Positions 1 to 64,000 of a DNA stretch of 64,000 nt are shown here, piece by piece. A program made the translations under genes and the position numbers. This stretch comes from Halieaceae bacterium. GTDB lineage: Bacteria > Pseudomonadota > Gammaproteobacteria > Pseudomonadales > Halieaceae. Numbering within the stretch: position 1 is the stretch's first letter; every line of letters begins with the position of its first letter. The stretch is taken from positions 1-64,000 of the forward strand of contig JANQLM010000121.1 of NCBI GenBank assembly GCA_028280635.1, read 5' to 3'. The notes under the pieces were generated by a model, which made no database searches, had not been told where the DNA came from, and was given only the letters and a program-made list of their open reading frames with translations.

Positions 1-179
1 TTCATTGGTGAGCAGCAGGCTGACTCGGAGAGGAAACAGAAAAACACGCAAGAGTGATAAAGGCTGGTAAATCGTCTGTGCGAGCCGCCAACTAGCCGCC
101 GATATCGCCACAAGGCTGCGGCGCATAATTCACTGGCATTATGGGGTGAGAAGTTGTGACCGCTTCCTTACCTAGGTAA

Positions 180-854
180 TCAGTCAGTTATGAGCGGGCT
201 CGCAGCGGCCCAAATATCTTCGTAGTGCCTAAGCTTGATGGATACCACATCTGGAGCAAGAGGGGAGATATAGGTTGGCTTCGCTTTAGCTGCATCCTTC
301 AGTGACTGCCCCGATGTAAAACACGCTGAGTCATCTATGAATATGATGCGGTCGTGCGCACCGTTGCTTTTTCTTGCTTCCAACACTTCACCATACTGCT
401 CAACGTATAAATCTACGGCTGGAGCCAGCTCTCGCGACTGTCTATTGCCTACAAGCAAACGGATAAATACGCCGTCCCCACGAGAGTTGACGTAATGGTC
501 GAAAACCGAAGGATCAAGATAAGGATCGACGATGAAAATAGTACTTTCAGCCGATGCAACAGTCTTATTGAGTTGTACGAAGTATTCGTAAGGGGCGCCA
601 GCGCCGAAAACAACTTGGTCCTCGGCAGGCACAATCAATTCCATGGCAGAAATGGCTCTCAAAACTGCCCCAACGACGGAATCAACATTTTGTTTTCGAG
701 TAAATTTATTAGACATAAAGTTGGCAGCGGACTGAACTTGAACAGCCTCCAACCTGTCCCAGACTTTTACGAGAGCATGAGCCTTCGCTAGCCACTCCTG
801 GCATTCCCGTTGCTGGTTCTCATACTCCGAGAAGTCAGGCTGGCGTTCGATCAA
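180..854 (-). CDS. Hypothetical protein with PLD-like C-terminal region
   Basis: 224-aa ORF; segment 'STIFIVDPYLDPSVFDHY...HDRIIFIDDSACFTSGQSLKDA' resembles phospholipase-D-like / restriction-associated PLD modules; noticeably AT-richer than the rest of the window. Confidence 0.6.
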   Translation of the reverse strand: MIERQPDFSEYENQQRECQEWLAKAHALVKVWDRLEAVQVQSAANFMSNKFTRKQNVDSVVGAVLRAISAMELIVPAEDQVVFGAGAPYEYFVQLNKTVASAESTIFIVDPYLDPSVFDHYVNSRGDGVFIRLLVGNRQSRELAPAVDLYVEQYGEVLEARKSNGAHDRIIFIDDSACFTSGQSLKDAAKAKPTYISPLAPDVVSIKLRHYEDIWAAASPLITD

Positions 855-1141
855 TGCACGCAGATGTGAAAGTAGTACTGCTGGCTCTAATGGAATTCTC
901 CAGTCATTTGCTCAGATTAATGCTGCCCGCTCATGTTATTCGTGCGCCAGACTTATGATCAGCAACAAGCCTTTCCATTGCCTCAGCTTGCACGTCTTCA
1001 TAGATATGCATGTAGATCATAGTCACCGTGCTTTATAACTAATGCCAGACTTCTTAGTTGTAGTTGAAAACTAAAGGGCGTAGCCATGCGGGCACACGGA
1101 TGATGCTCGCGAAGATTTAGCTGATAACGAAACTTGTGGAT

Positions 1142-1218
1142 TGGTGCCCCCGGCAGGACTCAAACCTGCGACCCTCCGCTTAGGAGGCGGATGCTCTATT
1201 CAACTGAGCTACGGGGGC
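1142..1218 (-). tRNA. tRNA-Arg (anticodon CCT), CCA encoded
   Basis: Reverse complement GCCCCCGTAGCTCAGTTGAATAGAGCATCCGCCTCCTAAGCGGAGGGTCGCAGGTTTGAGTCCTGCCGGGGGCACCA; 7-bp acceptor stem, anticodon loop CTCCTAA, T-loop GGTTTGAGTCC. Confidence 0.95.
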
Positions 1219-1270
1219 GTTGATGCGCGGGGAGTATAACAAGCGACCCGTGAACGAGACAGCTTGCAGC

Positions 1271-2500
1271 TTACTCCGCAGGTGGGCCCAGCCGCCAGAA
1301 TGAGAAACCCATGCGATCGGCGCGCGGGTCCTGCAGCGGGGTGACTACGGCGATATCTCCAGCGGCAAGTCTCGCTACCGCGGCATACTCGCCGGCCGTG
1401 TCGCGCTGCCATGTCCCTTCTGTTTCTGCCCAGGACTCAAAGGGCAGGGCGGCAGATAGCAGCACTCGAGGTTCTCCCGACTCCATGCGAATCTGCGCCA
1501 CGCGGACACTCATGCCATCGGCTGCGGAGAACCAGGTGGCTGCCAGTTCACCGCTGCCGGTGGCGACCAGGTAGGGGAAGAAAGCGATGTCGGATTCGGT
1601 GGCGACTTGCCAAGTTTTCCAGTTGGCGCCGCGGTCATCGGATTTCCCCAGGTGGATGCTGTTGCCTTCACTCCACAGGTAGTACAGAGCACCGCTTTGG
1701 TCCCAGGCGACTGGCTCCACCCAGCGCGGCAGGCCGCCAGTGCCAAAAGGCTGCCACTGTCGGTTGCCTGGGGGAGTGTGGTTACTCCATGTACTGCCGC
1801 CGTCGATGCTGACAGCGATAAACTCGGCCTCACCGTCGAAGCGATTGCCCGAGGCAAAGATCGGCGTCACTCGCACGGCCAGTTCACCTTTGGGTCCGAG
1901 TGCCATGTGGCTGGAGCCACCCGATGTGTACACCTGGGGCATGGTCTGCCAGCTTGCCCCGGAATCCTTGCTGAGCACGTGATGGACGCCCCGGTCATCG
2001 TTCCAGATTACATGGGCGGTGCCATCGGGTGCGACTTCCACCCAGGGCCGGTCAGCCAGTTCCCGGTCCGTTAGCAGCGTCCAGGTCCAGGTCTCGCCGT
2101 CGTTGCGACTGACGCCGATGGAGATATGGGTGCCCTTGCTGGTGCTGCGGTTGAATCCCATGGTGGCAAAGTAGATCGTGCCATCCGGCGCCAGCGCCAG
2201 GTCTACATCGGAGTTGCCGATGGCGCCATCGGCCGGTGAGCCGACATCGACTTGGGACCAGGTCTCGCCACGATCTCTGCTGCGCCACAGGCTGGGCGCC
2301 CGCGCCGGTTCGTGCGGGTAGCGCGGGAAGCCGGTCACCAGTAGATCCCCACTACCCAGTTCCAGCACCATGGGCTCGCGGTTCTGGAAATCCTCGAAGT
2401 GCACCACGCTTTCCAGCGCGAGAGCCTCGTCTTCAGCCGGAGCCGCTGTGGGGAGCATTACCACGATTAGAGCGAGCGCTATAGGCAGGACGGGCCGCAT
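1271..2500 (-). CDS. Secreted sialidase-like / BNR (Asp-box) repeat protein
   Basis: Signal peptide; repeated Asp-box-like motifs SRDRGETW, SRNDGETW, SKDSGASW, SIDGGSTW, SDDRGANW. Confidence 0.75.
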   Translation of the reverse strand: MRPVLPIALALIVVMLPTAAPAEDEALALESVVHFEDFQNREPMVLELGSGDLLVTGFPRYPHEPARAPSLWRSRDRGETWSQVDVGSPADGAIGNSDVDLALAPDGTIYFATMGFNRSTSKGTHISIGVSRNDGETWTWTLLTDRELADRPWVEVAPDGTAHVIWNDDRGVHHVLSKDSGASWQTMPQVYTSGGSSHMALGPKGELAVRVTPIFASGNRFDGEAEFIAVSIDGGSTWSNHTPPGNRQWQPFGTGGLPRWVEPVAWDQSGALYYLWSEGNSIHLGKSDDRGANWKTWQVATESDIAFFPYLVATGSGELAATWFSAADGMSVRVAQIRMESGEPRVLLSAALPFESWAETEGTWQRDTAGEYAAVARLAAGDIAVVTPLQDPRADRMGFSFWRLGPPAE

Positions 2501-2505
2501 GCTCG

Positions 2506-3660
2506 TTATAACTCGGCGCTGTTGTTGCCGCCGGCTTTCAGGCAGGCTGCCATGTTCTCGTAAGACTGATTTTTCGGCATATCTTTATAATACGCATGTC
2601 CCTTCGGATAGCACTCGTCATTGCCCGACTTGCGTATCGTTTTGATTTGCAGCGGAGGATTTGACTGGTACTCACATTGTTTCCCGAACGTCAGCTTCTC
2701 GGTCCCATGGCTGATATCCAGACTGGTGCCAGCGAATGTGAACTTCAGGGGCTTATCACCCGTAGGTGGGCCGAGTGTGCACACGCCTCGGCCGGCGTAT
2801 CGTCTTTCAACCGTTCTGTCACCACCGTTTTTGCCGCTGGAGGGAAACACCGCGTAAGCCGGCTTGAGCATCGCGATCAGGGCGTCACTGCTGGCGACAT
2901 TTCTTCCGTAGCTCGGGGCAAGCATAACGCTGACGGTTTTATCCTCGTCTCTGGTGAAGTGAGCATCGAATGCTTCGATAAGTGCCTTTTCCTCCTGGAT
3001 CGCATGCAAATCTTCACTGTCCTGGTCGCGGCCAATCAAGTCAGGCGTCAATAGCGCGCGTTGTACCTTGCTTTCTCCGCTTGCGATCACCATGGCGGTG
3101 ATCTTCTGGCGAAAGCGGATGTCCTCGGTGTGAAACAGCCTGACCTGGTCGCGCCCGAACCGGTATGTCAGGCCTTGGGGTAGCTGCACCTCGCAGAGCT
3201 CAATATCGTGGATTTTGCCGCTGACGCCAAAATCGATAAAGGTGGTGTTGGATTCGCCGCCGCATGGGCGAACCACGCGATGGACCCTGTGGGTGTGTAA
3301 CAGGCGTGCGGACAGCCCTGCATGACCCTTGGAAGGAGTCGAGATAACGAGAAGGTCGATCTCGTCGCCGCGTAACTCATCCTTCATGCTCTTGAAAAGC
3401 TCGTTGTCATCGATACCGGTGTCGAAGATCATGGTTGACCCGTCTCCGAATCTCGTCAGGGTGGCAACACCGGCCCCGGCATCGAATACAAGCAGTTCTG
3501 TGTCTTTCATGCACTTGGATTGGCACTTCGACTCTACGTAGCACGCGTCTGGGCACTGAGGTGGAGTGGGTTTGGCTCCGGCATCGCCAGCCGATACGCC
3601 TGCGCTCAATGCGACCAGAATTGCTGTAACAGTGGCTATCTTGCTTGCGCGCTCAATCAT
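2506..3660 (-). CDS. Secreted ComEC-like metallo-beta-lactamase-fold protein with degenerate metal-binding motifs
   Basis: Signal peptide; DAGAGVATLTRFGDGSTMIFDTG, LLVISTPSKGHAGLS and LAPSYGRN align by eye to ComEC C-terminal MBL motifs (DVGQG..., LSHPDADHIGG, PHHGS) but lack the His/Asp ligands. Confidence 0.6.
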   Translation of the reverse strand: MIERASKIATVTAILVALSAGVSAGDAGAKPTPPQCPDACYVESKCQSKCMKDTELLVFDAGAGVATLTRFGDGSTMIFDTGIDDNELFKSMKDELRGDEIDLLVISTPSKGHAGLSARLLHTHRVHRVVRPCGGESNTTFIDFGVSGKIHDIELCEVQLPQGLTYRFGRDQVRLFHTEDIRFRQKITAMVIASGESKVQRALLTPDLIGRDQDSEDLHAIQEEKALIEAFDAHFTRDEDKTVSVMLAPSYGRNVASSDALIAMLKPAYAVFPSSGKNGGDRTVERRYAGRGVCTLGPPTGDKPLKFTFAGTSLDISHGTEKLTFGKQCEYQSNPPLQIKTIRKSGNDECYPKGHAYYKDMPKNQSYENMAACLKAGGNNSAEL

Positions 3661-3677
3661 TTGGCTTACCCCCCTTT

Positions 3678-4364
3678 CTATGCCAGATCGCTCCAGATAC
3701 AGCGGAGCTTGCGCATGAACGCGTCTGGCTTTTCGCGATTAAGCCCATCATCAATGTGTACCGGGTCTGGTGCCGGTGTGAAATCGCCTCCCCAGCGATA
3801 GTTTTCTCTCACCGCTTCAAGAAACCCGCGCACTGGAGACGGCAGCGTGTCGAAGTCGGCCAGGCGATGGGAGTTGTACCAGGTGTCGGCGTGAATCAGG
3901 TTCATGTCGATGGCGTGACCGACGTGATGATTTGAAAACTTGCCCGGTGTAACGATGGCGTTCTCAACGCGTTCTCCCGGTCTTCGCAGCGAGCTGGTGA
4001 CGAAGATCTCCAGGTCGTGCTCCTCGGCCACGCTCCCCAACTCAACCAGGACCGACCGGAAGTCCTCATGAATTCGGATCGGCTTCTCAGAACGGTAGGC
4101 TGTTCCCGTGTAGGTCAGGATACCTGTTTTTGCATCCGCTTTCGGTTCATCCAACTGCGTGCTGCGGTGGTTGGCAGTAGGCTCAACATAGTCCGCGGAC
4201 ACAAAGCCGATGCGACCGTCAGCGTCCTGCACCCGCAGCCAGGTGTCCTCGCCCAGCACCGTGAGCTCGGTGCCGCTGGGTAACACCGCCAGGGTATCTC
4301 CGTCGTGCGGTGATTCGCGCAGGCGTAGGCCGCGTCTGGCGTTGGTACGTACCCTGTCAGGCAT
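3678..4364 (-). CDS. Bacterial SH3 domain + M15-like (VanY/D-Ala-D-Ala carboxypeptidase-like) peptidase
   Basis: N-terminal SH3 pattern (GLRLRESPHDGDTLAVLPSGTELTVLGEDTWLRVQ..DGRIGFVSADYVEP); C-terminal HHVGHAIDMNL...DPVHID zinc-peptidase pattern. Confidence 0.7.
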   Translation of the reverse strand: MPDRVRTNARRGLRLRESPHDGDTLAVLPSGTELTVLGEDTWLRVQDADGRIGFVSADYVEPTANHRSTQLDEPKADAKTGILTYTGTAYRSEKPIRIHEDFRSVLVELGSVAEEHDLEIFVTSSLRRPGERVENAIVTPGKFSNHHVGHAIDMNLIHADTWYNSHRLADFDTLPSPVRGFLEAVRENYRWGGDFTPAPDPVHIDDGLNREKPDAFMRKLRCIWSDLA

Positions 4365-4402
4365 GTCCCGGAACCTCCAGCACTCTCCAGCAGATCATGA
4401 AA

Positions 4403-6094
4403 TCAACCCACCGGCTCTTCGTCGGGTGTAATCTTCAATAGCGAAACTGCCTCGTCCACGGGTGCCCGGAAGAAGCCATCCGGCCTTGTCACCGTCTCAC
4501 CGCCTTCGATGGCGACAGTGATGTCCTGTCTGCCAAGCGCAACCACTGCCGCTTTGCTGCCTGCGGGACTGCTACCAATCTCCTGGCTGAGCTCGACGGT
4601 GTCGCCGACCCGCACTAGCTTGCGCCCCAGCACCGCTGACGCTCTGCCCAGGCCGATCGCCTCCTGAACCCCTGTCTCGATTTTGTCCTGAAGATTGCTA
4701 AGCCTTGGCCCACGGGGGCCCTGACTGATCAGGTGATCCGTGAGATTTCTCGCCGCCATCAGGATTACCTCCGGCGTGAGGCCGGCCACGAAGGCGAGCA
4801 CGACGGCACTGGCAGTTTCCTCGGGCCGCGCGAAGGAATACGCCAGAATGGCGACGGGGACTGCGGTCAGCACCTGCAGCATCTGGAAGACAACAAGGTC
4901 GGGCAATTGTGACCACGGGATTGGGTCCCTCGGTTTCAGCCCGCCCAGCACATTGTCTTCGAATTCGTTTTTGTAGCTCTCATCGTTGCGGTACTGAAAC
5001 TCAGGTAGCTTCCTGTACATCGTGACCAACGCACCGAGTACCGCAAGCGCGATGAAAAATACTGGAACGGTCACCCCGCCAACAATGGGTGCCGCAGGCA
5101 CGATGTTCTCGTCAATCTGTTTCGCTGCTTTCGTACGGGTTTCGTTCACCTTGGCGCGCTGCAAGCTGTCTGCCGCCAGTGATAGCTCGCGCTGGGTGCG
5201 TTTTAACGCCTCTTCGGCCCGATGCAGTGCTTCTCTGGCACTGGCGATGTCTGCAAGGTCCCCCTGCCTGGAGCGGCCGGTACCTTGCCTGAGCTCTGCG
5301 ATGGTCAGTGCAGTTGACGCTTGCTCGAAAGCGTTCTCTTGCACAGATTCACGGTGTCGAAGCTCGTCAATCTGACTACGCAGGCGTGAAGCAGACCCCG
5401 GGCAGGCCGGGTCCAGGCTGTCCGGCCTGCAGAACCGCTTTTTCGTTTTGCGTTTTTCCGCATGGTGATCATGACAGGTGCCGTCGACATGGCAACTGAG
5501 CACCAGCCCGCCGATGTTGAGGACCCACTGTGGCGGGATATCACCACAGTATCTGGCACCTTCGGGCATGGCCGCCGCGGGCTCACGGTCACGCTCTTCC
5601 TCCCTAAACGAGCCTGGCCGTGCGAAGTCGCAGCCCGGGAGAACGCCGATCAGGTTGTGTTGATACTCTTGGCCTGACAGGACGACGGTAGGGCCTGCCC
5701 TGAAGTGTGGCCGATAGTCACCCACCATCGCGTAGACGGCAGCGACGGTGAGCAAGAGCGCATAGCCATAGCCCAGGCGTAGTACGGCCGCGCCGTCTGC
5801 GGGCGACTTAACCTCTCGCGTGACGAGGGTGATTGCGATGAGAAGCGGGATGCTCCACAAGAGCACCCAGTATGAATCACGCCACCACGAGAAGAGAATC
5901 AGCACGCTCGCGGCTGCAGCGAAGAACAGGTAGGTAGATGCGAACTTGTTCAGATGCTTCAGTGCACTGCACAGCGAGCATTGAAGCGTGTGCCGGATCG
6001 ACCGAAATGTAGCCTTGGATTGCGTCTTTTTCTGCCCGGCTCCATCAGCATCATCGGGGGTCTTGGCGTTGTTGCTGTCTGCGTCAGCGGCCAC
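4403..6094 (-). CDS. Hypothetical multi-TM membrane protein with Cys-rich loop and coiled coil
   Basis: Several hydrophobic segments; Cys-containing loop (GCDFARPG...RYCGD...SCHVDGTCHDHH...FCRPDSLDPACPG); Glu/Arg-rich heptad-like region; tightly linked to neighbours. Confidence 0.75.
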   Translation of the reverse strand: MAADADSNNAKTPDDADGAGQKKTQSKATFRSIRHTLQCSLCSALKHLNKFASTYLFFAAAASVLILFSWWRDSYWVLLWSIPLLIAITLVTREVKSPADGAAVLRLGYGYALLLTVAAVYAMVGDYRPHFRAGPTVVLSGQEYQHNLIGVLPGCDFARPGSFREEERDREPAAAMPEGARYCGDIPPQWVLNIGGLVLSCHVDGTCHDHHAEKRKTKKRFCRPDSLDPACPGSASRLRSQIDELRHRESVQENAFEQASTALTIAELRQGTGRSRQGDLADIASAREALHRAEEALKRTQRELSLAADSLQRAKVNETRTKAAKQIDENIVPAAPIVGGVTVPVFFIALAVLGALVTMYRKLPEFQYRNDESYKNEFEDNVLGGLKPRDPIPWSQLPDLVVFQMLQVLTAVPVAILAYSFARPEETASAVVLAFVAGLTPEVILMAARNLTDHLISQGPRGPRLSNLQDKIETGVQEAIGLGRASAVLGRKLVRVGDTVELSQEIGSSPAGSKAAVVALGRQDITVAIEGGETVTRPDGFFRAPVDEAVSLLKITPDEEPVG

Positions 6095-6096
6095 AA

Positions 6097-7614
6097 CTAG
6101 TTCCCCTCTGGCTCGTCGAGCAAGGGACGGTGGCCGCGCAGCACCGCCTCGAACCGTCGCGCCTGCGAGGCCACCAGTTTCTTCAGCTTCTCCTCGTCAT
6201 CTTCATCTATTTCCGCGACCCGGGTCGAAAGCTCGCGGAGCGAACGCTGTAAGTTCAGCAGGGTGACCTTGCGCTGCTCATTGAAGGCGTCCACCTCGGC
6301 TCTGTCCGCAACAAAGCTCTCCGGGGTTGTTTCGACGGCGGTATTGCTCTGGCCGCCCTGGGAGGAGGCCAGCGCGCCAGTGGGTAGGCCGCCGGCGGCG
6401 CCGGCAATACTGATCGCGGCGTTGGCCAGCGACCGTGAAATCTCAAGTTGTCCCTGAATCAGGGCGGATGGGTTGTTGCGCGCACTGTGAACACGATAGT
6501 TCAAGGGATCGTCGCGCACGATGACGACGCCCGCGTCTCCCTCCGCATAGAAGTAAGTTTCGCTGCTTTCTTCGTTCCAGTGCAGTTCATTGTCCGGGTT
6601 GGTGACAACGCGCCAGATCGGGTCGCCAGGGTCCTGCAAGCGGTCGATCAGCTCAATGAAGCGGGAAGATCCCTGCACCAGGCTGGCGAGGGCGGTGCGT
6701 GATGTCGCGGATGAAGGAAGATCATTTCGCAGAGTCTCGAGCTCATTGGCGATCACCAGGCTCGAACCTGCCAGCGTAGACGGTGTATAGGGGGAGCGCG
6801 TTGCGTTGACAGGCACGGACCTGCCTGACTCCGAGAGCTGCGCCGAGAGTGAGACAATACTCTGGGCGATACTCTCTGCGAGATCTTGCAGTAGCTGTTG
6901 GCGGCCAGTGTTACCTGTTGCCCTCGATTCCAGGTAGGCCACATTCAGGTTGTACTCCAGTCCCGTCCAGTCAACGGAAAATGGTACGTCGGTGCTGCCA
7001 AGTGTCTGGAACGAACTGATGGCATCCACGGTTCTGTCCAGCGCCCGGGTCTCGGCATTGCGCAAGTTGTTCCTGATCCTGAGCTGGATACACTCGTCAC
7101 CACGGTCGGCGGAAGCGTTGCCGCTACCCAGGGCCAGCCGCCACCAGCTTTTTTGCTCCGGCTGGTTGCAGGCGTCGGGCCCCGTCAGATTCTGAATGAC
7201 GGCATACTCATCCTGGTACCTGCTGACATAGGCGCGCAGCGAACTAACAGCGCCGTTGACGATGTCGTCATACTGCGCCTGATTGGTGGCCAGCTGTTCA
7301 GTGTAGGCCGCCAGCCGGCGGTGCAATTTCTCCACCTGTCGATCATCACGCCCAACAATCCGCCAGGCGCCGCTATAGATATCGACGGCCTGAGTCGCCA
7401 GCCGGGTGCGGACGCCCTGATCGCGCTTTGCCTCAGCCTGAAGTGTCTGGAGATTTGCGATGAGCTGCTGGGCCTTGCGGGGTGTCATAGGAAGCTCAAC
7501 GCGGGGATCTTCGTCATAGATATCCACGGTGATCTGCAGCTGGGTGCTCGCACATCCGGTTAGCCACAGGCTGGCGATACATAACAGCGACGTCGCAATC
7601 CGCCGGCCCATCAT
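6097..7614 (-). CDS. Hypothetical lipoprotein
   Basis: Lipobox LWLTGCAS near the N-terminus; 505 aa; helical/coiled-coil-rich; 4-bp overlap with the upstream gene. Confidence 0.75.
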   Translation of the reverse strand: MMGRRIATSLLCIASLWLTGCASTQLQITVDIYDEDPRVELPMTPRKAQQLIANLQTLQAEAKRDQGVRTRLATQAVDIYSGAWRIVGRDDRQVEKLHRRLAAYTEQLATNQAQYDDIVNGAVSSLRAYVSRYQDEYAVIQNLTGPDACNQPEQKSWWRLALGSGNASADRGDECIQLRIRNNLRNAETRALDRTVDAISSFQTLGSTDVPFSVDWTGLEYNLNVAYLESRATGNTGRQQLLQDLAESIAQSIVSLSAQLSESGRSVPVNATRSPYTPSTLAGSSLVIANELETLRNDLPSSATSRTALASLVQGSSRFIELIDRLQDPGDPIWRVVTNPDNELHWNEESSETYFYAEGDAGVVIVRDDPLNYRVHSARNNPSALIQGQLEISRSLANAAISIAGAAGGLPTGALASSQGGQSNTAVETTPESFVADRAEVDAFNEQRKVTLLNLQRSLRELSTRVAEIDEDDEEKLKKLVASQARRFEAVLRGHRPLLDEPEGN

Positions 7615-8393
7615 CGGGCACTCTCGACAAGAAACAACAGTGCCTCGATCTCGGTCAGCAGGTCAGACTTGTTCGCAAGCTCGCCGGCCTCCAGCGCGTG
7701 AAGCGCTTCATTGATCTGTGACACGATCAGCGTGTTGCTCTGCCTGTCCACTTCCATACCGGCTACAGCCTCGTCCTTGTCACTGATTCGCTGTTGGCGA
7801 ATCACGTCAGCAAGGCGGAGGACAGTTGCACTGGTTCTTTCGCTTTCCGAAAACGCCTTTATCTTGTCGATAACCTCATTCGGGTTGGACCCCAACACGA
7901 ACACCCGTTTTTGCCCCGCCCGTCTCAGCGCCAGGTTGCGGGAGGGATCGTACTCCACCTCGACGGCGCCTTCTGGCAGGGGTATGCCGTCCCCGGCCAT
8001 GGCGCGTACGCGCCGCTGGGCGTTCAGAAGAGCGAGAATCCGCTCTTCGGAGGTATCCGGGTTTTGCGCCGCATCCAGGTAGCTTTTGGTTGTTGCGATG
8101 ATGGCGTTATCAATATGACCCCGGATATCCTCTTCAGCCTTAATCGCCGCGCCCGCGTCTGCGCGATCCGTGGAGCCGTAGAGGCGATCAACCGTGTGGG
8201 CAGGAAACCAGCCTGAATCGTAGTTGGATATCCCGTAGTAGGTATCAGCCTCGACGGTAATTCGGTAGAAGTTGGTATTGTCGCCGCTCGGTACGGCCAG
8301 GTAGGACGTTTCGACAACGTTCATTGGGCCGCTGGAAGCACAGCCGGTTAGCAGGCAAACCAAGAGAACAAACAGTGCTCGCCATTGATGCAT
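7611..8393 (-). CDS. Hypothetical lipoprotein
   Basis: Start at MHQWRALFVLLVCLLTGCASS (lipobox LLTGC); overlaps the next gene by 4 bp. Confidence 0.75.
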   Translation of the reverse strand: MHQWRALFVLLVCLLTGCASSGPMNVVETSYLAVPSGDNTNFYRITVEADTYYGISNYDSGWFPAHTVDRLYGSTDRADAGAAIKAEEDIRGHIDNAIIATTKSYLDAAQNPDTSEERILALLNAQRRVRAMAGDGIPLPEGAVEVEYDPSRNLALRRAGQKRVFVLGSNPNEVIDKIKAFSESERTSATVLRLADVIRQQRISDKDEAVAGMEVDRQSNTLIVSQINEALHALEAGELANKSDLLTEIEALLFLVESAR

Positions 8394-8675
8394 GACTGAG
8401 CGTACTTGCTGCGAATCGATCCATGTACAGCGCACAGCTCCACCTCCATGTCGCGCCCTGTGCTGCCGCAGCCGTGTTAGATTCTATGCAAAAAAGCTGC
8501 GTTCAAAGGACAAGTGGGCCAGCTTTTTATAAAAGGCAATGTAACGCTGGCGTGGAGAAGTCTAGTAGAGACCGCGGGAAAAGCAAAAAAACCCTGGCTT
8601 TCCCCGACAGGTTTCTGCCGTTCGTCCCTGCTTGGCAGCGGGGAGCCAGGCGGCTGTCCTATCGGTGAGGCATGA

Positions 8676-10283
8676 CTAGAGTTGGGGGCCGGATGCCACC
8701 AGGGCCGCGCCCCCGGCAATGTCCGTGTACTGGTCGAAGTTGGCGATAAAGCGCTCCGCCAGGTCGCGGGCTTTTTCCTCCCAGACCGCGGGGTCCTCGT
8801 AGGTATCGCGAGGGTCGAGGATGTCACCGTCTACGCCGGGCAGCGCGGTGGGTACTGTGAGGTTGAAGATGGGAAGCTGCGTGGTCGGGGCGTCCTCGAT
8901 GGAGCCATCGAGAATCACGTCGATAATACCCCGCGTATCCTTGATGGAGATGCGTTTGCCGCTGCCGTTCCAACCGGTGTTTACCAGGTAGGCTTCGGCA
9001 CCCACGGATTCCATCTTCGCCACCAGTTCCTCGGCGTACTTCACCGGGTGCAGAGTCAGGAAGGCCTTGCCGAAGCAGGCGGAGAAGGTGGGTACGGGTT
9101 CCGTGATACCGCGCTCGGTTCCCGCCAGCTTGGCGGTGAAACCTGACAGGAAGTGGTACTTGGTCTGGTGGTGGCTGAGCTTGGATACCGGCGGCAGCAC
9201 GCCGAAGGCGTCGGCAGTGAGGAAAATCACTTTCTTCGCATGACCACCCCGGGATACCGGTTTCACGATGTTGTCGATATGATGGATTGGGTAGGAGACG
9301 CGTCCGTTCTCGGTAATGGAGTGGTCGAAGTAATCGACCTTGCCCTGGTCATCTACGACCACGTTTTCCAACAGGGCATCACGCTTGATGGCACGGTAGA
9401 TGTCGGGCTCGCTTTCCGGGTCGAGATCTATAGTCTTGGCGTAGCAGCCACCCTCGAAGTTGAAGATGCCCTCATCGTCCCAGCCGTGTTCGTCGTCGCC
9501 GATCAGTCGACGTTTGGGGTCGGCCGAAAGCGTGGTCTTGCCTGTGCCCGACAGCCCGAAGAAGATCGCGACGTCATCGTCTTCGCCCATGTTGGCACTG
9601 CAGTGCATTGAGGGCATGTGGTCCAGCGGCAGGTAGTAATTCATCATGGCGAACATGCCTTTCTTCATCTCGCCGCCGTACCAGGTGCCGCCAATCACCT
9701 GCATCTTTTCGGTCATGTTGAAAACCGTGAACACCTCCGAATTCATGCCGTGCTCTTGCCATTCCGGGTTTGAGGTCTTGGAGCCGTTGAGCACCACGAA
9801 GTCCGGCTCACCGTAGCTCGCCAGTTCTTCGGCGGTGGGGCGGATAAACATATTGGTGACAAAGTGGGCCTGCCAGGCCACCTCAACGACAAAGCGTACC
9901 TTCATACGCACCTTGGGGTTGGCGCCGCAGAAGGTGTCGACAACGAACAGGCGCTTGTTCGACAGTTCGTTGGTCACCAGGGCCTTGAGCTTGTCCCAGA
10001 CTTCCGGCGTGATCGGCTTGTTGTCGTTGGGTGAGTTGGTCGAAGTCCACCACAGGTTTTCCTTGCTGACCTCGTCATGGACAATGAACTTGTCCTTGGG
10101 GGAGCGCCCGGTAAATATCCCGGTGCGCACCGCGACGGCGCCTGTATCGGTGACAACGCCTTTCTCATAGCCTTCAAGATCGTCCCGGGTTTCCTCTTCG
10201 AATAACTGTTCGTAGGAGGGGTTGTGAACGATTTCCTGAACACCAGTGATGCCATAGCGGGACAGATCGACCGTGGACGACAT
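8676..10283 (-). CDS. pckA: Phosphoenolpyruvate carboxykinase (ATP)
   Basis: [27 protein letters not shown] and overall similarity to ATP-PEPCK; ATG at 10283 preceded by AAGGAG. Confidence 0.95.
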
Positions 10284-10625
10284 AAACCATCTCCTTGCGC
10301 CAACGCGCTGAGAATCAACAGAGTCTGAGTGTGGGTACAACAGGGTAGTCGCGGTCTATGACACAACAGCACGGGGTGTAGGACATTGGCCTGCATCAAG
10401 AGATGGCCGGTTTCCGGAAAAGACTATGAAGCCAGTCTTTATGACGCCGGGTGTCAGCCTTCGACCTGGCTGCCGCCCGGATGCTGCCAGGTGCCCTGTG
10501 AACCCTGGGTCCGGTAGCCCATCAGGTCGCGCCGCTGTTGCGGTCGGGCCACGAAGACGTCACCGTCGCTGGCGCCGGCAGCGAAACAGGCCAATGGCAG
10601 AGTGCCCCCCGCGGCACTTGCCGGT

Positions 10626-11042
10626 TCAGCCGGATTCCAGCATCGAGCGCCAGATCTGTATTTCCTTCGCCGCGAAACGCCACTCGCCATTGCGCTTTTC
10701 CAGCCGGTCCCGGTACAGGCCGCGCAGGCTGATGCGCCTGCCCTTATTACGGCTGTGGCCGTCGGCATCGTAGTAAGCCTCGGCGGTGGCGCAGTCGCCG
10801 CTGATTTCAATGCACGGTGTGTGCAACACGTGGCGCAGCCCCTCGACCGGGTCGCGCATTTTTCTAATCCAGGCGGCGAAGCCGTCCGTCACGGCCTCGA
10901 TGCCCTCGTTGCGATTGTCGCCAAACTTCACCACGGCGTCGTCCCAGAACAGGGCGGCCATTTCTTCCGCCGTGCCGCGGTCGGTGACGAAGCAGTACTT
11001 CGCCAGCAGGCTCTGAATCTGTTCCTGGTCGGTGGCACTCAC
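10626..11042 (-). CDS. SnoaL-like / nuclear transport factor 2 family protein
   Basis: 138 aa; LLAKYCFVTDRGTAEEMAALFWDDAVVKFG...GLYRDRLEKRNGEWRFAAKEIQIWR typical of SnoaL_4. Confidence 0.75.
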   Translation of the reverse strand: MSATDQEQIQSLLAKYCFVTDRGTAEEMAALFWDDAVVKFGDNRNEGIEAVTDGFAAWIRKMRDPVEGLRHVLHTPCIEISGDCATAEAYYDADGHSRNKGRRISLRGLYRDRLEKRNGEWRFAAKEIQIWRSMLESG

Positions 11043-11050
11043 GGTGGCGT

Positions 11051-11881
11051 TCAGTCTTGCGTCATGAAATCGTTGAAGGCGGCCTCAAAGTCCGGGTGCC
11101 AGCGCGACAGGGCGGGGCGGTTCTCGATCAGGTCGCCCATGGCCCATGCCATCCGCTTGTTGTCGGTCTCGCGGTCTACGTCGTTGTCGGGGCACAGTAC
11201 ATAGAAATCGCCGCGGTTGAGACTCTCCACCAGGAATTCGACCACCTGTTGCGGCGTCCAGGCGCCGGGAGGTTTTTCCGCCAGGAAGCTGCGAATCATG
11301 CCAGTGTAGGTAAAGCCCGGCACCAGTAGATGGGCGGTGACCCGGCAGCCCTTGGTATTGCGCAGCTGGTGGGCCAGGGCCTCAGTGACAGCTCTTACAC
11401 CCGCCTTGCTGACGTTGTAGGCGGGGTTGCCGGGCGGCGAGGTGATACCCTGCTTGGAGCCGGTGTTGATGATGGCGCCGGGAGTCCCCTGGTTGACCAT
11501 GGTGGGGGTGAAGGCATGCACGCCGTTGATCACGCCCCAAAGGTTGACGCCGAGCGTGGTTTGCCAGGCGTCATAGTGCTCCCAACAGCTATTGGGACGT
11601 CCGGTACCGGCATTGTTCATCAGCACATCGATGCGTCCATAGGCGTCCAGCACGTCATCGCGGATGGCTTCCAGATCGGCGAGCTGCGAGACGTCGGCGC
11701 GGATGGCCAGCACATCGCCCAGGGCGTCCTTCGCTTCGCTGAGCTTGGCCTTGTCGATGTCGGCGATACACACGCGCATGCCCAGCTTCAGGAAATGTTG
11801 GGCAGCGGCCAGTCCAATGCCGTCGGCGCCGCCGGTGATAACGGCCGTATTGCCCTCGGCCAGGGCGGGATGTGATGTCAT
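11051..11881 (-). CDS. Short-chain dehydrogenase/reductase
   Basis: AVITGGADGIGLA, NNAG, YNVSKAG motifs. Confidence 0.9.
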   Translation of the reverse strand: MTSHPALAEGNTAVITGGADGIGLAAAQHFLKLGMRVCIADIDKAKLSEAKDALGDVLAIRADVSQLADLEAIRDDVLDAYGRIDVLMNNAGTGRPNSCWEHYDAWQTTLGVNLWGVINGVHAFTPTMVNQGTPGAIINTGSKQGITSPPGNPAYNVSKAGVRAVTEALAHQLRNTKGCRVTAHLLVPGFTYTGMIRSFLAEKPPGAWTPQQVVEFLVESLNRGDFYVLCPDNDVDRETDNKRMAWAMGDLIENRPALSRWHPDFEAAFNDFMTQD

Positions 11882-11939
11882 GGTGGTTCCTCCTGCTGGC
11901 TCAGCTTAGCAGAGAGCCGGGCCCTCCGAGGAGGGAGGG

Positions 11940-12446
11940 TTACTCGTGCCAGTAGACCGTGGCGTTGCCGTCCTCCAACTGCGAGTTCACGGTGGGCCAG
12001 TTCGACTCGGAGCGCTCCAGCAGGGCCGCGCGATTGGCGTTCCACTGGGCCGAGATGCTGGCATCCCAGTTCAGGTAGAGCCTGCCCTCATGAATGGTCC
12101 AGCCGTTGACCGGGTCGGTTTCCGCGGCGTAGCCCTCGGCCATGCCGTAGGCACACCAGCCACCGTAGGCGGGCAGGAAGCGCTGGGGATCCTGCAGGAA
12201 CAGATCGCGGTGTTCGGCGCTGGCAAACCACCAGGTGGCTTCGCCATGGCGGGTGCTGAATTCGGGTTTACCGGGTGTGGCCGCCGAGTCGGTAAAGTAG
12301 GCGACCGGGTCGTAGCCGCCGATGGCGATACCGCCGGGGTTGGTCAGCGTGGTGCCGGCCGCCCGTGTGTCATGGGTTTCCTGGGTACAGGCGGTGAGCA
12401 ATGCCGTCAGCATCAGCGGCATTGCGAGGATCTTCGATAGAGTCAC
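11940..12446 (-). CDS. YHS-domain lipoprotein
   Basis: Lipobox LLTACTQ; IGGYDPVAYFTD...KPEFSTRHGEATWWFASAEHRDLFLQDPQRFLPAYGGWCAYGMAEG. Confidence 0.85.
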   Translation of the reverse strand: MTLSKILAMPLMLTALLTACTQETHDTRAAGTTLTNPGGIAIGGYDPVAYFTDSAATPGKPEFSTRHGEATWWFASAEHRDLFLQDPQRFLPAYGGWCAYGMAEGYAAETDPVNGWTIHEGRLYLNWDASISAQWNANRAALLERSESNWPTVNSQLEDGNATVYWHE

Positions 12447-12516
12447 GTGGGCTCCTGCGGTGAGTCGAGGGGTGCAGCGAGCCTTGAGACAGCGTCAGGG
12501 GCAGGAAATTCCCCGC

Positions 12517-13014
12517 TCAGCCAATGCTGGTGGCGCGCAGGTTCTCCGATTTGGCCACGACCACCGCGTGCATGTCGCGCTTGTACTGGGCGATGCGCTC
12601 GCGGATGGCGTCGTCGCCGGTGCCGAGAATCTGCGCGGCGAGGATGGCGGCGTTGGTCGCATTGTCGATGGCCACCGTGGCCACCGGCACGCCGGCAGGC
12701 ATTTGAACAATCGAGTAAAGCGCGTCTTCGCCACGCATTTTGGTGGCACTCACAGGTACGCCGATGACCGGCAGCGGTGTCGAGGCGGCGATCATGCCGG
12801 GCAGGTGGGCGGCGCCGCCGGCGCCGGCAATAATCACTCGCAGGCCCCGTTCCTCCGCCTCGCGGGCGTAGGCCTCGGTGCGGTCGGGAGTGCGGTGGGC
12901 GCTGACGATGTCCAGTTCCCAGGGGATTTCCAGTTTATCCAGGGTGGTGGGGGCGGCGCTCATGACCGTCAGGTCCGAGTCGCTGCCCATGATCACGCCT
13001 ACCAGTGGCTTCAT
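12517..13014 (-). CDS. purE: N5-carboxyaminoimidazole ribonucleotide mutase
   Basis: [29 protein letters not shown] motifs. Confidence 0.95.
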
Positions 13015-14165
13015 GCCGCCTGTGTCTCCGAATCAGCCAGGTTTTCCAGGGCTTCCTGCGCCAGTCGGCTGGCTTCCTGTGGGTCGGCAGCCAACGCAGT
13101 GATATGCCCCATTTTTCTCCCCGGGCGCCCCGGGGCTTTGCCATACCAGTGTAGAGTAATGTTTTCTTCCTCGCCGGTCTGCGCCTCGGGCCTGGGAGGA
13201 CAGGCCTTGCGGAAGGCTTCCCGGTAGAGGATGTTGCTCATCGCCGCCGGCTGTGTGTCGCTCACGTCGCCCAGCGCCAGGCCGCATACGGCGCGCACGT
13301 GCTGCTCAAATTGGCTGACGGGCGAGGCCTCCATGGTCAGGTGGCCTGAGTTGTGCACGCGCGGGGAAATCTCATTGACCTGCAGCGCGCCCTCGTCATC
13401 GATAAACATCTCGATGGCAAACACGCCGACACCACCCAGCCTGTCGATAATGCGAATACCCAGCGCCACCGCCTCTTCAGCCAGGCTGGTGGGAATCGAG
13501 GCCGGGGTGTACACGGTGGTGACGGAATTGAGCTTGGGATCGAAATCCATGCCCAGTGCCGGCCAGGCCGCACTGTTGCCTTCCACGTCGCGGGCCAGCA
13601 GCACGGCGATCTCGCGGGTGCCCGCCAGGAAGGGCTCGATCAGCGAGGGTGTGTCCCACAATGCGCCGAGGTCATCGACAATCTGTACGCCGCGGCCGTC
13701 ATAGCCACCGCAGCGAGCCTTCTGCACCAGCGGAAGGCCGAATTCCCCGGCCAGCGCGTCGCGCTCTTCACTGGAGAGTTTCCCCTGCAGCAGCTTGAAC
13801 GGCAGGGTGGGAAACCTGCACTCGCTGAGCCAGGTTTTTTGCTGGCCCTTGTCCTTGAGCAGAAACAGGGTTTCTGCCTCCGGACGAATCTCTACCCGGC
13901 GACTGCAGGCCGCCTGGCGCAGCTGCATCAGCGCTTCATTGGGGATATCTTCCTTGTCGAAGGTCACCACGTCGCTGGCCTCGATGAAGCGCTCCAGCAC
14001 GTCGGCATCACCGGGTTCGCCGACGATTAGCTGTGTCGCGAAGCTGGCCGCGGGCGCGTCTGCTTCTTCGGTAAGTACACAGGTGTCGATTCCGAGTCGT
14101 GCGGCGGCCTGGGAGAGGTACATGCCCAGCTGCCCGCCGCCGACGATGCCGAGGCGCAGGTTCAT
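13011..14165 (-). CDS. purK: 5-(carboxyamino)imidazole ribonucleotide synthase
   Basis: [12 protein letters not shown]...ATP-grasp motifs; overlaps purE. Confidence 0.95.
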
Positions 14166-14365
14166 TGCAGGTTTCCTTTCGAGAGGCCGGAGTGTAGTGC
14201 TTGTGGAGAGGGACGTGAAGCCTTTGTCCCCGGAGTGCCGAGGCAGCGGGTCGTGTTCAAGGCGGTCACCACTGTTGACTAAAGCGGCAGTCTAAAGAAA
14301 TAGACACTTCGCACAATTCGAATATACTTTCCCAAACACTCGGCCAATACGAATTAAGGATATTC

Positions 14366-15301
14366 ATGGGCAAGTCAGAACCGGCCTCCCATCGCTTGCT
14401 GCGACACCTGAATTACAACCACCTGCTGTACTTCTGGACGGTGGCCCAGGAAGGCAGTGTCGCAGCGGCCGCGTCGGTGCTGAATCTCACGCCGCAGACC
14501 ATCAGCGGCCAGATCAAGCAGCTGGAGCGGGCCATCGACGCACGCCTGTTCGAGCGCTCCGGCCGCGGCCTGGTGCTGACCGAAGCCGGGCGCGCCGTCA
14601 TGCCCTATGCCGACGAGATATTTTCCCTGGGCACTGAACTGGCGCGCCGGGTGCAGGGTGACGACCGTGGCCTGCCGTCGACGCTGAATATCGGCGTGGT
14701 GAACTCGCTGCCCAAGCTGATTGCCTACCGCACGCTGGAGCCGGTGCTATTGGATGAGGAGGCGCCACGGCTGATGTGCTACGAAGGCGACCTCGACAAG
14801 CTGCTGGCGGACCTGTCCGTGCACCGCCTGGACATGGTGCTGTCGGATAGACCGATTCCCACCGGTCTCAATGTGCGGGCCTACAGTCACAAGCTCGGCG
14901 AAAGCGAGATTGCCCTGTTCGCCCTTGATGAACTGGCCCAGCGCTTCCGGGAAGGCTTCCCGGAGTCGATTCATGGCGCCAATATGCTGATGCCGGTCAG
15001 CAGCACGGCGATTCGGCGCGGCCTCGATGACTGGCTGGCCGACGCCGGCGTGGTGCCCAAGGTGGTGGCGGAGTTTGACGACAGCGCCCTGATGAAAGCC
15101 TTCGGTGAATCGGGCACGGCCATATTCCCGGCGCCGGTAGCGATTCAGGAAGAGGTGGCGCACATGTACGGCGCCACGCCGGTAGGGCGTGTCACCGGCC
15201 TGCGTGAAATGTTTTACCTGATCTCGCCGGAGCGCCGGCTCAGCCAGCCCTTTGCGCTGAAGATTACCGACGCCGCACGGGCACGGTTTTCGGTCGGCTA
15301 G
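14366..15301 (+). CDS. LysR-family transcriptional regulator, NhaR-like
   Basis: LNYNHLLYFWTVAQEGSVAAAASVLNLTPQTISGQIKQLE wHTH; NhaR-like N-terminus. Confidence 0.85.
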   Translation: MGKSEPASHRLLRHLNYNHLLYFWTVAQEGSVAAAASVLNLTPQTISGQIKQLERAIDARLFERSGRGLVLTEAGRAVMPYADEIFSLGTELARRVQGDDRGLPSTLNIGVVNSLPKLIAYRTLEPVLLDEEAPRLMCYEGDLDKLLADLSVHRLDMVLSDRPIPTGLNVRAYSHKLGESEIALFALDELAQRFREGFPESIHGANMLMPVSSTAIRRGLDDWLADAGVVPKVVAEFDDSALMKAFGESGTAIFPAPVAIQEEVAHMYGATPVGRVTGLREMFYLISPERRLSQPFALKITDAARARFSVG

Positions 15302-15363
15302 GGTACATCCAGTTGGCGCCAGCGTCGTATCTATAGGCAAACACCGCGACGAAAGAGATCGAC

Positions 15364-15603
15364 ATGGCACATCGCCAACAAAAGCTGATCGACGAGTTGC
15401 TGGGTGAGCGCGAGGCCGAGGCAGACCATTCCCTGCAGAAGCAGGCGCTGGAGCGCGCCACCGGCAACAAGATACCCACCACGTTGACGCCCTGGGAGTG
15501 GCAGGAATACTACGCCGCCCACGGCGTCCCCGAGTCCCACAAGTCATCCCCCAAACCGGCGCCGGCCACGCCCTGGTGGCGCAGGCTGTTGCGTCTGGAC
15601 TAG
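15364..15603 (+). CDS. Small conserved-looking hypothetical protein
   Basis: 79 aa ORF in an otherwise empty gap; plausible start; MAHRQQKLIDELLGEREAEADHSLQKQALERATG... Confidence 0.6.
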   Translation: MAHRQQKLIDELLGEREAEADHSLQKQALERATGNKIPTTLTPWEWQEYYAAHGVPESHKSSPKPAPATPWWRRLLRLD

Positions 15604-15690
15604 TCGCCAACAGCGACTTGACGCGCGCGCTTCGACGGCATTCAATGCCGGCTGTCTTTGTATCTGCCCTGAATGAGAGTTCCCGCCGCT

Positions 15691-16497
15691 ATGACTATGG
15701 AAAACCGTATCGCCCTGGACATCGAAGACGGCATTGCCCACGCCCGCCTGATTCGCGCCGACAAGATGAACGCCCTGGACAGCCAGATGTTTGATGCTTT
15801 CGAGGAAGTGGGCAGGCAGATCAAGGCTGACCCGGGTGTGCGCGTGGTGGTGCTGAGTGCTGAGGGGAAAGCTTTTTGCGCCGGCCTGGATACCAGCAAT
15901 TTTATGGCGATGGCGGGCGGAGAGTCCGGCGGCGTGGTCCACGAACCACTGGAAATGCGCACTCACGGTATCGCCAATCGTCCCCAGCACGCGGCCTGGG
16001 TATGGCGCGACCTGCCGGTGCCGGTGATTGCCGCGGTACACGGCGTGGCCTTTGGTGGCGGCCTGCAGGTAGCGCTGGGCGCTGACCTGCGCTACGCCGC
16101 GCCGGGCACACGCTTCTCGGTGATGGAAATCAAGTGGGGCCTGGTACCGGATATGTCCGGCATGCCGCTGCTGCGTGAACTGGTGCGCGGTGACCAGTTG
16201 CGGGAACTGGTGTACACCGGCCGTATTTTCGAGGCGGATGAAGCCCAGTCTCTGGGTATCGTCACCCGCGTGAGCGACGACCCGCTGGCCCTGGCCATGG
16301 AGACCGCTAGCGATATCGCCGGGCGCAATCCGGATGCAATCCGCGCCGACAAGCGGCTGCTGAACAGCCTGTGCGACAGTAGCACGGAAGAGCTGCTGGT
16401 GGCGGAGTCCCGCGAGCAGGACGGTGTGATAGGCAAGCCCAACCAGGTCGAGGCAGTGATGTCGGAGTTCGAAAAACGGCCGGCAAAATACGCCTGA
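15691..16497 (+). CDS. Crotonase/enoyl-CoA hydratase family protein
   Basis: AVHGVAFGGGLQVALGADLRYAAPGTRFSVMEIKWGLVPDMSG. Confidence 0.9.
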   Translation: MTMENRIALDIEDGIAHARLIRADKMNALDSQMFDAFEEVGRQIKADPGVRVVVLSAEGKAFCAGLDTSNFMAMAGGESGGVVHEPLEMRTHGIANRPQHAAWVWRDLPVPVIAAVHGVAFGGGLQVALGADLRYAAPGTRFSVMEIKWGLVPDMSGMPLLRELVRGDQLRELVYTGRIFEADEAQSLGIVTRVSDDPLALAMETASDIAGRNPDAIRADKRLLNSLCDSSTEELLVAESREQDGVIGKPNQVEAVMSEFEKRPAKYA

Positions 16498-16513
16498 GCC
16501 AGCGGCCCGCCTG

Positions 16514-17425
16514 ATGCTGTTGCACCACTACCCGATGTCGCCGTACTCGGAAAAGATACGGCTGATGTTCGGCTACACCGGCACCGCCTGGCAGGGCGTC
16601 ATTTCCCCGGAAATGCCGCCGCGCCCGAATCTCGACCCGGTGCTGGCCGGGTATCGGCGCATCCCGGTGGCGCAGGACGGCGCCGACTTCTTTTGTGACT
16701 CGCGGCTGATCAGCGCGGAACTGGCGGAGCGCAGCGGTCAGCTCGCCCTGGACCCGGGCAACTGTGACGAGTCCGCCCTGGGCCTGCAGGACGGGCTTGA
16801 AAAGGAAGTGTTCTGGGCCTGCGTCACCTCGATTCCCGGCAGCCAGATAATCAAGCAACTGGTGCGCAATATCTCCATCGTTGGTGCCTACCGTTTCATC
16901 AAGGATCGGGCAGGTGTGGCGCGCAAGGCAACCGTCAAACCCATGGCGCCGAAAGAAGCCAGGCTGATCTTCCGGCGCCACCTGGAAGGTCTCGAACGTT
17001 ACCTGTCAGCCGGCGATGATTTTCTCGGTGGCGGGTCGCCCAACTATCTCGACTTCGCCGCCTACCACACCCTGTGGTTCCAGACCGTGGTGGGTGAGCG
17101 CCCACAGCCCGAGGGTGTGCCCGCCGTCCTCGCCTGGTATGCCCGCATGGGGGAGATCGGCCATGGTGAACATACGGAAATCTCCGGCCAGCAGGCCTTG
17201 GCCTTGCTTGATGCCAGTGAGCCGCGACCGGTGCCCGCCGGGCGAACTGCCCATGGACGGGTGGGCGAGCCGGTGTCCATCGGTCCCAATGATTACGCCC
17301 TGGAAGCGACTGAAGGGATTCTTGTGGGCGCCGATGCCGGGCGTTGGACCATCGCTCGCGATACCGAGCGCGGCCGCGTGCACGTGCATTTTCCCGTTGA
17401 GGGCTTTGAGCTTCAGTTCGCCTGA
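16514..17425 (+). CDS. Glutathione S-transferase family protein
   Basis: LLHHYPMSPYSEKIRLMFGYTG thioredoxin-fold N-terminus and helical C-terminal domain. Confidence 0.75.
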   Translation: MLLHHYPMSPYSEKIRLMFGYTGTAWQGVISPEMPPRPNLDPVLAGYRRIPVAQDGADFFCDSRLISAELAERSGQLALDPGNCDESALGLQDGLEKEVFWACVTSIPGSQIIKQLVRNISIVGAYRFIKDRAGVARKATVKPMAPKEARLIFRRHLEGLERYLSAGDDFLGGGSPNYLDFAAYHTLWFQTVVGERPQPEGVPAVLAWYARMGEIGHGEHTEISGQQALALLDASEPRPVPAGRTAHGRVGEPVSIGPNDYALEATEGILVGADAGRWTIARDTERGRVHVHFPVEGFELQFA

Positions 17426-17430
17426 AGATC

Positions 17431-17850
17431 TTAGCGGTATCGCTGCCCTGTGGTGGTAAGAAAGTAGGCCTCCGCCGGCGTGCTGCCGCGGCCCAGGCTG
17501 CGGTTTCTGGCGGGGAAGCGCCGGTACTGGCGAATCACCTCATGACGTTCCTGCAGATGCCGGGTGAGTTCGCTGTCTTCCAGTGAAAACGACAGACCCA
17601 CGGCCAGCTCCTGGTCGGTGAGCTGTTCCGATTGCGAGAGGCAGACGATGATGGAGGCCTGCTGAGGGGCAGGCCTTGCGGCAAAGCCGGTGTCACTTGC
17701 CCAGGCCCGAGCCTGGGCCGTGGCGCGTTCTACCGACTCCCAGGCCTGATCACCGGGAGCACACTGCCAGTGGCGGAAGCGTTCGGCCCAGTCCTTGCCC
17801 GCCCCGGCCAGTTGCTGACACCAGAATTCCAGCAGTGATTCTGTGCTCAT
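17431..17850 (-). CDS. DUF924-like protein, short
   Basis: LLEFW...SEQLTDQELAVGLSFSLEDSELTRHLQERHEVIRQYRRFPARNRSLGRGSTPAEAYFL matches the DUF924 pattern; 139 aa appears shorter than typical members. Confidence 0.6.
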   Translation of the reverse strand: MSTESLLEFWCQQLAGAGKDWAERFRHWQCAPGDQAWESVERATAQARAWASDTGFAARPAPQQASIIVCLSQSEQLTDQELAVGLSFSLEDSELTRHLQERHEVIRQYRRFPARNRSLGRGSTPAEAYFLTTTGQRYR

Positions 17851-18560
17851 GCCTTGCCCGCCTGTTTCTCAAGCTGGCGGGCCGCGGCTTCCACCCGCTC
17901 GCAGGCCTGCTCCAGGCGGTCGGGCAGGGCGGGAGAGGGCGCCTGCATGCTCTGCCACAGCGGTTCCACCACCGAGCTGACACGCTCACTCATCTGGTCG
18001 AAAGCGTTGTGCAGGAACAGGGTGCGGCTCAGGTATTCCAGTCCGCCAAAGAACAAGTCGCGCAGGGCGGAGAGGTTCAGGTCATCGCGTACCTCCCCCC
18101 GCTGTTGGGCTTCCTGCACTGCCGTGTCGAACACCCAGGCATAGCTCAGGTTGAGCTTGTGCAGCACCGAGCCGCGAATCCGCGTGTAGCCGCCCAGGTC
18201 CACGTTCATGTAAGCCTGGATCATGCGCATGAACAGGGCGTTGTCACGGGACATGACCTGGATATGGTTTTCGGCCAGTAGCTGCAGGCGGGCACGCGAA
18301 TCCAGCTCTTCCCGCAGGATGGCAGAGGCATTGTCGCGCAATTCTTCGTAGATGCGTTCCAGGATGGCACGCATTAACTCGTTCTTGGAGCTGAAATAGT
18401 TGAACAGGGTGCCCTCGGAGATGCCGGCGTCGGCGGCAATCTTGCGGGTGGTCACGCTGTGGAAACCCTGCTCGCCAAACAGGTGGGTAGCGGCCTGGAG
18501 AATATCCGCCTCGCGCTGGGCGCTGCGGGAGAGTGGGCGCTGTGCCGCGGCTTCAGTCAT
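17847..18560 (-). CDS. TetR family transcriptional regulator
   Basis: ADILQAATHLFGEQGFHSVTTRKIAADAGISEGTLFNYFSSKNEL. Confidence 0.9.
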   Translation of the reverse strand: MTEAAAQRPLSRSAQREADILQAATHLFGEQGFHSVTTRKIAADAGISEGTLFNYFSSKNELMRAILERIYEELRDNASAILREELDSRARLQLLAENHIQVMSRDNALFMRMIQAYMNVDLGGYTRIRGSVLHKLNLSYAWVFDTAVQEAQQRGEVRDDLNLSALRDLFFGGLEYLSRTLFLHNAFDQMSERVSSVVEPLWQSMQAPSPALPDRLEQACERVEAAARQLEKQAGKA

Positions 18561-18618
18561 GGTCTTGTCCCAGGGCGCGGGCTCATACCGGGGGTGAGTC
18601 GCACCGCTTTCAGGAAAG

Positions 18619-18647
18619 TTGAGTACTGCTCAATCCTATACTAGTAT
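18619..18647. promoter_or_regulatory. Candidate TetR operator/promoter region between tetR and atuA-like gene
   Basis: TTGAGTACTGCTCAA (imperfect inverted repeat 18619-18633) plus perfect palindrome ATACTAGTAT (18638-18647) in the divergent intergenic region. Confidence 0.5.
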
Positions 18648-18675
18648 TGCTCAGTCACGCAAACAGGAGGTTACC

Positions 18676-20472
18676 GTGAGCGCAGACAAGATTCGTATCG
18701 GCGGCGCATCGGGCTTCTGGGGCGACGCCCCGTCGGCCACCCAGCAGCTTATTTCGATGTCGCGGCTGGACTACCTGGTGTACGACTACCTGGCCGAGAT
18801 CACCATGTCGATCATGGCGCGCGCCCGCGCGGCTGACGATACCAAGGGCTACGCCACGGATTTTGCCAACGCCGCCATGGCGCCCAATCTGGAGACCATT
18901 GCCGAGAAGGGCGTAAAGGTCATCTCCAACGCCGGCGGCGTGAATCCGGAGGCCTGCGCGGAGGCGCTGCGTTTTATCATCTCTGGCCAGGGTCTGGACC
19001 TGAAAGTGGCGGTGGTCAGCGGTGACGATTTGCGGGGGTCGGCAGCCGACTTTGCCGAGGCCACCGAGATGTTCACCGGCGAACCCTTCCCCGACCCGGA
19101 AACGATAGCCAGCATCAACGCCTACCTGGGTGCATTTCCGATTGCCCGTGCCCTGGAACTGGGGGCCGATATCGTCATTACCGGGCGCTGCGTGGACAGC
19201 GCCGTCACCCTGGGAGCCTGCATTCACGCCTTTGGCTGGTCGCGCAATGATTTCGACAAGCTGGCCCAGGGCAGCCTTGCCGGGCACATCCTGGAATGCG
19301 GCACCCAGGCCACCGGCGGCAATTTCACCGACTGGGAGAGTGTGGCCCAGGATCTGCAACAGGCCGGCTACCCCATCGCCGAGGTAGAGGCCAGCGGCAC
19401 CTTTACGGTCACCAAGCCGGCGGGCACAGGCGGTCTGGTGTCGGTGGGCACGGTAGCCGAGCAGATGCTCTACGAGATTGGCGACCCCCAGGCCTACGCC
19501 CTGCCCGATGTGATCTGCGACTTTTCCGAAGTCACCATTGAGCAGAGTGGTGAGAACCGGGTACGGGTGGCAGGTGCTCGCGGCCGCGGTGCACCCGCCA
19601 GTTACAAGGTGAGTGCCACCTGGGCCGACGGCTACCGGGCCGGCCACGTGTGGACCATGTATGGCCGCGATGCCGAGACCAAGTCAGAACACTTTGCCCG
19701 CTCGGTGTTCCAGCGCGCCGGCGCGGCCCTGCATGCGGCCGGCCTGCCGCCGTTCACGGAAACCAGTGTGGAGGTGATCGGCGCCGAAACCCACTTTGGT
19801 GCGGCCCGACAGGCGCGAGGTGTGCGTGAGGTTGACGTAAAGATCGCCGTCAAGCACCCCAGTGCCGCGGGTATCGGCATTTTCCTCAAGGAGATGACCG
19901 GCATGGCGCTGACCGCGCCGCCTGGCTTGACCGGCTTTGCCGGTGCCCGTGCCAAGCCTTCGCCGGTGGTGCGGCTGTTCTCCATGCTGGTGCCGAAAAG
20001 CGAGCTGTCGATTACCGTGGAAGTCGACGGGCATCGTGAGGTCTGCGACGAAGAGTACGGCGGTGATATCGGGGTACCGGAGCCACACCCGATACCCCGC
20101 ACCGAGGATGGCCCCCAGGTCAACGTATCCCTGGAGGCGCTGGCTTTTGGCCGCAGTGGCGACAAGGGCAACTTTGCCAACATCGGCATTATCTCGCGCC
20201 GCCCGGAATTCGTACCTTATATCGCCGCCTCGCTCACGGAAGACCGGGTGGCCGGGTATTTCGCCCACTTCCTGGCCTCGCCGGAAGGCAGCGTGAAACG
20301 CTTCTACCTGCCCGGCAGCCACGCTTTCAACTTCCTGCTCAAGGATGTACTGGGCGGTGGTGGGGTGGCCAGTTTGCGAGTGGACCCCCAGGGCAAGGGC
20401 TACGCCCAGCTATTGCTGGCGGAGCAGGTGCCTATTCCCCACAGCCTCGCCCAGAAGTTTCTCCTGATCTGA
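18676..20472 (+). CDS. Acyclic terpene utilization AtuA-like (DUF1446) protein
   Basis: KIRIGGASGFWGDAP...LEIGADIVITGRCVDSA; GTG start preceded by AGGAGGT; heads the acyl-CoA carboxylase operon. Confidence 0.85.
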   Translation: MSADKIRIGGASGFWGDAPSATQQLISMSRLDYLVYDYLAEITMSIMARARAADDTKGYATDFANAAMAPNLETIAEKGVKVISNAGGVNPEACAEALRFIISGQGLDLKVAVVSGDDLRGSAADFAEATEMFTGEPFPDPETIASINAYLGAFPIARALELGADIVITGRCVDSAVTLGACIHAFGWSRNDFDKLAQGSLAGHILECGTQATGGNFTDWESVAQDLQQAGYPIAEVEASGTFTVTKPAGTGGLVSVGTVAEQMLYEIGDPQAYALPDVICDFSEVTIEQSGENRVRVAGARGRGAPASYKVSATWADGYRAGHVWTMYGRDAETKSEHFARSVFQRAGAALHAAGLPPFTETSVEVIGAETHFGAARQARGVREVDVKIAVKHPSAAGIGIFLKEMTGMALTAPPGLTGFAGARAKPSPVVRLFSMLVPKSELSITVEVDGHREVCDEEYGGDIGVPEPHPIPRTEDGPQVNVSLEALAFGRSGDKGNFANIGIISRRPEFVPYIAASLTEDRVAGYFAHFLASPEGSVKRFYLPGSHAFNFLLKDVLGGGGVASLRVDPQGKGYAQLLLAEQVPIPHSLAQKFLLI

Positions 20473-20497
20473 ACCGCGTTCCATCGAGAGGATTGCC

Positions 20498-22132
<1,635 letters not shown>

Positions 22133-22153
22133 GCCGGAAACAGCGAGGACAGC

Positions 22154-22969
22154 ATGTTACCTGACGTAGAGTTTCTCGATCTCGAGCAGGCCGGCGATAC
22201 CCTGACCATCTGGTTCAACCGGCCCGAAGTGAAAAACGCCCTGTCTGATGAAATGGCGGGGGAGCTGGCGGCGGTGCTGGAGGCCCTGCCCCGGGAGCAC
22301 GATATTCGTTTCGTCATCCTGCGTGGCCGCGGCGGCGCCTTTTGCTCCGGCGGCGACCTGAAGATGTTCAAGACGGTTTTCCAGGACGGCGCCAGCCGTG
22401 AAGACATCGTCGGCTTCAACGCCGGCTTTGGCCGCATGTGCCATGCCATCAATGAGCTACCCCAGTTGTTCATCGTGTTGATTGAGGGTTATGCCATGGC
22501 GGGGGGACTGGGTGTTTCCTGCCTGGCGGACGTCGTAGTCACCACCGCCGATGCAAAGTACGCCCTCACTGAGGTCACGTTGGGGATTCCGCCGGCACAG
22601 ATCACCCCGGTGGTGATCAAGCGCATCGGTGCCTCGGAAGCCCGACGCCTGCTGCTGACGGCCCAGCGCTTTGATGGCGTTGAGGCTCATCGTCTGGGTT
22701 TTGCTCACTTCCTGGTCGACGATGCCATGGGCCTGGATGCCCAGGCCGCGGAATTGATTGCCGCGGCGCGGCGCGGGGCACCGGGCGCCATCGCGTTGAC
22801 CAAGCAGATCATCGGTGCCGCCGAGACCCTGCACGGCGATGACATCGTGCAGTTTGCCGCCGAGCGTTTCGCCGACGCCATGCTGGGCAACGAGGGCCGC
22901 GAGGGGATGGCGGCCTTTTCCGAGAAACGCCTGCCCAGTTGGGCGGCCAGCGGGGAGGAATCCGCATGA
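22154..22969 (+). CDS. Enoyl-CoA hydratase/isomerase (AtuE-like)
   Basis: LRGRGGAFCSGGDLKMF, EGYAMAGGLGVSCLADVVVTTADAKYALTEVTLGIPPAQI. Confidence 0.9.
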   Translation: MLPDVEFLDLEQAGDTLTIWFNRPEVKNALSDEMAGELAAVLEALPREHDIRFVILRGRGGAFCSGGDLKMFKTVFQDGASREDIVGFNAGFGRMCHAINELPQLFIVLIEGYAMAGGLGVSCLADVVVTTADAKYALTEVTLGIPPAQITPVVIKRIGASEARRLLLTAQRFDGVEAHRLGFAHFLVDDAMGLDAQAAELIAAARRGAPGAIALTKQIIGAAETLHGDDIVQFAAERFADAMLGNEGREGMAAFSEKRLPSWAASGEESA

Positions 22970-24957
22970 GTGCTTTCGACAGCGTGCTGGTAGCGAACCG
23001 CGGTGAGATTGCCTGCCGGGTCATTCGCACCGCCCGTGCACAGGGCTACCGCACTATCGCGGTGTACTCCGAGGCAGACGCCGGCGCACCCCATGTGCAG
23101 ATGGCCGACCAGGCAGTACTGATCGGCCCGGCCCCGGTGAAGGAGAGTTACCTGGATCCCCAGCGCATACTCGAAGCGGCGGCGCGCACCGGCGCGCAGG
23201 CCATCCACCCTGGCTACGGGTTCCTCTCAGAGAACGCCGATTTCTCCCGGGCCTGCAGCGAAGCGGGGCTGGTATTTATCGGCCCTTCTCCAGAGGCCAT
23301 CGACGCCATGGGCAACAAGGCGGAATCCAAGCGCCGCATGTTGGATGCGGATGTGCCCTGTATTCCGGGCTATCAGGATGCCGACCAGTCCGATGCAACC
23401 TTGATTGGCGCGGCGGCGGATATTGGCTTCCCGATCATGGTGAAGGCCGCCGCCGGCGGTGGCGGCCGTGGCATGCGCCTGGTACACAGCGACAGCGAGT
23501 TGCCGGACGCCCTGGCCTCGGCCCGTTCCGAAGCGGAAAGCGCTTTCGGCTCGGGCGAACTGATCCTGGAAAAAGCGGTGCTGCAACCGCGCCACGTGGA
23601 AGTGCAGGTGTTCGGCGACCAGCAGGGCAATGTCATCCATCTCGGGGAGCGTGACTGTTCGGTACAGCGTCGCCACCAGAAAGTGGTAGAGGAGTCCCCC
23701 TGTCCGGTGATGACAGAGGAGCTGCGCGCCGCCATGGGTGAAGCCGCGGTCAATGCCGCCAGGAGCATCGACTATGTCGGTGCGGGTACGGTGGAATTCC
23801 TGCTTGATGCCGACGGCAACTTCTACTTCCTGGAAATGAATACCCGCCTGCAGGTGGAGCACCCGGTGACCGAAATGGTGACCGATCTGGACCTGGTGGC
23901 ACTGCAGCTCGATGTCGCCCAGGGTCTGCCCCTGCCGCTCACACAGGGCGATGTGGCACTGACCGGCCATTCCATCGAGGTGCGCCTGTACGCTGAGGAT
24001 TCCCAGAACGACTTCCTGCCGGCCTCCGGTCCGGCGCTGCTGTGGCGGGCGCCGGTCGGGGAGGGTGTGCGGGTTGATCACGGCCTGTTGCAGGGCCAGG
24101 AGGTGTCGCCGTTCTACGACCCCATGGTGGCCAAGATAATCACCTGGGGCCCGGATCGTGAGGTGGCGCGCCGGCGGCTGCAGCGGGCCCTGGAGAACAC
24201 TGCGTTGTTTGGTTTTGAAACCAACCGCGCATTCCTGATGGATGTGCTGGCCAATGACTGTTTCGCCGAGGGCGGCGCTACCACGGCGTTTATCGCCGAG
24301 CAGTTTCCCGAGGGTTACGGCAACCCGGCGCCGGATGAATCCCTGCTACTGGTGGCGGCCTGCCTGCACTACCTGGAAGGGCTGGAAGGCTCAGAGCAGG
24401 GCATGGTGGCGCCCTCACTGCCCCTCAGCGGCTGGAGCGGTGCGCGCGGACTGGCCAGCCATGTTCGTTATGAGGTGGATGAACACGTTGTGGATATCCA
24501 CGTCGGCCAGCTTGGCACCGATCGCTACCGGGTGGAACTGGGCGGCGCGGAACACGAAGTCGCCTGGCTCGATGAGTTCGGCACCGGCGCCGCACGCATT
24601 GCCGTGAATGGGGTGCAGCACAACCTGGCGTTCTGCTTCCCGGCGCGCGGCGAGGTGGCCCTGCAACTTGGCGGGCATGCCGCCCAGTTCACCAATCAAC
24701 TGGCCTTCACCGCGGCCGACAGGGCGGCTGCCGGCAGCGGCACGGTGACGGCGCCCATGCACGGCAACCTGCTGGATGTGATGGTCAAGGTGGGCGACAG
24801 CGTCAGTGAAGGCGACGGCCTACTGGTGATGGAAGCCATGAAGATGGAGCACCGGCTGGTGGCGGAAGTGGCCGGCGAAGTGGTGGCTATCCACGCCAGC
24901 ACCGGCGAGCAGGTCGCCGCCGGAGCGGTACTGTTGGAGATAGCGGAGGCCTCATGA
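22966..24957 (+). CDS. Acyl-CoA carboxylase biotin carboxylase/BCCP (alpha) subunit (AtuF/MccA-like)
   Basis: VLVANRGEIACRVIRTAR, ATP-grasp, C-terminal biotinyl motif VMEAMKMEH. Confidence 0.95.
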   Translation: MSAFDSVLVANRGEIACRVIRTARAQGYRTIAVYSEADAGAPHVQMADQAVLIGPAPVKESYLDPQRILEAAARTGAQAIHPGYGFLSENADFSRACSEAGLVFIGPSPEAIDAMGNKAESKRRMLDADVPCIPGYQDADQSDATLIGAAADIGFPIMVKAAAGGGGRGMRLVHSDSELPDALASARSEAESAFGSGELILEKAVLQPRHVEVQVFGDQQGNVIHLGERDCSVQRRHQKVVEESPCPVMTEELRAAMGEAAVNAARSIDYVGAGTVEFLLDADGNFYFLEMNTRLQVEHPVTEMVTDLDLVALQLDVAQGLPLPLTQGDVALTGHSIEVRLYAEDSQNDFLPASGPALLWRAPVGEGVRVDHGLLQGQEVSPFYDPMVAKIITWGPDREVARRRLQRALENTALFGFETNRAFLMDVLANDCFAEGGATTAFIAEQFPEGYGNPAPDESLLLVAACLHYLEGLEGSEQGMVAPSLPLSGWSGARGLASHVRYEVDEHVVDIHVGQLGTDRYRVELGGAEHEVAWLDEFGTGAARIAVNGVQHNLAFCFPARGEVALQLGGHAAQFTNQLAFTAADRAAAGSGTVTAPMHGNLLDVMVKVGDSVSEGDGLLVMEAMKMEHRLVAEVAGEVVAIHASTGEQVAAGAVLLEIAEAS

Positions 24958-25829
24958 GCTATCGCTCTATCTTCGCGCCGGGCCTGTTCGCTGATCAGAC
25001 CATCCTGGTAACTGGTGGTGGCAGCGGTATTGGCCGCTGCATCGCCCACGAACTGGCATCGCTGGGTGCCCACGTGGTGATTACCGGGCGCACCCCGGAA
25101 AAACTCCATCGCGTGGTGGCCGAGATTGCCGAGGACGGTGGCAGCGCTGAAGGCCATAGCTGCGATAGCCGCGATGAAGAGGCTGTCGCCGCGTTGATTC
25201 AAGAGCTGGTGACCACGCGCGGCCGTATTCATGGCCTGGTAAACAACGCCGGTGGGCAGTTCCCCTCCCCCCTGGAAGCCATCAACAAGAAGGGTTTCGA
25301 AGCGGTGGTGCGCAACAACCTGGTGGGCTCTTTCCTGATGGCCCGCGAGGTGTTCAATCACAGCATGAAAAAGCACGGCGGGGCGATCGTGAACGTCACG
25401 GCCGATTGCGTGAACGGCTTCCCCGGCATGGGCCACACCGGTGCCGCCCGCGCCGGCACAGAGAATCTCTGCAAGACCGCGGCCTGGGAGTGGGGCCCCT
25501 ACGGGGTGCGCATGAATGCCGTTGCACCCGGCTGGATCGAATCCGCTGGACTCGATACCTACGACGACTCCATGACCGAGATGTTTCGCGGTGCCGCCGG
25601 CAAGGTACCGCTGAAGCGCATGGCTAGCGAGGCAGAGCTGTCTGCCGCGGTGTGCTTTCTGCTGAGCCCCGCCGCGGGCTATATCAACGGTGACACTATC
25701 CGCGTAGACGGCGGTGGCCAGTTTGGCTCCTCCCCCACGTACTGGCCCCTACCCGATGCCGCCATCAATGCCACGGAAGCCTACGACGGCTTCCACCGCG
25801 CCAGCCGCCCGAAAGTGCTGGAAGACTGA
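24954..25829 (+). CDS. SDR family oxidoreductase (AtuG-like position)
   Basis: ILVTGGGSGIGRCIA, NNAGGQFPSP; ATGA overlap with the upstream gene. Confidence 0.88.
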   Translation: MSYRSIFAPGLFADQTILVTGGGSGIGRCIAHELASLGAHVVITGRTPEKLHRVVAEIAEDGGSAEGHSCDSRDEEAVAALIQELVTTRGRIHGLVNNAGGQFPSPLEAINKKGFEAVVRNNLVGSFLMAREVFNHSMKKHGGAIVNVTADCVNGFPGMGHTGAARAGTENLCKTAAWEWGPYGVRMNAVAPGWIESAGLDTYDDSMTEMFRGAAGKVPLKRMASEAELSAAVCFLLSPAAGYINGDTIRVDGGGQFGSSPTYWPLPDAAINATEAYDGFHRASRPKVLED

Positions 25830-25845
25830 TTACGAGGACGATCCC

Positions 25846-26991
25846 ATGCAGTTCACTGAACAACACAACGCCCTGCGCCGCACGGTTTCCCGCTTTGTGG
25901 AAGAGGAGCTGAACCCCCATGTCGAAGACTGGGAGGCAGCGGGCCAGCTGCCGAGCCACGCCATCGTGAAAAAGGCGGGCGACCTCGGCCTGCTGGGCAT
26001 CGACAAGCCGGAGGCCTACGGCGGCCTGGGCCTGGACTTTTCCTACCAGGCGGTGTTCTCGGAAGAGCTGGGTGGTGCGGACCACGGCAGCTCTCCGTTG
26101 CTGCTCGGCGTGCACACCATGATGTCGACTCCGGCACTGGCCCGCTATGGCAGTGACGAGTTGCGCGAGGAGTTCCTGGTGCCCGCCATTGCCGGCGACA
26201 CGGTCTCCAGTATTGCCGTGAGCGAGCCCCATGCCGGCTCCGATGTCTCTGCGATCAAGACCACGGCGAAGCAGGACGGTGACGACTACGTGATCAACGG
26301 CACCAAGATGTGGATTACCAATTCCACCCAGGCGGATTTCTTCTGCCTGCTGGCCAATACCAGTGACGACACTGTGCACAGGAACAAGTCACTGATTATC
26401 GTACCCAGTGATACTCCGGGAGTGACCGTGGCGCCGAAGCTCGACAAATTGGGCCTCCGAGCTTCCGATACCGCGCAGGTGTTTTTCGAGGATGTACGCG
26501 TGCCCCAGCGCCACCGCATCGGTGAGGAAGGCATGGGTTTCATCTACCAGATGAAACAGTTCCAGGAGGAGCGTATGTACTGCGCACTGGTGCTGCTCAA
26601 GAACATGGACAACTGTATCCAGAAGACCATCGAGTATACCCGTGAGCGCGATGCCTTCGGCAGGGCGCTGCTGGACAATCAGGTCATCCAGTTCCGTCTG
26701 GCAGAGCTGCAGACTGAGGTGGAAGCGGTCCGCGCACTTTGTTACGCCGCAGTTGAGCAGCATGTGGCCGGAGAAGACATGACCATGAAGGCCTCCATGG
26801 TAAAGCTCAAGGCCGGCCGCCTGGGGGTGGAAGTGGCCAACAGCTGCCTGCAGTACTGGGGCGGCATGGGCTTTATGTGGGATAACTATTGTGCCCGGGC
26901 CTTGCGCGACAACCGGGTGAGCGGCATCGGCGGCGGTTCGGATGAAACCATGCTCAGCATCATCGCCAAGCATATGGGGACGCTCCACTAG
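25846..26991 (+). CDS. Acyl-CoA dehydrogenase (AtuD-like position)
   Basis: MQFTEQHNALRRTVSRFVEEELNPHVEDWE...SEPHAGSDVSAIKT...RLAELQTEVEAVRAL; start chosen after the upstream SDR stop. Confidence 0.92.
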   Translation: MQFTEQHNALRRTVSRFVEEELNPHVEDWEAAGQLPSHAIVKKAGDLGLLGIDKPEAYGGLGLDFSYQAVFSEELGGADHGSSPLLLGVHTMMSTPALARYGSDELREEFLVPAIAGDTVSSIAVSEPHAGSDVSAIKTTAKQDGDDYVINGTKMWITNSTQADFFCLLANTSDDTVHRNKSLIIVPSDTPGVTVAPKLDKLGLRASDTAQVFFEDVRVPQRHRIGEEGMGFIYQMKQFQEERMYCALVLLKNMDNCIQKTIEYTRERDAFGRALLDNQVIQFRLAELQTEVEAVRALCYAAVEQHVAGEDMTMKASMVKLKAGRLGVEVANSCLQYWGGMGFMWDNYCARALRDNRVSGIGGGSDETMLSIIAKHMGTLH

Positions 26992-27292
26992 GGGAGGCTT
27001 GCCTTGGCTTCAGGGATCGTGATCCCATCCGGCAAGCTGCGGTCAGGGAAGTGATTGAGCACGCCATCGCTTTTTCAAAGTGAGGCTGGCGGGAACCTGC
27101 AGCCAGAGCGATTGATCACGGGCCGTCGGCTTGACCGTGGGCGCTTTGGTGTGGCCTGTGGACACCTGGTGGACAGCCGCCGGCGGCTCCGATGTCAGTC
27201 GCCGCATTGTGCTGTCGGCCTACCGCGTTCACCTATGCCGCTCTGGTCGGCTGCCGTAGTATCTGCCCGGGCAGCCCGGTAGTGAACAACCG

Positions 27293-27781
27293 ATGATTTT
27301 TCATTTCATACTTGCCGCCACCATCATTTGCATTCTGGCAACCCTGATTGCAACCCGTGCGCAGGGCTTTGCTCCCCCGCGGGTGGTTGCCGTGTGCCTC
27401 CTGTGCCTGCTGACTATCCAGTGGGGCCTGGGCGGTATCCTGGTTGCGCTGCCGCATATTCTGATGCCAGACAGGATCGCGGACTTCATCGGCTGGGCTG
27501 CCGGCAGTCCATTCCAGGTAGAACTGGGGTTTGCCTCACTGGGCATCTCGTTGCTTGGCGTTTTGTGTTTCTGGCTGCGCGGTACTTTCTGGATAGCCCC
27601 GGTGGTCGCCCAATCCACCTTTCTCCTCGGAGCCGCCTTCGTTCATATCCAGGACGCCCTGCTGCACGACAACTTCAGCCCGGGAAATGCGGGTGCTGTA
27701 CTGTTTTACGATATTTCCCTCCCTCTCATTGCCTGCATGCTATTGATTGCTCACCGACGCCTGGAGGGTGATGAGACGTAA
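27293..27781 (+). CDS. Small membrane protein (DUF6790-like)
   Basis: 162 aa, multiple TM segments; GLGGILVALPHILMPDRIADFIGWAAGSPFQVELGFASLGISLLG. Confidence 0.7.
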   Translation: MIFHFILAATIICILATLIATRAQGFAPPRVVAVCLLCLLTIQWGLGGILVALPHILMPDRIADFIGWAAGSPFQVELGFASLGISLLGVLCFWLRGTFWIAPVVAQSTFLLGAAFVHIQDALLHDNFSPGNAGAVLFYDISLPLIACMLLIAHRRLEGDET

Positions 27782-27905
27782 GCCAGCGCGTTGCCCGAGG
27801 CCTCGATCAATTGTTTGCCAGAACGGCCTGATCCTATAGAGTGGTCGCCGTGCGGCAGTTTGATGCCGGATGTTTCTTGTTTCAGGCCGGGAGGTCGATG
27901 AATCC

Positions 27906-28316
27906 ATGATTACCGGATTGGACCACGCCGCCGTGCCCATCGAAGCCGTCGATGAGATGCTGGCGTTCTATCAGGGTCTTGGTTGTACGATTAAAGAAGA
28001 GTACTTGGGGCTGCTTTATTCAGTGTATTTCGGCGACAACAAACTGAATTTCCACGTGCCGCAGCTCTGGCAGGACGAAAACATGGCCCTGCGTGGGCGG
28101 AAGGCTCTACCCGGCTCGGGCGACTTCTGCTTCGTTTGGGATGGGTCGGAGAGAGACCTCAATCAACTTCTCGCTGGCCTTGGCGCCGAGATTGAAGAAG
28201 GTCCGGTGGAAAGAACCGGCGGGCGCCAGCAGGGGGCTCTGGGCATGAGCGTGTACACTCGCGACCCCGACCAGAACCTCCTCGAGTTCATTGTTTACCG
28301 GGCGCTCGAAGCCTGA
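27906..28316 (+). CDS. VOC (glyoxalase-like) family protein
   Basis: MITGLDHAAVPIEAVDEMLAFYQGLG...YTRDPDQNLLEFIVY. Confidence 0.85.
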   Translation: MITGLDHAAVPIEAVDEMLAFYQGLGCTIKEEYLGLLYSVYFGDNKLNFHVPQLWQDENMALRGRKALPGSGDFCFVWDGSERDLNQLLAGLGAEIEEGPVERTGGRQQGALGMSVYTRDPDQNLLEFIVYRALEA

Positions 28317-28330
28317 AACAGGAGGAAAAG

Positions 28331-28750
28331 ATGACTGGAACATGCGCATGTGGCTCGGTCAGTGTGGAAGTCAAGAGAGCCCCGGACTTTATCAACGACT
28401 GCAACTGCAACTTGTGTCGCAAGCTGGGCGCTGCCTGGGGCTATTTCTCTGGCGCTGAGGTTTCCAGCCAGGGAGCGACCTCCAGCTTTGTTCGCTGCGA
28501 CAAGAACACCCCGGCAGCCGAAATCCATCGCTGCGTTAACTGCGGCTCGGTGGTTTGTTTCACTGTTACAGAGTCGTATCAGCGCGAGCACGGTGCTATC
28601 GACCAGGTAGGCGTCAATATGAGGCTGTTTGATCCGGGTGACCTCGCAGGCCTTGAAGTTCGCTTCCCCGATGGTCTCGGATGGGCAGGTGAGGGTGCGT
28701 ATGAGTTTCGCCGGATGGCGTTAACGATCAGTGAGCAGACACCCTGGTGA
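28331..28750 (+). CDS. GFA family (CENP-V/GFA domain) protein
   Basis: CACGSVSVEV...DCNCNLCRKLGAAWGYF...RCVNCGSVVC Zn-binding Cys pattern. Confidence 0.85.
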   Translation: MTGTCACGSVSVEVKRAPDFINDCNCNLCRKLGAAWGYFSGAEVSSQGATSSFVRCDKNTPAAEIHRCVNCGSVVCFTVTESYQREHGAIDQVGVNMRLFDPGDLAGLEVRFPDGLGWAGEGAYEFRRMALTISEQTPW

Positions 28751-28824
28751 GTCATGCCGTTGTAGGACCGATGACCAGCTACCCGGGTGGGCCGGCGGCG
28801 CCATAGCGCGCCATATCTGCAGAT

Positions 28825-29595
28825 TTATGGGGCTGCGTGTATGGCTTTCCACAGTAAGCCCGGGAACCAGCGCCGCCAGCGCGTGAGAAACGCCGCCTGG
28901 CCGGGTCGCACCACCCACTGACCTTTCTCGATCGCGGTTTCCACGGCATTGATAATGAACTCGGGGGTGGCCATTTTGCCGGCGTCCCGTTGCTGCAACA
29001 GGCTGGCCGGCCCGTGTTCCGCGGCCTGGTCGATCAGGGGCGTATTGACCATGGGCGGACACACCAGCAGGAAGCGCAGCGGGCCCTCGCGGTTTTCGTG
29101 GTACAGGATTTCCGCGAAGCTGTTGGTGGCGGCCTTGGTGGCGCAGTAGGCACCCAGGGTAAGGGCGGGAATATCCCCGGCCATGGAGCCAAACATGATG
29201 ATGTCGCCGCGGCCACGCTGTGTCATGCCCGGCATCACGCTCTGCACCATGTTCACGGTGCCGCCATAGTTGATGGCCATCATCTTGTTGATGTCGCCAG
29301 CGTCGGATTCGGCCAGGCGCCGCGCCGGCATAATGGCGGCGCAGTGGGTCAGGCGGTCAATGGGCCCCAGTGCCGTCTCTATCTCGGCCACCAGTGCCCG
29401 CACGGCGTGGAGGTCGCTAACATCGCAGCGGTAGGCTGTGATGTTGGCGTGCTGGGCACAGGTCTCTTCCATGCCCTGCTCATCCATATCGACAACTGCC
29501 ACCGTCGCACCCGCGCGCGCCAGTTGCAGAGCCGCCTCGCGGCCCATTCCGCTGCCGCCTCCAGTGACGACAGCTACTTTCCCATGAAACGCCAT
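28825..29595 (-). CDS. SDR family oxidoreductase
   Basis: MAFHGKVAVVTGGGSGMGREAALQLARAGA; YCATKAATNSFA. Confidence 0.9.
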   Translation of the reverse strand: MAFHGKVAVVTGGGSGMGREAALQLARAGATVAVVDMDEQGMEETCAQHANITAYRCDVSDLHAVRALVAEIETALGPIDRLTHCAAIMPARRLAESDAGDINKMMAINYGGTVNMVQSVMPGMTQRGRGDIIMFGSMAGDIPALTLGAYCATKAATNSFAEILYHENREGPLRFLLVCPPMVNTPLIDQAAEHGPASLLQQRDAGKMATPEFIINAVETAIEKGQWVVRPGQAAFLTRWRRWFPGLLWKAIHAAP

Positions 29596-29899
29596 GGCTT
29601 GTTCCTTGCGTTGTACTCGAAATCCCACTGTGACGAGCGGGTCTATACAGCAGGTTAGCGCCGGCATCTGCGGAGGGACAATGTAGACCTGGTGCTTTCG
29701 GTGGCAGGACGGGCGAATAAAACCGCATCGCCTAACAAAGCATACCTGCCCGTTGCGCGAGGCAATCATTGAAAGACTGCAACCGGCAAGAATCTCGCCA
29801 TCCCGTGACACGCTGCTTTCAGAGTGTTGAGGTCTGACCCGGACGCGCCGCTACTTGAGTAAAATGTCACCGGATATCAGGCAGTACGGAGAACGAAGC

Positions 29900-30481
29900 A
29901 TGTCTAGGTACGAAACCAGGCCTCTTGATGTGGATACCTGGCCGGACTTTGCTCGCCTTGTTGATGCGAACAACGGCGTGTGGGGCGGTTGCTGGTGCAT
30001 GTGGTATCACGGCAAGCAGGAAGGTGCTGATGACTCTCCGGCTGCCAAGCGCAAGGCCAAGGAATGCCTGGTTCGGGAAGGTCAGGCCCATGCATCTCTT
30101 GTGTTCGAGGGTGCGGAATGTGTCGGCTGGTGTCAGTTCGGGTCGCCGGAAGAGCTTCCACGTATCCACAACCAGCGGGCCTATCTTGCCAGTGATCCTG
30201 AGCTGCCAGACTGGCGCATCACCTGTTTCTTTTCCGGCAAGGGGCATCGCGGCAACGGTGTGGCGTCTGCCGCCCTGCAAGGCGCGATAGAGCAGATTAG
30301 GACACTGGGCGGAGGACGCATTGAGGGCTATCCGGAAGACATCGAAGGTCGAAAAGCTTCGCCGGCATTCCTTTTTAACGGAGCGCTTTCCACTTTCGAA
30401 CGCCTTGGCTTCAAGCGCTCGCGCAAGATTGGCAAACACAAGTGGGTGGTAACCCGAACTGTTCGAAGATCTGCGCGCTGA
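29900..30481 (+). CDS. GNAT-family acetyltransferase
   Basis: WCMWYHGK...CVGWCQFGSPEELPRIHN...GKGHRGNGVASAALQGAIEQIR. Confidence 0.75.
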   Translation: MSRYETRPLDVDTWPDFARLVDANNGVWGGCWCMWYHGKQEGADDSPAAKRKAKECLVREGQAHASLVFEGAECVGWCQFGSPEELPRIHNQRAYLASDPELPDWRITCFFSGKGHRGNGVASAALQGAIEQIRTLGGGRIEGYPEDIEGRKASPAFLFNGALSTFERLGFKRSRKIGKHKWVVTRTVRRSAR

Positions 30482-30567
30482 TTTTTAGGCCTGACCTGCC
30501 CCGGCGTGTGTTCGCCCCGCTTGGAGCCTTCGCGGCAAGCGGCGGAGATGGCGGCGTCGGGTAGGTC

Positions 30568-31131
30568 TTACTCAGTCGGTTTTATTACATGCGGGATGTC
30601 GTCGAACAGTCCCGGCGCATCACCTATGCGCGCACCTTCAATCTCCAGCATCCTTAGCTTGGTCTCAATCCCGCCATAGGCCGAAAACCCCGTGAGTTTG
30701 CCGTTCGCGCCAATAACGCGATGACAGGGGACGATGATCGGCAAGGGATTGCTTCCCATAGCTCTGCCCACGTTCTGGGCAAGGCGTTTGTTGCTAAGTT
30801 GCATAGCGATGGCGCCATAGGTTTGTGTTTCACCGGGCGGGATCAGGCGTGCGAGGGTGTAGACCCTGACGGCAAATGGATCGGCGTCGAGGTAGTCGCA
30901 ATCAATGCAACTTAAATCTGTCCTCGCTCCTTCCAGCAGTGTGGTGATCGACGCTATGGCGCGCCGGATTTCAGCGGGCGGCATTGCCTGCGATGCGCCG
31001 GCTCGCGCCGCCAGGCGTGCTGCGGTGGTGGCCGGGTTAAGCTCTGGTAGCTGAGTCGCAACAACGGTGCTACCCCGCCAGGCTATCCCACAGTCGCCCA
31101 GCGAAGTTGGGAAGAGCGAAAAGTGCGCCAT
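30568..31131 (-). CDS. ogt: Methylated-DNA--[protein]-cysteine S-methyltransferase
   Basis: NPLPIIVPCHRVIGANGKLTGFSAYGGIETKLRMLEIEG (PCHRV active site). Confidence 0.92.
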   Translation of the reverse strand: MAHFSLFPTSLGDCGIAWRGSTVVATQLPELNPATTAARLAARAGASQAMPPAEIRRAIASITTLLEGARTDLSCIDCDYLDADPFAVRVYTLARLIPPGETQTYGAIAMQLSNKRLAQNVGRAMGSNPLPIIVPCHRVIGANGKLTGFSAYGGIETKLRMLEIEGARIGDAPGLFDDIPHVIKPTE

Positions 31132-31152
31132 GTTTTGTACATTCCCCTGGCA

Positions 31153-31671
31153 TTACCTGACGGCAAAAACGCGATGTATGGGGCCGCCGTCACCCGTCCG
31201 GGTTGTGGAAACCGCGATAATCTTATTGAGCCAGGAATAGCGGAAATCCCCCGTTTCAAACTGAGGTGCCGCTCGAAAGTAGTAGCGCCAGGCCCCGGCG
31301 GGGTCGTCCGGCTTTTCAAGATCGAGCGCGTATTCGGCATGTTCCGGTTCTGACCAGAAGCGACCTTGCCAGTGTAAATAGAGTAGAGCGTTGTCGTGCG
31401 TTTCCAGGCAGAACCGAACGTCGAGAAGCGCGGTGCCATCTGGGCGAATGCGTATCCAGTCCGCGCCCGCATCGGGCACCACGCGCCCGCGCAGGTGGGG
31501 ACCTTCAAAGTTGCCGCCTTTGACAAGAAAAATCGCGCGCTGCCCATCGGACAGGGCGCCTACGTCCATGGCGGGAAGGTGAAGCTTCACGCGCGCTTCG
31601 AACAGAAATTCCAGGTCGGGCGGCGTATTCGCATCCCAGTCCGTCGCATTGCTTCTCAGTGTCTCTAACAT
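31153..31671 (-). CDS. DUF3237 family protein
   Basis: LEFLFEARVKLHLPAMDVGALSDGQRAIFLVKGGNFEGPHLRGRVVPDAGADWIRIRPDGTALLDVRFCLETHD. Confidence 0.8.
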   Translation of the reverse strand: MLETLRSNATDWDANTPPDLEFLFEARVKLHLPAMDVGALSDGQRAIFLVKGGNFEGPHLRGRVVPDAGADWIRIRPDGTALLDVRFCLETHDNALLYLHWQGRFWSEPEHAEYALDLEKPDDPAGAWRYYFRAAPQFETGDFRYSWLNKIIAVSTTRTGDGGPIHRVFAVR

Positions 31672-31686
31672 ACTGAAGTGCCTCCT

Positions 31687-32157
31687 TTATACCGTTGCTG
31701 CCGGAGAGCTTCCGAACACGTTGCGCCACATGCCATCGATAGAAATACCTGACTGGGCGGCAATCTGGGCCAGATCACAGCTGAAATGCTCTGTTGCGAT
31801 CAGTCCGTCCTTGAAAGTCATGCGGATGGTGACGGGTAACGTCATGCGTCGTCCGTTTGGGGTCATGCCACTCGCATCGCTGGCATGCGGCGCCATCGTC
31901 ATGCGAACAACACCCCAGCCAAACAGGGTCTTCGCATCTGCGACATATCCATCGAAGGACACGCTGTAGTCCGGGTAGGAGTCGAAGAAGTGCGCCAGCA
32001 TCTGCCGGTTTTCTTCAAGACCGCGAGCCACCGCGCCCCAGGCGGGTGAGTGGAGCACGATGTCCGGATGCAGGTATTTGAGCGCCTCTTCTACGTTCTG
32101 TCGGCTCTTTGCTTCCCCGAGTCCGGCAGCGAGGGCGTACATTTCTCCCGGTGTCAT
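31687..32157 (-). CDS. SnoaL-like / ester cyclase family protein
   Basis: EEALKYLHPDIVLHSPAWGAVARGLEENRQMLAHFFDSYPDYSVSFDGYVADAKTLFGWGVVRMT. Confidence 0.75.
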   Translation of the reverse strand: MTPGEMYALAAGLGEAKSRQNVEEALKYLHPDIVLHSPAWGAVARGLEENRQMLAHFFDSYPDYSVSFDGYVADAKTLFGWGVVRMTMAPHASDASGMTPNGRRMTLPVTIRMTFKDGLIATEHFSCDLAQIAAQSGISIDGMWRNVFGSSPAATV

Positions 32158-32183
32158 GAGCGTCTCCAGTGGCGTGGGGGCAT

Positions 32184-32206
32184 AATATGTGTGCTGCGCA
32201 CATATT
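32184..32206. promoter_or_regulatory. Candidate MarR operator (23-bp inverted repeat)
   Basis: AATATGTG-TGCTGCG-CACATATT, perfect 8-bp arms, between divergent SnoaL-like and MarR genes. Confidence 0.75.
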
Positions 32207-32248
32207 GTCAAGTTGAAATGTACCCGCGGCGCCATTACCGTGCGATGC

Positions 32249-32743
32249 ATGATTAACCACACTGCCAATCTGCTGGGGGTTGTAGGGCTAGCCGTTGCCG
32301 ACCGCATAAAGGAGAGCGCACGCGACATACTAAGCCATGTTGGCGAGACACCTGCCGCGCTGGTCGTGATCGGATATGACCTGGGCCCGTCAAACGATCA
32401 ACTGCGTCGCATTCTTGGCTTGTCCCACTCGGGAACCGTGCGCCTGATTGACCGGCTGGTGGCAGACGGGCTGGTTGAGCGTCGCGAGGGCAGCGACAAG
32501 CGCGCGGTTGCGCTTTACGTCAGTAAACGAGGCAGAGCTGTTCGCGAGGAAATCCTCAAAGGGCGGCTCGATGCCATTCGTCCGCTCCTGGAGAACTTAA
32601 GCGGTGCTGAACAGGAAACGTTCACTGCACTACTGCACAAGATGCTGTCGTCCATGGACACAACTGACATGGAACGTCGCACGCTCTGCCGGCTCTGTGA
32701 TGACCGTGTTTGCGTGGACTGCCCGATTCCCGCCGACAAATAG
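32249..32743 (+). CDS. MarR family transcriptional regulator with Cys-rich C-terminus
   Basis: NDQLRRILGLSHSGTVRLIDRLVADGLVERREGSDKRAVALYVSKRG; C-terminal CRLCDDRVCVDCPIPADK. Confidence 0.88.
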   Translation: MINHTANLLGVVGLAVADRIKESARDILSHVGETPAALVVIGYDLGPSNDQLRRILGLSHSGTVRLIDRLVADGLVERREGSDKRAVALYVSKRGRAVREEILKGRLDAIRPLLENLSGAEQETFTALLHKMLSSMDTTDMERRTLCRLCDDRVCVDCPIPADK

Positions 32744-32838
32744 ATCGCGCACATCGACGCACCATGCTGATTGGGCCTGTGGCAAAGTCGGTCGCTACCA
32801 GCTCTGGCTAGCCCCGATTCAGGCCACGGCTGATTGAA

Positions 32839-33642
32839 CTAGTCTTTTGAATCTGACTGCAGCGCCGCCAGCACCTGCGCCCAGATGTCGGGGTTGAAGC
32901 CCATGCCCAGGTGGGCCGCATCGACTTCGACGTGGTTAACGTTGGGACTGTAGCGGTCGATCGCCGCGTTCCAGTCGACGATGGCGTCGGTCTTGCTGAC
33001 GATGGCGGTAATCGGCTGCGAGATGGATCGCGACTCGCGGCCGGCGATCTCCGCCTCGATCCAGTCTAAGTCCATACCGCTCCTGTTGAAGAAGGCAGCC
33101 GCGGCGGTGTACTTCGGGCCGCCCACGGTGGGAGAGCCCATGGTCACTACGCGTTCAACCACGTCTGGCAGATCTCTGGCTACTTCGCGAGCCATGTAGC
33201 CTCCGAGGCTCCAGCCGATCAGGGAGATCTTCAGGCCGGTTTCGGCATGGCGCTGCAGCACGCGATCATAAAAGCGGTCTATCTGGAACGGCACGCCGGC
33301 CTCGCCGCGGTAGTCTTCCCGGCGTGAGAATTCCCAGCGCTCTGACAGGTCATCCTGGGTATGTTCCAGATTGGTGCCGGCGAGATTGGTGCCAAGCCCC
33401 CAGCCTTCGGTGCGAAAGCCCTGGCGCTTCAGGAAGCGGCGCAGCGGCAGGGTGTAACGGTCACCGGAACCGAAGCCGGGCGCGACGATAACCAGAGTGT
33501 CGGCGGGCTCCGGGGCGCTGCGGATGCTGGACGTCAGCAGCGGGGCGAGCATACGCGCCGCATCCAGGGCGGCGCGGGTTTCGAGAAGCAGCAGGCTGCG
33601 CTTCGGCGGTGCGGGTGTTCCGGTGGCAGGTGTCATGGTCAT
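32839..33642 (-). CDS. Alpha/beta hydrolase (lipase-like)
   Basis: LVIVAPGFGSGDRYTLPLRRFLKRQGF; nucleophile elbow GWSLGG. Confidence 0.8.
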   Translation of the reverse strand: MTMTPATGTPAPPKRSLLLLETRAALDAARMLAPLLTSSIRSAPEPADTLVIVAPGFGSGDRYTLPLRRFLKRQGFRTEGWGLGTNLAGTNLEHTQDDLSERWEFSRREDYRGEAGVPFQIDRFYDRVLQRHAETGLKISLIGWSLGGYMAREVARDLPDVVERVVTMGSPTVGGPKYTAAAAFFNRSGMDLDWIEAEIAGRESRSISQPITAIVSKTDAIVDWNAAIDRYSPNVNHVEVDAAHLGMGFNPDIWAQVLAALQSDSKD

Positions 33643-33650
33643 TCCTCTGT

Positions 33651-34163
33651 TTAGTGCTTTGCGCAGGCGTCGCCAGGGCAGGCCAGGGCCTTGGGGTCGA
33701 GCGACTGCAGGTGTGCGTGCATTTCACGCATCGACCTTTCCATGTCTTGCAGGGTGGCGCTGCTGAACGGTTTCAGTTGAGCGTGCACAAAGCGGTCCGC
33801 TGCCTCATGGGCCTGGTCATGCAGCTTCCGGCCGCGCGTTGTGAGGGAGCAGACCACGGAGCGGCCGTCTTCCCGGTGGGCGCTTAGCTGCAGCAGGCCG
33901 CGTTGCTCCAGGCGCTGAATCAGGCCTGTGATATTGGCCCGGGTCACTATTAGCCGGTGGGCGATAGCCTTGGGAACGGCATCGTCGCCGAGACTCACGA
34001 TCGCACGCAGCACGTCGTACTGGGCAACAGTCAGGTCGAAATGCTGGAGCATCTGTGTGTAGCGCTTACTGCACTCCAGATAGGCGCGCACCACGGAAAA
34101 CCAGGCGGCCGTTTCCAGTTGCCTGCGAGGGTTTCTATGAGGGGGTATCGGTAGCTCTTTCAC
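33651..34163 (-). CDS. MarR family transcriptional regulator
   Basis: HFDLTVAQYDVLRAIVSLGDDAVPKAIAHRLIVTRANITGLIQRLEQRGLL; GTG start. Confidence 0.9.
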   Translation of the reverse strand: MKELPIPPHRNPRRQLETAAWFSVVRAYLECSKRYTQMLQHFDLTVAQYDVLRAIVSLGDDAVPKAIAHRLIVTRANITGLIQRLEQRGLLQLSAHREDGRSVVCSLTTRGRKLHDQAHEAADRFVHAQLKPFSSATLQDMERSMREMHAHLQSLDPKALACPGDACAKH

Positions 34164-34182
34164 ATTCCGGCAGCCTTTTCAT

Positions 34183-34206
34183 AAGTAGTTAATGCATTAA
34201 CTACTT
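34183..34206. promoter_or_regulatory. 24-bp perfect palindrome upstream of MarR gene (candidate autoregulatory operator)
   Basis: AAGTAGTTAATGCATTAACTACTT equals its own reverse complement; ~20 bp upstream of the marR start. Confidence 0.85.
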
Positions 34207-34321
34207 TGGCTTGTTACGGCGAGGTTCGGCAAGTGGATGAGTGGAGAAGCCGACCGGGACTGCGCCGGTGACCGAGCAGGGCGGTCGAACCGCGACGGGC
34301 CGGGACTCTGTGAAGACTCGA

Positions 34322-34972
34322 CTAGGGGTTTAACACGCCGGCGGCTTGCAGCCGTTCGGCGATGCCGCTGGCCAACACCTGGTAACCGGCGCCATTGGGG
34401 TGAATTTCGTCCGCCTTCAGTGTGTCGTCTGAAAGAATGGCAGAGAAGACATCTGGAATCAGGATGGCGCCAGTTTCTTCGGCCAGCGCGGCGTAAATGG
34501 CGGAATCTTTCAGCGTGCCCGTGGTGGCCCGCAGCAGCGACAGGCGGGGGACAGCCACCAACGCCGTGATCGCGCCGCTGTCCTGGCTCGCGCGAATCAT
34601 CACTTCGAGGTCGTCCTTCACCTGTAGCTCGGGGCGCTTGCGCAGGAAATCGTTGCCACCCAGCTCGATAATCACCAGCTTCGGCTGGTGCAGTTCCAGC
34701 AGGGCGGGAAGCCGCTGGCGCGCCGTACTGGCGCGGTCCCCGGGTATGCCGGCATTGACCACGCCCCAGTCTGTCAGCTTCCACAGATGGGTGGGATAGT
34801 CCTCACCCTGCACCGCGCCGGTTCCATAGGTCACGCTGTCGCCAAATGCCAGCACCAGGCTGCCGGGCGGCAGGGGTTCGTAGCGCGGGGAATCGCCGCA
34901 GCCTCCCAGCCCAAGGACCGACAGAAGGGTGAGTAGGGCGAGTCGGCGGAGATGAAGGGTTATGTGTTTCAC
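34322..34972 (-). CDS. GDSL/SGNH-type arylesterase lipoprotein (TesA-like)
   Basis: Lipobox LGGCGD; LVLAFGDSVTYGTG, IIELGGNDFLR, PNGAGYQVLA; GTG start. Confidence 0.88.
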   Translation of the reverse strand: MKHITLHLRRLALLTLLSVLGLGGCGDSPRYEPLPPGSLVLAFGDSVTYGTGAVQGEDYPTHLWKLTDWGVVNAGIPGDRASTARQRLPALLELHQPKLVIIELGGNDFLRKRPELQVKDDLEVMIRASQDSGAITALVAVPRLSLLRATTGTLKDSAIYAALAEETGAILIPDVFSAILSDDTLKADEIHPNGAGYQVLASGIAERLQAAGVLNP

Positions 34973-35559
34973 TGGCTGCTGACGACCAGGTAGGCCTGGA
35001 GTTCTCCTTCGCCGGTATTGGCGATGCAATGGGGCAGGTCAGCCCGGTAGTGGGCGGAATCCCCGGCGGCCACTTCACGGCTGCTGTCGCCGGCGTCTAC
35101 CCTGGCGCGGCCCCGGCTCACGGTGAGCAATTCCCGCGTACCCTCGTAGTGGGCGGCGCTGAGCAATTCGGCACCGGGCGCCAGCCGAATTTCATAGAAC
35201 TCGATGTTGCGCTCCATGTGCAAGGGCGAGAGCGTGCGGATGTGACACTCGTCGTCGTTGCGAAACAGCATATTCGGGTCATCGCCGTGCACCACTTCAA
35301 TGGTGGGAGCCGCCCAGGGCTGATCCACCAGTTCGCCGATGGTAATGCCGAAGGCCTGGGCTATCCTGAACGTAACCGCGAGGGTGGGATTGGCCTTGCC
35401 GCGCTCGATCTGGCTGAGCATGGAGCGGCTTACCCCCGAAGTCGCCGCCAGCTGCTCCAGCGTCAGCTTGTGCTTCCTGCGCAATTCCGTCACGCGCAGG
35501 CACAGGGCCTGGCTGGCGGCGTCTTCATCGGCCCGGGTAGTGGGCGCTTCCCTGGTCAT
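34969..35559 (-). CDS. XRE-family regulator with C-terminal cupin domain
   Basis: KHKLTLEQLAATSGVSRSMLSQIERGKANPTLAVTFRIAQAFGITIGEL HTH; C-terminal cupin pattern. Confidence 0.88.
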   Translation of the reverse strand: MTREAPTTRADEDAASQALCLRVTELRRKHKLTLEQLAATSGVSRSMLSQIERGKANPTLAVTFRIAQAFGITIGELVDQPWAAPTIEVVHGDDPNMLFRNDDECHIRTLSPLHMERNIEFYEIRLAPGAELLSAAHYEGTRELLTVSRGRARVDAGDSSREVAAGDSAHYRADLPHCIANTGEGELQAYLVVSSQ

Positions 35560-35584
35560 GGTCTCTCCTGGCAGACAATAAAAA

Positions 35585-35598
35585 TCCACTATAGTGGA
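35585..35598. promoter_or_regulatory. 14-bp perfect palindrome in XRE/tdh divergent intergenic region
   Basis: TCCACTATAGTGGA; related half-site ACCATAGTGAA further toward tdh. Confidence 0.65.
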
Positions 35599-35704
35599 AA
35601 AGATTCTTGCATTCGGAATGACGTGATTCTAGTATGCCGGACTAGTTTCTACCATAGTGAATTTCACGGCAGTGAGCTGCTGTCGAGAAAGCAAAGGTAA
35701 GTCC

Positions 35705-36739
35705 ATGAAAGCATTGGTAAAAAGACATGCGGAGCCCGGCATCTGGATGGAAGATGTGGCTGAACCCGTGCTGGGCATTAACGACGTGCTGGTCAAGGTA
35801 AAGCGCACGGCGATCTGCGGCACCGACATGCACATCTATAACTGGGACGCCTGGGCCCAGAAGACCATCCCGGTGCCGATGGTGGTAGGGCATGAGTTCG
35901 TGGGCGAGATTGTCGACGTCGGCTCCAACGTCAATGACTGGCACTCCGGGCAAATCGTCTCCGGGGAAGGCCACCTGGTCTGCGGCCGCTGCCGCAACTG
36001 CATGGCCGGCCGCCGCCACCTGTGCAATGACACCAGCGGCATCGGGGTCGACAGCCCCGGCGCCTTTGCCGAATACATCGCCCTGCCCATGTCCAATGTC
36101 TGGGAGCATCGTCCCGGTATCGACCTGGACGTCGCCAGCCTGTTCGATCCCCTGGGCAATGCGGTGCACACGGCGTTGCAGTGGGACCTGTTGGGGGAAG
36201 ATGTACTGATCACCGGCGCTGGCCCCATCGGAGCCATGGCTGCCGCGGTCTGCCGCCATGCCGGTGCGCGCCACGTGGTGATCACCGACGTCAACCCCGA
36301 GCGATTGGAGCTGGCGCGGACCCTGGGTGCTACCCATACGGTGGACGTCAGCAAGGAGAAGATTGAAGACGCCAAGACGGCGCTGGGCATGGCCGAGGGC
36401 TTTGACGTGGGTCTGGAAATGTCCGGTAACCCGCAGGCCCTGCGCGATCTGCTGGCCAACATGTGTCACGGCGGCAAGGTCAGCATGCTGGGTATTCCCG
36501 AGGGGGATGTGGGCATCGACTGGAACGTGGTGATTTTCAATATGCTGACTATCAAGGGTATTTACGGCCGGGAAATGTACGAGACCTGGTACAAAATGTC
36601 GGTGATGATCGAGAACGGCCTCGATATAGAGCCGGTGATCACCCATCGGCTGCCCTTCTCGGACTTTCAGCAGGGCTTCGATGCCATGAAGTCCGGCACC
36701 GCCAGCAAGGTGGTGCTGAACTGGGAAGATGCTGCCTGA
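35705..36739 (+). CDS. tdh: L-threonine 3-dehydrogenase
   Basis: [18 protein letters not shown]...[32 protein letters not shown]; followed by kbl. Confidence 0.96.
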
Positions 36740-36782
36740 CCCGGAGCTTTCGACAGCAGGGCCAAATACGACAGGAGCCAAC

Positions 36783-37982
36783 GTGTACGGACAACTGAAG
36801 GACCACCTGGGCGCAGAACTGGCGGCCATAGAAGAAGCAGGGCTATACAAACGCGAGCGCCTGATTACCACGCCGCAGGACGCCCATGTAGGTGTGCAGA
36901 GCGAGGATAACGGGCTGGAGCTGCTGAACCTGTGCGCCAATAATTATCTGGGTCTGGCCCAGCATCCCGAGGTGAACGCCGCCGCGGCGACGGGCCTGGC
37001 GGAGTGGGGCTACGGCATGGCCTCGGTGCGTTTTATCTGCGGCACCCAGACACTGCACAAACGACTCGAACACACCCTCAGTGGCTTTCTCGGTGCCGAG
37101 GACACCATCCTCTACCCATCCTGCTTTGATGCCAATGGCGGCCTGTTCGAGACCCTACTGGGTCCGGAAGATGCGGTGATCTCTGACGAGTTGAACCACG
37201 CCAGCATCATCGACGGTGTGCGCCTGTGCAAGGCCCAGCGCTACCGCTACAAAAACAACGACATGGACGACCTGGAAACCCAGCTCAAGGCGGCTGATGC
37301 CGCCGGTGCGCGTTTCAAGCTGATTACCACCGATGGCGTGTTTTCCATGGACGGTTATATCGCCCAGCTTGACAAGATCTGTGACCTGGCAGACCAGTAC
37401 CACGCTCTGGTGCACTTCGATGACTGCCATGCCACCGGCTTTGTCGGCGCCGGCGGCAAGGGCACCCACGAGCTACGCGGCTGCATCGACCGTGTGGACA
37501 TCATCACCGGCACTCTGGGCAAGGCCCTGGGCGGCGCCAGCGGCGGCTACACCAGTGCCCGTAAGGAAATCGTCGAGCTGCTGCGCCAGCGCTCGCGGCC
37601 CTATCTGTTCTCCAATACCGTGGCGCCGCCGGTGGTGGCGGGGGCCATCAAGGCCATTGAGCTGGTGACCTCCTCCAGCGCCCTGCGCGACCAGCTCGCC
37701 GAAAACACCGCCTATTTCCGGGAGGGTCTCGAGCGCCTGGGCTTCGAGCTGCTGCCTGGCGAGCACCCGATCGTGCCAGTCATGCTGCACGATGCGGCGC
37801 TGGCGGCCCAGTTCGCCGATGCCATGCTCAAGCACGGCGTGTACGTGGTAGCCTTCTCCTACCCGGTGGTGCCGAAGGGCAAGGCCCGCATTCGCACCCA
37901 GATGAGTGCGGCGCTGAGCCGGGATGACCTCGACAAGGCGATCGCCGCCTTCGGGGCGGTCAAGGCGGAGCTGGGCATCTAG
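36783..37982 (+). CDS. kbl: Glycine C-acetyltransferase (2-amino-3-ketobutyrate CoA ligase)
   Basis: [47 protein letters not shown] start. Confidence 0.96.
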
Positions 37983-38025
37983 CCCCAGCCAAGTCGCAAC
38001 CAGAGCACACAGTGAGGAACTGGCC

Positions 38026-38685
38026 ATGAGCAAACCCATGCACCTGCGTATCGACCTGGTCTCAGACGTGGTGTGCCCCTGGTGCATCATTGGCTATCGC
38101 CAGTTCCAGAAGGCACTGGAAAGCCGGGCGGCGGATATCGACCTGGAACTGCACTGGCACGCCTTTGAACTGAACCCGCAGATGCCCGCCGAGGGCCAAA
38201 ACCTGCGCGAGCACCTGGCTGAGAAATACGGCACCACCGCAGAGCAGAGCCAGAAGGCGCGCCAGCGGCTGACGGCGATCGGTGAAGAACTGGGCTTCGC
38301 CTTCAATTACACGGACAGCATGAAGATGGTGAACACCTTCAAGGCACATCAGCTGCTGCACTGGGCGGAAGAGCAGGGCTGCCAGACGGCGCTGAAGGAG
38401 GCCCTGTTCAAGGCGTTCTTCACTGACGGCCTGGATGTGGGTGATGTCGAGACCCTGGCGGACGTCTGCGCCGGGGTGGGCCTGGACCGGGATCAGGCCC
38501 TGGCGGTGCTGGCGGACGCCCGCTACGGGCAGGCGGTGCGCGAGGACCAGCGGCAGTGGGTCGAGCAGGGTATCCAGGCGGTGCCCACTTTTGTGATCAA
38601 CGAGCAGTACATGGTGCAGGGCGCCCAGGACGCTGAGGCCTTCGGGCGGATGCTGGACCGTCTGCTGGAGCGCCACGCCGCCTGA
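38026..38685 (+). CDS. DsbA-family (FrnE-like) oxidoreductase
   Basis: IDLVSDVVCPWCIIGYRQFQKAL; VPTFVINEQYMVQGAQDAEAF. Confidence 0.9.
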   Translation: MSKPMHLRIDLVSDVVCPWCIIGYRQFQKALESRAADIDLELHWHAFELNPQMPAEGQNLREHLAEKYGTTAEQSQKARQRLTAIGEELGFAFNYTDSMKMVNTFKAHQLLHWAEEQGCQTALKEALFKAFFTDGLDVGDVETLADVCAGVGLDRDQALAVLADARYGQAVREDQRQWVEQGIQAVPTFVINEQYMVQGAQDAEAFGRMLDRLLERHAA

Positions 38686-38767
38686 CACGCTTGAGCGCCT
38701 GCCCGGCAGACAGTACTCTCTGGGCTACACTAGAAGAAAAAGCGATCCACAGCAGCCAGCGCCCGAC

Positions 38768-40669
38768 ATGCCGAGACACCAGGAATTACTCGCGGAGGTG
38801 GAAGCCTCACCCGAGGGCCCCCAGGTAGGGGCCTTTTTCGACTTTGATGGCACCGTAATCTACGGTTACTCCGCCATCGCCTTCATTCGCGAGCAGGTAA
38901 GACAGGGGCAACTCAAGCCCCGTGAGTTCATGGAACTGGCCGGTGCCATGACCAGCTTTGGCCTCGGCAATATGGGCTTCTCCGCCATGATGGTGGTGAC
39001 TTCACAGTTCATGCGCGGCGCCACCGAGCAGAGCTACATGGAGTTTGGTGAGGCCCTGTACCGTAAGCACATTGCCCGTCTCGTCTATCCCGAATCACGG
39101 GCGTTGATTGACGCCCACCTGGCCAAGGGCCATACCGTGGCCATCATCAGTTCCGCCACCCCGTACCAGGTGGAGCCCGCTGCCAGAGACCTGGGTGTCG
39201 AGCATGTGATGACCACCCAACTTGAGGTGGAGGACGGCGAGTTCACCGGCGCAGTGATTCGGCCGACCTGCTTTGGCCTCGGCAAGGTGCGAGCCGCCGA
39301 GACCCTCGCGGCTGAGCACGGGGTGGACCTGGCACAGACGTATTTTTACTCCGATAGCGACGACGACATCGAGCTGCTGGAGGCGGTCGGCAATCCCCGA
39401 CCGCTCAACCCCAACAAGAAGCTTACGGAGATCGCCGAGCGCGAGGGCTGGCCGGTGCAGCGCTTCAAGAGCCGCGGTCGCCCGGGGCTCACGGACTGGG
39501 CCCGCTCGCTGGCAGCCACCGGCAGCCTGATCACCTCGTTTGCCGCGGGACTGCCCATCTGGGCCATCACCGGCTCGCGGCGCGATGCCCAGAATTTCTC
39601 TTTCTCCCTGTTCGCCGATACCGCCAGTGCGCTGATCGGGCTGGATATGGACCTGCGCGGCGAGGAGAACCTCTGGAAGCAGCGCCCGGCAGTGTTCATC
39701 TTCAATCACCAGAGCAAGGCTGATGTGGTGATTGCCGCCAGCCTGGTGCGCAAGGACATCGCCGGTGTCGGCAAGAAAGAAATCAAGAAGATGCCGGTCA
39801 TAGGCCAGGTGATGGAGTTGGGCGGCACCGTGCTGATTGACCGCGACAACGCCACCAGTGCCATTGAGGCGATGCAGCCGCTGGTGGATGTGATGCGTGA
39901 GGAAGGCAAGTCAGTGGTAATGGCCCCGGAGGGCACCCGCACGGTATCGCCCAGGCTCGCGCCATTCAAAAAAGGCGCCTTTCACCTGGCCATGCAGGCC
40001 GGGGTGCCTATTGTGCCTATCGTCATTCACAACGCCCTCGACGTGGCCCCCAAGGGTGACTTCATCTTCCGACCCGCCACTGTCGAGGTCGAGGTGCTGC
40101 CGCCGGTGGATACCAGCAACTGGTCCCCCGAGACCGTCAGCGAGCACGTGGCTGAGGTACGCGCCATGTTCCTGGCGGCGCTGGGTCAGAGCGATGACAG
40201 CAAGCCGGTGGCCAGGAAGAAAGCCAAGACAAAAGCCAGGGCCAAATCGAAAACCCAGGCAAAAGCAAAGACGAAGACGAAAGCCGAGTCCAGGGCGAAA
40301 GCTAAAGCTCCGGCAAATGCCAAAGCTCCTGCGAAGAAAAAGCCTCCGGCCAGGAAGCCGGCCGGCGCTGTGGCGAAGACGAAGGCCGCAGCGAAAACGA
40401 GGGCCGCAGTGAAAACGAAGGCTCCGGCCAAGGCCAAATCCGCGGCCAAAGCAAAAACAGCGAGCAAGTCCAAGGCCAAGGCGAGGACTGCAGCGAAGAA
40501 GACAACCCCCGCCAAGGCGGCTCCCAAGGCAAAGGCCGCCAAAAAGCCCGCCGGCACGAAGAAGGCCGCCAGCAAGCGTCCCGCAAAGGCCGGGGCTGGT
40601 AAGGCGCCACGCCTCAAGGCCAAGCCCAAGGGCAGCGTAAAGCCTAAAGCCACCGGTAAGACCTCATGA
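38768..40669 (+). CDS. HAD-IB phosphatase / 1-acyl-glycerol-3-phosphate acyltransferase (PlsC-like) fusion with Lys/Ala-rich H1-like tail
   Basis: FFDFDGTVIYGYSAIAF (HAD); FNHQSKADVV...APEGTRTVSPRLAPFKKGAFHLA (PlsC-like); ~155-aa KA-rich tail. Confidence 0.93.
   Translation: MPRHQELLAEVEASPEGPQVGAFFDFDGTVIYGYSAIAFIREQVRQGQLKPREFMELAGAMTSFGLGNMGFSAMMVVTSQFMRGATEQSYMEFGEALYRKHIARLVYPESRALIDAHLAKGHTVAIISSATPYQVEPAARDLGVEHVMTTQLEVEDGEFTGAVIRPTCFGLGKVRAAETLAAEHGVDLAQTYFYSDSDDDIELLEAVGNPRPLNPNKKLTEIAEREGWPVQRFKSRGRPGLTDWARSLAATGSLITSFAAGLPIWAITGSRRDAQNFSFSLFADTASALIGLDMDLRGEENLWKQRPAVFIFNHQSKADVVIAASLVRKDIAGVGKKEIKKMPVIGQVMELGGTVLIDRDNATSAIEAMQPLVDVMREEGKSVVMAPEGTRTVSPRLAPFKKGAFHLAMQAGVPIVPIVIHNALDVAPKGDFIFRPATVEVEVLPPVDTSNWSPETVSEHVAEVRAMFLAALGQSDDSKPVARKKAKTKARAKSKTQAKAKTKTKAESRAKAKAPANAKAPAKKKPPARKPAGAVAKTKAAAKTRAAVKTKAPAKAKSAAKAKTASKSKAKARTAAKKTTPAKAAPKAKAAKKPAGTKKAASKRPAKAGAGKAPRLKAKPKGSVKPKATGKTS
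40201..40666 (+). repeat. Low-complexity Lys/Ala/Pro-rich coding tract (histone H1/AlgP/PhaF-like tail)
   Basis: KPVARKKAKTKARAKSKTQAKAKTKTKAESRAKAKAPANAKAPAKKKPPARKPAGAVAKTKAAAKTRAAVKTKAPAKAKSAAKAKT... Confidence 0.9.
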
Positions 40670-42966
40670 CACCGATGCCCTGGCAGGCGGCCGGACAGCA
40701 GGATGTGCTCTACATCCTCGATGCCGCCCACCGGGTGGAGGAAGACCTGCTGCGCACCTGGATCGAGGAGCAGCAACAGGCAGTGAGTTTTGCCGGCGAG
40801 GCCCGTTTCGTCGTGGTGCCGATCGCCCGCAGTCCTGAGAACATTCCTACCCGGGCACTGAGCGGCGCGCTGGATGTGCCTGCGAATACCTTGATTGTGC
40901 CGGTGCGCGTGGGCTGGATGAACTCGGTGGACCAGAAGTCGGTCACCCCGCGCCTGCGCGACCTGCTGTGGGGCAACCCGCGTAAACCTGGCCAGGCCAG
41001 GGCGCGGCGTATTCTGCGTCGCCAACCGGAGCGAGCCCAGTGCGTGGCAGCCGACGGTGCCACCCTGGATGAACTGCGCCAGCGTTATGCCCGCAGTCGT
41101 GGTGAAACCGCCAATTCCAGCCAGCTGGCCGATTTCGTCGCCGGCCAGGCGGGCCTGGCCCTGGACATCGCGGTGCGCAGGTTGCGCGGTGGTCGCTACA
41201 AGGTGCCGCGGCAGGTCGCCAAGAACCTGCAGGCGACACCGGCCTTCCGTGTCGGTCTGCAGCAGCTCAGTGCGGAAGAGGGCCGTCCGATGGCCGACAT
41301 CCAGCGCGAAACAGCGGAGATCATGAAGGAGCTGATTTCCATCCCGCGCACCTTCTGGCTGGATGTGATGGGCATGCTCAACCGCAAGATCATCTCTCTG
41401 GGCTATGAGACCGATATCGTGGTGGACCAGGCGGGCCTGGAGCGCATTCGCCAGGCCACGCGGCAGCATCCCACGGCGCTGTTGTGGACCCACAAGACCC
41501 ATGTGGATGGCTTTGCCATGCACTGGACCTTCTTCAAGAACGATTTTCCCGCGCCCCATATTCTCGGCGGTGTGAACATGGCTTTCGGCGGCCTGGGTTT
41601 TCTGGCGCGCCGGGCGGGTGCGATATTCATCCGTCGCAGTTTCCAGGACAACCAGCTCTATAAGTACATTTTGCGGGGCTACATCGGCTACCTGCTGGAG
41701 AAACGCTTCCCGCTGACCTGGGCATTCGAAGGTACCCGCTCCCGGGTCGGCAAGCTGATGCCACCACGCTACGGCCTGCTGAAATATGTTATCGAAGCCG
41801 CCCATGCGAGTGACGCCGACAACCTGCACATCGTCCCCATTGCCATCAACTACGACCTGATCGGCGACGTCAAGGATTATGCCACCGAGCAGGCCGGCGC
41901 CACCAAGCAGCCCGAGAGCCTGCGCTGGTTCATCGGCTACCTGCGCGGCCTGCGCCAGCCCATGGGGCGGATTTACATGGACTTCGGTGCGCCGGTGGTG
42001 CTGGAGAAAGCACCGGACCCCAGCGACACCCTGGCGCTGCAGAAAGTCGCCTTCCAGGTGGGCGTTGAGGTCAACCGTGTGACACCCATCACCCTGCCAT
42101 CACTGGCGACCATGATTCTGCTGGGGGCCGCGCCACGGGCCCTGACCGCGGCGGAACTCACCCGAGAGATGGAAGCACTGGTTGACTGGGCGCGACAGCG
42201 CGGCATCCGCATGACCAGCGATTTCGAGCCTGAAAACCGCGAAGCGCTCAATTCCCTGGCGGACACCCTGGTCGCCAACGGCCTGATTACCCGCTACGAC
42301 GGCGGGCCGGAAAGGGTGTACGCCATCACCCCGGAGCAGGACGGCGTCGCCAGCTACTATCGCAATACCACTATCCACCACTTTGTGAACAAGGCCATCA
42401 TCGAGCTGTCGATGATGAAGCTGGCCCAGTTCAACGCCTCCAGCCTGGAGGGCTTCTGGGAGGAGGCCGAGCGCCTGCGTGACCTGTTCAAGTTTGAGTT
42501 TTTCTACGCGCCGACCGCGGAGTTCCGTGACGACCTGCGCGCCGATTTGGCCCGCTATGACACCGACTGGGAGCAGCGCCTCGACAACGAAGCCGGCTTT
42601 GCCCAGCGGGTGATGGCGGAGTACTACCCCATGGTCTCCCATTCCACCCTGCTGCACTTTGTGGACGGCTACCGGGTGGTGGCCGATGTGCTGGCCCTGC
42701 AAGCCGATGATGCCGGCCTGGATGAAAAGGAGTGCGTGAGCCAGGCGCTGGCCTACGGCCGCCAGGCCTATTTGCAACGGCGCATCAGTTCCCAGGCCTC
42801 CATCGGCAAGCTGCTATTCCAGAATGCCTGGAAGCTGATGGACAACCGGGGCCTGGCCCGGGGAGGCGGCGCCGCTGTTGGCGAGAAGCGCCGCGAAGTG
42901 TCCCAGGACTTGAGGGAACTGTCCCACCGCATCGATATTGTTCGCACACTGGCCCTGCCGAGGTAA
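40666..42966 (+). CDS. Glycerol-3-phosphate acyltransferase (PlsB-like)
   Basis: ALLWTHKTHVDGFAMHWTFF...FEGTRSRVGKLMPPRYGLLKYV; 766 aa; ATGA overlap with the upstream gene. Confidence 0.9.
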   Translation: MTPMPWQAAGQQDVLYILDAAHRVEEDLLRTWIEEQQQAVSFAGEARFVVVPIARSPENIPTRALSGALDVPANTLIVPVRVGWMNSVDQKSVTPRLRDLLWGNPRKPGQARARRILRRQPERAQCVAADGATLDELRQRYARSRGETANSSQLADFVAGQAGLALDIAVRRLRGGRYKVPRQVAKNLQATPAFRVGLQQLSAEEGRPMADIQRETAEIMKELISIPRTFWLDVMGMLNRKIISLGYETDIVVDQAGLERIRQATRQHPTALLWTHKTHVDGFAMHWTFFKNDFPAPHILGGVNMAFGGLGFLARRAGAIFIRRSFQDNQLYKYILRGYIGYLLEKRFPLTWAFEGTRSRVGKLMPPRYGLLKYVIEAAHASDADNLHIVPIAINYDLIGDVKDYATEQAGATKQPESLRWFIGYLRGLRQPMGRIYMDFGAPVVLEKAPDPSDTLALQKVAFQVGVEVNRVTPITLPSLATMILLGAAPRALTAAELTREMEALVDWARQRGIRMTSDFEPENREALNSLADTLVANGLITRYDGGPERVYAITPEQDGVASYYRNTTIHHFVNKAIIELSMMKLAQFNASSLEGFWEEAERLRDLFKFEFFYAPTAEFRDDLRADLARYDTDWEQRLDNEAGFAQRVMAEYYPMVSHSTLLHFVDGYRVVADVLALQADDAGLDEKECVSQALAYGRQAYLQRRISSQASIGKLLFQNAWKLMDNRGLARGGGAAVGEKRREVSQDLRELSHRIDIVRTLALPR

Positions 42967-42969
42967 GCC

Positions 42970-44571
42970 ATGCAGCAGCTCAGTCCGCAGGATGCCCAGT
43001 TCCTGTACATGGAATCCGAGGACAACCTCACCCATGTCACCAGCATAAATATCTTCGATCCCTCCACCGTGCCCGGCGGCAAGGTGGTGCGCTTCAAGGA
43101 GATCATCGCCCACGTCGAACAGCGGCTGGCGGCCAACCCGATGTTGCGCCGCAAACTGGTGAGAGTGCCCCTGGAACTGGATTACCCCTACTGGGCGGAC
43201 GACGAGTTTTTCGACCTGGAATACCACATTCGCCACGGCCGCCTGCCGCGGCCCGGTGACTGGCGCCAGTTCTGTATCCACATGGCCCGCTACCATTCGC
43301 GGCCACTGGATATGAACAAGCCCCTGTGGGAGCTTTACGTATCGGAGGGCCTGGACGATATCGAGGGCCTGCCGCCGGGCTGTTATGCGGTGGCCATCAA
43401 GGTGCACCACGCGGCGGTGGACGGCGCTTCACTGATCCGCTTCCTGATGTCGCTGGTGGATATCGACAACCAGGGCACTCCGGTGGCCCCGTTGGAGCTG
43501 GCCGACGCGGAAGACAGCCCCCGGCCAAGCCTGCGGGACATGGCCCGGCGGGCGGCGGCCAACAACCTGCGTTCGCCGGTGCGGATAGCCGATGCGATCC
43601 TGCGCAACTCCCCGCTGCTGGTGGAGACCGCGCGTGACAGCCTGACGCGCCGCAAGGGTGACAAGCAGACGGTGCCCTGGACGCGTTTCAATACCCGGGT
43701 GTCGCCGCACAAGATGTTCGATGCCTGTGACGTCGCCCTGGCGGACCTGAAGCGCATTCGCCAGTTGGCGCCGGGATCGACAATTAACGATGTGGTGCTG
43801 GCAATCTGCGCGGGGGGCCTGCGTGAGTACCTGAGCCACCACAATGAGTTGCCTGATGACCCTCTGGTAGCCTGGGTGCCCATCAACGCCCGACCCGGCG
43901 GCGCCAGCGACCAGAGCGAGCCCGGCAACAATATTGCCGCCATGACCACCTCCCTGCACACCGACCAGGCGGACCCGGTAAAGCGGCTCCAGGCTGTACA
44001 CGCCTCTACCCAACGCAGCAAGGAAGCCAAGTCGGGGGTCTCGGCGCGGCTGCTGACCGATATTACCCAGCATGTGCCGGCGGCAACCCAGGTGCTGGCC
44101 AGCCGGCTGATCCTGCAGCTCAGCCAGTCGGTGCGGGTCTGCAACCTGTTTATCTCCAATGTACCGGGACCGCAGTTCCCGGTATACATGAATGGCGCCC
44201 AGCAAGTGGGCAGCTACGGTCTGGCGCCACTGGCCAATGGCATGGGCCTGTTTATCGGTACACCCAGCTACAACGGGCGCATGAGCTTCAACGTTATTTC
44301 CAGCCGCGAACTGTTACCGGATATTCGCTACTTCACCGAGTGCCTGGTGCGCTCCTTTGAGGCGCTGCTGGCAGCCGCAGCCGGGCTTGAAAAGACTGCG
44401 GCGAAACCGGCGTCCAGGGCCAGGAAGAAATCAAAGGTCAAGTCCAAGACCGGAGCGAAACCCGGCGCGAGTGCAAAAACCGCCAGGAAGGCCAAGGCGG
44501 GGCCGAAAGCGAAAGCCAAGGCTCGCCCGCGGCGCAAGGTCAAGCCGAAGAGCGCGTCGAACACCGAATAA
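42970..44571 (+). CDS. Wax ester synthase/diacylglycerol acyltransferase (WS/DGAT) with basic H1-like tail
   Basis: KVHHAAVDGASLIRFL (HHxxxDG active site); SNVPGPQFPVYMNGAQ; C-terminal Lys/Ala/Arg-rich extension. Confidence 0.95.
   Translation: MQQLSPQDAQFLYMESEDNLTHVTSINIFDPSTVPGGKVVRFKEIIAHVEQRLAANPMLRRKLVRVPLELDYPYWADDEFFDLEYHIRHGRLPRPGDWRQFCIHMARYHSRPLDMNKPLWELYVSEGLDDIEGLPPGCYAVAIKVHHAAVDGASLIRFLMSLVDIDNQGTPVAPLELADAEDSPRPSLRDMARRAAANNLRSPVRIADAILRNSPLLVETARDSLTRRKGDKQTVPWTRFNTRVSPHKMFDACDVALADLKRIRQLAPGSTINDVVLAICAGGLREYLSHHNELPDDPLVAWVPINARPGGASDQSEPGNNIAAMTTSLHTDQADPVKRLQAVHASTQRSKEAKSGVSARLLTDITQHVPAATQVLASRLILQLSQSVRVCNLFISNVPGPQFPVYMNGAQQVGSYGLAPLANGMGLFIGTPSYNGRMSFNVISSRELLPDIRYFTECLVRSFEALLAAAAGLEKTAAKPASRARKKSKVKSKTGAKPGASAKTARKAKAGPKAKAKARPRRKVKPKSASNTE
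44395..44568 (+). repeat. Low-complexity Lys/Ala/Arg-rich coding tract
   Basis: EKTAAKPASRARKKSKVKSKTGAKPGASAKTARKAKAGPKAKAKARPRRKVKPKSASNTE. Confidence 0.85.
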
Positions 44572-44592
44572 CAACACATAGGGAGAACTGAC

Positions 44593-45594
44593 ATGCAGCT
44601 GAGCGTGGGCCTACTCGGGGGCGGCTCCTGGGGTACAACCGTGGCGTCGCTGGTGGCGCGCAATACGCGAGTAACGCTGTGGGCGCGGGATGCGGACACC
44701 GTCGCGCAAATCAACAGCGAGCACCGCAATGAAAAATACCTGCCGGGAGCAACCCTGCCGGAGAACCTCACTGCCACTACCGATCTCGCCGAAGCGGTAG
44801 CCGGTGTGGATGTGCTGATCATGGGTATCCCATCCCAGGGGTTTCGCTCGGTGCTGGAACTGGTCAAGCCACATCTTCGGGCCTGGGTGCCTGTGATCAG
44901 CCTGACCAAGGGTCTGGAACTCGACACTCGCAAGCGCATGACGGAAATCATTCAGGAAGTGCTGCCGGGCCACCCGGTCGGCGTGCTCACCGGCCCCAAC
45001 CTCGCCCGCGAAATTATGTCCGGGCAGGCGGCGGCCAGCGTGATTGCCATGGATGACGAAATCATCGTACAGGAGCTGCAGAACCTGTTTCGGTCGGGCC
45101 TGTTTCGGGTCTACACCAACGACGACGTCATCGGCTGCGAACTGGGCGGCGTGCTCAAGAACATTATTGCCATTGCCGTGGGGATGGGCGATGGCCAGGG
45201 CGCGGGCGACAACACCCGTTCGGCTTTGATTACCCGTGGGCTCGCCGAAGTGACCCGTCTGGGTGTGGCCATGGGCGGGCGCGCCGAGACCTTCGCGGGC
45301 CTGGCGGGGATGGGCGATATGATTGCCACCTGCACCAGTCCCCAGAGCCGCAACCGCCATGTGGGAGTGGAACTGGGCAAGGGGCGACATATTGAGGAGA
45401 TTATCGAGGAGATGGTGATGGTGGCTGAGGGTGTGAAAAGCGCACCGGCGGTGATGGCCCTGGCAGAGTCCCACGAGATCGATATGCCGATTGCCAGCGA
45501 CGTGTTCCGGGTCGTCACCGGTGAATCCAATGCACGCCAGGCCTTCCGTGGTCTGTTACGGGTCACGCCCGGCGCCGAGTCGGAGCCAGGCTGA
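44593..45594 (+). CDS. gpsA: NAD(P)H-dependent glycerol-3-phosphate dehydrogenase
   Basis: VGLLGGGSWGTTVASLVARN; LTGPNLAREI; GVLKNIIAIAVGMGDG. Confidence 0.95.
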   Translation: MQLSVGLLGGGSWGTTVASLVARNTRVTLWARDADTVAQINSEHRNEKYLPGATLPENLTATTDLAEAVAGVDVLIMGIPSQGFRSVLELVKPHLRAWVPVISLTKGLELDTRKRMTEIIQEVLPGHPVGVLTGPNLAREIMSGQAAASVIAMDDEIIVQELQNLFRSGLFRVYTNDDVIGCELGGVLKNIIAIAVGMGDGQGAGDNTRSALITRGLAEVTRLGVAMGGRAETFAGLAGMGDMIATCTSPQSRNRHVGVELGKGRHIEEIIEEMVMVAEGVKSAPAVMALAESHEIDMPIASDVFRVVTGESNARQAFRGLLRVTPGAESEPG

Positions 45595-47573
45595 TGCAGC
45601 ACCGGGAAGCAAGCTTCAAGGGCGCCGGCGAGGCAGAGATTCATTACCAGCAGTGGTCACCGGAGCACAAGCCGCGGGCCCTGATCGTGCTGGTGCACGG
45701 GGCGGCGGAGCACAGTGGCCGCTATCGCCGCTTCGCCGAACACTTCGTACATTCGGGCTATGCCACGGCGGCGCTGGACCATATTGGCCATGGCCGCTCC
45801 GAGGGCCAGCGCGGCTACGTGGGCAACTTTGGTGGGTACGTCGAGACCCTGGATCGTTTCCTGCGGCTGCTGAAGCAGGAATTCCCGGACATTCCGCGGG
45901 TGCTGCTGGGCCATAGCATGGGTGGCCTGATCGCCAGTTGCTACCTGCTGCAAAACCAGGATGACTTTGTCGGCTGCGTGCTGTCGGGGCCGGCCATCAA
46001 GACCGATCTGGAACCACCCCTCTGGCAGCGGCTGTTGATCCAGTTTTTCGCCGCGGTGGCGCCGCGCCTGGGGGTGCTGCAACTGGATGCCAGCGGCGTA
46101 AGCCGTGACCCACTGGAAGTGCGGCAGTACCTCGACGACCCGCTGGTCTACGGTGGCAAACTGACTGCTCGCAAGGTGGCACAACTGTTTGCCGCCATGC
46201 AATGGATACAGGAACAGGCGGCGGATATTCACCTGCCCATGCTGTTGATGCACGGCGAAGCCGACAGCCTGACGTCGCCCGCAGGTTCCCGATACCTGTA
46301 CGAGCGCATCAGCTCCGAAGACAAGACGCTCAAGCTGTATCCCGGCCTCTACCACGAGATTTTCAACGAGCCCGAGCGAGCCCAGGTGTTTGCCGACCTG
46401 CAGGACTGGCTGGACCAGCGCCTGGAGCGGCGCCAGGCGGACGCGGCCGCCGATGCCGCGCCGGGTGTTCCGGAACCCTACATTCTCTATGGCGGCGAGC
46501 TGTCCTATTACACGGGCAAGGCCCGCGCCTACCTGCGTTTCAAGGGGGTGCCTTTTGAGGAGCGTACGGCGACCCGTGAGGTCTACAAGACCATCATTGT
46601 GCCCGCCGCCGGCGCGCCGATTATCCCAGTGCTGGCGGCTCCCGGTGGCGAACTGGTGCAGGACACCACCGAGATCATCGACTTCCTGGAAGCACGGCAT
46701 CCCGAACCCTCGGTCTATCCCGGCGGCGCCCGCCAGAAGCTGGTGGCGCTGATGCTGGAGCACTACGGCGATGAATGGCTGGTCATACCGGCCATGCACT
46801 ACCGCTGGTCCTACCTTGAACAACAGCATGACTTCATCATGGGCGAGTTCGGCGCCCTCAGTGCGCCGGAAGCCAGCCGCGAGGAGCAGATCGCCATTGG
46901 CAAAAAAACCTCGGCACCTTTCCGGGGCAGTATCCCCATGCTGGGTGTCAACGAAGTCACCATTCCCGCTATCGAGAGCGAGTGGCATCGGCTGATGGCG
47001 CAGCTCGACGCGCATTTTTCCCAGCACCCCTTCCTGCTGGGTACGCGCCCCAGTATCGGCGACTTCGGTTTAATGGGGCCGCTGTATGCACACCTCGGTC
47101 GCGACCCGGTACCCCGTGCGCTGATGGAAGAAAAGGCGCCGCGCCTGTACGACTGGGTATGCCGCATGAACGCTCCAGATGATGCCCCGGGAGAATTCCT
47201 GGCGGACGATGAGATCCCCGACACGCTGTTGCCGGTGCTGGAAACGCTGAGCCGTGATTTCCTGCCGGATGTACGCGGCGTGATCGAAAAAAATGCCGGT
47301 TTCATGGAGGCCAGGCCCGGCGAGGATATCCCGCGCTATCTCGGCATGCAGCCGTTTCGCACCGGCAGCGCAGAGAGCGAGCGGATAGTGCATAGTTACT
47401 CCCAGTGGCTGTTCCAGCGTGCCTTTGATCACTACCAGGCGCTCGACGGCGATGCCCGCGCGGCCGCCGCCGCCCTGCTTGATCGCATCGGTGCCCTGGA
47501 GACTTTCCAGGCACCGCTGCTCCACCGCGTCAAACGCAAGCCCGGCCAATTGGAGCTGGTGACAGCCGCGTAA
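45594..47573 (+). CDS. Alpha/beta hydrolase (monoacylglycerol lipase-like) fused to glutathione S-transferase-like domain
   Basis: N-terminus VLVHGAAEHSGRYRRFAEHF...LLGHSMGGLIA...MLLMHGEADSLTSP; C-terminus YILYGGELSYYTGKARAYLRFKGVPFEERTA...DTTEIIDFLEARHP. Confidence 0.9.
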   Translation: MQHREASFKGAGEAEIHYQQWSPEHKPRALIVLVHGAAEHSGRYRRFAEHFVHSGYATAALDHIGHGRSEGQRGYVGNFGGYVETLDRFLRLLKQEFPDIPRVLLGHSMGGLIASCYLLQNQDDFVGCVLSGPAIKTDLEPPLWQRLLIQFFAAVAPRLGVLQLDASGVSRDPLEVRQYLDDPLVYGGKLTARKVAQLFAAMQWIQEQAADIHLPMLLMHGEADSLTSPAGSRYLYERISSEDKTLKLYPGLYHEIFNEPERAQVFADLQDWLDQRLERRQADAAADAAPGVPEPYILYGGELSYYTGKARAYLRFKGVPFEERTATREVYKTIIVPAAGAPIIPVLAAPGGELVQDTTEIIDFLEARHPEPSVYPGGARQKLVALMLEHYGDEWLVIPAMHYRWSYLEQQHDFIMGEFGALSAPEASREEQIAIGKKTSAPFRGSIPMLGVNEVTIPAIESEWHRLMAQLDAHFSQHPFLLGTRPSIGDFGLMGPLYAHLGRDPVPRALMEEKAPRLYDWVCRMNAPDDAPGEFLADDEIPDTLLPVLETLSRDFLPDVRGVIEKNAGFMEARPGEDIPRYLGMQPFRTGSAESERIVHSYSQWLFQRAFDHYQALDGDARAAAAALLDRIGALETFQAPLLHRVKRKPGQLELVTAA

Positions 47574-47609
47574 AATGCTAACTGCATAGATTTATTGAGG
47601 ACCCATGGC

Positions 47610-48695
47610 ATGACTAACTACCGTGAAATCCAGGTGAAGCGCGAGAACATTCTCGACACCCGGGAACTGGAGCTGCCGCGGGCGGCGCTGGTGGAGGGGC
47701 AGGTACGCCTGGCCATCGACAAGTTCGCGCTGACCGCCAACAACGTCACCTATGCCGTGGCCGGCGACATGATCGGCTACTGGAACTTCTACCCCCGTGA
47801 GGACGGCTGGGGTGTTGTGCCTGTATGGGGAATCGGTGAAGTGGTGGAAAGCGCTCATCCCGGTATTGCGGTTGGCGAGCGGCTGTATGGCTTCTACCCG
47901 ATGGCCAGTGAGGTGGTGCTCAGCTTCGATGGCGCGGGCTCCGATACGCTGATGGAGAGCACGCCCCATCGGCAGGCACTGCCGGGCACCTACAACGCCT
48001 ATCGCCGCACGGCCGCCGACCCCGAGTTCCTGCAGCAGATGGAAGCGCAGCGCTGCATCTTCTTCCCGCTGTTTGCCACCTCCTACCTGTTGTACGACTT
48101 TCTGCTGGACAATGAGCTGTTCGGCGCCAGCCAGGTGTTGGTAGGTAGTGCCTCTTCCAAGACGGCCTATGGTATGGCCAAGCTGCTGCACGGCGACTCA
48201 TCGCTAAATGCGCGTCTGGTGGGTTTGACCTCCGCCGGCAACGTCGAGTTCGTGCAGTCCCTGGGCTGTTATGACAGCGTGGTGTGTTACGGCAACGAAG
48301 ACCAGCTCGATGCCTCCGTGCCGGCGGCCTACGTAGATATGTCCGGCAATGCCTCGCTCACGGCGGCGGTACATAATGTCTTCGGTGACCAGTTGAAGGT
48401 CAGCACCGCCGTCGGTGCCACCCATTGGCAGTCCTTTGGCGGTGACGTCTCGGCACTGCCAGGACCCAAGCCGGAAATGTTCTTTGCACCCTCCCAGATC
48501 GAGAAGCGTGACGCGGAGTGGGGCAGGGGCGAGGTGCTGCGTCGCGCCGGAGAGGCCACCGCAGAACTGGTGAAGGCTGTCAGCACCACGGTGGTTATCG
48601 AAAAGATTGACGAGGTGGCGGCAGCGGCGTCTGCCTGGCGCGACCTGGTCGAGAACCGGGTGGCCCCCACCCGCGGGTTGATGGTTTCGCTTTAG
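47610..48695 (+). CDS. DUF2855 family protein
   Basis: LAIDKFALTANNVTYAVAGDMIGYWNFYP...WGVVPVWGIGEVVES; ATG at 47610. Confidence 0.85.
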   Translation: MTNYREIQVKRENILDTRELELPRAALVEGQVRLAIDKFALTANNVTYAVAGDMIGYWNFYPREDGWGVVPVWGIGEVVESAHPGIAVGERLYGFYPMASEVVLSFDGAGSDTLMESTPHRQALPGTYNAYRRTAADPEFLQQMEAQRCIFFPLFATSYLLYDFLLDNELFGASQVLVGSASSKTAYGMAKLLHGDSSLNARLVGLTSAGNVEFVQSLGCYDSVVCYGNEDQLDASVPAAYVDMSGNASLTAAVHNVFGDQLKVSTAVGATHWQSFGGDVSALPGPKPEMFFAPSQIEKRDAEWGRGEVLRRAGEATAELVKAVSTTVVIEKIDEVAAAASAWRDLVENRVAPTRGLMVSL

Positions 48696-48704
48696 CGCAC
48701 AGCC

Positions 48705-49796
48705 CTAGAACGGCAGCCTGGCCAGCCCTTTGCTGACCAGAATGACTTCCCCGCTGTTTGCGGGCAGTGAAATGATGGTGCCGTCCTGCCCCAGTGTGTA
48801 GCTTGGGAAGATCACCTCCACCCCGTCCAGCCAGGCCGCGTCCAGCCCCGGTAGGGGTAGGGCCGGTACGATGTGGTAGAACAGCAGGTGCTTGACGCCG
48901 GCATCCCTGGCGGTTTCCGCGGCCTCCAGCGGGCTGGTGTGGTAGTCGAGAATATCGGCGGTGATTTTGGCGACGCTCTGGTTATTGGTGATGGTCGCCG
49001 CGCGATTGACGACGCCTACCAGCTCCGGCGACAGCGCTTCATGCACCAGCAGGTCGGCGCGGGCCGCCATCTGCTCCAGGTTGTAGGACTTGGCAGTATC
49101 GCCAGAGATCACGACCTTGCGGCCCGCATAGCTGACGCGGTAGCCCACCGCCGGTGATACGGGGGTGTGATCGACGCGGAACGCTTCCACGCTGACACCG
49201 TCCTTGGCATAGACCTTTGCCGCATCGCCATCGGGGGGCGCAGGGAAGGCCTGTGGCACCATGCCGGCGCCGGACAGCGGTGCGACCTCGTCACCGTGGT
49301 GGGTGTTGCGATAGACCGCATCCCGCTCGTAGGCCTTGTTGAAGCCGCCGATGATGTCACTGACGCCTGGCGGCCCGTAGACTGGCAGCGGGAAGCTGTG
49401 AGTGCCCTGTACCCAGCGCAGGGTCGCGATCTCCCCCAGGCCGTCAATGTGGTCAGAGTGGAAGTGGGTCAGGAAGACCGCCTCGATGTTGCCCAGCGGG
49501 TAGCGCAGCAGGCCCAGGTTGCGAGCGCCGTTGGTGCCGGCGTCGAAAATGAACATGCGCTCGCCGGCAATCACGGCGACACAGGGGCCCGAGCGCAGGC
49601 GATCGGGCATCGGGCCGCCGGCACCACACAACACGACATGCAATCCCGGCCCGAGGTCCTGCAGGGGTGTGGCCAGCATGGCACTGAGGGCGCCTCGCTC
49701 CATTACGCTGCGAGAGATGTCCGCACGTTTGAAGTAGGCGGGCACCGCGGCGATGGCCAGCAACAGGAACAGCAGTATCAGCAGTCGTCTCATCAA
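48705..49796 (-). CDS. MBL-fold metallo-hydrolase
   Basis: Intact FLTHFHSDHIDGL motif; VVISGDTAKS; N-terminal hydrophobic segment. Confidence 0.9.
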   Translation of the reverse strand: MMRRLLILLFLLLAIAAVPAYFKRADISRSVMERGALSAMLATPLQDLGPGLHVVLCGAGGPMPDRLRSGPCVAVIAGERMFIFDAGTNGARNLGLLRYPLGNIEAVFLTHFHSDHIDGLGEIATLRWVQGTHSFPLPVYGPPGVSDIIGGFNKAYERDAVYRNTHHGDEVAPLSGAGMVPQAFPAPPDGDAAKVYAKDGVSVEAFRVDHTPVSPAVGYRVSYAGRKVVISGDTAKSYNLEQMAARADLLVHEALSPELVGVVNRAATITNNQSVAKITADILDYHTSPLEAAETARDAGVKHLLFYHIVPALPLPGLDAAWLDGVEVIFPSYTLGQDGTIISLPANSGEVILVSKGLARLPF

Positions 49797-49825
49797 ATGT
49801 CCTGGTCAGGTGATGATGGTTCTAG

Positions 49826-50998
49826 TCATGTGAAGTGGAGCTCACCGTGCACCGCGTCACGAAACAAGGCGTCTAATTCTACTGCAGTTATGGGGCCGGC
49901 GTTGCTGGGGGTCGAAGGATCCGCAAAAGCGGCGGCGCCGATTTCGGCCGCCTCACTGGTGTCCAGTTCCAGGGCCGACAGGGCGTGGGGAATCTCCAGG
50001 GCGGATCGCAGGGCCAGCAATTCCTCGACCAGGTCGGCGGTGGTTGATCCGGCGATACCCAGTGCTTGGCAGAGCGCTGGCATGCGGGGTTCCAGGTAGC
50101 GCGCGTTGCGCGCCACGCCAAAGGGCAGGATCACTGCATTGGCCAGGCCGTGGTGCACGTTGTGGCGAGCGCCGATAACGTGGGACACCGAGTGGATCGA
50201 GCCCAGGCCCTTCTGGAACGCGGTGGCGCCCATGGAGGCTGCGACCAGCATATGGCCGCGAGCCTCCAGGTCATTGCCGTCGGTCACCGCACGCGGCAGC
50301 CACTGCCGCACCATGCGCATGGCTTCGATGGCAATACCCTCCGCCATCGGGTGATAGCCCGGCGCGCACCATGCCTCCAGGGCGTGCACAAAGGCATCCA
50401 CCCCGGTCCAGGCGGTGATACTGGGCGGCAGCCCCACGGTGAGGGTGGGGTCCGAAATCACCAGCGCCGGCATCATGGCCGGGTGAAAGATAATCTTTTT
50501 GGTGCGTGCTTCCTCGTCCAGGATCACCGCGGCGCGACCCACTTCCGAGCCCGTGCCGGCCGTGGTGGGTATCGCGATGACCGGCGCAATTGCGTCGGAG
50601 TCGGCGCGCGTCCAGTTGTCACCGATGTCTTCGAACACCCAGAGTGAATGGGATTGTCGCGCCACCAGTGCGATGGACTTGGCCGCGTCCAGGGCTGAGC
50701 CGCCACCCAGCCCGACCACACCGTCGCAGTCGCCGTCCAGAAAGGCTTTCACGCCGCTCTCCACGTGCCGTCCGGCAGGGTTGCCGTCGACATCGCTGTG
50801 AAACGCGGCCGTGAGACCGGCATCCTCGAGCAACTCCCGGGCGCGGGCGACAAAACCCAGATTCGCCAGCCCGCGGTCGGTCACCAGCAGCGGGCGCGAC
50901 AAACCCAGGGAACGGCAGGCCTTCGGCAGGTCCTCCAGTCGACCGTTTCCAAACCACATACGTGTGGGGTAGTGCCAGTTGGCGCTGGGCAGGCTCAT
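49826..50998 (-). CDS. Iron-containing alcohol dehydrogenase
   Basis: GLGGGSALDAAKSIAL; IPTTAGTGSEVGRAAVI; conserved His in SVSHVIGARHNVHHGLANAV. Confidence 0.93.
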   Translation of the reverse strand: MSLPSANWHYPTRMWFGNGRLEDLPKACRSLGLSRPLLVTDRGLANLGFVARARELLEDAGLTAAFHSDVDGNPAGRHVESGVKAFLDGDCDGVVGLGGGSALDAAKSIALVARQSHSLWVFEDIGDNWTRADSDAIAPVIAIPTTAGTGSEVGRAAVILDEEARTKKIIFHPAMMPALVISDPTLTVGLPPSITAWTGVDAFVHALEAWCAPGYHPMAEGIAIEAMRMVRQWLPRAVTDGNDLEARGHMLVAASMGATAFQKGLGSIHSVSHVIGARHNVHHGLANAVILPFGVARNARYLEPRMPALCQALGIAGSTTADLVEELLALRSALEIPHALSALELDTSEAAEIGAAAFADPSTPSNAGPITAVELDALFRDAVHGELHFT

Positions 50999-52372
50999 TT
51001 AAATGATTTCGAAGTAGCGCTTGAGCTGCCAGTCGGTGACCGCCTTGCGCTGTTCGGTGTCCTCCCACTCCCGGGTATAGGCGTAGTGGTCTACAAAGGC
51101 TTCACCGAACAGCTCCCGCGCGGCGCTGGATTTGCGCAGTCGGGCGGCGGCTTCACTCAAGGTGGTGGGCAGTTGCAGCGCCCGCGGGAAGCGGCCGCTG
51201 TAGGCATCGCCCGCGAAGGGCTCGCCCGGTTCCACCCGATGTTCGATGCCCCAGAAGCCGGAGCCAAAGGCGGCAGCCAGTGCCAGGTAGGGGTTGATGT
51301 CTGCCGCGGCGATCCGGTACTCAACCCGCTGCGCCGGTGGCGTACCCGGGATCGCCCGCAGCGCGCAGGTGCGGTTGTCGATGCCCCAGGTCGCCGCCGT
51401 GGGCGCCCAGAAACCCGGTACCAGGCGGGTGTAGCTATTGCAGGTGCCCGCCACCAGGCACAGCAGTTCCGGCAGCAGCTTCTGCTGGCCGCCGATAAAC
51501 CAGCGCATGGTGTCGGAGATGTTGTTGGGTTTGCTCTCGTCGTGGAACACAGGCTGGTCGTCACCATCCTGCAGGGACAGGTGCAGGTGGCCTGACTGGC
51601 CGGGGTAGTCACCGGACCAGCGTGCCATGAAAGTGGCCATCAGGCCCTGCTGTTGGGCCAGCACCTTGGTGAAGGTCTTGAACAGGGTGGCGTTGTCGGC
51701 GGCGCGCAGGGCAGGGGTGTGTTCCAGGGCCGCCTCCAGCACCCCGGGCCCGGTTTCGGTGTGCAGTCCTTCCAGGGTCATCCCCATGCCTGCGGTCATG
51801 GCCAGCAACTGGTGGTAGAAGTCCGCGTGGGTCGAGTTGCGCAGCACCGAGTAACCGAAGTTCCCCGGCGTCATCGGTTGCGGATTGCGATAGCCCTTGT
51901 CCTGCAGGCTGTCCGGCGTTTCGTCGAACAGGAAAAACTCGAATTCCGCGGCCGCCGTAGCGCTGAAACCCAGGGATTCACCGCGGGCCAGGACTCGCTT
52001 GAGCAGGGCGCGGGGACAGACGGCGGCCGCCTCATGCCCATCGAAGTCGGCGAGAAACAGGGTGCTCTGGTGGTCTTCCAGGGGCAGGGGGCGACAACTC
52101 GACGGATCGATATGTGCCCAGGCATCGGGGAAGGCGCGCGCCCAGCCGGTATAGGAATCCTCGGCGTAAAGCTCGTCGGCGGAATCCCAGCCGAAGATGA
52201 CGTCACAGAAGCCAAAGCCTTTTTCCAGTGCGGAGAGAAACTTCTTGCGGCTGACGTATTTACCGCGCATTACGCCGTCGAGATCCGTCACAGCGAGCTT
52301 GATGTTCTCGATGCCGGCCTCGCGAACGAACGAAGCGGCACTTTCGCTGTCAATTACATTCCTTGCATCCAC
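50999..52372 (-). CDS. Glutamine synthetase family protein (gamma-glutamylpolyamine synthetase-like)
   Basis: GKYVSRKKF; QSGHLHLSLQD; NSYTRLVPGFWAPTAATWGIDNRTCALR. Confidence 0.9.
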   Translation of the reverse strand: MDARNVIDSESAASFVREAGIENIKLAVTDLDGVMRGKYVSRKKFLSALEKGFGFCDVIFGWDSADELYAEDSYTGWARAFPDAWAHIDPSSCRPLPLEDHQSTLFLADFDGHEAAAVCPRALLKRVLARGESLGFSATAAAEFEFFLFDETPDSLQDKGYRNPQPMTPGNFGYSVLRNSTHADFYHQLLAMTAGMGMTLEGLHTETGPGVLEAALEHTPALRAADNATLFKTFTKVLAQQQGLMATFMARWSGDYPGQSGHLHLSLQDGDDQPVFHDESKPNNISDTMRWFIGGQQKLLPELLCLVAGTCNSYTRLVPGFWAPTAATWGIDNRTCALRAIPGTPPAQRVEYRIAAADINPYLALAAAFGSGFWGIEHRVEPGEPFAGDAYSGRFPRALQLPTTLSEAAARLRKSSAARELFGEAFVDHYAYTREWEDTEQRKAVTDWQLKRYFEII

Positions 52373-52427
52373 AGGCGGCCCTTTGTTTTGTGTCGTCGTT
52401 CAACGGAAGCCTCGCTATCATAGACGT

Positions 52428-53384
52428 ATGCTTGATACACGACCACTGCTCCTCGAATCGGACTTCCCGGTAATCCATCGGCAGCAGATCAGTACCCTGC
52501 AGGTGAACCTGGGCTACCGCTGTAACCTCAGCTGCGTGCACTGCCACGTCAATGCCGGGCCCACCCGCACCGAGGAAATGGACGCCGAGACCGTCGACCA
52601 GCTGATCATGCTGTTGGACCGGTTGGTGCCGGCCACCCTGGACCTCACCGGCGGTGCCCCGGAGCTCAACCCCCATTTCCGCCGGTTGGTGCGTGCGGCC
52701 CGCGAGCGCGGCATCGAGGTGATCGACCGCTGCAACCTGACCATCCTGTTCGAGCCGGGCCAGGAAGACCTGGGTCAGTTCCTGGCCGGCGAGGGTGTAG
52801 TGATCACGGCCTCCCTGCCCTGCTACCTGGAGGAAAACGTCGAACAGCAGCGCGGCAAGGGTGTGTACGATGAGAGCATTCGCGCCATCCGTTATCTCAA
52901 TGAGCTGGGCTATGGCGACGCGCTGGAGTTGAACCTGGTGTACAACCCGGTGGGACCGGTGCTGCCGCCACCCCAGGAGGGTCTGCAGGCTGATTACAAG
53001 CGCGAGCTGGCGAATCGCTATGGCATTGTGTTTAACCAGCTGTTCACGATCACCAATATGCCTATCAGTCGCTTCGGCGCGGTACTGCTGTCCCAGGACC
53101 AGTACTACGACTATATGCACCTGCTGCGCGACAGTTTCAGCGCCGCCAATCTCGATACGGTCATGTGCCGCAGCCTGGTGAGCGTGGACTGGCAGGGTAA
53201 CCTTTACGACTGCGACTTCAACCAGATGCTGGAGATTCCGCTGGTGGCCAGCGACCGGCGCCGCCATATACGTGACCTGCTGGCCGACCCGACGCTGGCG
53301 AATACGCGCATTACCACGGGCGAACACTGCTATGGCTGCACCGCCGGCCAAGGCAGTAGCTGTGGCGGCGCCCTGGAGAGTTGA
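52428..53384 (+). CDS. arsS: Arsenosugar biosynthesis-type radical SAM protein (ArsS-like)
   Basis: LGYRCNLSCVHCHVNAGPTRTEEM CxxxCxxC; C-terminal CYGCTAGQGSSCGGAL. Confidence 0.88.
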   Translation: MLDTRPLLLESDFPVIHRQQISTLQVNLGYRCNLSCVHCHVNAGPTRTEEMDAETVDQLIMLLDRLVPATLDLTGGAPELNPHFRRLVRAARERGIEVIDRCNLTILFEPGQEDLGQFLAGEGVVITASLPCYLEENVEQQRGKGVYDESIRAIRYLNELGYGDALELNLVYNPVGPVLPPPQEGLQADYKRELANRYGIVFNQLFTITNMPISRFGAVLLSQDQYYDYMHLLRDSFSAANLDTVMCRSLVSVDWQGNLYDCDFNQMLEIPLVASDRRRHIRDLLADPTLANTRITTGEHCYGCTAGQGSSCGGALES

Positions 53385-54058
53385 ACAAACCCACGCTCAG
53401 CCTGGTGATGCCCGTCTTGAACGAAGCGCCGGAGCTGGCGCTCCGCCTCGACGCCCTTCAGCCATGGCGCGCCAGCGCCGAGCTGATCCTGGTGGATGGT
53501 GGCAGCGAGGACGCTAGCCTGGGCATTGCCGCTTCCCGGGTTGACCGGGTGCTGGAATCTCCCCCCGGTAGAGCTCGCCAGCAGAACACCGGTGCCGGCG
53601 CGGCCGCTGGCGACTATCTTTTGTTCCTCCACAGTGATACCCGACTGACCATAGAGCCCACTGCGCTCCTCGAAGCGCTGGGGAAAGCGCCGGCCTGGGG
53701 CTTTTTTTCGGTGCGGCTGGCGGGCCGCGACTGGCGCTTCCGTATCATTGAACGCTTCATGTGCTGGCGCTCACGGCTGACCCGGGTGGCGACCGGTGAC
53801 CAGGCCCTGTTTGTCAGGCGCGAGCTGTTTGAACAACTCGGCGGCTTTGCCGACCTGCCGCTGATGGAAGACGTGGAGCTCAGCAAGCGCCTGCGGCGGG
53901 TCGCCAACCCCGTCATCATGGCGCCGCCGGCTGTCACCTCAAGCCGGCGTTGGGAACGGCGCGGTGTAGTGCGCACGGTATTGCTGATGTGGGAACTGCG
54001 GCTGCGGTACTGGCTGGGCGCCGCTCCCGCTGACCTGGCGCGGCGCTACCGTGCCTGA
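53381..54058 (+). CDS. TIGR04283-like glycosyltransferase
   Basis: SLVMPVLNEAPELALRLDALQPWRASAELILVDGGSEDAS; RARQQNTGAGAAAGDYLLFLHSDT; probable TTG start. Confidence 0.88.
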   Translation: MNKPTLSLVMPVLNEAPELALRLDALQPWRASAELILVDGGSEDASLGIAASRVDRVLESPPGRARQQNTGAGAAAGDYLLFLHSDTRLTIEPTALLEALGKAPAWGFFSVRLAGRDWRFRIIERFMCWRSRLTRVATGDQALFVRRELFEQLGGFADLPLMEDVELSKRLRRVANPVIMAPPAVTSSRRWERRGVVRTVLLMWELRLRYWLGAAPADLARRYRA

Positions 54059-54656
54059 GCTGCTGATTGCGCAACTGGCGCGGGCGCCGGACGCTGGCAA
54101 GGTGAAGACACGCCTGTTTGCCGCCCTGGAGCCTGCCCGGGCCGCTGAGCTGCATGCGGCGATGGTGTTGTATATCTGTCGGCAACTGTCCCCCGCGGGG
54201 CATCTGCAGGTATGGGTACAGGGTGATATGTCGGACCCGTTGTTTGCCGACTGCCTTACCCAGGGTGCCCGCAGCCTGCATCCCCAGCACGGTGACGATC
54301 TGGGCGCACGTATGTCCCACATCGTCAAAACCGGGCTTGAGACCGCAGGCCGGGTGTTGCTGGTGGGCAGTGATGCCCCGGGACTGAAAGCCAGCCACGT
54401 TGCCGCGGTGGCGGCGGCGCTGGAGTCGGCCGATGCCGCGTTTGTGCCGGCGCTGGATGGCGGCTATGTGATGCTGGGACTGGCGGGGCACTGTCCCGAG
54501 CTATTCACTGGCATACCCTGGGGCACTGACAGAGTGCTGGCCTTGAGCCTGGAGGCCCTGGCGGGGGCCGGCCGTCGCGCGGTAGTGCTGGACCCCGTGC
54601 CGGACATCGATCGACCCGAGGACCTCCGGTACCTGCCGGAAGACCTGGTCTGGTGA
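54051..54656 (+). CDS. TIGR04282/DUF2064-like glycosyltransferase
   Basis: LARAPDAGKVKTRLFAAL; LLVGSDAPGL; ALDGGYVMLGL; GTG start overlapping the upstream gene. Confidence 0.88.
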   Translation: MPELLIAQLARAPDAGKVKTRLFAALEPARAAELHAAMVLYICRQLSPAGHLQVWVQGDMSDPLFADCLTQGARSLHPQHGDDLGARMSHIVKTGLETAGRVLLVGSDAPGLKASHVAAVAAALESADAAFVPALDGGYVMLGLAGHCPELFTGIPWGTDRVLALSLEALAGAGRRAVVLDPVPDIDRPEDLRYLPEDLVW

Positions 54657-54669
54657 AGCCCACTCGCGC

Positions 54670-55059
54670 TCAGGCGCTGGCCGAGGCCTCCTCCGGTACC
54701 GGCGTCGTCACCGGGCTCGACCGCTCGTAGAGCAAAAACGCAATCGCCGTGCAGTAACTCAGGTTGGTCTGCAGTTCCTTGTCCGGATCGCTGAGAAAAG
54801 CGCGCTGGCTGGCCAGTCCGCGAACCCTGGAAGCCAGGTCCGGATTGAACGCCAGGTGCTTGTCCCAGATATCACGGTGCTGCATCGGCGTGATGTGGAA
54901 AATGCCGAGGCCGTCATTACGAGCTGAGAATAACCCGAGATCGGGTGCGTTGGTTGCGGCAGAGAGCAGGAAAGCTTCGGTGTCGGGATTCCACACCCCC
55001 AAGTATTGCAGGGTGGGCTGGATTACCTGGTCCTTCAGGTGTTCCACCGTTACGTACAT
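54670..55059 (-). CDS. Phage-type lysozyme/transglycosylase-like fold protein (hypothetical)
   Basis: LKDQVIQPTLQYLGVWNPDTEAFLLSAATNAPDLGLFSARNDGLGIFHITPMQHRDIWDKHLAFNPDLASRV resembles small phage structural proteins of the 'RPTL..LG....AE.LL..TA' type. Confidence 0.55.
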   Translation of the reverse strand: MYVTVEHLKDQVIQPTLQYLGVWNPDTEAFLLSAATNAPDLGLFSARNDGLGIFHITPMQHRDIWDKHLAFNPDLASRVRGLASQRAFLSDPDKELQTNLSYCTAIAFLLYERSSPVTTPVPEEASASA

Positions 55060-55363
55060 ACAAGCACCATGTAGCCACCTCACAGCGTGCACCGCGACCG
55101 CCGAGTAAAGGGGATACTGGCAATGCAGGCACGGATCCAGTCAGGGTGGATTAGGGTTGCCCCGCGTCCACAGTCCGTCATGTTTCGTTCGCACCGCACG
55201 TTTCGCAGGCATTTCACTGCTCCCGCTACTCGTACGTGGCAATGGTCAGGCAGGGTGTTCAGGCCTGCCGGCACGGCTGTTAGCCGATTGTTTTTATTGT
55301 GGTTTTTATTTAAACACAGCTTCCCGGGCGTGGCTATACAAAGATAGGCGGCAAGCGGCTGCC

Positions 55364-55729
55364 CTAGCCACCCGCCAGTTTCACTCGATAGCCGCGTTTT
55401 TCGAGTTCCTGTTTCAGGGTGTCGCGGGCATCGCCCTGGATTTCTATGCTGCCCTCGCGGGTGCTGCCACCCACGCCGCAGCGCTTTTTCAGTTCCTTGG
55501 CCAGCACTTTCAGTTGATCGGGAGGCAAGGGCAGGCCGTCGATAACTGTCACGGCCTTGCCACCGCGGCCCTTGGTCTCCCGGCGGATGCGCACCACGCC
55601 GTCCCCGGTGCTGGCGGGCCGTGCCTTGCCGCAAACGCACTGGGCTACCGCCCGCTGACACTGGGGACAAAGGCGACCGAGCTCCGTCGAGTACACGGGG
55701 CGACTGTCACGGCCTTTCGACCTGCCCAT
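55364..55729 (-). CDS. yciH: Translation initiation factor Sui1/eIF1-like (YciH)
   Basis: VRIRRETKGRGGKAVTVIDGLPLPPDQLKVLAKELKKRCGVGGSTREGSIEIQGD. Confidence 0.93.
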   Translation of the reverse strand: MGRSKGRDSRPVYSTELGRLCPQCQRAVAQCVCGKARPASTGDGVVRIRRETKGRGGKAVTVIDGLPLPPDQLKVLAKELKKRCGVGGSTREGSIEIQGDARDTLKQELEKRGYRVKLAGG

Positions 55730-55835
55730 GGCGGTTTTCCTGTGGTAGTGGCAGCGTCGGTATAATAGCGCCGCCGCGCTGCTGCAAACCAGAGCAGCCG
55801 GCGTCGACATTGGCATTCAGCAGGAGATCCGGGCG

Positions 55836-56066
55836 ATGGGCCAGGAAGACCAGTTGCAGCGGTTGCGGCAGCAGGTAGTGGAGCTACAAACGCAGGTGGC
55901 TTTCCAGGAGCAGGCGATGACTGACCTCAGCGAGGCCCTGGCCAGCCAGCAGCGCGACCTGGCGGCTATCCAGCGAGAGTGGGCTGCCGTGAAACAGCAG
56001 TATGCGAGCCTGCGTGAGCAACTGCCGGCAACGACACCGGCGGATGAAAAACCGCCTCATTACTGA
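55836..56066 (+). CDS. slyX: SlyX-like protein
   Basis: LRQQVVELQTQVAFQEQAMTDLSEALASQQRDLAAIQREW...EKPPHY. Confidence 0.85.
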   Translation: MGQEDQLQRLRQQVVELQTQVAFQEQAMTDLSEALASQQRDLAAIQREWAAVKQQYASLREQLPATTPADEKPPHY

Positions 56067-56091
56067 CGCCCGGCAAGTAGGTCATGGCGTG

Positions 56092-56493
56092 TCAGCCCAG
56101 GGCTTCCACGTCCTCTGCCTGGGGGCCCTTGTCACTGTCGACCACCACAAAGGAGACGCGCTGCCCGTCGCGTAGCTGACGCCGATCGCGGTTCGGCCCG
56201 CGGATAGAGCGGAAGTGTACGAAGATCTCCTCACCATTCTGGCGGCGGATAAAGCCAAAGCCCTTGCTGACATTGAACCATTTTATCTCGCCTTCCTCGC
56301 GTCCATCGGTGGCGTTTTCGTCGCCCCGGTGGGGGCCTGAAGGCCCGACCGCCAGCAGCGATGCCGCGCAACAGGCGGCGACCAGGACCAGTGCCAGCAA
56401 CACAGGGTGTTGCGCCAGCTTGAAATAGGTCACCAGCGCGGTCGCGACCAGCGCGGCGGTGATGGCAAGCAGCAGTTGGTACGGTAGTCTCAT
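56092..56493 (-). CDS. Membrane-anchored cold-shock-domain protein
   Basis: Two N-terminal hydrophobic segments then GEIKWFNVSKGFGFIRRQNGEEIFVHFRSI CSD. Confidence 0.88.
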   Translation of the reverse strand: MRLPYQLLLAITAALVATALVTYFKLAQHPVLLALVLVAACCAASLLAVGPSGPHRGDENATDGREEGEIKWFNVSKGFGFIRRQNGEEIFVHFRSIRGPNRDRRQLRDGQRVSFVVVDSDKGPQAEDVEALG

Positions 56494-56754
56494 GAGGGCT
56501 GTTCGCTTGGCGTGTGCGCGCCACTATACCGAATTCGTGAACACGCTGCGCATCCCGGGGCGCCAGGGCGGCGAGGGGGCTAAGCGGGTAATGCCAGGCC
56601 GAAACAACTATGCCCCAAGGGAAAGTTTTGGGGGAAAGGGGGGCCGTACTGCAGTGAACACAGCAGCGGTAAACATCGGCCAGGCGCCAACTGAGCCCGG
56701 CTGCGAAAGGAGGGCGGGGCGCCTGCTGCGAGCAGCCTGTGCCCCGCGCGGCGG

Positions 56755-56979
56755 TCAGACTTTTGCTACGTCTTCCGCCTGCAGCCCCTTGGGGCCCTCA
56801 ACAATCGTAAATTCGACTTCCTGTCCTTCATTCAGGGTGCGGTAGCCATCGCCCTGGATGGAACGGAAGTGTACAAAGACATCTTCATTGCTGTTCTCAT
56901 CCCGGGTGATGAACCCGAACCCCTTGGCATTGTTAAACCACTTTACGGTGCCAGTTACCCGCTCACTCATACCACTCAT
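56755..56979 (-). CDS. Cold shock protein (CspA family)
   Basis: [32 protein letters not shown]. Confidence 0.95.
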
Positions 56980-57127
56980 CCTCGACTTGTAGCCCTTTCT
57001 TCGTTGTTATATCCAGCCGCGGTACTGCTAGTTTTTTAGTCGTTATCCGCGCCTGGAACTTGTATTCCTTGCATCGAGGGTATGGCCCGAAGGCCACCGG
57101 CGCTTTCTTTGCGCCTTGTCTTTAGCG

Positions 57128-59893
57128 CTACATGCGCTGTATTTGTTCTACCTGTACCTGCAGCTTCTCCAGTGCCTGCTGCTGGCTGTCCAGTTTCTGC
57201 CGCTCCTTCGCAACAACTTCGGCCGGAGCCTTGTCGACAAATGCGGCATTGGAAAGCTTCTGCCTGACCCTCTGCGCATCCTTGTCCAGCTTGTCGATTT
57301 CTTTGGCCAGCCGCGCGAGTTCAGCTTCGCGATCAATCAGGCCTGCCATGGGGACGAGGATCTCGAGGTCGTCTACCAGTGCCGCGGATGCCGCCGGTGC
57401 CTCTTCCCCGTCCTGCAGGAAGCGGATGTCGGACAGCTTTGCGAGCTTGGTTAAGTACTGAGCGTTGTCTTCCAGCCTGGTTTTATCTTTATTGTTACCG
57501 TTGCGCAGCAGTACGGAGATTTCCTTACCTGGCGGGATAGCCATTTCCCCGCGAATATTCCGTATGCCGACAATCGCAGCTTTAAGCCATTCTATATCCG
57601 CGGTCGCGGAAGTGTCTATTTTTTTGTCTTCCGCCAGCGGGTACGGCTGCAGCATGATGGTAGGGCCTTCGCGGCCCGCCAGCGGCGCTACCCGTTGCCA
57701 GATTTCCTCGGTGATAAACGGCATCAGCGGGTGCGCCAACCGCAGCGCAGCTTCCAGCACGCGTATCAGCGTGCGACGAGTGCCGGTCTTCAGCGCTTCG
57801 CTGGCGTTGTCATCCCACAGGGTTGGTTTCGAGAGTTCCAGGTACCAGTCACAGTACTCGTTCCAGATGAATTCATAGATCGCCTGGGACGCGAGGTCAA
57901 AGCGGTAGTTGCCGATGGCGCGTTCCACCTCGGCCTCGGTTTCCTGCAGGCGCGAGATGATCCAGCGGTCCGCCAGGCCCAGCTCGAAGGCCTCGTCCCT
58001 GGCGCCGCAGGCGGCGTCCTCGCAGTTCATCAATACATAGCGGGCGGCGTTCCAGATCTTGTTGCAGAAGTTGCGGAAACCTTCGATGCGGCCCACGTCG
58101 AACTTGATGTCGCGCCCGGTGGAAGCCAGCGAGTAGTAGGTAAAGCGCAGGGCGTCGGTGCCGTAGGCGGCGATGCCTTCCGGAAACTCCTTGCGGGTCA
58201 TTTTCTCGATTTTGGCGGCCAGCTTTGGCTGCATCATGCCGGAGGTGCGCTTCTCGATCAGCGGCTCCAGCTCAATGCCGTCGATCAGGTCGATGGGGTC
58301 CAGCACGTTGCCCTTGGATTTCGACATTTTCTGGCCGTGGCTGTCGCGCACCAGCCCGTGCACATACACCTTGTGGAACGGCACCTCCTCGCGGAAGTGC
58401 AGCGTCATCATGATCATCCGGGCCACCCAGAAGAAGATGATGTCGAAGCCGGTCACCAGCACACTGCTGGGGTGGAAAGTGGCGAGGTCCTCGGTCTCTT
58501 CGGGCCAACCGAGGGTAGAAAAGGTCCACAGGGCGGAGGAGAACCAGGTGTCCAGCACATCCTCGTCCTGGCGCAGGCCCACCTCCGCTGCGATGCCGTT
58601 GGCCTCGCGCACAGCCTGCTCGCTCTCGCCCACGTAGACGTTGCCGGCCTCGTCGTACCAGGCGGGGATGCGGTGGCCCCACCAGAGCTGGCGCGAGACG
58701 CACCAGTCCTGGATGTCGCGCATCCAGGCGAAGTAAGTGTTTTCCCACTGCTTGGGTACAAACTCGATGTCGCCGTTTTCCACCGCGGCAATCGCTGGTT
58801 TGGCGAGCGTCCTGGCGTCCACGTACCACTGCCAGGTCAGGTAGGGCTCGATAACCACGCCGGAGCGGTCGCCACGCGGCACCTTGAGCGTGTGGTCCTC
58901 GGTTTTCTCCAGCAGGCCCTGGGCCTGCAGGTTCTCGATGATGCGTGCGCGGGCCTCAAAGCGGTCCAGGCCGCGGTAGGCCTCGGGCGCCTCGTCATTG
59001 ATGGCAGCGTCGACGGTGAGGATATTGATAACGTCGAGTTGGTGGCGCTGGCCCATGTCCCAGTCATTGAAGTCGTGGGCGGGGGTGATCTTTACGCAGC
59101 CGGTGCCGAACTCGCGGTCCACGTAGTCATCGGCAATGACCGGGATCTGACGCCCGGTCAGCGGCAGGTCGATGGTGCTGCCCACCAGGTGGCTGTAGCG
59201 CTCATCCTCCGGATGCACTGCTACCGCGCTGTCGCCGAGCATGGTCTCCGGGCGGGTGGTGGCAACCACCAGGTGCCCGGAGCCGTCGCTCAGGGGATAG
59301 CGCAGGTGCCACAGGGAGCCCTGTTCTTCCTCGGATATAACCTCCAGGTCGGAGATCGCCGTGTGCAGCGCCGGGTCCCAGTTGACCAGGCGCTGGCCGC
59401 GGTAGATCAGGCCTTCCCGATGCAGGCGAATAAAGACTTCCTGTACTGCGGAGGACAGACCCGGGTCCATCGTGAAGCGTTCCCGGGACCAGTCCATGGA
59501 ACTGCCGAGGCGGCGGAGCTGGCGGGTAATGGTGCCGCCGGAGTGTTCTTTCCAGTCCCAGACCTTTTCCACGAACTTGTCGCGGCCCAACTCGTGGCGG
59601 TCGGTGCCTGCCGCCTCCAATTGGCGCTCCACCACCATCTGGGTGGCGATGCCCGCGTGGTCGGTACCCACCTGCCACAGGGTGTTGCAGCCGCGCATCC
59701 GGTGATAGCGGATCAGCGCGTCCATGATGGCTTCCTGGAAACCGTGGCCCATGTGCAGGCTGCCGGTCACATTGGGCGGCGGAATCATGATGGAGTAGGG
59801 AGCTCCCTCGCCGCTGGGGGCGAAATAGCCGGAGTTCTCCCAGTGTTCGTACCAGCGGGATTCGATGTTCGCGGGCTGGAAAGTCTTGTCCAT
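57128..59893 (-). CDS. valS: Valyl-tRNA synthetase
   Basis: [21 protein letters not shown] (HIGH); [14 protein letters not shown] (KMSKS); ATG at 59893. Confidence 0.97.
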
Positions 59894-59930
59894 GAAGGTT
59901 TGCGGCTGCTCTAAAAAGCGCGCGATTATA

Positions 59931-60350
59931 TCAGAGATCGCGCTTCTCGATGGGGTAGCCAAAGTGTTTGTAACGCTTCCAGGAATCGCGCAGGGGCTCA
60001 CGGATTGCCGGGTCCTGCACTACGATTTCCAGCACCCGTTCAAAGCGGCCGACAAAGTCCGGCACCGCCAGGTCGAGGTTGATCATGACATCGTGGTGTT
60101 CGCCGGGGTCAGCCCCCCAGCCGATGGCAAGGTGCTCGGCGTCCTCACTGCCCAGTAGGCCGTGGGGCAGGAAGCTCTGGCGCCGGAAGCCCCACAGCAG
60201 TTCGTCCATGGCACGTGCCGCGCTCTCGTCGCTGGTGTGCAGGTAAATCCGATGACCTTCGCGAAACGCCTTCTCTGCCAGCCGGCAGGCAAAGCGCTGG
60301 CGCTCCCCCGGGTCTTCCTGGGGGAGCACGTAGAAGTCGACGCGGGTCAT
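59931..60350 (-). CDS. holC: DNA polymerase III chi subunit
   Basis: [36 protein letters not shown]; between valS and pepA. Confidence 0.93.
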
Positions 60351-60374
60351 TGAAGTGCCTGCTGCCGGGTGGTG

Positions 60375-61874
60375 CTAACCGAGCTTCACGCCGGCACGGT
60401 CGAGCAGGTAGTGACTCAGCATGCCCACGGGGCGGCCGGTGGCGCCCTTGGGCGCGCTGTCCCAGGCGGTGCCGGCGATATCCAGGTGGGCCCACTTGTA
60501 CTTCTTGGTGAAGCGTGCCAGGAAACAGGCAGCGGTAATACTGCCGCCCCCGGGGCCGCCGATATTCTGTATATCGGCGAAAGGGGAGTCGATCTGCTTC
60601 TGGTAGTCGTCCCACAGGGGCATGCGCCAGGGGCGATCGTGGCTGCTGTCTCCGGCCGCGGTGAGCTGTTCCGCGAGCTTGTCGTCGTTGGCATACATGC
60701 CGTGGGCGTGGGAACCCAGTGCCACCACGCAGGCACCGGTCAGGGTGGCGATATCGATCACTGCCTGTGGCTTGAAGCGTTCCGCGTAGGTGAGGGTGTC
60801 GCACAGCACCAGGCGGCCCTCAGCGTCGGTATTGAGAATCTCAATGGTCTGGCCAGACATGCTGGTGACCACGTCGCCGGGCTTGGTGGCCTTGCCGCTG
60901 GGCAGGTTTTCGGAAGCGGCGACCAGGGCGACCACATTGATAGGCAGGTTCATGGCGAGGACGGCGTTCATGGTGCCGAACACGCTGGCGGCGCCGCACA
61001 TGTCGAACTTCATTTCGTCCATCTTGGCGCCGGGCTTGAGGCTGATGCCGCCGCTGTCGAAGGTAATACCTTTGCCGACCAGTACGTAAGGCTTCTTGGA
61101 GGCTGCGGCCCCCTTGTACTGCATGACGATAAGTTTGGCGGGCTGCTCACTGCCGGCGCTTACTGACAGGAAAGAGCCCATACCCAGTTCGCGCATCTGC
61201 TTCTCTTCCAGGATGCGGGTGGTCAGCTTGCTGTTGGCTTTGGCCAGTTTCCTGGCCTCGTTGGCAAGGTAGCTGGGTGTACAGATGTTGCCCGGCAGAT
61301 TGCCCAGTTCCCGGGCCACGTTGATGCCTTCGCCTATCTGCTTGCCGAGCTTCAGGGCCCGATTGGCGGCGGCGGTTTTAGTGGCCTCGCCGCAGTTCAC
61401 CAGCAGGCGGGCAGTTGCCAGCCCGGGACGCGGCTTGCTGAGAGTTTCCGTGTATTGATAGCTGGCAGCCTCCGCTGTACGAGCCAGTTGCTCCAGCAGT
61501 GCCCCCATGGGAACTGCGTCGCAGGCCAGTTCCTCGGCATGGAGGATGGCGTCTTTGGCCTTGCAGGACCTGAGTCCCTTCACTACTGCGGCGATCACCT
61601 TGCGAATCGCCGCTGTATCCAGTTTGCTGCGTGTGCCCGCACCGACCAGCAGGATGCGCTGCACACCTTTACTGTCCCCAGTGTGCAGCAACAGGGTGTC
61701 GCCGGCATTGCCGCCGATATCGCCAGCGGCGATGGCGGCGCTGACAATACCCCTGTAACGCTTGTCGAGTTGTTTTGCCGCGCCGCTGAGCTGCTTGCGC
61801 GGATAAACGGGTGCGATGGCACAGGCGGTCCTGGCGGCGCCTGCGTCCTTGAGAGTTCTGGCGGAAATATCCAT
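60375..61874 (-). CDS. pepA: Leucyl aminopeptidase
   Basis: VLVGKGITFDSGGISLKPGAKMDEMKFDMCGAA; NTDAEGRLVLCD. Confidence 0.96.
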   Translation of the reverse strand: MDISARTLKDAGAARTACAIAPVYPRKQLSGAAKQLDKRYRGIVSAAIAAGDIGGNAGDTLLLHTGDSKGVQRILLVGAGTRSKLDTAAIRKVIAAVVKGLRSCKAKDAILHAEELACDAVPMGALLEQLARTAEAASYQYTETLSKPRPGLATARLLVNCGEATKTAAANRALKLGKQIGEGINVARELGNLPGNICTPSYLANEARKLAKANSKLTTRILEEKQMRELGMGSFLSVSAGSEQPAKLIVMQYKGAAASKKPYVLVGKGITFDSGGISLKPGAKMDEMKFDMCGAASVFGTMNAVLAMNLPINVVALVAASENLPSGKATKPGDVVTSMSGQTIEILNTDAEGRLVLCDTLTYAERFKPQAVIDIATLTGACVVALGSHAHGMYANDDKLAEQLTAAGDSSHDRPWRMPLWDDYQKQIDSPFADIQNIGGPGGGSITAACFLARFTKKYKWAHLDIAGTAWDSAPKGATGRPVGMLSHYLLDRAGVKLG

Positions 61875-62016
61875 GGCGAATTCCTGCAACGTGTTCCAAA
61901 CTGATGAAGCTCGGGATTCTATGACGAAACGCCAATGCGCTGCGAGCGCTGGCGACCCCGGCGAGCCTTCGCGTCAACACTGTGTTCGGCATTTCGGTCG
62001 AGGTGTGGGAGGAAGC

Positions 62017-63885
62017 ATGCGAATCATGGGAAACAGGGATGCTCCCGCCGGCCATCTGCAGCCGCTGCTGCTGGGGCTAAGCCTTGCTTTTCTATTGTCG
62101 TCCTGTCGCCTGTTGTTCGTGGTGCAGGGAGACGGCTTCGTGGTTTCTGCATCCAGCCAGGCGATCTACCGGCACGACGCCGTCATCGAGGTTGCCGGCG
62201 CCTTCAGCGACAGCTTCCGGCCGGTACCCCACCCCGGCCACAGCTTCGCCGGTTGGGGTGCACTGTGCCGCAACCAGCCCGTGGCGTGTCCTGTAGAGAT
62301 ACCGGAATCACTGGTCAGCTTTGATGTGGACGGCGCGCTGGAGCCGCGGTTCCTGCCAGGCTATGACGGCCCGCTGCGCCATACCGGGGGCCTCTTCTAC
62401 GACGCTGATGGCCCTGACAACGGGCGGCTGACGATTCCACTGGGTGAGCTGGATATCGAAGGGGTGGGTGACGGTGATGCCTCGTTGCAGCTCTATCTTG
62501 CCACCCGGGAACTGGACTTCCTGCTGGCAGGTGAGCGAATTGGCGACGGTTTCGAGTTTAATCTGGCGGAACCCGGCCTCAGCTATAACGATCTCTGGCT
62601 GATGGTATCCGCGGTAGACAGTGAGGGCACGTTGGCTACCGTGGGCCTGGAAACCGAGACACCGCTGACTGCCGATGCGGCGTCGCTGAAAGCCTTCCGG
62701 CCCAACTCGCCCTACGCCGATGTATTGGCTGACTGCGCAAAGGTCATCACGCCGTTCTCCGCCTGTGAATTCAGTGAGCTGCCACTGCTGGGTATGGAAA
62801 ACAGCAATCCTGACCTCGAAGACGTCATGGCGCGCCTGGTGGTGTCCCACGACTGGATGGGTGTGCGTTTCCAGCAGTTCCTGCAGCGCATGCCTGACGA
62901 CATGCTGCAGATGTTCCGCGGTGTCACCGCCGTGGTTATCTCCGCAAACGTTCGGCCATCGTTCTACTACCCGCTCACCGGAGCGATTCATATAGATCCT
63001 GCGCTGGTCTGGCTGTTAAACGAGGAGAAAGCAACGGTGTCAAAGGCCCCGGATTTCCGAGCGAACTTTGGGGATGAGCTGGACTTTCGCTATTTCGCCG
63101 AATACCTGGAGGGGGCTTTTGCCGCCTTCGAGTTTTTCTCCCTGGATGGCGACCGGGAGCGCACGGTAGGTGAGGCAGAGCGGCTGTTCGGCATTGTGAT
63201 GTATCACGAGTTGGCACACGCCAATGACTTTGCACCCCCATCGCGCATGGGCACGCTGTCGCCTTCTCACAGCATGATCGAAGCTTATACCGCTAACGAA
63301 GCATTCTCCGCCACGGCGGTCCTGGAAGCGGTCAGCCCGCTGCGTGCAGAACTGGTCCGGGAAATGGCAGCCATCAGTTTTGGCGGCGTTGAGCCCACCG
63401 CAAACCAGAAGCGGATAACCGCATACGAGGTGGGAACCGCCTTTGCGGGCGATTCCGCGGTGGACTTTTACGGTCACTATACCGGGTTTGAGGATACGGC
63501 GACCCTGGTGGACCAGCTTATGTCCCGTCATCACTTTGGCATAGATTACCTGGCCGCGTTCGTGACACGCCCGGCCTTTGAGAGCTTCGCCAGTTGTGAC
63601 GACTACCGGGTTGGCTGGGGTCAGTTGGGGCGCATCGGCGACCCGGCAGTGTCTGCCAGGGCGGAGCTTGTTCTGCAGGTGATTCTCGGCAGGTCCGATG
63701 TGTCTTCATACTTTGCTGGCCTGCCGAGCCCCAGGACCCTCCCGGTGGCAGAGGGTTACTGTACTGCCGCCGGCAGAGTGCTTGCAGGCGCCAGTGCTCC
63801 CCAGGGTCTGCGCCAGCCTTACATGGGCAGGCCGCCAGAGCGCCCTGTTAAGCGTGTGCCGAGGGTGCTGCGTCTTTACCTGTAG
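62017..63885 (+). CDS. Lipoprotein with InlB B-repeat-like segment and HExxH (HELAH) putative metallopeptidase motif
   Basis: RBS GGAGGAAGC then MRIMGNRDAP...LAFLLSSCRLL lipobox; GHSFAGWGALC; FGIVMYHELAHANDF. Confidence 0.8.
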   Translation: MRIMGNRDAPAGHLQPLLLGLSLAFLLSSCRLLFVVQGDGFVVSASSQAIYRHDAVIEVAGAFSDSFRPVPHPGHSFAGWGALCRNQPVACPVEIPESLVSFDVDGALEPRFLPGYDGPLRHTGGLFYDADGPDNGRLTIPLGELDIEGVGDGDASLQLYLATRELDFLLAGERIGDGFEFNLAEPGLSYNDLWLMVSAVDSEGTLATVGLETETPLTADAASLKAFRPNSPYADVLADCAKVITPFSACEFSELPLLGMENSNPDLEDVMARLVVSHDWMGVRFQQFLQRMPDDMLQMFRGVTAVVISANVRPSFYYPLTGAIHIDPALVWLLNEEKATVSKAPDFRANFGDELDFRYFAEYLEGAFAAFEFFSLDGDRERTVGEAERLFGIVMYHELAHANDFAPPSRMGTLSPSHSMIEAYTANEAFSATAVLEAVSPLRAELVREMAAISFGGVEPTANQKRITAYEVGTAFAGDSAVDFYGHYTGFEDTATLVDQLMSRHHFGIDYLAAFVTRPAFESFASCDDYRVGWGQLGRIGDPAVSARAELVLQVILGRSDVSSYFAGLPSPRTLPVAEGYCTAAGRVLAGASAPQGLRQPYMGRPPERPVKRVPRVLRLYL

Positions 63886-64000
63886 CTGCCTTGTCAGGCT
63901 TGGGCAACAGTTCTAGCTCCGTCCGCGACACATAGTCGTGCCAGCAGCGCTTGTTGCGATCTACCAGGCTCCACAGGTAGCCGGCACCCGCGGGTAATAG
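63848..64000 (-). CDS. RDD-family membrane protein, C-terminal fragment (runs off window)
   Basis: Reverse-strand translation LLPAGAGYLWSLVDRNKRCWHDYVSRTELELLPKPDKAATGKDAAPSAHA* matches RDD C-terminus (R..WHD..S.T); stop at 63848-63850. Confidence 0.7.
   Translation of the reverse strand, partial: LLPAGAGYLWSLVDRNKRCWHDYVSRTELELLPKPDKAATGKDAAPSAHA

Follow-up and report, generated by a model that had tools for sequence, protein, structure and literature searches.

Polycationic, predicted disordered tails on the HAD-PlsC and WS/DGAT of a Halieaceae Kennedy-pathway operon: a possible electrostatic tether

Why should enzymes that assemble neutral lipids end in long, strongly basic tails? The question is raised by a Kennedy-pathway operon (HAD-PlsC, GPAT, WS/DGAT, and GpsA) of a marine Halieaceae bacterium, which is found in the window, namely the whole stretch of 64,000 nucleotides that was analysed. 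The features concerned are as follows.

38768..40669, + strand: HAD-PlsC fusion (HAD-IB phosphatase-like and 1-acylglycerol-3-phosphate acyltransferase), 633 aa; PF12710, PF01553, TIGR01490
40202..40666, + strand: cationic C-terminal tail of HAD-PlsC, residues 479-633, disordered by prediction; from composition and AlphaFold2 pLDDT
40637..40648, + strand: VKPK tip motif of the HAD-PlsC tail, residues 624-627
40666..42966, + strand: mycobacterial-type glycerol-3-phosphate acyltransferase (GPAT), 766 aa, without a tail; NF002886, 778.7 bits over the cut-off
42970..44571, + strand: WS/DGAT wax ester synthase / diacylglycerol acyltransferase, 533 aa; PF03007, PF06974, TIGR02946 (411 bits)
44392..44568, + strand: cationic C-terminal tail of WS/DGAT, about residues 475-533, disordered by prediction; from composition and AlphaFold2 pLDDT
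44539..44550, + strand: VKPK tip motif of the WS/DGAT tail, residues 524-527
44593..45594, + strand: gene without a tail; NF009098, 515.6 bits over the cut-off
45594..47573, + strand: alpha/beta hydrolase (monoacylglycerol lipase/lysophospholipase-like) fused to a glutathione-S-transferase-like domain, without a tail; PF12146 (E 3e-81), PF13417

The catalytic parts of both tailed enzymes are complete. In HAD-PlsC, PF12710 (E 4e-35) covers residues 22-205 and PF01553 (E 8e-34) residues 295-420, and the motifs DFDGT, NHQSKAD, and PEGTR, which are invariant among relatives, are those of a HAD domain with DxDGT joined to a PlsC domain with NHxxxxD and PEGTR. In WS/DGAT, the two catalytic domains are whole at residues 4-276 and 319-466 (positions 1-263 of 263 in PF03007 and 2-144 of 145 in PF06974), and HHAAVDG fits the HHxxxDG motif expected of the family. 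HAD-PlsC, GPAT, and WS/DGAT furthermore lie close together, as in the conserved Kennedy-pathway cluster. Beyond these cores, HAD-PlsC continues for 155 residues containing 56 K+R, 1 D+E, 49 A, and 14 P; AlphaFold2 predicts a folded core up to about residue 477, and residues 478-633 are almost all below pLDDT 50, with values of 34-43 and no predicted secondary structure in the tail. The WS/DGAT tail has about 59 residues (counted from residue 471, 63 aa with 23 K+R and 2 D+E), and its residues 486-533 are likewise almost all below pLDDT 50 and devoid of predicted secondary structure. Both tails are thus Lys/Ala/Pro-rich, strongly basic, and disordered by prediction, which is the composition of a PhaF/PhaM/H1-like tail, and both finish in a VKPK tip. 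The earlier note had described two lipid enzymes of one operon with basic, low-complexity tails beyond complete cores, and its coordinates, reading frames, and tail lengths proved correct.

The tails are not an artefact of reading. The GPAT start overlaps the HAD-PlsC stop (ATGA), and the tail is therefore read through to the next gene; a frameshift or misread tail is ruled out by the open frame, by this overlap, and by the same arrangement in relatives. Also ruled out is an artefact of DNA repeats: Tandem Repeats Finder reports no more than 50 bp, and synonymous codons are mixed, the codon entropy of the long HAD-PlsC tail being 0.94 for K and 1.83 for A against 0.65 and 1.37 in the core.

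Homologues were compared next, a scan of genome contigs contributing its 80 closest loci, almost all of them from Proteobacteria. Tails were found in 76 of 98 HAD-PlsC homologues and in 88 of 113 WS/DGAT homologues of Gamma- and Alphaproteobacteria, and in none of 66 GPAT homologues. Acidic residues make up about 3% of the HAD-PlsC tails and 2% of those of WS/DGAT, and F/W/Y are near zero. Within the genus, HAD-PlsC cores are 95-96% identical, and their tails vary widely in length (128, 155, and 169 aa) and order. As judged from these sequences, tail charge is conserved and tail sequence is scrambled across the two classes. The absence of tails in close relatives would have spoken against the earlier note; every one of the 30 HAD-PlsC proteins that the closest relatives yielded has a tail, and so do most WS/DGATs. 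In Gamma- and Alphaproteobacteria, 42 loci link HAD-PlsC with WS/DGAT, GPAT being present in most of them, and at least one of the two linked enzymes is tailed in 39 of these loci; the two-tail combination is not peculiar to the operon of the window among the loci compared, for 31 of the 42 linked clusters have both tails. Between the two tails of the same cluster, no significant correlation of net charge was found (Spearman 0.23, p 0.15). That the tails are built as described and kept under selection is, we consider, nearly certain. Some HAD-PlsC and WS/DGAT homologues have no tail, and the tail is therefore not essential for catalysis.

How special the tails are was surveyed in 1.75 Mb (39%) of the bacterium's own genome, comprising 1,275 gene calls. 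Only 11 of these encode tailed proteins, which rules out the tail as a genome-wide habit; a general trait of LPLATs is ruled out as well, one of 10 being tailed. The tailed set includes four of the six WS/DGATs (the other two have no tail), the HAD-PlsC of the window, and a PhaF-type phasin, and the excess on WS/DGATs (4/6 vs 7/1,269 for the others; Fisher 4e-8) is to be read with the deliberate sampling of WS/DGAT contigs in mind. Similar tails are also carried by RNase R, a DEAD-box helicase-like protein, and a pseudouridine synthase.

The phasin (PF05597), itself with a KA-rich tail, is present in a genome with no PHA synthase (PhaC). Within Halieaceae, the presence of a tailed phasin tracks that of WS/DGAT (Fisher 3e-8; 0.01 at genus level) and is not associated with PhaC (p 0.27); H1-like tails here therefore go with the makers of neutral lipid, not of PHA. 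The suggestion of the earlier note that droplet segregation is built into the enzymes rather than into a phasin accordingly fails, because a tailed phasin occurs in the same genome; a domain search found no phasin domain (PF05597) in HAD-PlsC or WS/DGAT.

These observations suggest that charge-conserved, sequence-variable tails may keep the enzymes of lipid synthesis attached to DNA or membrane. Each tail would be a multivalent electrostatic tether by which an enzyme and its lipid product stay bound to a polyanion. With the WS/DGATs and the phasin, this partner would most likely be nucleoid DNA, and nascent droplets would stay spread along the nucleoid and be shared out at division, like PHA granules with PhaF/PhaM and Rhodococcus droplets with MLDS; the HAD-PlsC tail may engage either DNA or the anionic membrane, and the VKPK tip might serve as a docking peptide that the tail displays. 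DNA binding by comparable tails is indeed known for MLDS and JLP (PMC5504291) and for PhaF, PhaM, and AlgP (PMC5658603, PMC13052382). Some electrostatic tether role for the tails is probable; DNA as their main partner falls slightly short of even odds, and to the explanation as a whole, nucleoid partner included, which is the best overall, we give a probability of roughly 0.45. A fuller picture would have the synthesis machinery itself position the droplets: the polycation tails of HAD-PlsC, of several WS/DGATs, and of a PhaF-type phasin serving lipid droplets instead of PHA would jointly fasten nascent droplets of neutral lipid to the nucleoid, and a common factor would be recruited by the shared VKPK tip. 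This would apply to Halieaceae and, in parallel, to Sphingomonadaceae, Woeseiaceae, and Arenicella-type bacteria; we regard this picture as rather doubtful.

The tethering of droplets or of the synthesis complex, as the earlier note had proposed it, is in fact supported only in part. The tails are kept in close relatives and the tailed phasin tracks WS/DGAT; on the other hand, Halieaceae G059 and G071 keep HAD-PlsC tails of 80-93 aa with no match to WS/DGAT or phasin, which speaks against a strict coupling of this tail to neutral-lipid storage, and the HAD-PlsC tail, at least, therefore need not concern droplets. The lysine spacing of the enzyme tails is moreover of KxK type, unlike that of phasin tails: 45-49% of K/R stand in doublets versus 86% in phasin tails, and PAKKA-like motifs number 0.6-0.9 per 100 residues versus 3.4 (for [PA]AKK[APTS], 1.9 in the PlsC tail and 0 in the WS tail of the window). 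With so few doublets and PAKKA-like motifs, the enzyme tails are probably not simply of the PhaF/H1 type.

Both the occurrence of the HAD-PlsC tail in genomes without WS/DGAT and this non-PAKKA spacing keep membrane anchoring a strong rival, albeit one that we judge somewhat unlikely. Here the polycation tails would attach the enzymes to the anionic inner leaflet or to the droplet's phospholipid monolayer, and so bring phosphatidate, diacylglycerol, and acyl-CoA within easier local reach. The substrates are all membrane lipids, the HAD-PlsC tail persists where the phasin is absent too, the lysine-rich, heparin-binding tail of HBHA attaches to anionic lipid and promotes the formation of inclusions (PMC6176652), and the lysine-rich tail of TubY can bind membrane as well as DNA (PMC7762940), so that the membrane and DNA readings are not mutually exclusive. 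The tails are, however, nearly free of hydrophobic residues, which makes an inserting amphipathic helix unlikely; the predicted helices at 241-290, adjoining the PlsC fold in the HAD-PlsC core, could already bind membrane, and GPAT and other LPLATs use the same membrane without such a tail.

The shared tip points to another role, in which the hypervariable tail would be a flexible linker through which the short conserved tip [SA][VA][KR]PK[L] reaches a protein partner common to both enzymes, so that HAD-PlsC and WS/DGAT are brought to one assembly site. Within the last 15 residues, [VA][KR]PK occurs in 26 of 76 PlsC tails (shuffle mean 3.0) and 16 of 77 WS tails (shuffle mean 2.5), an excess in both families, although the counts are inflated by sequence kinship. 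The density of V[KR]PK in PlsC tails is 0.0105 at the tip versus 0.0008 inside; only five of 748 proteins of the own genome have the motif near the C-terminal end, three of which are tailed lipid enzymes, and other lineages have conserved tips or motifs of their own (KVSARSL, SVMYRRVSKTPR). Nonetheless, the motif is absent from most tails and the candidate partner is still hypothetical, and we consider docking improbable as the main role.

Polycations bind any polyanion. The tails might thus serve in binding RNA, ribosomes, or polyphosphate, in condensates, or in keeping sticky acyltransferases soluble. RNA is a possible partner given the related tails on RNA enzymes of the same genome, and AlgP positions polyphosphate granules (PMC13052382); the tails are nevertheless concentrated on WS/DGAT, HAD-PlsC, and phasin and not on RNA proteins generally, and such roles seem quite improbable. 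Functionless extension by slippage of DNA repeats is already disfavoured and most improbable, for although the tails grow and shrink fast and their state switches at least 15 times (WS) and 11 times (PlsC) on quick trees, acidic residues are excluded throughout two classes, synonymous codons are mixed, tandem repeats amount to just 50 bp, and such tails are scarce in the rest of the proteome.

If the tails do tether lipid enzymes, the consequences would reach beyond this operon. A link between lipid droplets and DNA has been shown in Rhodococcus (MLDS), and for the gram-negative makers of wax ester and TAG, common in marine sediment, the literature searched held no described mechanism. A conserved tail on the synthase would give a direct handle, the tail being removable with catalysis intact and the droplets countable, and would help to explain the persistence of phasins in genomes without PHA synthase; C-terminal truncation or tagging of such enzymes in oil-production work may, furthermore, remove a functional part.

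As to known systems, the gene cluster itself is already published: the atf9-plsB-plsC Kennedy operon of Rhodococcus and mycobacteria has the same enzymes, namely HAD-AGPAT fusion, GPAT, and WS/DGAT (PMC4850399), and the proteobacterial form has the same set, with GpsA added in Gammaproteobacteria (PMC10351704). The text of the latter paper (PMC10351704) says nothing of the tails, and no direct report of a lysine-rich tail on WS/DGAT or on an acyltransferase turned up in our literature searches. Solved WS/DGATs (PDB 6chj and 7nxg) belong to the same family and match the catalytic core, but their chains have 455 and 463 residues and the match stops at query 463-468, leaving the tail without a counterpart. 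Mycobacterial HBHA has a lysine/alanine/proline-rich C-terminal repeat required for the formation of lipid inclusions (PMC6176652), yet it is not an enzyme, and its methylation-dependent binding of phosphoinositide points to lipid over DNA. In Rhodococcus jostii, MLDS and JLP have lysine-rich C-termini that contain PAKKA motifs and connect DNA with neutral-lipid droplets (PMC5504291), but the two are actinobacterial droplet proteins and not acyltransferases. PhaF of Pseudomonas and PhaM of Ralstonia are likewise granule-associated proteins with a basic, histone-like C-terminal part, and PhaM also contacts the synthase PhaC; the enzyme tails described here, whose DNA binding is putative, have fewer AAKP/PAKKA-type repeats, and they extend the very enzymes that produce TAG or wax ester and the precursors of these lipids, whereas in PhaF or PhaM the tail belongs to a phasin or phasin-like protein of the PHA granule.

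The long basic Lys/Ala-rich tails that an earlier note had described at the C-termini of HAD-PlsC (an HAD phosphatase-like/1-acylglycerol-3-phosphate acyltransferase fusion) and WS/DGAT (wax ester synthase/diacylglycerol acyltransferase) are real, extending beyond complete catalytic cores by 155 and about 59 residues, respectively, with domain borders extrapolated from BLAST and accurate to a few residues. The HAD-PlsC tail contains 56 Lys/Arg residues and a single Asp/Glu. In AlphaFold2 models built from alignments of 20 homologues, both cores were mostly confident and both tails lacked structure (block-mean pLDDT of 34-43 for HAD-PlsC 481-633 and 35-49 for WS/DGAT 481-533). Recent repeat expansion was rejected as the origin of the tails, because synonymous codons are mixed across their coding DNA and tandem repeat DNA is scarce there. 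Both genes, from a bacterium of the Halieaceae, belong to a run of five on the plus strand with almost no gaps:

38768-40669, plus strand: HAD-PlsC, first of the five nearly touching genes
40666-42966, plus strand: glycerol-3-phosphate acyltransferase (GPAT), between HAD-PlsC and WS/DGAT
42970-44571, plus strand: WS/DGAT, 3' of GPAT
44593-45594, plus strand: GpsA, 3' of WS/DGAT
45594-47573, plus strand: lipase-GST fusion (alpha/beta hydrolase plus GST-like domain), 3' of GpsA

Together, the first four make up a Kennedy pathway, namely, glycerol-3-phosphate, two acylations, phosphatase, and final acyl transfer, with the HAD domain as a candidate phosphatidate phosphatase. Under the name atf9-plsB-plsC, the cluster has already been described from Rhodococcus and mycobacteria and termed a house-keeping set there (PMC4850399), and it is also on record from Alpha- and Gammaproteobacteria (PMC10351704); the text of the latter paper mentions none of lysine, tail, basic, or disordered. 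The tails are a real, conserved feature of a known enzyme set and, as far as we searched the literature, undescribed. GPAT has no tail in the window, nor do any of 66 homologues. At Halieaceae loci, WS/DGAT mostly lies apart from HAD-PlsC, and the two adjoin in the window's genus (G003) and several other lineages. The lipase-GST fusion looks genus-specific, since one other member of the genus (G001) has it at full length, but in G021 its two parts match distinct neighbouring genes.

The earlier note's idea of a tether survived its first check, on close relatives: none of the 30 HAD-PlsC sequences retrieved from the nearest relatives lacks a tail, and these come from many of the family's genera as well as from two further families of its order. 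Cores 95-96% identical nonetheless carry tails of 128, 155, and 169 residues in rearranged order. Among further named groups, tails also occur in Woeseiaceae, Arenicella, Lysobacterales, Sphingomonadaceae, and Kordiimonadaceae, with some tail-less exceptions. Leaving out tails broken off at contig ends, 76/98 HAD-PlsC and 88/113 WS/DGAT proteins are strongly tailed, with at least 11 and 15 changes of tail state, respectively, tallied on fast trees; where the two genes are linked (42 loci), both are tailed in 31 and at least one in 39. Composition is the same in both enzymes (K 25-27%, A 23%, P 11%, D+E 2-3%, F/W/Y near zero). Charge kept while sequence turns over is the pattern expected of selection on a disordered polycation.

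Halieaceae tails frequently end in [SA][VA][KR]PK(L). The motif [VA][KR]PK, common to these two unrelated folds, lies within the last 15 residues of 26/76 HAD-PlsC tails (shuffle mean 3.0) and 16/77 WS/DGAT tails (shuffle mean 2.5), counts that are inflated by relatedness of the sequences; in the window's own genome, it occurs at most 18 residues from the end in 5/748 proteins, three of which are HAD-PlsC/WS/DGAT enzymes. Arenicella-type HAD-PlsC (loci L153, L160, and L164) has another conserved tip, KVSAR[ST]L, and the C-termini at L135 and L146 end in VSA.GARE; such lineage-specific tips are possible docking peptides. Sphingomonad WS/DGAT tails keep an inner motif, DASVMYRRVSKTPR or DGSVMYRRVARKPR, within variable basic sequence (L154, L158, L159, L161, L162, L166, L167, L177, and L179).

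Tails, defined as low-complexity C-terminal stretches whose net charge reaches +10 or more over 40 residues, are rare in the own genome (G000): 11 of 1,275 genes called by a simple codon-model script in 1.75 Mb (39% of the genome). These are four WS/DGATs, HAD-PlsC, one phasin, a protein with a weak helix-turn-helix match, RNase R, a DEAD-box helicase-like protein (labelled by eye, without a profile run), a pseudouridine synthase, and a KSKKSD-repeat protein. Since WS/DGAT-bearing contigs were sampled deliberately, the within-class comparison is the fair one: 4/6 WS/DGATs are tailed versus 7/1,269 other proteins (Fisher 4e-8; same 39%). Among ten PF01553 acyltransferases, only HAD-PlsC is tailed. 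The weak HTH_31 match (G000:C105:98545-99336, 264 aa) has a KA-rich tail with ARPK close to its end. The KSKKSD-repeat protein (G000:C25:1294-2814, L329; 507 aa, probably secreted) carries near-perfect C-terminal repeats, another kind of basic tail.

The putative role of the tails is testable and has precedents. They probably act as an electrostatic tether, for which nucleoid DNA would be the likeliest partner in the WS/DGAT and phasin set; this reading is drawn from MLDS and JLP (PMC5504291) and PhaF and PhaM (PMC5658603, PMC13052382), whose tails of such composition bind DNA without sequence preference and thereby position droplets or granules. Against it count the HAD-PlsC tails of 80-93 residues in two relatives (G059 and G071) with neither WS/DGAT nor phasin matches, and that of 170 residues in HTCC2080 (G014), which has one weak WS/DGAT match and no phasin match. 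Lys/Arg spacing also counts against it, with 45-49% of these residues in doublets in the enzyme tails versus 86% in phasin tails. Anchoring of the enzymes, HAD-PlsC in particular, to the membrane is therefore a strong rival, as the HBHA tail, of such a kind, is able to act on anionic lipid (PMC6176652) and one tail of TubY binds both membrane and DNA (PMC7762940).

In the own genome, one phasin of family PF05597 ends in a KA-rich tail (G000:C123:3-488, L126), and no PhaC was found (genome 98.6% complete; judged by PF07167). Tailed PF05597 phasins also occur at L284-L287 and other Halieaceae loci. Across 73 family genomes, phasin (present/absent) is associated with a strong WS/DGAT match (49/4 with versus 5/15 without; Fisher 3e-8), likewise in genomes at least 90% complete (43/2 versus 4/8; 1e-5) and by genus (20/2 versus 2/4, hand-tabulated; 0.01), the last figure being the more honest because genomes are not independent. 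With PhaC, no association was found in the 73 genomes (10/1 versus 44/18; 0.27). Tailed Halieaceae phasins thus probably coat neutral-lipid droplets. At several Halieaceae loci, furthermore, a second, tail-less phasin-like gene lies near the tailed one, a pairing likewise seen in PhaF and PhaI.
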